DNA from: a virus
IMG/VR virus record: IMGVR_UViG_3300049491_000346
Location: 1 to 31,856 of that record
Direction: 5' to 3' (one strand)
DNA length: 31,856 nt
Shown here: positions 1 through 31,856 of the stretch, in pieces
Layout: every line of letters begins with the position of its first letter
Numbering within the stretch: the first letter of the stretch is position 1
Notes under the pieces: model-generated
Databases searched by the model: none
Seen by the model: only the letters and a program-made list of their open reading frames with translations
Told to the model about the DNA's origin: nothing
Position numbers and translations under genes: made by a program

Positions 1-34
1 CCCCGGGTCAGGTGAGGGGGCCCGGGGCCACCGA

Positions 35-247
35 TCAGGGGGGACCGGTCCCGGGCTGGGCCTCGACCCACGCAGTCAGCCACCGGGCGGGGATTCTGCG
101 GGACCCACCGGGCAGGACCTTGTAGCCGAGGCCCCGGCGGGTCATCCAGTCGTAGATCGTCTTGCGTGACACGCCGAGCAGGTGGGCGACCTCACTGACC
201 GTGTAGAGGCGGTCCGTTTCGAGGGGGTGGACGAGGGTGACGGTCAT
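35..247 (-). CDS. Excisionase/MerR-type helix-turn-helix DNA-binding protein
   Basis: A 70-residue protein with one winged-helix/HTH_17 domain. Residues 14-48 read as YTVSEVAHLLGVSRKTIYDW followed by a small wing with GGSRRIP, the standard pattern of excisionases and MerR-like DNA-binding modules. Such proteins bind DNA as recombination directionality factors or small regulators. Its ATG overlaps the stop of the upstream XRE-type gene (ATGA at 244-247), so the two are translationally coupled and probably cotranscribed leftward. No integrase is present in the window, so a role as Xis cannot be told apart from a transcription factor. The gene ends 34 bases from the window edge. Confidence 0.8.
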   Translation of the reverse strand: MTVTLVHPLETDRLYTVSEVAHLLGVSRKTIYDWMTRRGLGYKVLPGGSRRIPARWLTAWVEAQPGTGPP

Positions 248-528
248 GCCGCGCTCCTCTGGGGATGGCGGAGACCACCCGTGTCAGTGGTCCATCGGGC
301 CGCGAACAGGACAGCGACGTCGACGCCGAGCTGCGCCGAAATGCTCACGGCCAGGTCGGGGGAGCACTGCACCATGCGGCCGGTGACGAGGTGGCTGATG
401 GTGCCCTTGGAGCGGCTGACCTGCCGCGCCAGTTCGGCCTGCGTCAGGCCGCGGTCCTGCATCAGCGCAGCCAAGCTGTCACGGTCGATGAGGACCGCGA
501 CAGCCCGGTCAGGTCCGCTCCTACCCAT
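244..528 (-). CDS. XRE/Cro-CI family helix-turn-helix regulator
   Basis: A 94-residue protein. Residues 25-55 (DRGLTQAELARQVSRSKGTI and following) are a clear HTH_3 domain of the lambda repressor/Cro type. It probably binds operators in the adjacent gap and controls the lysis-lysogeny choice or early transcription. I chose the ATG at 528 because GGAGGG lies 9 bases upstream; an in-frame start at 561 would add 11 residues but sits inside an inverted repeat and has no good ribosome site. The protein has no protease or oligomerisation domain, so it is too short to be a full LexA-like repressor. It is followed by the excisionase-type gene with a 4-base overlap. Function as immunity repressor is inference. 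Confidence 0.8.
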   Translation of the reverse strand: MGRSGPDRAVAVLIDRDSLAALMQDRGLTQAELARQVSRSKGTISHLVTGRMVQCSPDLAVSISAQLGVDVAVLFAARWTTDTGGLRHPQRSAA

Positions 529-549
529 CAGGTTCCACCCTCCATTCTG

Positions 550-568
550 GTAGCACCCCAACTGCTAC
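550..568. promoter_or_regulatory. Inverted repeat in front of the XRE gene
   Basis: GTAGCA (550-555) and TGCTAC (563-568) form a perfect 6-base inverted repeat with a 7-base centre, 22 bases upstream of the chosen ATG. This is a reasonable place for an autoregulatory operator. Binding is not shown by the sequence. Confidence 0.4.
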
Positions 569-574
569 TGGCAC

Positions 575-715
575 CTATACGAATCTTCCATTCACACTAG
601 CCGTGAGACGCGCGGCCCGCAACCGGAACCGCCACTCCCACGCACGAACCCGCGCACACATCGGCGTCATGAACCGGAGGCCGCTATACGAATCAGATAC
701 CGTCGGTATACGAAC
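575..715. promoter_or_regulatory. Divergent control region with repeated ATACGAA sites
   Basis: The gap between the leftward XRE gene and the rightward gene at 758 holds CTATACGAATC at 575-585, the same 11 bases at 684-694, and a related GTATACGAAC at 706-715. The last overlaps a perfect small palindrome (ATACC GTC GGTAT, 697-709). This AT-rich cluster stands out from the GC-rich surroundings. It looks like operator sites overlapping -10-like elements of divergent promoters. I see no convincing -35 box, so the promoters themselves are not placed. Confidence 0.5.
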
Positions 716-757
716 AACCCCGGCGGACCACCGCAGCGAACAGAGGAACGGGACCCT

Positions 758-973
758 ATGGACACCCACGGCATGAACCTGAAGACGCTGATAGCCACCC
801 TCCGAGACGGCAGGTCCTACGCCAGACTCAGCGAAGACGCCGGAGGTGTCCCCTCCGGGAGTGCATGGCTGAGGCCCCCCACCAACCGGATGCACGACGG
901 TCGGTGGGGGGCCTCAGACCAGCGAAGTGGCACCCCTGCCACGAAGGAACCCTCCCATTGTAACGGGCCGTGA
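758..973 (+). CDS. Short rightward HTH-like protein, probably truncated
   Basis: A 71-residue frame, the only likely gene on the plus strand. Residues 8-34 (LKTLIATLRDGRSYARLSED and on to GGVPSG) resemble the first helices of small actinophage Cro/immunity-type HTH proteins. After residue 37 the similarity stops exactly where a 20-base-stem hairpin begins (869), and the remaining residues look like non-coding sequence read through. GAGGA lies 10 bases before the ATG. It is divergent from the XRE gene, the usual place for a Cro-like gene. Alternatives are a remnant with its 3-prime part deleted, or a short leader peptide ahead of a terminator. Moderate confidence that the start is used, low that the full frame is functional. 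Confidence 0.4.
   Translation: MDTHGMNLKTLIATLRDGRSYARLSEDAGGVPSGSAWLRPPTNRMHDGRWGASDQRSGTPATKEPSHCNGP
869..917. terminator. Strong hairpin between convergent genes
   Basis: Arms 869-888 and 898-917 pair over 20 bases with one mismatch and a 9-base loop; the core is CTGAGGCCCCCC paired with GGGGGGCCTCAG. It lies between the end of the rightward HTH gene and the leftward collagen-like gene ending at 983, as expected for a bidirectional terminator. There is no T-tract, which is common for actinobacterial terminators. Confidence 0.65.
927..942. terminator. Small second hairpin
   Basis: GTGGCA-CCCC-TGCCAC forms a 6-base stem with a 4-base loop, ten bases after the larger hairpin and before the end of the late operon. 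It may form a tandem terminator with it. There is no T-tract. Confidence 0.35.
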
Positions 974-982
974 CCTGGCCGC

Positions 983-1720
983 CTAGGCGCACGTCCACGT
1001 TGTCGTACCCGGGGGATCCGGTTGGCAGGTCAGGACGACGCCAGGCCCGATCGTCATCGTGAACGTCGCCGGTGCTGGGCCGCTCTCCCCGGTCGGGCCA
1101 GCAGGACCGGGGTCACCCTGAGGGCCCACCGGTCCCGGCGCCCCCGTCGGACCGGCCGGGCCCTGAGCGCCATCCACCCCCGCCGGGCCCTGAGGTCCAC
1201 CCGGACCGGTCTGCCCCGTCGGCCCGGCCGGGCCCGTCGCACCGACCGGACCCACCGGGCCCGTGGCCCCCGTCGCGCCGTCCGCACCAGCAGCACCGGC
1301 CGGGCCGACCGGGCCCTGAGGGGCAACGATCGTGGGCTTCTCGATCGGCACCGGCGAGGCCCCGAGCCGCTCCAGCTTCGCGTTCGCTGCCTGCAACCCC
1401 GCGAGCAGGTCCCGGGCCGTGTCCGCGTTCTGCTGGACCCCCGCCGCGTTCGCTGCGGACTGGCGGCGCACGTCGTCGATCTGCTGCTGCCCCGACACCG
1501 CCACGAACAGGGCCACCGCTGAGGCGGCCGCGATGGCCAGGCACAGCGCGGCCACGACCACCGCCCAGCGCTGGATCCCCGGCCGCAGCGGTGGCATCAG
1601 CGGGGGAGCACTGACGATGGGGACGCCGGTTACCCCGATCGGGTCACCGTCCAGGGTGATGACCTGCAGGTCGTCCGCGGTCGGCAGGATCGTGGTCACC
1701 GTGTCGCCAAGGTCGGTCAT
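983..1720 (-). CDS. Membrane-anchored collagen-like protein
   Basis: A 245-residue protein in four parts. Residues 1-52 form a soluble N-terminus. Residues 53-75 form one hydrophobic membrane segment. Residues 77-120 are an Ala/Gln-rich helix suited to a coiled coil. Residues 136-215 are an almost unbroken Gly-X-Y collagen-like repeat ([13 protein letters not shown] type). A short C-terminal domain with Cys232 and Cys244 could form a disulfide and act as a trimer-capping head. The layout suggests a type II membrane protein with the collagen rod outside the cell. Its ATG overlaps the stop of the preceding membrane coiled-coil gene (ATGA, 1717-1720). It is the last gene of the late operon. Collagen-like repeats are common in phage fibres, but a membrane anchor in the lysis cassette is unusual; a role in the lysing or lysogenic cell envelope is only inference. 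Confidence 0.75.
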
Positions 1721-2115
1721 GAGTGGCTCCCCGTGCTGGTGCGCTTGGCCAGCGGCGGCGGGTCAGGGATGTGGTCGAGGTCCACGCTGATCCCGGCAGC
1801 GAGGACCGCACCCATCAAGGTCCGGACCGCGCCGACGATGTGCCGGTCCCATTCCTCGTGCTTCTCGTTCGCGGCGAGGACCTCAGTCAGTTGCCGAGTC
1901 GTGTCCGCATGGCCGCTCATCAACTGGGTGTTGGCAGTCACCAACTGCCGGATCGCGTCGGCCGCCGAGATCGACGACGTGACCTGCACCGCCTCAGCGT
2001 TGGCCTGCTTCAGGGACGCCTCAGCCTGGGCGCCGCGCCGGCCACCGAGCAACGCGATCGCGGCGACCAGGACAGCACCCAGCATGGAGATGACGGCAGG
2101 CCACACAGTGTTCAC
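1717..2115 (-). CDS. Small membrane protein with coiled coil (holin-associated candidate)
   Basis: A 132-residue protein starting at GTG 2115, which overlaps the stop of the nuclease gene (GTGA, 2112-2115). Residues 6-24 form one membrane helix ([19 protein letters not shown]), followed by a long Ala/Gln/Thr-rich helix (30-90) likely to be a coiled coil, then a hydrophobic patch (92-110) and a Pro-rich tail. It lies between the nuclease and the collagen-like membrane protein in the lysis end of the operon. Single-span proteins with coiled coils in this position are often annotated as holins or spanin-like factors, but nothing in the sequence proves that. The frame is open further upstream, but that part is a shadow of the nuclease. 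Confidence 0.65.
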
Positions 2116-2528
2116 GTCGGGCGCGGGCCCTTCCCGTCCCACGGCAGGGCATGCCCGGCCTCGATCAGCGCCGACGCCAGCGACTGCCCGGCCGTGTTGC
2201 GGACCCCCGCCAGCCACCGGCCGTACTTCTCCCGCTGCTCGGTCCCGGTCCTGGTCTTCACGGTTTCCAGTTGCACCGCCCAGCCCGTCGCGACACACCA
2301 GTCCCGGACGAACGCCGTCGCAGCGTCCCCCGCAGGGGTGCCGTGCTCGGCTGCGTTCACCCCGATCAGCCGCATCCGGACGTGGATGTCCACGTCCAGC
2401 CCGGACACCAGGACATCCAGCGTGTCGCCGTCGACGACCTGCGCGACCTTCGCCTCCGGGTAGATCCGGGGTGGGGTGACCGACCCGACAGGCAGCGCCC
2501 GCAGGGCCGCTTGGATGCGCTGACTCAC
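2112..2528 (-). CDS. Staphylococcal-nuclease-like (thermonuclease) protein
   Basis: A 138-residue SNase-fold protein. VVDGDTLDV (31-39) supplies metal-binding Asp33/Asp35. RLIGVNAAE (53-61) gives the Arg and Glu with the spacing of SNase R35/E43. EKYGRWLA (100-107) carries Arg104, the counterpart of SNase R87. The C-terminus has the usual ALIEAGHALPW. All catalytic positions are therefore present and a Ca-dependent phosphodiesterase acting on DNA or RNA is likely. It has no signal peptide. Its GTG overlaps the stop of the zincin-like gene (GTGA, 2525-2528). An SNase in a lysis cassette might degrade host or released DNA or serve DNA metabolism; the role is not evident. Confidence 0.85.
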   Translation of the reverse strand: MSQRIQAALRALPVGSVTPPRIYPEAKVAQVVDGDTLDVLVSGLDVDIHVRMRLIGVNAAEHGTPAGDAATAFVRDWCVATGWAVQLETVKTRTGTEQREKYGRWLAGVRNTAGQSLASALIEAGHALPWDGKGPRPT

Positions 2529-3217
2529 GCCGCATCGGTCTCAGCGTCGGGGAGGGCACGGTCACGGTCCCCCCGGGCGTTCGCACGGACGTCCGCCTGC
2601 CGCTCGGACCGGACGAACCGGTTCCCCGGCAGGAGCTGATGCCAGTGCCGGTCCGGGCCCACCCACGAGATGTACCCACCGGCGAGGACCTCAAGGCGGC
2701 CCTTCACCGCACCGAGGTGGTCACGGCGGCCCGGGGCCCCCGAGTAGTAGGCTGGGGTCACGAAGTCCGACACCGTCACCCCACCGAGCTCGTAGGTGAT
2801 GGCCTCGCACGGGTCAGCGACCTCGACCAGGTACGAGACCTCGACGCCGCCGTCCGCGGGGTTCACCGATGGGCCCTTCGCGAACCGGTGCCCGTACGGG
2901 TCGACCATCATCTCGACGACCTCGTGGCTGGCGGTGGTGACCCAGTCGGGGGTGGCTGACACCTCCGCGTAGGGCACGCCCTTGTAGTCGAGGTGGACGC
3001 CGAGCCCGGCCCGGGACCGGTCCACGATCCGGACGTGTCGGGGCCGCCGCGACAGTTCGGCAGCGGCGGCCGGGTCAGCGGTCACGACCGCCGCCGGGAC
3101 GTGCTTCCAGTAGCCGCGGACCTGGTCGACCTGCTGCTGCAGGGCGGCCGCGACATGGGCGAGGTCCACCCCGGGGCCGTGCCCGGCCTCCCATGACAGG
3201 AGGACCGCGATCGTCAC
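2525..3217 (-). CDS. Putative zincin-like metalloprotease with HExxE motif
   Basis: A 230-residue protein. TASHEVVEMMVDPYGHRFA (95-113) contains His98-Glu99-x-x-Glu102, a variant of the zincin HExxH motif followed by a DP pair, as in phage and bacterial proteins with an SHExxE...DP signature. A second acidic patch (VEVADPCEAI, 131-140) could complete the site. There is no signal peptide or membrane segment, and the last 30 residues are charged and probably disordered. The start is GTG at 3217, overlapping the stop of the holin-like gene (GTGA). It sits between the lysis membrane proteins and the nuclease, so it may process a virion or cell-envelope protein at lysis. Protease activity is inferred only from the short motif. 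Confidence 0.6.
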   Translation of the reverse strand: MTIAVLLSWEAGHGPGVDLAHVAAALQQQVDQVRGYWKHVPAAVVTADPAAAAELSRRPRHVRIVDRSRAGLGVHLDYKGVPYAEVSATPDWVTTASHEVVEMMVDPYGHRFAKGPSVNPADGGVEVSYLVEVADPCEAITYELGGVTVSDFVTPAYYSGAPGRRDHLGAVKGRLEVLAGGYISWVGPDRHWHQLLPGNRFVRSERQADVRANARGDRDRALPDAETDAA

Positions 3218-3498
3218 ACCCCACTCCCGCCGTTGGCGTCGCCGACGACCTCACCGGGGATGGTCTTCGCGTTCGCGTAGGACGGGGCCGCGGCGTACCC
3301 GAGGAGCCACCCGAGCTGCGGGACGTACTGCTCCAGGACCCGGACCAGGGCGTAGTAGACGGCACCGACGACGACGGTCGCACCGGTCGTGAGTTGCGCC
3401 TCACTGACGCCACCCCACTGCAGCAGGGCCGGGCCGGCGAACGCGACGATCCAGGGGACGACGGTGCGGATGAGGGACGGCAGGAGGTTGGCGAGCAT
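3214..3498 (-). CDS. Holin-like membrane protein
   Basis: A 94-residue protein with two predicted membrane helices, about residues 10-28 (IRTVVPWIVAFAGPALL) and 38-57 (TGATVVVGAVYYALVRVL), followed by a polar tail. Size, topology and location two genes after the amidase fit a class II-type holin. The ATG at 3498 has GGAAGGG 8 bases upstream and starts 2 bases after the stop of a 39-residue membrane gene. The open frame continues upstream to 3681 but that part is a shadow of the endolysin. Two holin-like proteins next to each other are common in actinophages; which one triggers lysis cannot be decided here. Confidence 0.7.
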   Translation of the reverse strand: MLANLLPSLIRTVVPWIVAFAGPALLQWGGVSEAQLTTGATVVVGAVYYALVRVLEQYVPQLGWLLGYAAAPSYANAKTIPGEVVGDANGGSGV

Positions 3499-3500
3499 GG

Positions 3501-3620
3501 TCAGTTCCCTTCCAGGGGGTTCGACAGGTGGGGCAGGACGATCCGGGCCAGGGCGATGAGGACACCCCAGAACGCCAGGGACAGCAGCAGGGCGACCATG
3601 AGGCCGCGGTAGAAGCTCAC
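3501..3620 (-). CDS. 39-residue membrane protein between endolysin and holin
   Basis: A short gene read from GTG 3620 to TGA 3501. The protein begins VSFYRGLMVALLLSLAFWGV and ends with LSNPLEGN. Residues 7-29 form one strong membrane helix. GTG overlaps the endolysin stop (GTGA, 3617-3620), and the stop lies 2 bases before the ATG of the next membrane protein, so the gene exactly fills the only gap in this tightly packed cassette. The Shine-Dalgarno of the next gene lies within its final codons. It is likely a small holin, antiholin or lysis regulator. Packing and hydrophobicity support it; no family is recognised. Confidence 0.7.
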   Translation of the reverse strand: MSFYRGLMVALLLSLAFWGVLIALARIVLPHLSNPLEGN

Positions 3621-4420
3621 CGCCCAGCCGGGTCGCCGGTCGCGGCCCGGTGAATGAGCTCGTCGGCAAGGTGCCGGGCAACGATGGCCTCGTCGAGGTG
3701 GACCGTGCCGGCCTGACCGGCGGGCAGGGCAGCGACGACGGCGGCCGCCGCAGCGTCCGCGTACTTATGGATCATGGCCGGGTTGGACAGCAGGCCGTAG
3801 GTCCGCTGCAGCATCACCCCGGTGGACACCGACGGCCCGAACCCTGCGCCCCACACCGCGGCGGCCACCTTGTGGAGAGCGTCCTCGGTCAGGTCCATCT
3901 GTGTCATGTGGTCTCCCGTAGTGGTGAGGTCACCGCTCTTGACGAGGGCGTACAGGTGATCGCCGGGGCAGGCCGTCGAGTGGAGGTCGCGGTGCCCGAC
4001 GACCTTCGTCGCCTTCGGCCACCGGGTCAGCCACACCAGGTCCCGCCACGCCTTGAACGAGGCGACCTGCTCGTGGGTCGGGACGTCGGCGACGCCGAGC
4101 AGGAACGTCGCCGCCCCGAACCGGGTGTTGACGTCCTGGTCGCCGTTCGCGGCGGGCCGCCAGTCGATGCCCCGGCAGTCCCAGATCCGGCCGTCGATGG
4201 AGAACGCCACCTGATAGGCGATGTCCGACCACTTCCGGCCATCGACGTGGTCGGTGAGCTCGCCACGCAGCATCGCCGCCGGGTCGAGGCGGGCGACGCT
4301 GCCCGCCGACCCCGTGTAGTGGACGGCGATGCCCTCCAGGGTGGAACTGTCGAGCGGTACCAGCTTCGCCAACGGCCGCGTGTTCGGGGTCCACACGGAC
4401 CTCGGCAGCACAGCGACCAT
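3617..4420 (-). CDS. Endolysin: N-acetylmuramoyl-L-alanine amidase (PGRP/amidase_2)
   Basis: A 267-residue lysin. The amidase_2 zinc site is visible: His34 in AVHYTG, His143 in VGHRDL and Cys151 in STACPG; Tyr35 and WSDIAYQ (64-70) match the family core. It cleaves the amide bond between N-acetylmuramic acid and the peptide stem. Residues 170-267 hold no known cell-wall-binding repeat; they form an Ala-rich, helical domain (VSTGVMLQRTYGLL...) often seen at the end of actinophage amidases. No signal peptide, so release needs the downstream holin candidates. I place the start at ATG 4420; GTG 4447 is an in-frame alternative adding nine basic residues. The recurrent late-operon element lies at 4448-4470, just upstream. 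Confidence 0.9.
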   Translation of the reverse strand: MVAVLPRSVWTPNTRPLAKLVPLDSSTLEGIAVHYTGSAGSVARLDPAAMLRGELTDHVDGRKWSDIAYQVAFSIDGRIWDCRGIDWRPAANGDQDVNTRFGAATFLLGVADVPTHEQVASFKAWRDLVWLTRWPKATKVVGHRDLHSTACPGDHLYALVKSGDLTTTGDHMTQMDLTEDALHKVAAAVWGAGFGPSVSTGVMLQRTYGLLSNPAMIHKYADAAAAAVVAALPAGQAGTVHLDEAIVARHLADELIHRAATGDPAGR

Positions 4421-4447
4421 GACGGGGAGGCGTCCTCTCGATCTCAC

Positions 4448-4470
4448 GCCTCGACCCCGCAGCGAGTATC
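4448..4470 (-). repeat. Late-operon element, copy 1 (upstream of endolysin)
   Basis: Read on the minus strand this holds a TACTCG start followed by GGGGTCGAGGC. The GGGGTCGAGGC part is shared with copies at 15653, 24330 and 27737, and with one extra C at 16747. It lies about 28 bases upstream of the ATG at 4420. The -10-like hexamer is weaker here than in the other copies. Confidence 0.5.
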
Positions 4471-4481
4471 CCAGACGACCC

Positions 4482-4495
4482 CCCTCACGTGAGGG
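4482..4495. terminator. Perfect palindrome in the gap between tail and lysis genes
   Basis: CCCTCACGTGAGGG is a perfect 14-base palindrome between the end of the tail-tip gene (4511) and the endolysin. It could fold with a 4-base ACGT loop as a weak terminator or be a dimeric protein site. There is no T-tract. Confidence 0.35.
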
Positions 4496-4510
4496 AGGAT
4501 CCGGGTCACG

Positions 4511-7399
4511 TCACGTGTTCCGGATCAGGGCCCCGACCTCCCGCGTCCACGGCCACGACGGGGACCGGGCCCCCTCGGTCCGGGAGTTCTCGTGCTCCAT
4601 CCCCAGCAGCGTCGGGTACGCGGCCCGGGCAGCGACCCACACCTTCCGGGTCACCGCGACCGGTGAGGCGTACCAGAGGTTCTTCTCCGGTGGGGTCGTC
4701 ATCACCAGGACCATCGTCTTGGACATCGGCCAGGCCGCCGCGTTCAGGACCCCCAACTTGGCCAGGGTGTAGTCCACGAGCCGGTCATCGCGGGCCTCCG
4801 CCACCCACTCCGCCCACAGGGAGAAGTAGTCGACGTTCGCGGCCGCTGCGGTGAGGAGCGCCAGCCACGCCGTGGTCGACGTGTCGTCCAGCCGGCCGGA
4901 GAACCCGACGAGGAACGTCGACCCGTACGTGGTCTTCAGGCCTGACGCCAGGGACACCATCTGGGCCTGCGTCCACAGGTTCGGCTGCAGGACGATCTCG
5001 ACGCCGTTGAACCCGTACTGCGTCTTCAGGGCGTCGAGGGTGTTCAGGAAGTCGGTGACGTTCCCCGCGGTCTGGACCCGGACCCCACCGTCGGAGCCAC
5101 CGACGACGAGGACCACGTTGACGTTCCGGGCCCTGACCGCCGCGATCGCTGACACCGCCGCCGACGCCGCGGTCCCGTCGCTCATCGCCCACGTCAGCTT
5201 CCCCGTCCCGTACGTCGAGGCCTGCGCGATCGCCAACCCGACGTGGTTCACCAGGCCCGCGGTGACCCCGGACCCGATGACGTCGGCCGGCCATGACGCC
5301 AGGTGCGGCGCCGACCACGTGTGCCACCACATCGCGCACACCCCGGACGTCTGCAGGCCCGTCCCCGGGGGTGGCTCGGTCCCGGCGAGACGGATCGCCA
5401 GCGATGCCGTCAGCTCACCCTTCGTCGCGGTCGTCGTCACCGACGACGTCGCTGACTGGGCCGCGACCGTCGCGGTCGTCGCGTACCCCTTCCACGCCAC
5501 CAGCTCGGACTGCGGCTTCGCCCCCGCACCGAGGCTGAAGTTGTCGAACAGTGCGGCCGGCGGGGATGGCTCGGAGCCGTAGAAGCCGTGGGTCAAGGCG
5601 AACGACATCGCCGTCAGCGCCAGGCTCGTCGTCTTGGTCCGGATCGTCGTCCACACTGCCCGGTCGGGGCTTGCCTCCCAAAAGATTGTGGAGCCGGAGG
5701 ACCGGATCCTCAGATATCGATGCGAGATGGCGTTGTAGGTCACGGTTGCATCCGTAGGCGTCCCGGCGATCAGTTCCCGGGCTACAAGGTTGGTCCCTGA
5801 GATCATCAGGATGAGGCGGTTGTTCACGTCGACCTGGGCGATCAGGTAGGTCTCCATGGATCCGTTGCCTGGGGTCCCGGACTGGGGGATTTCCACGGTG
5901 ACGTCTCGGTTATTGAGACTGTAGGTCGCGGTCGTTGTGATCCCCGGGTAGGTGTTCACACCGTTGACGCTGAGCCGGCCGGAGGCCACCGCCGCATTGG
6001 CTCCCCACCCGGTCCAGTTGGTGACGTCCTGCGCGGAGAAGTCGTAGGTCAAGCCGGCGGTCTGCACCAGCGGTGGCCCGACGGTCGCGTACCCAGCGGG
6101 GGCGGTCCACGTGTTCGAGCCGGCGGTGTGCCGGATGTGGTAGGCCGCGACGTGGATGGCCTGCGCGGGCGTCGTGATCCCGTTCGCGGGGTGCGAGGTA
6201 GCAGCGGACGACGACGACGCCCACGACGGGGTCACCGACAGCGGCGACGTCGGCGACGCCCCCGTGACCCGCAGAAGGGTCATCTGCTGGTACACCGGCG
6301 ACGCCGACGCGCCCGGGTCGGTGACGGTGACGTCGTCGACGTCAATGTTCCCTGAGGCGGCGGATCCGCCGGCGGCACCGACGAAGGTGTACCCGGCGGC
6401 GGTGATCGCCGAGTCGGTCCCGGTCAGCGTCCACGTGCCGGGCTCGGACCCCGTCCACAGCTTGACCTGCAGGCTGGTCCCGACAAGCCGGAACCGGACC
6501 TGATACCAGGTCCCGGCGGACGTGCCGGACGCGGCCGTCGCGATGGTGGTCTCGGTCCCGGACACGACCTTCTTCAGGTCGATGGCGCCGCCCTTGGCGA
6601 CCTTCACGAAGTACGACGTCGAGTTCAGGAACCCGTCGGAGGGGCCCCTCAGGCCGACGATGAACAGGGCGTCGGAGGAGTTGAACCGGAACGACGTCAG
6701 GACCTCGGTGTCCTGCCGGGTCGCGATGTTCACCATCTGCGCCCGGTACCCGTTGAACCCGGTCAGGGTGCCCGCGTTGATGTTGCCGACCCCGGACCCG
6801 ACCGTCGCCGACGCCCCCGTGGTCGAGGCACCCGTCGTCCACGTCCCCGACCAGGACGAGCCCGTCGAGAACGTGTCGGTGGCCAGCACGTTCGACCCAC
6901 CAGCGGGACCGTTGAACGCGTAGGACGCCGGCTCGGACGCGGTCGCGAGCTTCGTCCACACCTTCCCGAACCCGGACGCACTTGACCCGCCCGCACCCTG
7001 CGCAGTCCACGACGCATCGGGCGCGGTAAGGCCTGCGAGAGAACCATTCTCGTCACAGAAGTGGATACCGACGAGGAGGTCACCGGCCTGCAGCCCGGTC
7101 GGGGTGGCCACCGACATCGCTGACTGGGACGTCGGGTCGGTGTACGACGCGGACGCCACCGTGAACGATGCCGCGACCGCTGACTCGGTGTGCCCGACCG
7201 AGACCAACGACCTCGACCCCAGGTAGGTGCGGCCAGTCAACGCCCGGGGTGTGGCATAGGCCGTCGGGGCCACCGTCCCCGCTGACAGGAACGACGCCAG
7301 CCGGGGGTGGCTGGCCGGGACAGGCTGCCCGGCCGCGAACACGAGGACGTCGCCGAGGTAGGTCGGGGCGATCGCCACATACTGGTCGTACTCACCCAT
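4511..7399 (-). CDS. Minor tail protein with GH18-like C-terminal domain (inactive site)
   Basis: A 962-residue tail protein. Residues about 1-60 look like a tail attachment segment. The middle carries two jelly-roll/LamG-like modules of the sort that bind glycans (one around DTFSTGSSWSGTWTT, one around FSAQDVTNWTGWG). The last 281 residues form a chitinase-like TIM barrel: VVLVVGGSDGG (762-772) matches the SxGG strand and FNGVEIVLQPN (797-807) sits where active GH18 enzymes have DxxDxDxE. All acidic positions are changed, including the catalytic Glu, which is Gln. It should therefore bind, not cut, a carbohydrate. ATG 7399 has GGAGGT just upstream and lies 7 bases before the end of the hub gene. 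It is probably the receptor-binding tip. Confidence 0.8.
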   Translation of the reverse strand: MGEYDQYVAIAPTYLGDVLVFAAGQPVPASHPRLASFLSAGTVAPTAYATPRALTGRTYLGSRSLVSVGHTESAVAASFTVASASYTDPTSQSAMSVATPTGLQAGDLLVGIHFCDENGSLAGLTAPDASWTAQGAGGSSASGFGKVWTKLATASEPASYAFNGPAGGSNVLATDTFSTGSSWSGTWTTGASTTGASATVGSGVGNINAGTLTGFNGYRAQMVNIATRQDTEVLTSFRFNSSDALFIVGLRGPSDGFLNSTSYFVKVAKGGAIDLKKVVSGTETTIATAASGTSAGTWYQVRFRLVGTSLQVKLWTGSEPGTWTLTGTDSAITAAGYTFVGAAGGSAASGNIDVDDVTVTDPGASASPVYQQMTLLRVTGASPTSPLSVTPSWASSSSAATSHPANGITTPAQAIHVAAYHIRHTAGSNTWTAPAGYATVGPPLVQTAGLTYDFSAQDVTNWTGWGANAAVASGRLSVNGVNTYPGITTTATYSLNNRDVTVEIPQSGTPGNGSMETYLIAQVDVNNRLILMISGTNLVARELIAGTPTDATVTYNAISHRYLRIRSSGSTIFWEASPDRAVWTTIRTKTTSLALTAMSFALTHGFYGSEPSPPAALFDNFSLGAGAKPQSELVAWKGYATTATVAAQSATSSVTTTATKGELTASLAIRLAGTEPPPGTGLQTSGVCAMWWHTWSAPHLASWPADVIGSGVTAGLVNHVGLAIAQASTYGTGKLTWAMSDGTAASAAVSAIAAVRARNVNVVLVVGGSDGGVRVQTAGNVTDFLNTLDALKTQYGFNGVEIVLQPNLWTQAQMVSLASGLKTTYGSTFLVGFSGRLDDTSTTAWLALLTAAAANVDYFSLWAEWVAEARDDRLVDYTLAKLGVLNAAAWPMSKTMVLVMTTPPEKNLWYASPVAVTRKVWVAARAAYPTLLGMEHENSRTEGARSPSWPWTREVGALIRNT

Positions 7400-9122
7400 T
7401 GGCACCTCCGGTGCTCAGGGCCGGTGCCGCGTAGGGCGTCGGCGCCAGGTCGGCCTTGATCCTGGACTTCAGGGTTCGGGTGCCACCATCGAGGTCGAGG
7501 GTCGCCGCACCCGCGGACACGTCGTAGGACACCCCCGTCAGGCGGAAGATGGCCACCCCGTCGGGGGTGTCGGTGGTCCCGATCGCCCCGAGGCGGGGCG
7601 CGGCCCGCGTCACCATGATCGGTGACCCGGGGAGGATCTCCCACGGCTGCACATACCGGCCAGCGACGAGGTCGAGGATCGGCTCAGCGACGGTGGCTTG
7701 CCCGGACGGCTTAGTGACCGCGACCCGCGAGATCGCGTTCTGCCCCAAGGTCGTCGCGGCGGCCACGCTCATCGGGCCCTTATCGGTCACGTCCACGATC
7801 ACGGTCCGGGTCAGGCCCTCGTCGTCCAGGACCGGGACCGTGGCCGTCACCACGACCGTCGCCGGCCGCTCCGGGGCAGCGAGGTACACCACCAGGGCCC
7901 GGTTCGCTACCGAGTCGGACCCGCCGGCCAACCGGACCCGTGCGTTCGGGCCAAGGATGTACCGGATCGGGGTCTGCCACGTCCCGTACTGGAACCGGGG
8001 CCGGCGTTCGGTGGGGCGGGGAGCCCACACCGCCCACCAGCAGAACGGCGCGTACTGCAGGGTAAAGTCGAGGACCTGCCGGGCCGTGACACCTTTCCAC
8101 CAGCAGGCCTGGTCGACGTACGTCGTGGGCTGCTGGATCTGCGGGTCGACCTCGACGGCGGTGCGCATCAGCCGCCCGATCACGTCGTTGACGACGTCCG
8201 CGACGGAGGGCCGGAACGCGTCCGGGGTCTCCGCCGTGGGCAGTTCCTCCGTGCCGTCCCGCATGAACCGGCGCCCCAGGACCGTCAGGTTCGCGTGCCT
8301 CACCCAGTCCGTCGCGGTCGTCGCGGTCACCGCCGCCCCCGAGTAGGTGGTCCGCACCATCAGGGCGTGGTGGCGGGCCGCCGCCAGCCACGTCCCAGCC
8401 CCGAGCTCGGCCTGCCAGTCCGTCTGGCTGGTCGCGTTCTGGAACGTCGCAAGGACCGTGCTGGCGGTCTCGTCGTTGCCGCCCCGGACCGTCGTCGTCC
8501 ACGACGCGCCCGCGGCACCAGTCGAGGCCCGCGTGGAACCCGTGACCTGCGCGAGGGCCGCCACGTCCGCGGCCTGCCCCTGCCCGGCCCGGTACAGGAA
8601 CGACATCGTCGTCCCAGCCGGCAGACCCACTCCCGTCGGGATGGCCTCCTCCTGGAACGAGCTCGGCGTTGAAGACCCACCGTCGATCGCTGACGCCGCG
8701 AGAGTCCCCGCCCCGACACCGACCTGCGCGGTCCCCGCCGGGTAGTCCCCGAGCGGCACCCACGACGCCGGGTCCCGGTCCACGATGCACCACGCGTCAG
8801 CGAGACCGTCGAGGAGGGCCTTCTCCCCGACGGCAGTCAGCGCGTACCCGTCGAGGCCGGGTTGGATTCGCTGCCCCGGGTCAGAGATCCGGCCGTGCCA
8901 CACGATCTGCCCCGACCCGCGGTCCACGACCTGCACCACCGGGGCACCAGCGAGCTGGACCGGGGCCGGCACGTTCCGCGACCAGGGGATGGTGGCTGTC
9001 AGCTTCTCGTACCCGCCGGGGACGGTCGCCGAGAACCGGGCATCGCCGGGGATCCGGACCGTCAGGGCGCTGCCCGTCGCGGGTTCGATCCGCAGCAGCA
9101 GCGTGGACCGCGCTGACGTCAT
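7392..9122 (-). CDS. Minor tail protein (baseplate hub/Tal-like)
   Basis: A 576-residue protein encoded between the distal tail gene and the GH18-like tip, the usual position of the tail hub. The N-terminal ~80 residues (VRIPGDARFSATVPGGYEKL and on) and strand-rich pattern with QIVWHGRISDPG (about 78-89) resemble siphophage hub proteins of the gp27/Tal fold. The rest includes LLVGG-free globular sequence with Trp-rich motifs (QACWWKG, FCWWAVW). No peptidoglycan hydrolase motif is visible. ATG 9122 overlaps the stop of the upstream gene (ATGA, 9119-9122). A frame extension to 9221 is a shadow. The assignment rests mainly on gene order. Confidence 0.7.
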   Translation of the reverse strand: MTSARSTLLLRIEPATGSALTVRIPGDARFSATVPGGYEKLTATIPWSRNVPAPVQLAGAPVVQVVDRGSGQIVWHGRISDPGQRIQPGLDGYALTAVGEKALLDGLADAWCIVDRDPASWVPLGDYPAGTAQVGVGAGTLAASAIDGGSSTPSSFQEEAIPTGVGLPAGTTMSFLYRAGQGQAADVAALAQVTGSTRASTGAAGASWTTTVRGGNDETASTVLATFQNATSQTDWQAELGAGTWLAAARHHALMVRTTYSGAAVTATTATDWVRHANLTVLGRRFMRDGTEELPTAETPDAFRPSVADVVNDVIGRLMRTAVEVDPQIQQPTTYVDQACWWKGVTARQVLDFTLQYAPFCWWAVWAPRPTERRPRFQYGTWQTPIRYILGPNARVRLAGGSDSVANRALVVYLAAPERPATVVVTATVPVLDDEGLTRTVIVDVTDKGPMSVAAATTLGQNAISRVAVTKPSGQATVAEPILDLVAGRYVQPWEILPGSPIMVTRAAPRLGAIGTTDTPDGVAIFRLTGVSYDVSAGAATLDLDGGTRTLKSRIKADLAPTPYAAPALSTGGANG

Positions 9123-10543
9123 CCGAGCCACCCGTACCGGGGCCAGTACGACACCTGCACCCGGATCGTCTTCGACGGAGCCCACGCCACGGACCCCGTG
9201 GACAGGCCACCGATGATCCACACCCGGTTGAAGCCGGGCGCCAGCAACGGCACCCCCCCGACATACCGCAGACCCGACGTGGGGAGCTGCCCGACCGCGA
9301 CCGCGCCCGGACTGAACGGGTGCCCGTTGAAGATCCGGGGAGTGTTGTCGTACCCGTCGACGTGCCAGTAGTACCCGGTCGGGACCCCGCCAGCGTCCGC
9401 GAAGCTGACGCCCTGCCCTTCGTCGGCGGGGATCAACGCGACCCAGTCGACGTCAAGGCGACCCGACCCCGCCGACGTCCGCCACGTCGAGACCACCACA
9501 TCCGGTGCCGCCGCCGCGACCGCCCCAGCAGGAGACGCGAACGATGTCGGCTGCCCGACCGGGATCTGCACCAACCCGAGGTCGATGACCCTGGTATCAC
9601 CGCCACCGGGACTGAACGTGCCGTCCAGGACGACGGGCCCGACACCGGCCCGGATGATGTGCTCAAGCCCAGCGGACCCCAGGGAGCGGCGGGCACGGAC
9701 CAGGAGCCGGTACTGGCCGGGGGCCTCAACACCGGTGAACGGCGACGGGAACGTCACCTGCCCTCTGGATTCCTCGGTGCCGGTCGACGTGAACGTGAAC
9801 GCCACCCCAGCCGAGCCGGAGAACGCGGTATCGCCGGTGAACTGCTGGATCGTCGCCGGTGACTTACCCAACGGGACCGGGTTCTGGAACGCCTCGCCCT
9901 GCACCACCAGCGGCCCCAACGCTCGCGGGTCCCCGCGGTGCCGGACGGCGAGGAGGAGACCGTGGTCGTTGGTGAGCAGGTTCGGGTCCGCGCTGGTCAG
10001 GCACATCGGGGTGACCGAGTCACCCATCACGTTCCCGACGTCCATCACCCACGCCGTGGGGTTCGCGGGGTCCTGCCCGATCTCGGCGGGCACCAGGTCG
10101 ATGCGCTGCCCGTACGCGTAGGGTTCGGTGTCCGCGGTGATCTGCCCGGTCACCAGGGCAACCCCCGTCGAGGTGATGTTCGCGTCCCACCGGGGGACCG
10201 TCGGGTAGCAGCGCAACCAGACCGGGACCGTCGACTCATGCCGCACGATCTTCAGGATCCAGGGGCCCCGGGTCAGGTTGTTGATCCGGGCGATCGCCGG
10301 GGACAGGTCCGCCCTGGATCCGGTCGCCACGACCAGGGGCAGGCTGATCTGCCGGGTGATCAGCTCCTCGGGCTGGGCGAGCTGCGGCCACAGGAACGGC
10401 CGCTCCTGGGCCCGGTCGATCGCGGCGGCCGCGAGGTCGTGGGACTTCCGGGCGAGCATCGCGTCCCCGGCGGTGAACGAGTTCAGGTCGGCGAGGACCC
10501 GGTCACTGCCGACAGCGTCGACGATCTGGACGGTTGCGGCCAT
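9119..10543 (-). CDS. Distal tail-like minor tail protein
   Basis: A 474-residue protein directly after the tape measure gene. Residues ~20-170 (SFTAGDAMLARKSHDLAAAA and the strand-rich stretch after it) fit the belt domain of a Dit-like protein. Residues ~240-400 look like an inserted jelly-roll carbohydrate-binding module (FTGDTAFSGSAGVAFTFTST...RRSLGSAG...WRTSAGSGRLDVDWVAL). The C-terminus (RVWIIGGLSTGSVAW...VQVSYWPRYGWLG) is strand-rich. ATG 10543 overlaps the tape measure stop (TGATG). An in-frame start 18 bases upstream is possible. Dit proteins with inserted binding modules often help in host recognition. Family placement is by position and general pattern. Confidence 0.7.
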   Translation of the reverse strand: MAATVQIVDAVGSDRVLADLNSFTAGDAMLARKSHDLAAAAIDRAQERPFLWPQLAQPEELITRQISLPLVVATGSRADLSPAIARINNLTRGPWILKIVRHESTVPVWLRCYPTVPRWDANITSTGVALVTGQITADTEPYAYGQRIDLVPAEIGQDPANPTAWVMDVGNVMGDSVTPMCLTSADPNLLTNDHGLLLAVRHRGDPRALGPLVVQGEAFQNPVPLGKSPATIQQFTGDTAFSGSAGVAFTFTSTGTEESRGQVTFPSPFTGVEAPGQYRLLVRARRSLGSAGLEHIIRAGVGPVVLDGTFSPGGGDTRVIDLGLVQIPVGQPTSFASPAGAVAAAAPDVVVSTWRTSAGSGRLDVDWVALIPADEGQGVSFADAGGVPTGYYWHVDGYDNTPRIFNGHPFSPGAVAVGQLPTSGLRYVGGVPLLAPGFNRVWIIGGLSTGSVAWAPSKTIRVQVSYWPRYGWLG

Positions 10544-13500
10544 CAGGTCCACCGGTTCCATTCGGTGTCGAGGGCCCCGACGAGCTGCCCAGTGGAGAGC
10601 CGTACCTGCGCGCCGGCCATCGCCTCAGCGAGCCGCTGGATCGAGTCGTCGTCCAGCCGCAACGTCTCCGCCCCGGTGGAGGACCCGCCCCCGTAGCGGG
10701 CCGCGTTGAGGCCGCCCGGGTCGACGACCGCGGCGGACGCGAGGTCGGTTGCGGTCCCGGTGACCAGGCCCAGGGAGTTGACCATGCCGACGGCGAGGCC
10801 TTCACCGACGCCGACACCGAGGGGGATCATCTTCTTCGACGGCGAGTTGATCGACAGGGCCGACTGGGCCGCCGACACGATCGAGGACCCGAGGTTGCGG
10901 ACCGTGGAGAGGACCCCGCCGAGGGCGTTGGTGATGCCGTTCGACAGGCCCTGCATCAGGGAGGCACCGACCCCGACGAGCAGCGACCCGAAGTTGCCGA
11001 CCGCGGACAGGATCCGGCCACCGAGGGCAGCGAAGAACCCGACGGCGGTGGTGATGCCGTTGGCGATCGCGGTCGTGAACCGGGTGATCCCGGAGGTGAT
11101 GAACGACACCACGGCGTTGATCCCGGAGGTGGTGCTGGTCCCGACGTTCGCCCAGAACGCTGCCCACCGGGCCAGGATCGCCGACACGAACGCCGTGATC
11201 GCGGAGGAGATCGCGGTGATCCCATTCGTGATGAAGGTGCGGATCGCGGTCCAGGCCGTCGACACCAGCGTGGAGGCGATGTTCCACTGGACGATCCAGT
11301 AGGCGACGATCGCCCCGAGGACCGCCGTCACCACCGCCTGGACAGCGGCGATCCCAGCGGACACGAACGACGTGATCGCCGCCCATGCGGTCGATGCGGC
11401 GGAGGAGATCACAGCCCACGCCGCGGACCACACCGCCGAGACCGCAGCCATCCCTGCGGAGACGTAGCCCGAGACGACCGCGAGGGCCGCCGACGTCACC
11501 GAGCTGACCACGTTCCAGGCCGCCGACACCACCGAGCTCACCGCAGCGAATGCCGTCGACGTCACCGACGTGACCAGGTTCCATGCCGCGGACACCGCCG
11601 CCGTGATCGCTGACCCGACGGTGTTGAAGATGGTGAGCCAGCCGTTCACGGCCGCCTGCAGGATCGCCATCACCCCGTTGAGGGCGGCACCCACGATCTG
11701 CGAGATCGCCGCGAACGGAGGCCCGAAAACGGCGGCGAGGAACGATGTCAGGGGCGCGAAGAACGCCACGACGGAGTTCCACCAGCCCTGCAGGGTCGTG
11801 ATGACCGTCTGCAGCGCCGAGCTGGTCGCCGTGCTCGCCCCTGACCACAGCGAGGAGAACATCGCGCCGATCGAGGAACCCCACCCGGCCACCGTCGACA
11901 CGACCGAGGACCACCAGCCGGACACGGCAGCAGTGATGCCCGCCCATACCCCGGACAGGTAGCCGGTGACCCCACCCCAGGCGGAGGAGATCCCCGACGT
12001 GATCGCCGACCACGCGGCGGATGCTCCCGCGACGATCCCCGACCAGAGCCGCGAGAAGATCGCCGTGATGATGGTCCACAGCCCGGAGAACAGTGCCGGG
12101 ATGACCGCTACCCCCGCCGAGATGATCGCGAGGAGCTGGCTCCACAGCGCGGAGAACACCGTCTTCAGGCCGTCCCAGACCTGCGACCAGTTCCCGGACA
12201 GGACACCGGCGATGATGCTGATCAGCCCGGAGATCACGGAGATCGCGTTGGTGAAGGTCGCGACGACGAAGTTCCACACCGCCAGAACGACGGGGCCCAG
12301 GGTCGACACCAGCCAGGAGACGATCGGAGCCAACGCAACCAGCAGCGACGCCACCGCGGGGATCAGGGACCCCGTGATCAGGGCACCGATCTTCGAGAAC
12401 GCCGGCCCGAGAGTGGCGCCGATCTGCGACCCGAACGTGGCCAGCTTCGCCACGACCGGAGCGAACGCGGTACCGATCGCGGCGCCGCTGGACTGTAGTT
12501 GCCCGACGAAACCGGACCCGCCGCCACCGGACCCGAAGAACGCCGACAGGCCACTCCACGCCGACATCGACCCCGTCACCACGGACCCGAGACCCGTCAT
12601 CGCGGACCCCACAACGGAAATCGCGCCCGGCATCGCCGACGTCAGCGCGGGGATCAGCGGCTCGATCGCGCCGGCCAGGCCCTGCGTGAACGTGTCCGAC
12701 AGGGTCGACCACTGCCCGGCGAGGGTGACGGCCTGCTTGCCCATCGCCCCGCCGTAGTTCTTCTCCATGACCGCGAACAGCTTCGGGAGGACGTCGGCGG
12801 ACATGAGCTTGCCCTGCGATGACAGCTTCCGCAGCTCCGGGACCGGCTTGCCGGTGGCCTCAGCGAGGAGCCCCCAGATCGGGATCCCCGCATTCACGAT
12901 CTGGTTCATGTCCCCGGCGTTGATCTTCCCGGCGGACATCGACTGGGTGACGGCGAGCATCGCGTGGTTGAAGTTGTCCTGCGTCAACCCCAGGGCACCG
13001 GTCGCGTCACCCATCGCCGTCAGGGTCGGGATCACCGACTGGGCGGACGCCCTGACCCCGAGGAGCTGCCGGGCCCCCGTGACCACACCGGGCAGCTCGA
13101 ACGGGGTCGTCGCAGCGAACCCCTTCAGCGACTCGTAGAACGACTTCGCCTGCGACCCCGACCCCAGCAGCGTCTCGAACGAGATCAGGTTCTGCTGGTT
13201 CGCGGACGACGTCTTCAGCGCGGTGGTGACGCCCTCCCAGATCGCATACCCGGCCCCGAGACCTGCGGCAGTGGTCCCGACCCGGCCGAGGACACCAGCC
13301 GCGCCAGCGAGTGCGCCTCCGACGCCGCCCTTGCTCCCATCCTTCGCGCCGGACTTCCCACCGGCAGCAGCGGCGACGACCGTCTCACCCTTCGCCGCCT
13401 TCGTCGCTGCACCGGCCGCCGAGTTGAACCCCGCCCCGTACTGGGCGCCCGCCTTGACGCCCGCCTCCCGGGACACGACCCCCAGCTCAGCGAGGACCCC

Positions 13501-14013
13501 CGACGCGCCAGAGATCAGCCCGGACCGGAACGACGACAACCACCCGACCTCGGCCTCCTGCCCACCTGTGCGGCCGGCCGCGACGGACGCCGACTCGACA
13601 GCCCCGAGGATGGCGCCCTGCGCCCCCGACAGCAGCCCCGACCGGAACGACGACAGCCACCCGACCTCGGCGGCCTGCCCACCCGACTGACCGGCCGCCT
13701 CACTGGAGGGCACCAGCGACGTCCGCAGCGTCGACCCGACATCGTTGATCCGGCCCCGGAACGTCGTGATCCACGACGACCCCGCCGCCTCCCCACCTGC
13801 CGTCCCCGCCGCGGCAGCGTCGTTGTCGAGGGCCTGCCGCAACACCGTCGACGCACCAGCCCGCAGCGACGCACCGAACGACCGGGAGAACACACCCCCG
13901 GCCTTCGTGCCGCCTGCGTCGGCGCCGTCACTGGCGATCCGCTCGACGTCAGCCTTCAGGCCACCGTCCTCAGCGCGGATCCTCACGAACGCCTCGGCGA
14001 GGGAGGCTGACAT
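10543..14013 (-). CDS. Tape measure protein
   Basis: A 1156-residue protein, the longest single-function gene here, lying after the frameshifted chaperones. Residues ~260-430 match the conserved tape-measure domain (FETLLGSGSQAKSFYESLKG, then TTPFELPGV...MSAGKINAGDMNQIVNAGIP). Before it are three related units about 39 residues apart (GGQxAEVGWLSSFRSGL). After it come long hydrophobic helices (residues ~545-700) and Trp/Ala/Ser/Val-rich repeats of roughly 11-22 residues (AAWNVVSSVTSAALA type), as expected for a protein threaded through the tail tube and inserted into the membrane. At about 1.5 angstrom per residue the tail would be near 170 nm, which is an inference. The start overlaps the GT stop (TGATG). 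Confidence 0.92.
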   Translation of the reverse strand: MSASLAEAFVRIRAEDGGLKADVERIASDGADAGGTKAGGVFSRSFGASLRAGASTVLRQALDNDAAAAGTAGGEAAGSSWITTFRGRINDVGSTLRTSLVPSSEAAGQSGGQAAEVGWLSSFRSGLLSGAQGAILGAVESASVAAGRTGGQEAEVGWLSSFRSGLISGASGVLAELGVVSREAGVKAGAQYGAGFNSAAGAATKAAKGETVVAAAAGGKSGAKDGSKGGVGGALAGAAGVLGRVGTTAAGLGAGYAIWEGVTTALKTSSANQQNLISFETLLGSGSQAKSFYESLKGFAATTPFELPGVVTGARQLLGVRASAQSVIPTLTAMGDATGALGLTQDNFNHAMLAVTQSMSAGKINAGDMNQIVNAGIPIWGLLAEATGKPVPELRKLSSQGKLMSADVLPKLFAVMEKNYGGAMGKQAVTLAGQWSTLSDTFTQGLAGAIEPLIPALTSAMPGAISVVGSAMTGLGSVVTGSMSAWSGLSAFFGSGGGGSGFVGQLQSSGAAIGTAFAPVVAKLATFGSQIGATLGPAFSKIGALITGSLIPAVASLLVALAPIVSWLVSTLGPVVLAVWNFVVATFTNAISVISGLISIIAGVLSGNWSQVWDGLKTVFSALWSQLLAIISAGVAVIPALFSGLWTIITAIFSRLWSGIVAGASAAWSAITSGISSAWGGVTGYLSGVWAGITAAVSGWWSSVVSTVAGWGSSIGAMFSSLWSGASTATSSALQTVITTLQGWWNSVVAFFAPLTSFLAAVFGPPFAAISQIVGAALNGVMAILQAAVNGWLTIFNTVGSAITAAVSAAWNLVTSVTSTAFAAVSSVVSAAWNVVSSVTSAALAVVSGYVSAGMAAVSAVWSAAWAVISSAASTAWAAITSFVSAGIAAVQAVVTAVLGAIVAYWIVQWNIASTLVSTAWTAIRTFITNGITAISSAITAFVSAILARWAAFWANVGTSTTSGINAVVSFITSGITRFTTAIANGITTAVGFFAALGGRILSAVGNFGSLLVGVGASLMQGLSNGITNALGGVLSTVRNLGSSIVSAAQSALSINSPSKKMIPLGVGVGEGLAVGMVNSLGLVTGTATDLASAAVVDPGGLNAARYGGGSSTGAETLRLDDDSIQRLAEAMAGAQVRLSTGQLVGALDTEWNRWT
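13523..13683 (-). repeat. Two near-identical 44-bp copies in the tape measure gene
   Basis: The 44 bases at 13523-13566 and 13640-13683 differ at only a few positions and lie 117 bases (39 codons) apart. They encode the AEVGWLSSFRSGL units. A third, diverged unit (AAGSSWITTFRGRIND) is found further toward the N-terminus. In-frame duplication is a usual way for tail length to change. Confidence 0.75.
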
Positions 14014-14743
14014 CAGAACATCCCCTTCACGAGCTCCTCGGCGTCGGCCTGTTCCTGCTCAGCCGTCACGCCATCGGGGCGATGTAGGGCCGCCCACACG
14101 CGATCCCGGCCTTCCCCGTCGAGGCCCTCCAGGAGGACTGCGTGGATGACCGAGACCGCGTCGGCGGCCGTCAGCCGGTAGAGGGGGTGGACCCGACAGG
14201 CACCAGCAGCCCGTTGATCGCTGCCCGGTCCGGGCGGGGAACAGCAGACGTCGTGGGTCCAGGTGCCGGCTCCGGAGAGACGGAGTCGCCCGTTGAGCCA
14301 GTCCCACTCGTCGAGGGCCCACCCGATGAGTCGGGAGGCCGCGAGGTAGGGCGGTCGATCACGCTGGCGTAGATCGCCTGACAGATCGCGAGGATCTCCT
14401 CGGGTGGGTCCCCGTACTGGACGGCGACCGCCTCGAAACGTTCCCACTGGTCGGGTCCGATCGTGTTCCGCAGGAACACGTGCATCGCCGACAGCATCGC
14501 CATCTCGGCCTCGGACGCCCGGGCCATCGCCTCGGACCGGCCATGTTCGGTCAGGGCCTTGTCCCGGTCACGGCCCGCCCGGCGTGACTCCGCCTGCGAG
14601 ACCCGGGTCTCGTGCGCGAACCGCATGATGGGCAGCGCGGAGATCCGGGCCGCGACCTCGAACGTCTCACCGTGGAAGGTGAACGTCGACGCCTCGACCG
14701 TGCCGTCAGGATCCGAACCGAACGCCCCCAGAGAGGCCCCCAT
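14013..14743 (-). CDS. Tail assembly chaperone GT (frameshift product)
   Basis: The second chaperone frame is open from about 14447 to TGA at 14013 and encodes RPPYLAASRLIGWALDEWDW and the charged C-terminus ending EEQADAEELVKGMF-like residues. It has no ribosome site and lies in the -1 frame relative to the first chaperone, within its 3-prime part, as in lambda gpG/gpGT. The joined protein would start at 14743 and switch frame before about 14346. Candidate slip sites are given in a separate entry. GT bridges the major tail protein to the tape measure during tail assembly. The stop overlaps the tape measure start. The existence of the pair is well supported by order and content; the exact joint is not. 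Confidence 0.7.
14171..14743 (-). CDS. Tail assembly chaperone G
   Basis: A 190-residue protein that begins with ATG 14743, overlapping the major tail protein stop (TGATG). The N-terminal ~60 residues (FTFHGETFEVAARISALPIM) are strand-rich; residues 60-130 are helical (ESRRAGRDRDKALTEH...DQWERFEAVAVQYGDPPEEI). This is the usual shape of actinophage tail chaperones. After residue ~130 the sequence becomes a Ser/Pro/Gly/Thr-rich tail, which I take as weakly constrained sequence because the other frame (GT) carries the conserved residues there. It coats the tape measure protein during tail assembly and is absent from the virion. Confidence 0.8.
   Translation of the reverse strand: MGASLGAFGSDPDGTVEASTFTFHGETFEVAARISALPIMRFAHETRVSQAESRRAGRDRDKALTEHGRSEAMARASEAEMAMLSAMHVFLRNTIGPDQWERFEAVAVQYGDPPEEILAICQAIYASVIDRPTSRPPDSSGGPSTSGTGSTGDSVSPEPAPGPTTSAVPRPDRAAINGLLVPVGSTPSTG
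14346..14413 (-). promoter_or_regulatory. Candidate -1 frameshift region for chaperone GT
   Basis: Two places allow a Pro-tRNA to re-pair perfectly after a -1 slip: GGGGACCCACCC at 14413-14402 (CCA to CCC) and CGCCCTAC at 14353-14346 (CCT to CCC). The second joins directly to the conserved YLAASRLIGW. Neither is a canonical X-XXY-YYZ heptamer, so the site is uncertain. Confidence 0.35.
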
Positions 14744-15576
14744 CAGGAGCCGACCGCGACGAGACCGGCGTAGTACATCTCGAACGGCTGACCCGCCGCC
14801 GGGATCTCGAGGTTGAACTGGACCTTGATGGTGGCGTTGTCGGAGCCCTTCTTGTGGGCGACCTCGACGTCCCCGGCCTGCAGGCACTGGTAGCCGATGA
14901 ACCGCTCCGTGGCGTCGCTGGACTCCCAGCCGATCATCGTGCGGGTCTCCGCGCCGGTCTGGGGGGCGATCAGCTTGGACAGCAGCGTCGCGCCGGTACC
15001 GGAGACGGTCGAGACGGTGCCACCGTTCAGGGCGAGAGCCATGTTCTTCGCGGTGAACTCGGCGATCTCGAACTCGATGCTGATCTCGCGGGAGGTGGTC
15101 ACCCAGCGCAGCGGGTCGAGGTACTCGGCGACCTCGATGGAGTCGACCTTCGGCTTGTACTTCAGGGTGTGACCTTCCTTGGTCACACCGACGGGGATCC
15201 ACGCGGCCGGCCAGGCGTCGGTGAACACCGACCCGGCGACCAGGCCACCCGCGGCGGCAGACACCGAACCAGCGGACGCCGCCGAGGTGACGTTCGCGTT
15301 GGTCTTCGCGTAGGTGAAGGTCGTACCGGTCGGGGTACCGGTCACGGTGTATGTGCCGTCGAACACCGGGTCCGCGGGGCTCAGGGCCACCGTCACGGAG
15401 TCACCGATCACGAACGAGTGGGTCGCGGCTGTCGTGAGGGTCACCACGTTGGTGGTGAGGGCCTTGTTCGTGATGGTCTGGGTGCGCTGACCGGGCAGGA
15501 CCGAACCGATCGGGGCCTTGTACAGGTAACCGGGGTCGGTGAGGATGCGGGTCTTCGGGACGGTGATCGCAGGCAC
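14743..15576 (-). CDS. Major tail protein
   Basis: A 277-residue tail tube subunit, directly upstream of the chaperone pair. The N-terminus (KTRILTDPGYLYKAPIGSVLP) and the core (VDSIEVAEYLDPLRWVTTSREISIEFEIAEFTAKNMALALNGG, in part) match phage tail tube proteins. Residues ~35-105 (VVTLTTAATHSFVIGDSVTV and YTVTGTPTGTTFTYAKTN) are an inserted strand-rich module similar to the FCCH/Ig-like decorations of other actinophage structural proteins; a related module occurs in the gene at 21371. GTG 15576 has GAGAGG 6 bases upstream. It polymerises as hexameric rings around the tape measure. The 151-base gap upstream holds one late-operon element (15653-15676) and no gene. Confidence 0.88.
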   Translation of the reverse strand: MPAITVPKTRILTDPGYLYKAPIGSVLPGQRTQTITNKALTTNVVTLTTAATHSFVIGDSVTVALSPADPVFDGTYTVTGTPTGTTFTYAKTNANVTSAASAGSVSAAAGGLVAGSVFTDAWPAAWIPVGVTKEGHTLKYKPKVDSIEVAEYLDPLRWVTTSREISIEFEIAEFTAKNMALALNGGTVSTVSGTGATLLSKLIAPQTGAETRTMIGWESSDATERFIGYQCLQAGDVEVAHKKGSDNATIKVQFNLEIPAAGQPFEMYYAGLVAVGS

Positions 15577-15652
15577 GGGGGGCCTCTCAGGTCATGCCCC
15601 GCCCCCGGTGCCGCGCTACGCGACTGGGTCGAGGCGATCCGCTACGGACGCT

Positions 15653-15676
15653 GCCTCGACCCCGACCGTCATCGTA
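15653..15676 (-). repeat. Late-operon element, copy 2 (upstream of major tail protein)
   Basis: On the minus strand it reads TACGATGA, five bases, then GGGGTCGAGGC, in an otherwise empty 151-base gap between the tail terminator-type gene and the major tail gene. It ends 77 bases before the GTG. TACGAT fits a -10 hexamer but no -35 hexamer is visible at 16-18 bases. Confidence 0.6.
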
Positions 15677-15727
15677 GGGCAGCCCACCCCGTGACGGTGG
15701 CTGATCCGACCACAGGGACGGGTCGTG

Positions 15728-16168
15728 TCACTGGGGCTGGCACCGCAACGTCGCATCGACCCGGTAGGTGAGCCGGCCCCGGATGTCCCCCGCGAGGGTC
15801 GGCCCCTCCAGCGAGTGCGTCGTCCGGACGACGACGACATCACCACGGCGAGTGGTCACCGTCACCGGTGGCCCGTTCTGCAAACCCAGCAGGGTCTCGG
15901 CCAGGGACCGGGCCGCGAGCTCGGCCTGACCGCGGGCGCCTTCCTCGGACCCGACGGACGACACGGTGAATGAGAGCCGGACGTCGTCATAGGCGTCCCA
16001 CGTCACCCGCGGCGGGATCTCCGCGACGGTCGCGATCGCGCCCTGCGAGCTGGACCGGACCTCGGACAGGACCACCCCGTTCGCCAGGGGCGCGCCCTTG
16101 CCGGTGAGGCCGGCGGTCCCGTTGATGAGGGCCTTCGCGACGCCGGGACCGTCGACGTACCGGGTCAC
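15728..16168 (-). CDS. Tail terminator/tail completion protein
   Basis: A 146-residue protein between the gp10-like gene and the major tail gene, the normal place of the tail terminator. Its N-terminal helix (VDGPGVAKALINGTAGL) and following strands (NGVVLSEVRSS, YDDVRLSFTVSSV) and the helix QAELAARSLAETLLGL with final strands (RLTYRVDATLRC) fit the alpha/beta fold of gpU-like proteins. It caps the finished tail tube and contacts the head connector. GTG 16168 overlaps the upstream stop (GTGA, 16165-16168). The frame is open far upstream, but that is a shadow. Assignment rests on order and fold pattern. Confidence 0.7.
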   Translation of the reverse strand: MTRYVDGPGVAKALINGTAGLTGKGAPLANGVVLSEVRSSSQGAIATVAEIPPRVTWDAYDDVRLSFTVSSVGSEEGARGQAELAARSLAETLLGLQNGPPVTVTTRRGDVVVVRTTHSLEGPTLAGDIRGRLTYRVDATLRCQPQ

Positions 16169-16491
16169 GGCTGAGGCCAGTCGACGAGTGCGGGCACTAG
16201 GTGTGGGGTCGTCTTCGCTCCGTTGCTGAGGTAGGGCAGATTTTGCAGGTACCCGTAGCTGGTCCCGCGCTCGTCCTGGGCAGGGGAGAACACGTCGACG
16301 TAGAGCCCGGCCCCGTCGGAGTCGAGCTGCCAGCCGATGACGGACTGCAGGTGCCCGGTGTCGACGGGGGCGCGGCGCTGCGCGCTGGACGCGACGGCGG
16401 CGCCACCGGCGGCCATGTACCGGCCGACCTCCCCGGCGGGGGAAGCGACGAGCACCTTCAGGGCCGCCTCGTCGACGTGGACGGTGGCCAC
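16165..16491 (-). CDS. Head-tail joining protein, HK97 gp10-like
   Basis: A 108-residue protein with the gp10/minor-tail pattern: an N-terminal strand and helix (VHVDEAALKVLVASPAGEVG), a helix with AAVASSAQRRAPVDTGHLQSVI (APVDTGxLxxSI is the family hallmark), then strands and GTSYGYLQNLPYLSNGAKTTPHL (YGxYLxxG-type loop). It helps join head and tail or completes the tail. I chose GTG 16491, which overlaps the previous stop (TAGTG); a TTG at 16524 would add 11 basic residues. Confidence 0.8.
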   Translation of the reverse strand: MATVHVDEAALKVLVASPAGEVGRYMAAGGAAVASSAQRRAPVDTGHLQSVIGWQLDSDGAGLYVDVFSPAQDERGTSYGYLQNLPYLSNGAKTTPHLVPALVDWPQP

Positions 16492-16727
16492 TACCGTTCC
16501 ACGACCCCACCGTCGTCGAGCCAACCGGCCAGGAGGGGATGGTCGGCGTTCACGGCTGACCCGGCACCGAACGCGGGGACCCCGTCGACGGTGAGGAGCC
16601 GCGTCGAGACGTACTGGGAGTAGTTCGCCTCGATCAAGGCGACGTAGTCCATGGTCGCGGCGGGGACCTCGACGGTCTCGGTGTCCTCGGCGACGTCGGG
16701 GGTTTCGTCGGTGGCGGTCTTGGCCAT
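16491..16727 (-). CDS. Small protein in the head-tail joining cluster
   Basis: A 78-residue acidic protein. Residues 1-30 are Thr/Glu/Asp/Val-rich and probably disordered; residues 31-78 (DYVALIEANYSQYVSTRLLT and HPLLAGWLDDG) are a small globular part. ATG 16727 is preceded by GAGAGG at 7 bases, better than in-frame ATGs at 16745 and 16766, which overlap the late-operon element. No family recognised; similar small acidic proteins with a short degenerate globular end are frequent between connector genes of actinophages. Confidence 0.7.
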   Translation of the reverse strand: MAKTATDETPDVAEDTETVEVPAATMDYVALIEANYSQYVSTRLLTVDGVPAFGAGSAVNADHPLLAGWLDDGGVVER

Positions 16728-16746
16728 GGGCGTGCCTCTCGTCATG

Positions 16747-16770
16747 GCCTCGGACCCCGCGCTCATCGTA
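16747..16770 (-). repeat. Late-operon element, copy 3 (upstream of 16727 gene)
   Basis: On the minus strand it reads TACGATGA, four bases, then GGGGTC-C-GAGGC, with one extra C compared with other copies. It lies between the connector stop (16780) and the ATG at 16727, about 20 bases before that start. Confidence 0.6.
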
Positions 16771-16779
16771 GCGACGGGG

Positions 16780-17514
16780 TCAGAAGTGGAAGGACTGGTC
16801 CGCCCAGCTCGGCGCGTCGGGGAACGTGCCCTTCGGTGCCATCCCCGCGGTCGGGTCGGTGGAGGGGAGCTGGGCGCCGCCGCCCGCAGCGAGGTTCACG
16901 GTCGCTGCGTTCTTCGTGGCGGCCTCGGCGTCCTTGCGGAGCCGGTCGTAGACAGCGACGTCACCGTCCCGTTCGGGGAATCCGATCTCCACCCAGTACG
17001 CCGCCCACAGCGACGCGGCCACCGCGCACGCCGGGTACGCGGCAGTCACGACGGGCAGGCCGGCCTGTGATGCGACCCACGCGCAGGCCTTCCCGATGAG
17101 GATCGACACGGTGTCCGAGGTGGGGGTGGTGTCCGCCGTGAAGGTCTCCGTGTACAGGTTGTCCGTGCCGACTTCCCGTGTGCGAGAAGGGATATGGGCC
17201 GCGACGTCGTCTAGGGCCGGCGCCCATGCGGGACTGAGTTCACCGGCTGGGAGTGCAGCGAGGGCGTAAGTCGCGACGTCATTGATGGGCGCCGTCGTGG
17301 TGATCGTGACGACGTAGTCACCTTCGGTGGGCAGGGTCGGGGTGACGTAGTAGCGGCCGAGGCTGGCGTGGGTCACGGGCAGGGATGCTGCGGCGGCACC
17401 GTTGAACGCGACGGTCGCGGTGACCGTCCCATCGATCTCCGTCGGCGGAACCGTTGAGGGGTCCACGAGGTGGTAGTTGACGCGGGGGGCGTCCCCGACG
17501 TTGTGCAGCGACAC
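16780..17514 (-). CDS. Head-tail connector with N-terminal Ig-like domain
   Basis: A 244-residue protein. Residues 1-95 are strand-rich (VNYHLVDPSTVPPTEIDGTV, ASLGRYYVTPTLPTEGDYVV) and look like an Ig/BppU-type module. Residues ~105-200 are helical (LDDVAAHIPSRT...TPTSDTVSILIGKACAWVAS...AASLWAAYWVEIGFPER), the pattern of HK97 gp6-type adaptors that form a ring under the portal. The C-terminus is a flexible Ala/Gly/Pro tail. GTG 17514 has AGGAGA 7 bases upstream. It lies directly downstream of the repeat-fibre gene. Confidence 0.7.
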   Translation of the reverse strand: MSLHNVGDAPRVNYHLVDPSTVPPTEIDGTVTATVAFNGAAAASLPVTHASLGRYYVTPTLPTEGDYVVTITTTAPINDVATYALAALPAGELSPAWAPALDDVAAHIPSRTREVGTDNLYTETFTADTTPTSDTVSILIGKACAWVASQAGLPVVTAAYPACAVAASLWAAYWVEIGFPERDGDVAVYDRLRKDAEAATKNAATVNLAAGGGAQLPSTDPTAGMAPKGTFPDAPSWADQSFHF

Positions 17515-17523
17515 AGGGGTCTC

Positions 17524-20076
17524 CTAGGTGATCGTGTGGGTGGTCGAGTACCGGGCCACGTCGACGCTGGATCGGCCACGCCGGACGGTCACGACCCCGG
17601 AGCTGGTCCCGGTCACGGTCCCCGCGCCGCGTCGGCCCGCGACCCTGGGCGGCCTGGTGCTGGTCGCGGTTCCGTACCCGGACGGTGGGGGAGCTGTGCG
17701 TCCAGCGGTACCCCAACCGCAGAGCCCGACGTGGGTCGAGGCGATGACCCGGGCCCCCCGGATCATGGTCGTCCGCCCGGTGACCCCGACGGTGGCCCCC
17801 GCCGTGACGGCTGCCCGGCGCCCCGGGACCGCTGAGGCGGCCACCCCGACAGCCACGGTCCCCGACCCGGCCGTGACCTTCCTGGACGTGGCGCGCGCCG
17901 TGAGGCCCACCACGGCGGCGGCAGCGACGGGGACGGTCTTCCGGACCACCGCCGCGCCGGACAGGCCCACGGCCAGCGAGGCGGCCACGGCGGCCTTCTT
18001 CCGGGTTGCTCCCGCCCCAGCGATGCCGACCGTGGCGGCCCCGGTGACGGCGGCACGACGCACGACAGCCCCCGACCCGCCGATCCCGACGGTGAGCCTG
18101 GCCGTGACCGACCGGGCAGGGCCCGTCGACCCTGACGCCCCGATCCCGACCGTGACGGCACCTGCCTGGGCGACGACCTTCCGGGCAGCCCCCGACCCGG
18201 CCACGCCGACCGCGACGGTCCCGCCGGTGGTGGCACGGTGCACGACGGCGGCGGACCCGGCCAGGGCCACAGCGGCAGTACCCGCGACCGCGGCGACCTT
18301 CCGCCCGGCCCCGCTCCCAGCGACCCCCACCGTGGTGACACCGGCGGCGGCGCGGACCTTCCTCGCAGCCCCGGACGACGCGACCCCGACCGTGACCGCC
18401 CCGGCCTGGGCGACCCGCCTCACGGCAGCCCCGGAGGCCGCGACACCGACGGCTGCGGTCCCGGAGACGACGGCCCGACGGACCATCGCCCCCGACCCCG
18501 CGAGGCCGACAGTGACGGCGCTCGATGCCGCGACTGACTTCCGGGCCGTCCCAGACCCGGCGAGACCGACCCGGACCGTAGCGGTGACGGAAGCGACCCG
18601 GCGGGCCGCGACGGAACCGGCGATCCCCACGGTGGCGGCCCCGGACCCGGTCGACCGCTTCGCGACCGCCGCGGCGCCCGCGACCCCGACCGTCGCCGCC
18701 GCCGTGACCGCCGCACGGTGGACCATCGCCCCCGACCCCGCGAGGCCGACAGTGAGGGTCGCCGTGACCGCCCTCGCCGAGGACCGCACCGCATGCCCAG
18801 CGACCCCGACCGTCCCCACCGCGGTGACCGGTGCGACCCTCCGGGCAGCAACCGACCCCGCGACACCGACCGTGGCACGGCCGACGACGGACGCAACCCG
18901 ACGCGGCGAGCCCGAGGACGCGACCCCGACCGTCACGGCGCCCACGACGGGGGCCTTCTTGACGAGCGCCCCGGACAACGCAACCCCGACCGGCAGAGTC
19001 CCGGACTGGGCGACGGCCTTCCGGACAGCCGCGTAGGCGGCGACCCCGACCCGCAGCGCCCCGGCCCCGACGATGACCTTCCGGGCCGCACCAGATCCGG
19101 CCACGCCGACCGTCACCGCAGCGGTCTTCGCGACGACTTTCCGGGCCACCCCAGACCCGGCCATCCCGATGGTGAGGGTGGCCGTGACTGGGCGACCTGT
19201 CGCCGCCATCGTGATCCCGTACCGGGCACCGAGATACCCGTGGATCTGGTCGATCTCGGACTGCGTCAGCTCCCGCGGGTACCCGACGATCTCGGCGATG
19301 TCGCCGATCCAGAACGACGCGGCCGCGGTCTCGTAGGCGCCGACGACGAGGCCACCGGAGGCGTTCGAGTAGCCAGCCGAGCTGGTGGCGTCCGTGGTCC
19401 CGTTGACCTGCAGGGTCGACGTCCCCCCGGTCGTCCGCTTCCCCGTCCACACCTCCGCGGTTCCGAGGGTGTACGCGGAGCCGACGACGTCGGCCTGCCC
19501 GCGCAGCAGCAGCTCCCGGTTCGTGCCGGCCGCGTTCGTCCCGACCGCGAAACCGTTCGTGTTGCCGTCGAACACTGCCCACGCGTTCACGGCGGACGTG
19601 AGCTTCCCGACGACGAAAATGGTCCACCCGGACGTCCCGGTCGCGGTCATCGATGCCGCGTTCGAGAGGGCGTCGTTCCCGTCGAACCGGGCGACGGGAA
19701 GCCCGTTCAGGGCCCCGGTGACCAGGGTTGGGCGGGCGGTCCCGGTCCCGGTGACGGTGAGCCCGGACGGCGACAGGTCAGGCCATGACCCGATCGGGTT
19801 CCCGTTCCCCACCGAGTTGGTGAGGGTCTCGGCGTTGAACCACAGGCCGAGGCCGGGGACCAGCTCGGGTGCGGCGCGCCGGGCGGAGGCCGCGACACCG
19901 ACTGTGGTGGTGGCGGTGACGGCCCGCTTCTTGACGGCGGCCGCTGTCCCGCTGACCCCGAGGGTGACCCGGCCGGTGACTGCCCGGGAGTCGACCCCGC
20001 TCGCCGCGACGGGCTGCCCACCCAGGGGCGCGGTCCCCAGGGCGGCGGTGCCGAGGGCGCCCGACATGACCGCCAT
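17524..20076 (-). CDS. Repeat fibre protein: LamG-like domain within a 20-residue repeat array
   Basis: An 850-residue protein. Residues 37-76 hold two copies of a 20-residue repeat. Residues ~72-290 form a LamG/concanavalin-like domain (LGLWFNAETLTNSVGNGNPI, FDGNDALSNA, ELTQSEIDQIHGYL). Residues 301-800 hold 25 further repeats of exactly 20 residues, pattern hTVGhAGSGAAxRKVxxxxA (h hydrophobic), with no gap in register. The last 50 residues are basic. The repeats alternate a short strand with a small turn and an Arg/Lys pair, suggesting a beta-solenoid rod with a basic stripe. It lies between capsid and connector genes, so a head fibre or decoration is possible. No known family for the repeats is recognised. 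The start at ATG 20076 has a weak ribosome site. Confidence 0.75.
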   Translation of the reverse strand: MAVMSGALGTAALGTAPLGGQPVAASGVDSRAVTGRVTLGVSGTAAAVKKRAVTATTTVGVAASARRAAPELVPGLGLWFNAETLTNSVGNGNPIGSWPDLSPSGLTVTGTGTARPTLVTGALNGLPVARFDGNDALSNAASMTATGTSGWTIFVVGKLTSAVNAWAVFDGNTNGFAVGTNAAGTNRELLLRGQADVVGSAYTLGTAEVWTGKRTTGGTSTLQVNGTTDATSSAGYSNASGGLVVGAYETAAASFWIGDIAEIVGYPRELTQSEIDQIHGYLGARYGITMAATGRPVTATLTIGMAGSGVARKVVAKTAAVTVGVAGSGAARKVIVGAGALRVGVAAYAAVRKAVAQSGTLPVGVALSGALVKKAPVVGAVTVGVASSGSPRRVASVVGRATVGVAGSVAARRVAPVTAVGTVGVAGHAVRSSARAVTATLTVGLAGSGAMVHRAAVTAAATVGVAGAAAVAKRSTGSGAATVGIAGSVAARRVASVTATVRVGLAGSGTARKSVAASSAVTVGLAGSGAMVRRAVVSGTAAVGVAASGAAVRRVAQAGAVTVGVASSGAARKVRAAAGVTTVGVAGSGAGRKVAAVAGTAAVALAGSAAVVHRATTGGTVAVGVAGSGAARKVVAQAGAVTVGIGASGSTGPARSVTARLTVGIGGSGAVVRRAAVTGAATVGIAGAGATRKKAAVAASLAVGLSGAAVVRKTVPVAAAAVVGLTARATSRKVTAGSGTVAVGVAASAVPGRRAAVTAGATVGVTGRTTMIRGARVIASTHVGLCGWGTAGRTAPPPSGYGTATSTRPPRVAGRRGAGTVTGTSSGVVTVRRGRSSVDVARYSTTHTIT
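17677..19176 (-). repeat. 25 tandem 60-bp repeats
   Basis: A 1500-base array of 60-bp units, perfectly phased with codons and with no insertions or deletions. Units are diverged from each other but share conserved bases encoding TVG[VIL]AGSG and an Arg/Lys pair. The strict 60-bp spacing despite sequence divergence points to selection for unit length. Two more units lie at 19849-19968, separated by the LamG-like domain. Confidence 0.9.
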
Positions 20077-20082
20077 GACGGG

Positions 20083-21336
20083 CTAGGAGTCCGACTCGAT
20101 GTAGAGCGAGAACAGGGTGAATCCGACCACGGAGGATGTGCCGCCGACGGAGAAGTAGCCGCGGGGGCTCATGATGTGGGACGCGTTGTTCGGGATGTTC
20201 GTCGAGTAGGTGCCGGTGAAGGTTGCCCCGGACACCAGGTCGTTGAGGGTGATCTGGATGCTCGACCCGTTCGGGGGGCAGAACATCACCAGCTCCCACA
20301 CGCCGGGCCGGTCAGTGGTGGGGACCGGGAACGATGCCCCGCAGGGGACAGCGACGTTCGTTGCGTCGGCGTGGTAGAGCTGCCACTGGGCGTCGGCGGC
20401 ACCGAACCCGCACCCCACCAGGTTGGCCAGAGTCGCCGGCTCGACGTCGGTGGGGGCGGCGGTGCTGATGCTGAGCCCGACGAAGCACCGCGACGTCGCG
20501 ACCGTGCCACCGGTCGCCGGGGAGAACCGGCACACGAACATGAACCCGCCGAGGCCGGCGGCGTTGCCCCGCCAAAAGGTGTTCGCGGAGCCCCGGAATC
20601 CCGCGACGGCGGTGGTCGCCGCGACGGTGACGAGGTAATCGAGGCGCTGCATCGACGTGTGCAGGTTCGTGACCGCGACCGCCGCGGCAGTCGCCGTCCC
20701 TGTGGCGGTGAGGGCGATGCCCTGCGCGGACAGCGTCGCCGTCCCCCCGATGGGGGTTGCCCACGCGACCTTGTTCCGGGCCAGCAGAGGCTGCAGCGAC
20801 GTGTCCAGCCCGGACGGGCCCACGATGGCTGGGAGGATCCGGCCGCCGACGTCCCGCCCGAACAGTTTCACCCCACCCGCCGCGGGCGCGGCCGGGGTAG
20901 CGATCGCGGGGAGCCGCAGCGTGCCAGCCTCGATGAGGGCGTTCGCTGCCCCCGCATGAGCGCCGGCCGAGTTGTACTGCACCTGCCCGTCGGTGCCGCC
21001 GGGGACGAGAGCGGCCTGCATTGCGGTGAGGATGTCCGCGGTGACCGTCGCGACGACGACGTCCCCGACGATGATGGTCCGGGCTGTGGTGCCTCTCGTG
21101 GCGCGGGTCACGGTCATGACGTCGCCGGTCAGGTTCGTGACCCGCAGGATCTCCGAGTTGGCTTTCGTCCAGAGCGCGGCGGCGGGTCCGATGGTGATGT
21201 CGTAGGCGCCACCCGAGGTGGCAGGGAAGTTCGCTCCGGTGCCCACGGCAAGCGTGAGCGACGTCCCGGACGTGGCCGGGGACGGCGCGGTCGCGACGGT
21301 CGACGCGGCGAGGTTGACGACAGGGTCGAACGCCAC
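20083..21336 (-). CDS. Structural protein, fibre-like (head or tail appendage)
   Basis: A 417-residue protein. Residues 1-110 form a strand-rich module (SLTLAVGTGANFPATSGGAY, EILRVTNLTGDVMTVTRATRGTTA) of the kind found at the attachment end of phage fibres and decoration proteins. A linker follows (VQYNSAGAHAGAANALIEAG), then from ~170 a jelly-roll receptor-type domain (KVAWATPIGG...RLDYLVTVAATT...WELVMFCPPNGSSIQITLND). GTG 21336 has GAGGGG 8 bases upstream. It lies in the unusual block between capsid and connector genes. Homologous folds are known for tail fibres, so attachment to the head is inferred only from position. Confidence 0.65.
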   Translation of the reverse strand: MAFDPVVNLAASTVATAPSPATSGTSLTLAVGTGANFPATSGGAYDITIGPAAALWTKANSEILRVTNLTGDVMTVTRATRGTTARTIIVGDVVVATVTADILTAMQAALVPGGTDGQVQYNSAGAHAGAANALIEAGTLRLPAIATPAAPAAGGVKLFGRDVGGRILPAIVGPSGLDTSLQPLLARNKVAWATPIGGTATLSAQGIALTATGTATAAAVAVTNLHTSMQRLDYLVTVAATTAVAGFRGSANTFWRGNAAGLGGFMFVCRFSPATGGTVATSRCFVGLSISTAAPTDVEPATLANLVGCGFGAADAQWQLYHADATNVAVPCGASFPVPTTDRPGVWELVMFCPPNGSSIQITLNDLVSGATFTGTYSTNIPNNASHIMSPRGYFSVGGTSSVVGFTLFSLYIESDS

Positions 21337-21370
21337 GGGTCACCCCCTCACGGTTAGTCGGGGGAGCTGA

Positions 21371-22024
21371 CTACATTGCGGTCGCGTCGAGGACCAGGGC
21401 TCCTGCAGCGACGGTGACCTGTCCCTGCCCCGCATACACCTCGACCTGGGTCTTCTGGTGGAACAGTTCCCCGATACCGGTGATGTCGACAGCCGCGCCA
21501 CCACTGGTGAGAGACACCTGGAACGTGTCGGTGGTGGCACCCACCACGAAGTAGATGGTGCCCTCGGTCAGGCCCGCCGGGAGGGACTCCGCGAACACGT
21601 TGTAGACGATGACCCGGTCGGCGTTGGCGTACCCGTGGGCGGCGGACTGGATGTTGTTCGAGGTGACACCCGCGGAGTCGACGGTCCCGAAGCCCTTGGT
21701 GGCGCCACCGAACGGCAGGTACCCGCGGTAGTTGCCCGTGTTGCCGGTCGAGGCGGTCATCAGCCCGAAGAACGCGTAGGACCCGGCGGGGACGTCGAAC
21801 GTCAGGGCGTTCGAGTTGGTGAGCTGGCCCGCGGCGGCGGTACCCCACGTGACGGCCTGCCGGGCGTAAGCCGGTGCGCCGCCGGTGGCCTCGGTGCCCG
21901 TGAAGTTGGTGCCCGTCCCCGGGTCTGACGCGGTGAAGAGGCAGATGTGGGTGACGACTCCGGAGACACCACCACCGGTGCCCGACTTCAGGGCCTCGTT
22001 CTGGCCTACCGCGTTGAGGGGCAC
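21371..22024 (-). CDS. Structural protein with FCCH-like module
   Basis: A 217-residue protein. Residues 1-105 look like the phage structural domain with SGVVTHICLFTASDPGTGTN and ALTFDVPAGSYAFFGLM, a form frequent in actinophage decoration or fibre proteins. Residues ~118-175 form an FCCH-type strand module (AHGYANADRVIVYNV, LPAGLTEGTIYFVVGATTDT). The C-terminus (KTQVEVYAGQGQVTVAAGAL) is a strand-rich end. GTG 22024 has GAGAGG nine bases upstream; the open frame to 22111 is not supported. A diverged version of the late-operon element (ACGATGATT then GGGAGAGGAC) precedes it. A capsid decoration or fibre role is inferred. Confidence 0.65.
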   Translation of the reverse strand: MPLNAVGQNEALKSGTGGGVSGVVTHICLFTASDPGTGTNFTGTEATGGAPAYARQAVTWGTAAAGQLTNSNALTFDVPAGSYAFFGLMTASTGNTGNYRGYLPFGGATKGFGTVDSAGVTSNNIQSAAHGYANADRVIVYNVFAESLPAGLTEGTIYFVVGATTDTFQVSLTSGGAAVDITGIGELFHQKTQVEVYAGQGQVTVAAGALVLDATAM

Positions 22025-22065
22025 AAGCCCTGTCCTCTCCCGAGAATCATCGTGTGGTGCGGGTT

Positions 22066-22169
22066 GTCGACTGACCGGGCCCCTGGACCCGTCCCCTACC
22101 GGTTGGACCAAGGTTGGGGTCGAGGCCGTTGATGGCAGGGTCCGGGACCGAGGAGCCCGGTCAGTCGAC
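22066..22169. repeat. Long inverted repeat in the gap after the capsid genes
   Basis: GTCGACTGACCGGGC (22066-22080) pairs perfectly with GCCCGGTCAGTCGAC (22155-22169), 74 bases apart; a nested CTGGACCC and GGGTCC pair lies inside. The 163-base gap 22025-22187 has no gene. Within the loop, 22116-22126 is a plus-strand copy of GGGGTCGAGGC, opposite in direction to the other late-operon elements. As RNA it would form a large hairpin downstream of the capsid genes, possibly a terminator, processing site or stability element. Confidence 0.7.
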
Positions 22170-22187
22170 GTGTGGTTGGGGTCGTAC

Positions 22188-22460
22188 TCAGAGGCCCTTC
22201 AGGGCGCCGAGAGTCACCAGCCGAGCGAGGTGCTCGTCCGGTGCGATCGAGGAGTCCACGCGGGCACCGACGGTCGGGACGATGAACCCGTCCTTGACGT
22301 CCCACACCTGACCGTCCGGGCCGGTGACGGTGTCGCCGGACCCTTCCGGGGCCTGGATGGACACCTTCGGCCACAGCACCATGAACGACGGGGCAGGGGC
22401 CGGGGCCACCTGCACGTCGTCCGGCTGGGCCGCGGGCTTGGTCGTGGTCGCCACGCTCAC
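22188..22460 (-). CDS. Small protein after the major capsid gene
   Basis: A 90-residue protein with an Ala/Pro-rich flexible N-terminus (1-24) and a small strand-rich part (FMVLWPKVSIQAPEG, VTGPDGQVWDVKDGFIVP). The C-terminus is helical (DEHLARLVTLGALKGL). GTG 22460 overlaps the capsid stop (GTGA, 22457-22460). Its place after the capsid gene suits a head completion or decoration protein. Family not recognised. Confidence 0.65.
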   Translation of the reverse strand: MSVATTTKPAAQPDDVQVAPAPAPSFMVLWPKVSIQAPEGSGDTVTGPDGQVWDVKDGFIVPTVGARVDSSIAPDEHLARLVTLGALKGL

Positions 22461-23383
22461 GCTCCCGTGATCTTGACGGCGCAGGCGGGTTCCTGCACGA
22501 ACGGTGCGATCGGCCGGCGGCCACGGATCAGCCACGAGTCGTTGGCGTCCGGGTCGCGTCGCGTGAACGACTCAAGCCCGTTGGCCGGGTCACCGGAATA
22601 CTCCGGGGATGGGATCCGCTCGTAGCCGATGGCGCCGAGCTGCGCGGAGTCGAGGATGCAGACGGTCATACCGCCGGGCATCCGGGCCGCGGGCACCGGA
22701 CGGACCGCGAGGTTCGCCAGGATCTTGATCTCACCGGTCGTGGTGACCGTGTTCGACGACTCACGGGCCAGACCGGCCATGACCTTCTGGTTGGCGACGA
22801 GCCGGGCATACAGGGTGCTGGTCAGCACGATGGTGTCCGGGTCGTAGCCCTGCGCCAGGTCGAACACCTGCGCCTTGGCGAGCTCGACGTCCAGGAACGG
22901 GTCCGCCGACCCGGACGACCACGCGAACGCGGCGGCCTGGGTCTGGGTGACGGCCGCACTGATCGCGGTCAACGCGATGCCGTCGACGAGGTCGACGTTC
23001 CGGTTGACGACCTTCAGCATGGCCCGGTTCACGGCCTGCATGTTGGTGCGGCCGATCTCCTCGTCCGTGACCCGGACGTCCTGGCCCCACTTGCTGGTGG
23101 TGACCATCGCGGCCGCCGGGGTGCCGGCCAGAGCGCGGGGGTACTCCGCGCCCGGGTTGACGGCCTCGGGGGCACGGTCGGTGTAGATGGACTCCGAGAT
23201 GCCGTAGGCGATCGCACCGCCCGTGGCCTCGACCCGGCCGGTCAGGAGGACGTCAGCGACGTACATCTGCTCGGCGAGGGTCCGGAGCCTGCGCTGCACC
23301 AGGGCCGGGTTGTTCAAGAACCGGCTGATGGTGAGGGTATCGCCCGACAGGGTCGGCGCGAGAGGGGGGTAGGTCAGAGGCAT
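22457..23383 (-). CDS. Major capsid protein (HK97 fold)
   Basis: A 308-residue protein downstream of the protease-scaffold and decoration genes. Features of the HK97 fold are an N-terminal arm (SGDTLTISRFLNNPALVQRR), the P-domain segment (WGQDVRVTDEEIGRTNMQAV), a long spine helix (VNRAMLKVVNRNVDLVDGIALTAISA), and the A-domain stretch with LAQGYDPDTIVLTSTLYARL and GMTVCILDSAQLGAIGY. The N-terminal arm is short, in keeping with a separate scaffold. ATG 23383 has GGAGGG about 9 bases upstream. It forms the icosahedral shell. Encapsulated-protein-like capsids share the fold, but the surrounding genes make this a phage. Confidence 0.88.
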   Translation of the reverse strand: MPLTYPPLAPTLSGDTLTISRFLNNPALVQRRLRTLAEQMYVADVLLTGRVEATGGAIAYGISESIYTDRAPEAVNPGAEYPRALAGTPAAAMVTTSKWGQDVRVTDEEIGRTNMQAVNRAMLKVVNRNVDLVDGIALTAISAAVTQTQAAAFAWSSGSADPFLDVELAKAQVFDLAQGYDPDTIVLTSTLYARLVANQKVMAGLARESSNTVTTTGEIKILANLAVRPVPAARMPGGMTVCILDSAQLGAIGYERIPSPEYSGDPANGLESFTRRDPDANDSWLIRGRRPIAPFVQEPACAVKITGA

Positions 23384-23387
23384 GGGG

Positions 23388-23762
23388 TCAGGCCCTCCAC
23401 TCGATCTTCATCGGGTTGCTGGCCGTGCCTGCCTCGATGGCGACCCCAAGGCACGAGACAGGGTTGTCGGTACCAGTGACGAACGTGGTCACCTGACCGG
23501 CGGCAGCCGACTTGACGTAGGCGCCGGCGGCGATGACACCGGCAGCGATGGGGCGCTGGACGCCGCCGCGAGCGACGGTGACCTTCTGCCCGGCGACCTG
23601 GTCGTGGCAGGCAACGCCCACGATCGGCTCCAGGGCGGTACCCGCGGCGGTGGCCACGGTGCCAGCACTCACGAGTGCGACGACCTGGCCACCGGTGATG
23701 GCGCCCGAGGCGGTGTACGTGACGTGCGCGCCCGGGGAGTGGGTCTCGGTGTAGTCACCCAT
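23388..23762 (-). CDS. DUF2190-like capsid decoration protein
   Basis: A 124-residue strand-rich protein: a GAHVTYTASGAITGGQVVAL start, IVGVACHDQVAGQKVTVARG centre (the VGVAxxxAxxGxxVxV pattern is typical of DUF2190 and related head-stabilising proteins) and AAGAYVKSAAAGQVTTF toward the end. It lies between scaffold and major capsid genes, the usual place for this family. It probably binds the outer capsid surface. Its ATG begins 3 bases after the protease-scaffold stop, so the two are coupled. Confidence 0.8.
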   Translation of the reverse strand: MGDYTETHSPGAHVTYTASGAITGGQVVALVSAGTVATAAGTALEPIVGVACHDQVAGQKVTVARGGVQRPIAAGVIAAGAYVKSAAAGQVTTFVTGTDNPVSCLGVAIEAGTASNPMKIEWRA

Positions 23763-23765
23763 GAC

Positions 23766-24293
23766 TCAGGCCCTCGCCTTCTCGCCGATGCCGAGCGCGT
23801 CGAGCAGGGCCGCGTCCTCGGGACTGAGACCGTCGACGGTGCCGTCGCCGCCGCCGGTGTACCCGGACGCGGTGACCGGGACCGCGGAACCCGCGGCGAT
23901 GGTCCCCAGGAGGGCCTCGACGACCTCGGGGGCCTTGTCGTACTGGGCCTCGAACTTGGTCCGGTCGGCGGGCCTGATCTTCCCGGCGGCGATGGCGCCA
24001 CCGATGAGGGCCTCACGGGCCTTCGCGACCTTCTCGGCCTTCAGGACGGCGAGCTCGGTGGTGTTCGAGGCGATCGATGCGAGCAGCGGCTTCGTCGCCC
24101 GTTCCACGGCGGCGGCCACGAGGGCCTCGACGTCGCCGGTCTCCTCGGTCTCGCTCTTGTCGTCGGTGTCTTCGTCTCCGGGGCCGGCTGACTGGGTCGT
24201 GGCCAACTTGGCGTCGAGCGCGGAGAGCACCGCGTCGTCGTCTGCGTCAGCCGAGACGCCCAGCCGCTCAGCGAGAGCGGTGGGGATGGGCAC
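23766..24293 (-). CDS. Internal in-frame scaffold protein (gpZ-like)
   Basis: GTG 24293 lies in frame inside the protease-scaffold gene and is preceded by GAGGAG at 6 bases, a strong ribosome site. The 175-residue product starts VPIPTALAERLGVSADADDD and contains only the helical scaffold part. A copy of the late-operon element lies 37-59 bases upstream (24330-24352). Phage Mu gpI and gpZ are a known precedent of protease-scaffold plus shorter in-frame scaffold. The separate product is an inference from ribosome site and precedent. Confidence 0.55.
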   Translation of the reverse strand: MPIPTALAERLGVSADADDDAVLSALDAKLATTQSAGPGDEDTDDKSETEETGDVEALVAAAVERATKPLLASIASNTTELAVLKAEKVAKAREALIGGAIAAGKIRPADRTKFEAQYDKAPEVVEALLGTIAAGSAVPVTASGYTGGGDGTVDGLSPEDAALLDALGIGEKARA

Positions 24294-25235
24294 TCGTAGC
24301 TCCTCGCGGGTTGCGGTGGATGCAGCGGTGCCTCGACCCCGAGGGGATCGTACATGGATCGCTGACCACTGTGAGGTGAGAACACCACCATTGGGGGTGG
24401 GCGTGTCGGGCATGGCTGACGCGGCCGTGGCGGTCGCGGCGGGCACCGGTTCGTAGGTGGGCCGGACCTGTTCGGGGGGACCGAACGTGCAGGTCCCGTC
24501 GGTCTCGGTCCACGCGACCCGCCAGTACGTGCAGTCGTCTCCTCGCCACACGGTGGCGACCAGGGAGTCGGTGTTGACGTCCCGGACCCACGAGTCACCC
24601 CCGAGCAGCGGCTGGGTCTCGGCCCACGCCTCGAACGAGGCGATCAGTTCGTCGATGGTCGCTGACGCCACGACGGTGCCGAGGCGGCGGATCTTCTGTG
24701 GCATGGGTGACTCCTGGTTGAGGGCGGACGCGGTGAGTAGGCGTGCAGCGACCCACGCGGTCAGGTCGCGGTTCTGGCCGTACAGGTCAGCGATGTCGCC
24801 GAGGGACTCGATCGCTGGGGGCTGGACCCCGAGGAGCGCGCACCCGGTGACGACGAGGGCGTAGGTCGTCCCGGACGGCGACGTGACGTCTTCCATCGCC
24901 TCGACGGACCGTGACGGGTAGGCGGACGCCATGATCTCGGCGAGCCAGGCGGGGACCCCGACGAAGTCCGCGACGAGGGTCTGCCCGGCATCGGTCAGGC
25001 GCAGGTTCTCCATTCGCCCGATCGCGGGTTCCCCGTCGCCGAGGATCTGGCCGTCGGTGAACCTCGGGTCGGTGTGCCCGATCTTCAGGATGGGGGTCCG
25101 GAACGCCGGGTCGGACTGGGCGGCGACAGCGGCGGCGAGCTGCTCGGCGGTGCAGTTCCACACCCCTGTCGACGTCGCCCACACCCCGACCTGAGCGATC
25201 GGCACCGCCGGCAAGGTCACCAGTGCAGCGGGCAT
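23766..25235 (-). CDS. Capsid maturation protease-scaffold fusion (Mu gpI-like)
   Basis: A 489-residue protein. Residues 1-150 match the Mu I protease: PILKIGHTDPRFTDGQILGD (49-68), IGRMENLRLTDAG, FVGVPAWLAEIMASAYPSRS (91-110) and VVTGCALLGVQPPAI (128-142). His54 and Ser108 or Ser110 are candidate catalytic residues. Residues ~185-300 form an added region with its own globular sequence. Residues 315-489 form a helical scaffold ending in REALIGGAIAAGKIRPADRT, which matches the gpI C-terminus. It assembles the procapsid and then cleaves scaffold. ATG 25235 overlaps the preceding stop (TGATG). A second start within the gene is described separately. Confidence 0.82.
   Translation of the reverse strand: MPAALVTLPAVPIAQVGVWATSTGVWNCTAEQLAAAVAAQSDPAFRTPILKIGHTDPRFTDGQILGDGEPAIGRMENLRLTDAGQTLVADFVGVPAWLAEIMASAYPSRSVEAMEDVTSPSGTTYALVVTGCALLGVQPPAIESLGDIADLYGQNRDLTAWVAARLLTASALNQESPMPQKIRRLGTVVASATIDELIASFEAWAETQPLLGGDSWVRDVNTDSLVATVWRGDDCTYWRVAWTETDGTCTFGPPEQVRPTYEPVPAATATAASAMPDTPTPNGGVLTSQWSAIHVRSPRGRGTAASTATREELRVPIPTALAERLGVSADADDDAVLSALDAKLATTQSAGPGDEDTDDKSETEETGDVEALVAAAVERATKPLLASIASNTTELAVLKAEKVAKAREALIGGAIAAGKIRPADRTKFEAQYDKAPEVVEALLGTIAAGSAVPVTASGYTGGGDGTVDGLSPEDAALLDALGIGEKARA
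24330..24352 (-). repeat. Late-operon element, copy 4 (inside protease-scaffold gene)
   Basis: On the minus strand it reads TACGAT, five bases, then CGGGGTCGAGGCA. Unlike other copies it lies within a coding frame, just before the internal scaffold start at 24293. This supports that start as a real gene boundary. Confidence 0.6.
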
Positions 25236-25450
25236 CAGTCGATCCATTCGATGTAGGTGGCGCCGTGGTGGCCGTGGACGACGTCGACGTCTTCGACGCG
25301 GTCCCACACGCACGTCTGGGCCGGGCCACCAGCCGGCGGCAGCCACCTGGTCGCGACCCTGCCGTCGCTGAACTGGACGCCCTCACAGACGATCCCGGTC
25401 CCCGACACCCCGGTCACGTCGGTGTAGCGGGCGAGCTGGAACCGCCTCAC
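25235..25450 (-). CDS. Small protein between portal and protease genes
   Basis: A 71-residue protein. GTG 25450 overlaps the portal-MuF stop (GTGA, 25447-25450), and its stop overlaps the next ATG (TGATG). The sequence has short strands (VCEGVQFSDGRVATRWLP) and ends DVVHGHHGATYIEWID. The GVxFxDGxxAxRW pattern is reminiscent of small phage proteins that follow MuF genes, but I know no function for them. The longer frame up to 25504 is a shadow of the portal gene end. Confidence 0.65.
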   Translation of the reverse strand: MRRFQLARYTDVTGVSGTGIVCEGVQFSDGRVATRWLPPAGGPAQTCVWDRVEDVDVVHGHHGATYIEWID

Positions 25451-27711
25451 GACAGGCCCCACACCGCGACGAGGGTGCCTCGGCACCGTTCCCGGCCCAG
25501 GCACGCCCGGTACTGGCCGTGGGGGTACTCGGCCAGGGCCGTCTCAAGGGAGTCGTAGGTGGTGCCGTCGATCGCGGCGCAGTTCTCGCATGTCGAGGAG
25601 TCCCGGATCTCTGAGGCGTGGAACGTCGCGACCCGGTCGATGGCCCGGAACACCCAGGCCCGGCCCGCACTGATCGCGTCAGCGACAGCGCCACCGAGGA
25701 CGTCCTGGGCGTAGGTCCCGGACAGGTCGACCAGGAACGACGCGACCCGGTCAGCGAGGTCGACTGCCGCGACACCAGCGGACCCGACGAGGCGGACCGC
25801 TTCCCGGGCGGCGGCAGCAGCGAACGAGGCCCCCATCACGGTGGTCACGGCGGCTGCCATCACACTGATCGTGGCGGGGTCAGGGGTCGGGTCAGGTGCG
25901 GTGACCCCCTGGTGGGCGGCCTCAGCGGCGGCAGCGACAGCACCCGCGTCGGCGGCCTCGGACATGGCGACCGCGAGGAGGTCCGCGGCGTCGGTGGTGT
26001 CGACGGTCAGTGCAGCGAGGGCGGCGGGGTCACCGGCAGCGGCGGTGACCTGGTCCTTCAGGGCCGCGATCCACGCCGTGGTGATGCCACCCCACGCGAG
26101 GAGCAGCGCGTCGAGAGCGGTGCCCTGGGCCCGGTCGAGGGCGGCGGGGTCGTACCCGGCGGACTCTTCGGCTGCAGTGAGGGCACGCCGGTACGGCCAG
26201 TCGCCGGCGGCGACCTTCCGGGCAGCAACCGGGACCGGCGGGACGGCGGGAACAGCGGCCGGGTCGGTGGGTGCCCCCGGCACCGGCGGGGTGGGGGCCG
26301 GCTTGCTGAAGTCGGGGCCCGGGACCACCAGGGAGGCGCCCGCAGCGTTCACGATCTCCCGGGCCTCGTCGGAGGTCACGACCGTGTCGACACCCAGGTA
26401 CACCTTCTGGATGGTCTCGGCGACGTCGCGGCGCTTCGCCTCAGCGGTCACCGCCGGTGCTGGAGCTGGCACTGGTGCCGGGTCGGGGGCGGTGGGCTTC
26501 GGGGCCGGCAAGTCCATGGCGTCCCGTAGCCACGCCTGCAGGTCGTCGTCCATCGTCAGGGCACCCGTCGCGACCATGGCCGCGATGGTCTGCGCGATCG
26601 CTGCCCGCGACACCGACATGTCGACGTGCACGGCGGGAGAGTTGGCGCCCTCACCTTCGTTGAAGTCGGTGAGGCGGACACATAGGCCGGTCGCGGTCTC
26701 GGCGAGCTGCTCCGCGAACGACTCCAACGCCAACGTGAGGACGTCAGCGAACACGGTCCCCAGGGCGCGGTTCCCGTGCCCGGTGTTCGCGAGGTCCAGC
26801 ACCGACGTGAGGGCCCCGCGGGCGATCTGCTGGTCCAGGTAGTGGATGGTGGGCAGGGCATCGGGGAGGGTGCCCTCGACACCGACGAGCCGCAGCCGCC
26901 ACCCCGGCAGCGCCGCCCCCGCAGAGTGCCCGACCCGGACCTGCCGGGCGATCGCCTCGGCCTGCGCGATCTGGGTGTCCGTGGGGTGGAACCCGGGGAT
27001 CGGTTCCATGACGGGCGTCGCGGACCCGAACCGGTTCAGGGTGGTGCCCTGGACCCGCAGCAGGTCCTGCTTGATCAGCCACGGCCCGAACGCATGCCGC
27101 AGCAGCGACACCCCCTGCCAGGCGGCACCTTCCCGTTCCCGGACATACCAGAGCAGGTCCTTCGCGTCGATCCTGGTCCCGAGGTGGTCCCCGAACGTGT
27201 ACTGCCGGATCGACTTCAGGTCACCGCCGTCGTCGGTGTCGATGCCCTGGATCGACTGCGGGAGCCGCTCCCCGAGGGACGCCAGGACCGCCTGCCCGGT
27301 CGATGCGTCGTAGACGGGGTTGAAGGGGGCGTGCCCGTACGTCAGGACCGTGGCCGCCGCCATGCGGATGTGGTCCCGCCACTGCACGCCCCGCCGCCGC
27401 AGCGGCCCCGGGTCGGCGGGCTGACCGAGGACCGGCAGGCCCAGGGAGTCAGCGCACACCTTCACCATCGCGTCGGACGCGCCACGCGGGTCGATGGACC
27501 AGCGGGCCCGCACGATCGGGTGGATGTACGCGGCGAGGACCGAGGTAATGGTCGGGTCGTGCCGCATCCGTGCGTAGGTCTGGACGGAGACAGGCCACGC
27601 GAGGTCCGGGACGATCTCGGTGCCGTCGTCGACGTTGGAGCCCCACCCGGTCAGGGTGTGGCCGCTGCTGATTGAGCCCTTGGCCCTGGTCGGGGCGTCA
27701 GTGGCGGGCAC
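25447..27711 (-). CDS. Portal protein fused to MuF-like minor head protein
   Basis: A 754-residue protein. Residues ~30-400 match the DUF935/Mu gp29-type portal (LAWPVSVQTYARMRHDPTIT, RWSIDPRGAS, HAPFNPVYDAST, FGPWLIKQDLLRVQGTTLNR). A Pro/Ala-rich linker (~405-430, 475-500) follows. Residues ~505-754 look like a MuF-type minor head protein, ending with a Cys cluster (Cys708, Cys711, Cys737, Cys743: CENCAAIDG and ACLGRERC) typical of that domain. The portal ring forms the DNA entry vertex; MuF proteins are internal head proteins. Portal-MuF fusions are known in actinophages. GTG 27711 has GGAGA upstream and a late-operon element at 27737-27760. Confidence 0.85.
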   Translation of the reverse strand: MPATDAPTRAKGSISSGHTLTGWGSNVDDGTEIVPDLAWPVSVQTYARMRHDPTITSVLAAYIHPIVRARWSIDPRGASDAMVKVCADSLGLPVLGQPADPGPLRRRGVQWRDHIRMAAATVLTYGHAPFNPVYDASTGQAVLASLGERLPQSIQGIDTDDGGDLKSIRQYTFGDHLGTRIDAKDLLWYVREREGAAWQGVSLLRHAFGPWLIKQDLLRVQGTTLNRFGSATPVMEPIPGFHPTDTQIAQAEAIARQVRVGHSAGAALPGWRLRLVGVEGTLPDALPTIHYLDQQIARGALTSVLDLANTGHGNRALGTVFADVLTLALESFAEQLAETATGLCVRLTDFNEGEGANSPAVHVDMSVSRAAIAQTIAAMVATGALTMDDDLQAWLRDAMDLPAPKPTAPDPAPVPAPAPAVTAEAKRRDVAETIQKVYLGVDTVVTSDEAREIVNAAGASLVVPGPDFSKPAPTPPVPGAPTDPAAVPAVPPVPVAARKVAAGDWPYRRALTAAEESAGYDPAALDRAQGTALDALLLAWGGITTAWIAALKDQVTAAAGDPAALAALTVDTTDAADLLAVAMSEAADAGAVAAAAEAAHQGVTAPDPTPDPATISVMAAAVTTVMGASFAAAAAREAVRLVGSAGVAAVDLADRVASFLVDLSGTYAQDVLGGAVADAISAGRAWVFRAIDRVATFHASEIRDSSTCENCAAIDGTTYDSLETALAEYPHGQYRACLGRERCRGTLVAVWGLS

Positions 27712-27736
27712 TCATTCTCCCGGGGCGTCGTTGGAC

Positions 27737-27760
27737 GCCTCGACCCCACGCACATGATGG
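27737..27760 (-). repeat. Late-operon element, copy 5 (upstream of portal)
   Basis: On the minus strand it reads CATCATG (in place of TACGATG), five bases, then GGGGTCGAGGC. It lies in the 101-base gap between the DUF2510 gene and the portal gene, about 25 bases before GTG 27711. No other feature is seen in this gap. Confidence 0.55.
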
Positions 27761-27812
27761 CACCGGTAGCGCGCGCTGGGGGCGGATCAGCGCACCGGCG
27801 GCGCGCCTGGGG

Positions 27813-28130
27813 TCACCGGTACTGGGTGACGACCTCGTTCCGGGACCGGCGGGCCCGCAGGACCGCGAGCAGCCAGATCGGTGACCACAGGCCGGCGGTG
27901 AGCAGGGTCAGGACCCCGTGGAGGACGTGGTTGACGCGGCGACGGGTGAACGTGACCGTCTCCCGGGGAGGTGCATATCCGACCGGTGCGGCGGGGACCA
28001 CCGTCGGCGGTGGCGCAGCAGCAGCGGGGGCAGTGTGGTCGGTCCAGTTGGTGCCGTCCCAGTAGCGGGTCACCCCGGCACGGTCCGGGTACCAGCCGGC
28101 GGGCATCGGCTCAGAAGGCTGCAACGTCAC
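27813..28130 (-). CDS. DUF2510 domain membrane protein
   Basis: A 105-residue protein. Residues 9-33 (MPAGWYPDRAGVTRYWDGTN and WTDHT) are a complete DUF2510 motif, an actinobacterial domain found beside membrane helices. A Pro/Ala linker (34-50) follows, then one hydrophobic segment (about 69-91, VLHGVLTLLTAGLWSPIWLL). GTG 28130 has GAGGAA at about 6 bases. DUF2510 has no known molecular function. Its place between terminase and portal is not typical of an essential head gene, so it may be an accessory (moron-type) gene, for example acting on the host membrane; this is inference. Confidence 0.8.
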   Translation of the reverse strand: MTLQPSEPMPAGWYPDRAGVTRYWDGTNWTDHTAPAAAAPPPTVVPAAPVGYAPPRETVTFTRRRVNHVLHGVLTLLTAGLWSPIWLLAVLRARRSRNEVVTQYR

Positions 28131-28208
28131 GGGGATTCCTCGCTAGGCGTGGTAGGCAGTCCACCCACGGTAGCGTCCCCCGTCTGGACCGCCACCCGAG
28201 TCCGGAAG

Positions 28209-28227
28209 ATCGGGACATCGGGACATC
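28209..28227. repeat. Short tandem repeat in the gap after terminase
   Basis: ATCGGGAC occurs twice in tandem (28209-28216, 28217-28224) followed by ATC. It lies in the 159-base gap between the terminase and DUF2510 genes, next to a hairpin. It may be a protein-binding site; nothing further supports this. Confidence 0.4.
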
Positions 28228-28231
28228 AAGG

Positions 28232-28262
28232 GGCCCCCGCCACGGAATCACGAACGGGGGCC
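28232..28262. terminator. Hairpin after the large terminase gene
   Basis: GGCCCCCG (28232-28239) and CGGGGGCC (28255-28262) pair perfectly with a 15-base loop, 28 bases beyond the terminase stop. The position suits a terminator or a transcript-processing hairpin isolating the accessory DUF2510 gene. There is no T-tract. Confidence 0.5.
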
Positions 28263-28289
28263 GCCCAGGCCTGGTGCTGCGTTGGGGGG

Positions 28290-30635
28290 TCACCAGACCT
28301 GTCGAGAGTAATCGACCCCAGCCCCGGGCAGGGCGGCAGCATACGGGTCCGCCGGTGCTGGTGCCCGGCCCACCGGGTCACGGCCCACGCCCTCCGGGAC
28401 GAACCGCTGGAACGCGACCAGCACCGCGTAGGCGAGGTTATCGACGGTGTCGTCGTGGCGGCCGTTCGGGAACTCCTTCAGCTCCTTCACCACCACCGGC
28501 AGCAGCTCCCCGAGCTCCTCCGCCGGCAACCACACCATCCCGAGCCTGACCCGCCGAGCGGCGGGCGCGGCCCGCAGCGTCTTCGACTTGTCGGCGATGA
28601 GGTCGTCCAGGACCCAGCCCTCCGCGACGGCCTCCCGGGCCAGCAGCGTCCCCCGCAGCGACGACTCGATGTACGTGCACTCCGGTGACCACCGCTCCAC
28701 CAGGGGCCGGGCGAGGTCGATCTGGTGTTGCTCGGTGACCCGGTCCCGGCGCATGTCGAGGAGCGCCAGGCTGGAGTCGGGTGCCACACCCCAGCACGAC
28801 GCGACGGTGAAGTCCGCGCTCGACTTGGTGGAGGTGGCGGTGTCGACGGTCACGAACCGGTACAGGTCCCGGATCTGCCACGACCGGGGCCCGCACACGA
28901 TCTCGGTCCGGTCCCGGGACATCGTCCAGTAGCGGAGCTTCTCCGTGTCGAACACGGTCCCGCCCGGCGCGGCGGGAGCACCCTGGTACAGGGGCACCCA
29001 CTCGTCGCCGGCGGTCGCCTTCCGCATCTGCCACTGCTCCAAGGAACGGCCCCGAGCGGACCGCATGAACTCACCCGGGGCACGGCCCAGCGGGTCAGGG
29101 TCCACGAGGTCAGGGTCAGCTTGAGCGGGGATGTGCAGGACCCGCCACTGGGCGCCGTCCGGGTGGGCGAGGAGCCGGCCCGCGAGGTCATCGTGGTGCC
29201 AGCGAGTGTTGTGGCTCACCAACCCATTGGCGATGAAGTTTTCCGTGCCCTCCACTTGGAGGTCATACACATCTTCGACTCCCGCCGGGGTTACCGACTC
29301 GATCTCATCGACTCCGAGCTTGTAGGTAGTCGGCGAGGGCGCGGAGCTGTTCAGGGGTGACGGCCCTTCCTGCGATGACGTTGCAGTCATTGCAGAGCAG
29401 GCCGCGCACCTCCCCGGTGTCGTGGTCGTGGTCGACGCAGAGGACGTCGGTCCAGTGCTTAGGTTGGTTCGCCTCGTCCGGGGCTCGCCGACAAACTGCG
29501 CACCGCCCTCCCTGCTCAGCGGCGAGTCGGTCGAACTCATCTGGGCTGATTCCATACCGGCCACGTAGACGTATCGCCCGGCGGTTTTCAGGGGTAAGCG
29601 AGGGGGGACGGTGACCGGCTGCCCATCGGTGCTTGTTGTAGTGAGGCATGCACCTGCCCTTGCAGCGTGCAGGCTCGTCGCATCCATCAGTGGAACAGGG
29701 GGCGTCTCGGTAGGTTCCCCAACGCACATCACCCTGTCGTTCGGTCGCAGTGCGTCCGTTCGTACCCATTCCTCGCGCCCCTCACTATTGATGGTCAGGA
29801 ACGGGTGCCGGGCGTTGGCCTTGACCACTCGTCCTGATTTCATCCTAATCGCGAAGATGGCATCGGGTCCTTGGCTCGCCCAGTTGATGACTCGGGCAGT
29901 CGTCAGGGCTCCCCTCTCGTAGGTCGCGATGGCATCGTCCGGCCGGATATCCCTTAATTGCGTCTCGGTTCCATCAGGACGCAGAACGGGGGTGTCGCCT
30001 GTCATACACATCACCAGGATCACCGGTGCGCCCGGGGCGAGACGGGACGACGCGGTGCCCTCCCACCAGTCCCATGCGTCGTCGCGTGCCACGTCGGAGT
30101 CGGCGGCCTTCCGGTCCTTCACCGGGTCGTCGATGAGGAGGCAGTCGACGGGGCGGCCCGTCAACGACCCGCCGATGCCGGCGGTGTAGACCCCACCGCC
30201 CGTGGTTAGCTCCCACTCGTCCGCTGCCCGCTGGTCGGGGGCCAGCCGCAACCCCAGGTCGAGGGCGCCCCGGCCGCCCGAGTTCGCGGTGATGTCGTTG
30301 CGGACCCGGCGACCCCACCGGCGTGCTAGACGGTCAGCGTAGGACGCGATCGCGACCCTGCGGGTCGGGTCACGGTGCAGAAGGAACACGCTCCCCGCCC
30401 GCGTCACCGCACTGCTCTTACCCTCCTGGGGCGCAACGAACACCATCAGCCGGGCGTCAGGTGTCGACTCCGCCCACCGGAAGTGCTGGTCAACCAGCTC
30501 AAGGGCCGGGGTGCGGACCGTGCGGTGGTCCAGGGCGCACAGCAGGTCCAGGGGCCCCGCCCACCCGGTCCGCGTCGACTGCAGCCCGGCGCCACGGTCG
30601 AACGCGGCGAGGCGCCGGACGTCGAGGGCGGTCAC
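28290..30635 (-). CDS. terL: Terminase large subunit, interrupted by an intein
   Basis: A 781-codon gene giving a 514-residue terminase after splicing. ATPase part: Walker A-like APQEGKSS (68-75), Walker B DCLLIDD (164-170), and the motif VILVM-TRWHHDDL, which is split by the intein after Met209. Nuclease part: TVDTATSTKSSADF with Asp598, YIESS with Glu657, and HDDTVDNLAYA (727-737) with Asp728/729/732 supply the metal-binding acidic residues (precursor numbering). It cuts and pumps phage DNA into the procapsid. I take GTG 30635, which overlaps the preceding stop (GTGA); GTG 30650 is possible. Frame open upstream to 31169 is a shadow of two other genes. The gene is nonfunctional without splicing, since the intein sits within the ATPase coupling motif. 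Confidence 0.93.
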   Translation of the reverse strand: MTALDVRRLAAFDRGAGLQSTRTGWAGPLDLLCALDHRTVRTPALELVDQHFRWAESTPDARLMVFVAPQEGKSSAVTRAGSVFLLHRDPTRRVAIASYADRLARRWGRRVRNDITANSGGRGALDLGLRLAPDQRAADEWELTTGGGVYTAGIGGSLTGRPVDCLLIDDPVKDRKAADSDVARDDAWDWWEGTASSRLAPGAPVILVMCMTGDTPVLRPDGTETQLRDIRPDDAIATYERGALTTARVINWASQGPDAIFAIRMKSGRVVKANARHPFLTINSEGREEWVRTDALRPNDRVMCVGEPTETPPVPLMDATSLHAARAGACLTTTSTDGQPVTVPPRLPLKTAGRYVYVAGMESAQMSSTDSPLSREGGAQFVGEPRTRRTNLSTGPTSSASTTTTTPGRCAACSAMTATSSQEGPSPLNSSAPSPTTYKLGVDEIESVTPAGVEDVYDLQVEGTENFIANGLVSHNTRWHHDDLAGRLLAHPDGAQWRVLHIPAQADPDLVDPDPLGRAPGEFMRSARGRSLEQWQMRKATAGDEWVPLYQGAPAAPGGTVFDTEKLRYWTMSRDRTEIVCGPRSWQIRDLYRFVTVDTATSTKSSADFTVASCWGVAPDSSLALLDMRRDRVTEQHQIDLARPLVERWSPECTYIESSLRGTLLAREAVAEGWVLDDLIADKSKTLRAAPAARRVRLGMVWLPAEELGELLPVVVKELKEFPNGRHDDTVDNLAYAVLVAFQRFVPEGVGRDPVGRAPAPADPYAAALPGAGVDYSRQVW
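29208..30008 (-). other. Intein in terminase large subunit (267 residues)
   Basis: Starts at Cys (codon 30008-30006) and ends at Asn (29210-29208), with Thr as the next extein residue. Block A is CMTGDTPVLRPDG. Block B is NARHPFL (residues 65-71) with His68. Block F/G is VEDVYDLQVEGTENFIANGL ending VSHN with the penultimate His and final Asn. Residues 1-98 and ~229-267 look like a normal mini-intein Hint fold. Residues ~100-229 are a Ser/Thr/Pro-rich stretch with no intein or endonuclease motifs. Exactly there, another frame encodes an HNH-type nuclease. Sampled GC in the intein is 50-60 percent against about 70 percent in the flanks, a sign of transfer. Protein splicing would rejoin VILVM to TRWHHDDL. 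Confidence 0.93.
29305..29769 (-). CDS. Endonuclease VII/HNH-type nuclease nested out of frame in the intein
   Basis: A 154-residue protein coded wholly inside the intein in the -1 (or +2) frame. Cys25, Cys30, Cys36 and Cys40 form a zinc-finger-like N-terminus (CSTDGCDEPARCKGRC). Residues 90-130 carry the recombination endonuclease VII pattern: CAVC (90-93), DHDHDTGEVRG (113-123) and CNDCN (126-130), with the second metal-site Asn130. Helix TPEQLRALADYLQ ends it. ATG 29769 is preceded by GAGGGG 8 bases upstream, so it can be started alone. It probably acts as the homing endonuclease that cuts intein-free terL. The start overlaps conserved intein block sequence; the stop (29305) precedes the C-terminal splicing block. 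Confidence 0.85.
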   Translation of the reverse strand: MGTNGRTATERQGDVRWGTYRDAPCSTDGCDEPARCKGRCMPHYNKHRWAAGHRPPSLTPENRRAIRLRGRYGISPDEFDRLAAEQGGRCAVCRRAPDEANQPKHWTDVLCVDHDHDTGEVRGLLCNDCNVIAGRAVTPEQLRALADYLQARSR

Positions 30636-30991
30636 GGCCACATCGCCCACGCCACCACCACGAAGTCGACCAGGATCACCGCGACCAGCAGCAGCCCCCA
30701 GTAGGCGCGGAGGAAGTCCCACGCCAGGGCGCCAGCGAGCTCGACCCCCAGGCCCACCCACTTCACAGCCCGCCGGCACCGATGCCACCCCGACCGCCGC
30801 CACCACGCCACCGCAGTCAGGGCACCGCTCGCCATGGCCAGCAGCAGATCCACGACAGCGGCCCGCAAGTCCATGCCGTGCGCGACCAGCGTCCCCGGCG
30901 GCACATGGGCGGGGCACCCGCACCGGCATCCACCGTCGAGGTGGTCGTGGCCGCAGACGTGGCAGGCCGTCACCACGTGGACCCCAGCCAT
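30632..30991 (-). CDS. Small Cys/His-rich membrane protein between terminase genes
   Basis: A 119-residue protein. Residues 10-33 (CHVCGHDHLDGGCRCGCPAH) hold a dense Cys/His cluster suited to a zinc ribbon. Two hydrophobic segments follow, about 45-64 (AAVVDLLLAMASGALTAVAW) and 98-117 (WGLLLVAVILVDFVVVAWAM). ATG 30991 overlaps the small terminase stop (TGATG) and its stop overlaps the large terminase GTG (GTGA). A membrane protein between terminase subunits is unexpected; no family recognised. Translational coupling is clear from the overlaps. Confidence 0.7.
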   Translation of the reverse strand: MAGVHVVTACHVCGHDHLDGGCRCGCPAHVPPGTLVAHGMDLRAAVVDLLLAMASGALTAVAWWRRSGWHRCRRAVKWVGLGVELAGALAWDFLRAYWGLLLVAVILVDFVVVAWAMWP

Positions 30992-31620
30992 CAGGCGCTC
31001 CGCCCATGGAGGGCCGTGAACCGGTCCCGGGCTGCACCGATCGCGAGGGCACGGGCCGGGCCCTCCACCCCAGCCGCATCCAACGCGGCAGCGACGAGCT
31101 GGCCGAGGGTCTCCGCCTCCCGCTCCGCGACCTCGATCTGCCTCTCCGCGATGCCGTGCGCCAAGGCAACGGTTACCAGCTCGCGGTAGGCGCGCTTCCA
31201 CCGCTCGTACGTCTTCAACTCCTCAGGCAGGCCCGGGCCCCGCTCCGTGGTCTCCGTGGTGCCGTGCTCCTCGGAGGCCTGCACCCGGTAGGAGCGGACC
31301 CCGTAGAACATGCCGTCCATCCCGGGGCCCTCATCGACGCCGCCGTACTTGGCTCGGATCAGGTCCCGCAGCCACACCAGCTCACCCATCGTCTGCGCCA
31401 GCTCCGACAGCAGCCCCTCGACGGGGTCGTGGTCGACCGGGATACCGAGAGCCTGGACCGCTTCCTCAAGGGCCATCCGCTGGCCCTGCTTCCTGCCTCC
31501 CGGGCTCGATCCGCCGTGGAGCTTGCACCGCCCGAACCCTGCATGGTCGGTGCCCCACCCTGCTGATTGGGTGCAGGCGTCCCCAGCGCGGGTGGTGGCT
31601 CCGCATCGCTGGACCGTCAT
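30991..31620 (-). CDS. terS: Terminase small subunit
   Basis: A 209-residue protein. The N-terminus has Cys6, Cys16, Cys32 and the HGG motif (GRCKLHGGSSPGGRKQG, 30-46), a common opening of actinophage small terminases. Residues ~45-95 are helical (ALEEAVQALGIPV, LLSELAQTMGELVWLRDLI) and 130-205 form long charged helices (AERQIEVAEREAETLGQLVA) likely for oligomerisation. It recognises the packaging site and loads the large subunit. Its ATG overlaps the stop of the partial gene at the window edge (ATGA, 31617-31620). Confidence 0.8.
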   Translation of the reverse strand: MTVQRCGATTRAGDACTQSAGWGTDHAGFGRCKLHGGSSPGGRKQGQRMALEEAVQALGIPVDHDPVEGLLSELAQTMGELVWLRDLIRAKYGGVDEGPGMDGMFYGVRSYRVQASEEHGTTETTERGPGLPEELKTYERWKRAYRELVTVALAHGIAERQIEVAEREAETLGQLVAAALDAAGVEGPARALAIGAARDRFTALHGRSA

Positions 31621-31856
31621 GGGGTCGGGTCCTTGGTGAAGGTCGCCATGGACTCCCTGAGTGCCTTCTCCTGCCGGGCCTGGGCCTCGGCCACCGCTTC
31701 CCTGTACGCGGAGGGGAACGCGAGAGCGAGAGCGTTCTGGCCGAGGGTGAGGGCGCGACCGACCTGGGTGAGGGATTGGTTGGCGATTGCGGCCAGGGCG
31801 GCGAGGGCTTCCCCGACGGCCCGGAACGGGGTCAGGTCGAGGGTGACGGTGGCGGG
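31617..31856 (-). CDS. Partial gene, C-terminal 79 residues
   Basis: An open frame runs from the window edge (31856) to TGA at 31617, which overlaps the small terminase ATG (ATGA). The 79 visible residues read PATVTLDLTPFRAVGEALAA and continue as an Ala/Leu/Gln-rich helix ending SMATFTKDPTP. The pattern suits a long amphipathic or coiled-coil helix. The N-terminus lies outside the window. No family recognised; gene overlap and consistent helix pattern support it. Confidence 0.6.
   Translation of the reverse strand, partial: PATVTLDLTPFRAVGEALAALAAIANQSLTQVGRALTLGQNALALAFPSAYREAVAEAQARQEKALRESMATFTKDPTP

Follow-up and report, generated by a model that had tools for sequence, protein, structure and literature searches.

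An endonuclease VII-like gene lying out of frame within a terminase intein, probably encoding a separately translated homing nuclease

Mobile inteins are defined by a homing endonuclease that forms an in-frame domain of the element and is released by splicing. The locus described here raises the question of how an intein could be mobile when the nuclease gene within it is read in another frame. It lies in a window of 31,856 nucleotides, the whole stretch analysed (IMG/VR record IMGVR_UViG_3300049491_000346), which is a single metagenomic contig without close relatives. A search of phages with the window at the DNA level gave no matches, and scanning viral_contigs with the window nuclease as a single sequence recovered no relatives because the patterns were too specific, but alignment-based scans did find them.

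The gene concerned is terL, encoding the terminase large subunit, on the minus strand (28,290–30,635), with a GTG start at 30,635, picked by aligning to relatives, and a stop at 28,290–28,292; its identity follows from profile matches (phrog_38, E 3.1e-69; phrog_4758, E 4.9e-35) and from its translation. The ATPase domain is interrupted on the same strand by 267 codons (29,208–30,008), running from Cys1 to Asn267 with a penultimate His, between an N-extein (30,009–30,635) that ends in ...APVILVM of the C-motif and a C-extein (28,293–29,207) that starts with TRWHHDDLA, Thr being residue +1. All the coordinates of the initial annotation, which had placed intein splicing blocks here in the TerL frame, checked out, and PF14890 (E 6.5e-15), TIGR01443 and TIGR01445 matched, the last two above their cut-offs. 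Of the splicing domain, the N-terminal half (intein positions 1 to about 101; 29,705–30,008, minus strand), with block A CMTGDTPV and block B ANARHPF, is conserved and has pLDDT mostly above 95, and the C-terminal half (29,208–29,342, minus strand), with blocks F/G ...VYDLQVEGTENFIANGLVSHN, is delimited by TIGR01443 and by pLDDT, above 95 at residues 231–267. Between them, residues 103–222 (29,343–29,702, minus strand) form a Ser/Thr/Pro-rich linker that is predicted to be disordered (pLDDT below 50 at residues 102–222). The model of the window intein matched the splicing domain of the Mtu RecA intein over 134 residues (Z 22.8, rmsd 1.4), as expected for a HINT fold.

The residues of class 1 splicing are present in the window intein (C1, H266, N267, T+1), and among its relatives the terminal Asn is found in 122/122 and the penultimate His in 111/122. 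Block B follows NxxH and not the canonical TxxH, an Asn-for-Thr replacement that is family-wide and also present in the Chandler homologue (RANDRHPF), for which splicing has been observed. With an uninterrupted in-frame insertion, N- and C-terminal splicing blocks and the HINT fold, as in class 1 inteins, 29,208–30,008 is, on these profile and model matches, an intein at the TerL C-motif, and the window copy is predicted to splice. A group I or group II intron was rejected, as the insertion is open and carries splicing motifs and no Rfam match at the gathering threshold was found anywhere in the window.

Within this intein, and in the +2 frame with respect to terL, lies a complete gene of 154 codons (29,305–29,769, minus strand), running from ATG to TGA, as the initial annotation had described for an endonuclease VII/HNH-type protein. 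Its product matches PF02945 (Endonuclease_7; E 1.5e-19, 70.1 bits against a cut-off of 23.6), phrog_2914 (endonuclease VII) and the profile of T4 endonuclease VII (1e7d, E 4.5e-8), which was also top-ranked, although weak (Z 5.9), in the fold comparison. Seven residues assigned to metal or zinc binding and catalysis (C90, C93, D113, H114, C126, C129, N130) are invariant among 43 nuclease sequences; searching for the catalytic motif with a strict regular expression gave 95/117, a count set aside as evidence because it overlooks natural variants such as AVDH and LCDDCN. The protein thus shares with T4 endonuclease VII and other PF02945 enzymes the nuclease domain and its catalytic residues, but differs from the T4 enzyme in its location within an intein and in an additional N-terminal, zinc-finger-like Cys/His region (C25, C30, C40, H43), and the likeness does not imply resolvase activity. 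The nearest stops of the nuclease frame, upstream and downstream, both fall within the intein.

The comparisons that follow rest on 122 non-redundant relatives, to which 16 were added later; they come from prophages, actinophages and other phages, with 40–65% G+C; statistics on the start codon and on stop avoidance refer to 117 full-length copies. Three Gordonia phages have terL exteins about 97% identical; Paries lacks the intein, and Affeca and Vivi2 each carry one, the two inteins being merely 70% identical to each other. Likewise, Fortunato presents the exact empty site for Vincenzo, and the intein-free sites of Paries and Fortunato are precise to the base. Both marks of a homing element are seen here, namely close relatives with precise intein-free alleles and a patchy distribution. 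Intein distances correlated with those of the nuclease (0.57) more than with those of the exteins (0.26), but as they do correlate with the latter too, much of the inheritance of the intein may be vertical.

This distribution also bears on the explanation that the nested HNH protein is a packaging helper, acting with TerL and kept for the benefit of the phage and not for homing. Its location inside terL, the presence of HNH proteins among the known components of packaging machines, the frequent occurrence in phages of HNH genes next to those for terminase (Kala et al. 2014, cited in PMC12613952) and a contig, perhaps incomplete, that yielded no further PF01844 HNH gene, would agree with such a role. 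We consider it improbable, however, since the nuclease always accompanies the intein, is absent together with the whole intein from close relatives with exteins of the identity given above (Paries, and also Fortunato), and terL is intact in mini-inteins and deletion derivatives that lack it.

Those derivatives comprise partial nuclease deletions in which the intein frame is kept (L147, L201, L189) and mini-inteins without nuclease (L188, L129, L152), and disrupted nuclease frames also occur (L162, L032, L149), as would be the case if the gene were a decaying passenger, unexpressed in the window phage, with the intein persisting through splicing alone. This is very unlikely, as the window gene has its full length and intact catalytic residues, start codon and Shine-Dalgarno (SD) site, and purifying selection acts on the nuclease frame across the family. 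The initial annotation had proposed a comparison of substitutions by codon position in both frames, with a lack of purifying selection on the nuclease as the outcome that would speak against its reading; dN/dS was 0.14–0.16, and so purifying, in the nuclease frame, and 1.2–1.5, not purifying, in the overlapped intein frame. For 29 pairs at 80–90% identity, the values were 0.14 for the nuclease, 1.49 for the intein and 2.05 for the third frame, and substitutions concentrate at position 3 of the nuclease codons.

The intein frame stays open over the entire nuclease gene, giving the Ser/Thr/Pro-rich linker noted in the initial annotation, and this openness extends to the relatives, with no stops observed inside the nuclease gene in the 117 copies against 165.9 expected by synonymous permutation; the third frame, taken as a control, had 1230 against 1209 expected. 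The linker is open only because stops are avoided, and for most of the overlap the sole selection on the intein frame is against stops. Real constraint common to both proteins is confined to about the first dozen nuclease codons, so that the earlier claim of DNA constrained in two frames holds for that segment but not for most of the overlap.

The nuclease start codon (ATG, 29,767–29,769, minus strand) provides its last two bases, with the next G, to the codon for intein Trp81. A start on this conserved Trp codon was found in 117/117 full-length non-redundant elements (92 ATG and 25 GTG), and A occupied the wobble base there 92 times, where 35.3 would be expected with the amino acids held constant. 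The GAGGGG that the initial annotation had pointed out as a ribosome site 8 nucleotides before the ATG is present (29,783–29,778, minus strand; duplex energy −7.6 kcal/mol) and is probably a binding site. Across the relatives, binding of the upstream sequence to the anti-SD is stronger than expected from synonymous resampling (−6.5 versus −5.7 kcal/mol, p 1.5e-6), with a G-richness that is partly due to a conserved Asp-Gly of the intein. The site, good in the window, is nevertheless variable in the relatives and weak in several (Affeca, −3.0), and the conserved signal is, from this comparison, the ATG or GTG on the Trp81 codon more than the SD site.

The constancy of the start also speaks against ribosomal frameshifting (−1/+2) from terL, which would join N-extein, N-intein and nuclease in one product with no internal initiation. 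Such a mechanism would fit the constant frame relation and the fact that the nuclease frame is often open for some distance upstream of its start, by a median of 39 nt and at most 126 nt. It would need no conserved start codon, yet ATG/GTG is invariant, and a stop in the nuclease frame lies immediately before the start in 7/117 copies and within 12 nt in about 20 (12 nt in the window), leaving almost no room to shift; we regard it as highly improbable.

Among 175 loci with an intein N block, 169 had the nuclease in the +2 frame with the intein frame open, three were the mini-inteins without nuclease, and no genuine in-frame nuclease was found; a second, intein-based scan added 16 further elements, 16/16 of them +2 and open. 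Locus L050 was rejected as an in-frame case, as the in-frame reading needs a frameshift that also displaces the intein C block from its frame, and it is therefore a frameshifted copy. The same frame is present in isolated, finished phages (Nordenberg, Phlyer, Chandler, Affeca, Angelicage, Vincenzo and phi1_186018), and the overlapping design recurs with an unchanged frame among the phages of many bacterial phyla. The in-frame endonuclease of canonical homing-endonuclease inteins was found neither in the window nor in any relative, and the suggestion that the nested gene had replaced one is therefore unproven, no homologue of that kind having been found in this intein family. The bacterial nuclease-only loci L100 to L125 have no TerL intein, obtain much lower scores and for the most part resemble stand-alone genes. 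That a sequencing or assembly error shifted an ordinary in-frame endonuclease domain, a concern of the initial annotation for which single frameshifts in metagenomic contigs of the family (L050, L243) might speak, is next to impossible and already refuted by the relatives, since all of them show the +2 frame, finished isolate genomes and well over 100 unrelated contigs included, and the intein C block returns to the TerL frame without a second shift. Judged from these relatives, the presence of the nuclease gene inside the intein is neither chance nor sequencing error.

The comparative evidence thus supports the earlier proposal that homing and splicing are decoupled through an internal start, and the element is very probably a mobile intein with a homing nuclease that is encoded by a separate, internally initiated +2 gene and not made as part of the spliced protein. 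The endonuclease would be encoded by its own gene over a dispensable linker and would not be an intein domain. The TerL precursor would be translated throughout and the 267-aa intein would excise itself, the sole job of the linker being to contain no stop codon, and ribosomes starting internally at the ATG on the Trp81 codon would produce a free endonuclease VII-like HNH enzyme of about 17 kDa, combining the N-terminal zinc-finger-like region with a nuclease domain of the His-Me-finger kind. This enzyme would be expected to cut intein-free terL near VILVM/TRWH in a co-infecting phage, and repair of the cut gene would copy in the whole intein with its nested gene.

Canonical in-frame homing-endonuclease inteins, such as Mtu RecA and PI-SceI, have, like the window intein, a HINT splicing fold whose two halves are separated by an insertion, but here the nuclease is out of frame, predicted to be separately translated, and of endonuclease VII and not LAGLIDADG type. 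Split inteins whose two parts flank an independent nuclease gene were reportedly described by Dassa et al. in 2009 as 'fractured genes'; there too the nuclease is located inside the intein and translated apart from it, as predicted here, but the window intein is unsplit, with one frame from N- to C-extein overlapping the nuclease gene. The TerL6-f inteins of mycobacteriophage subclusters B3 and B4 are homologous and occupy the same C-motif site, and a reporter assay showed ready splicing of the one in Chandler gp6 (Kelley et al. 2016, PMC5050341). The +2 endonuclease VII gene is also found in Phlyer, Vincenzo and Chandler, and the intein shown to splice thus contains the hidden gene. The accessible text of PMC5050341 treats TerL6-f as inteins, names TerL1-b and TerL1-c as the HEN-positive terminase inteins tested, reports no cleavage test for TerL6-f and, by text search, contains no mention of endonuclease VII.

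Out-of-frame HNH genes have been described in intein-free insertions of phage methylases, the ShiLan domain and Pacc40 (Arsenault et al. 2025, PMC11855218), recent work of the kind to which the initial annotation alluded. As there, the window insertion is very probably mobile, and it is open in the host frame, with an HNH gene in another frame and a disjunct distribution. However, a splicing domain and a recognisable ribosome site are both absent from those insertions, which are predicted to remain in the methylase, whereas the window insertion is a true self-removing intein, by its predicted splicing, with a conserved start and an SD-like site in many copies. The same article cites a preprint on actinobacteriophage inteins, which may already describe part of the overlapping arrangement.

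We see even chances for the broader view that 'overprinted' inteins of the TerL C-motif form a distinct, widespread class across many bacterial phyla, unreported outside actinophages, with the nuclease always separately initiated in the +2 frame, which arose once and was kept against constant stop pressure as separate production of the nuclease is advantageous. In the 36 GenBank records with the element, the terminase is the sole feature listed at this spot, the intein being listed too in one, and annotation overlooks the nuclease. The arrangement is old and widespread enough for quantitative tests of the start on Trp, the purged linker stops and the constrained nuclease, it offers many natural replicates for the evolution of overlapping genes, and it gives a direct way to test translation from within a structural gene. 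Splicing and mobility would here be split between two genes that overlap on the same DNA, an example of a selfish gene that would have invaded another selfish gene without breaking it.

The window, a fragment of a tailed-phage genome (31,856 bases, IMG/VR virus record), carries on its minus strand the gene terL for the terminase large subunit (28293–30635; phrog_38, E 3.1e-69), which contains an insertion of 267 residues (29208–30008, minus strand). This insertion was assigned as an intein because it matched PF14890 (E 6.5e-15) and exceeded the cut-offs of both TIGR intein end models, contained Cys1, His266, Asn267 and Thr+1, and was predicted to adopt a HINT fold, matching the splicing domain of the Mtu RecA intein over 134 residues (Z 22.8). 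Its boundaries were exact, with ...APVILVM before and TRWHHDDLA... after, at the C-motif of the TerL ATPase. The halves of the splicing domain were separated by a linker of ~120 Ser/Thr/Pro-rich residues with the intein frame open throughout, residues 102–222 being predicted as disordered (pLDDT <50). In block B, Asn replaced the usual Thr (ANARHPF), both here and family-wide. Some known inteins lack His at the penultimate position, and Ser preceded the terminal Asn in the terL inteins of NC_055777.1 and NC_031239.1 (loci L004 and L005) and in 10 of 122 elements, with Lys in one element; their splicing rate may differ. Elsewhere in the window, the portal protein (phrog_113; 25447–27711, minus strand) has a Cys-rich C-terminal tail, its last 50 residues matching the C-terminus of the phrog_595 head maturation protease profile, and a 964-codon ORF downstream of the tape measure gene (4511–7405, minus strand) gave no PHROG match at E 1e-3.

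A complete gene of 154 codons, running from ATG to TGA (29769–29305, minus strand), overlaps the intein linker in the +2 frame, with GAGGGG 8 nt 5' of its ATG. Its product matched PF02945 (E 1.5e-19) and, in profile comparison, T4 endonuclease VII (E 4.5e-8). The predicted model (mean pLDDT 83.6) was good apart from residues 1–11, and T4 endonuclease VII ranked first in the structural comparison; as this match was modest (Z 5.9), its identification as an endonuclease VII-like HNH protein relies on sequence and on residues that are invariant in the family (Cys, Asp-His and Cys-x2-Cys-Asn). The nuclease of phage Vincenzo (L010, 1448–2032) is longer, about 194 aa, and has a second N-terminal Cys/His motif ahead of the usual motif, which may represent duplication of a DNA-binding module.

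Searches of phage records with tblastn located relatives of the nuclease inside terL of Gordonia, Mycobacterium and Mycolicibacterium phages. The feature annotated under the match was the terminase in 36 of 36 records, the Phlyer record also listing an intein. The hidden nuclease was not listed as a gene in any of these 36 GenBank records (e.g., NC_055777.1, 1386–1835, and NC_012027.1, 3751–4191), and the Vincenzo terL is annotated as 'homing endonuclease in intein' with no separate CDS. Endonuclease VII-like HNH matches also fell in unannotated DNA of Brevundimonas phage Poludnitsa (ON529862.1, 12440–12838) and Yersinia phage vB_Yep_9 (PV596790.1, 36043–36312). The nuclease was +2 to the intein in all eight genomes inspected (Nordenberg, Vivi2, Phlyer, phi1_186018, Affeca, Angelicage, Vincenzo and Chandler).

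Viral and prokaryotic collections were then scanned in two ways, with the nuclease alignment and with the intein N block, the latter making no use of the nuclease; nuclease-based scans favour nuclease carriers, a bias that leaves the frame relation unaffected. The initial annotation had described an out-of-frame nuclease under an open intein frame, and this comparison with homologous TerL inteins bore it out: in 169 of the 175 loci having an intein N block, the nuclease was +2 and the intein frame ran uninterrupted between the N and C blocks. The other six were three mini-inteins without nuclease, L194 (two intein-frame stops), L050 (frameshifted) and L084 (cut by the contig end). Intein-frame stops or frame changes, in L194, L050 and L243, may reflect sequencing error or a dead terL. 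Once near-duplicates were removed, 122 elements remained, of which 117 had the nuclease frame at full length, and a second intein-based scan added 16 more, all +2 and open, plus one frameshifted copy. All elements occupied the same terL position (T[RW]W following the junction), with G+C from 0.40 to 0.65. Genome records carrying them include Nonomuraea, Mycolicibacterium, Bradyrhizobium, Sulfuritalea, Endozoicomonas, Geobacteraceae, Anaerolineae, Chloroflexi and Eremiobacterota, several being metagenome-assembled, with host assignment only as good as the bin.

Both frames bear marks of selection. Under synonymous codon permutation per gene (n = 117), no intein-frame stop was observed within the nuclease genes against 165.9 expected, whereas the third frame, as control, showed 1230 against 1209; the intein frame is therefore held open by selection. 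For the nuclease, intein and third frames, respectively, median dN/dS was 0.14, 1.49 and 2.05 among 29 pairs at 80–90% identity and 0.16, 1.22 and 1.93 among 149 pairs at 70–80% identity. Because the elements share descent, these stop and dN/dS counts do not amount to independent trials, but effects of this size are beyond doubt. The nuclease frame evolves like an ordinary gene, under purifying selection. The first dozen nuclease codons cover the final conserved strands of the N-terminal half of the splicing domain; at these codons the most variable base was the intein wobble base (0.32 vs. 0.22–0.25), whereas in the remaining codons it was the nuclease wobble base (0.44 vs. 0.12–0.18). This flip implies that the two proteins share out the DNA: the splicing domain lies over the low-confidence N-terminal tail of the nuclease, and the nuclease body over the dispensable linker of the intein. 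The proposed constraint in two frames thus holds for the purged stops and for those first codons, but elsewhere the intein frame, as its dN/dS indicates, is little constrained in its amino acids.

The triplet that begins one base ahead of the conserved Trp codon of the intein (x|TGG) was ATG in 92 and GTG in 25 of the 117 elements, hence a start in every one, and A occupied that base 92 times against 35 expected from the amino acids encoded there. Anti-SD pairing upstream was stronger than under synonymous resampling (-6.5 vs. -5.7 kcal/mol, p 1.5e-6), although the sites of some copies are weak and a conserved intein Asp-Gly contributes part of the signal. Production of the nuclease as a frameshifted fusion was rejected as a general mechanism, since 7 of the 117 elements have a nuclease-frame stop immediately before the start and about 20, among them the window's, have one no more than 12 nt away. 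Together, the conserved start, the anti-SD excess and these close stops give good support to internal initiation, by which the nuclease would be made.

Mobility is suggested by empty sites. Among Gordonia phages with terL exteins about 97% identical, Paries lacks the intein, exactly 795 nt being absent, while Affeca and Angelicage carry one intein type and Vivi2/Nordenberg another (70% DNA identity between types); Mycobacterium phage Fortunato has an exact empty site relative to Vincenzo. Across 110 elements, distances correlated more strongly between intein and nuclease (0.57) than between intein and extein (0.26), as expected of a unit moving together, and vertical descent clearly contributes as well. 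Nuclease deletions with the intein frame kept (L147, L201, L189), nuclease frames disrupted within intact inteins (L162, L032, L149) and mini-inteins fit a homing cycle. Intein-frame-retaining deletions were also seen in L214 and L260; L147 shares its nuclease N-terminus with L144 and appears to derive from an L144-like element by internal deletion. The mini-inteins L188, L129 and L152 (133–152 aa) belong to the same family and occupy the same kind of site, with no nuclease.

The TerL6-f inteins (the mycobacteriophage name for this C-motif site) of B3/B4 mycobacteriophages have been described, and that of Chandler, which we found to hold a +2 nuclease, splices (Kelley et al. 2016, PMC5050341); the available text of that report describes cleavage tests for two other terminase inteins only, with identifiable endonuclease domains. 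Recent work on out-of-frame nucleases, of the kind that the initial annotation mentioned for actinophage inteins, exists for phage methylase insertions (Arsenault et al. 2025, PMC11855218), which likewise hold an HNH gene out of frame within an insertion in a phage gene but differ from the present elements in being non-intein insertions in which no ribosome site can be recognised. The conclusion of that paper cites Gosselin et al. for overlapping reading frames being frequent also in actinobacteriophages, so that the actinophage part of our finding may already have been described. No description of an out-of-frame nuclease within a splicing intein was found in the literature searched. As far as could be checked, the occurrence outside actinophages is new, as is the quantitative support for start conservation, stop avoidance and nuclease-frame selection. 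The observation is real and its initial interpretation was essentially right: the element is a putative homing intein whose endonuclease gene is overprinted in a second frame.
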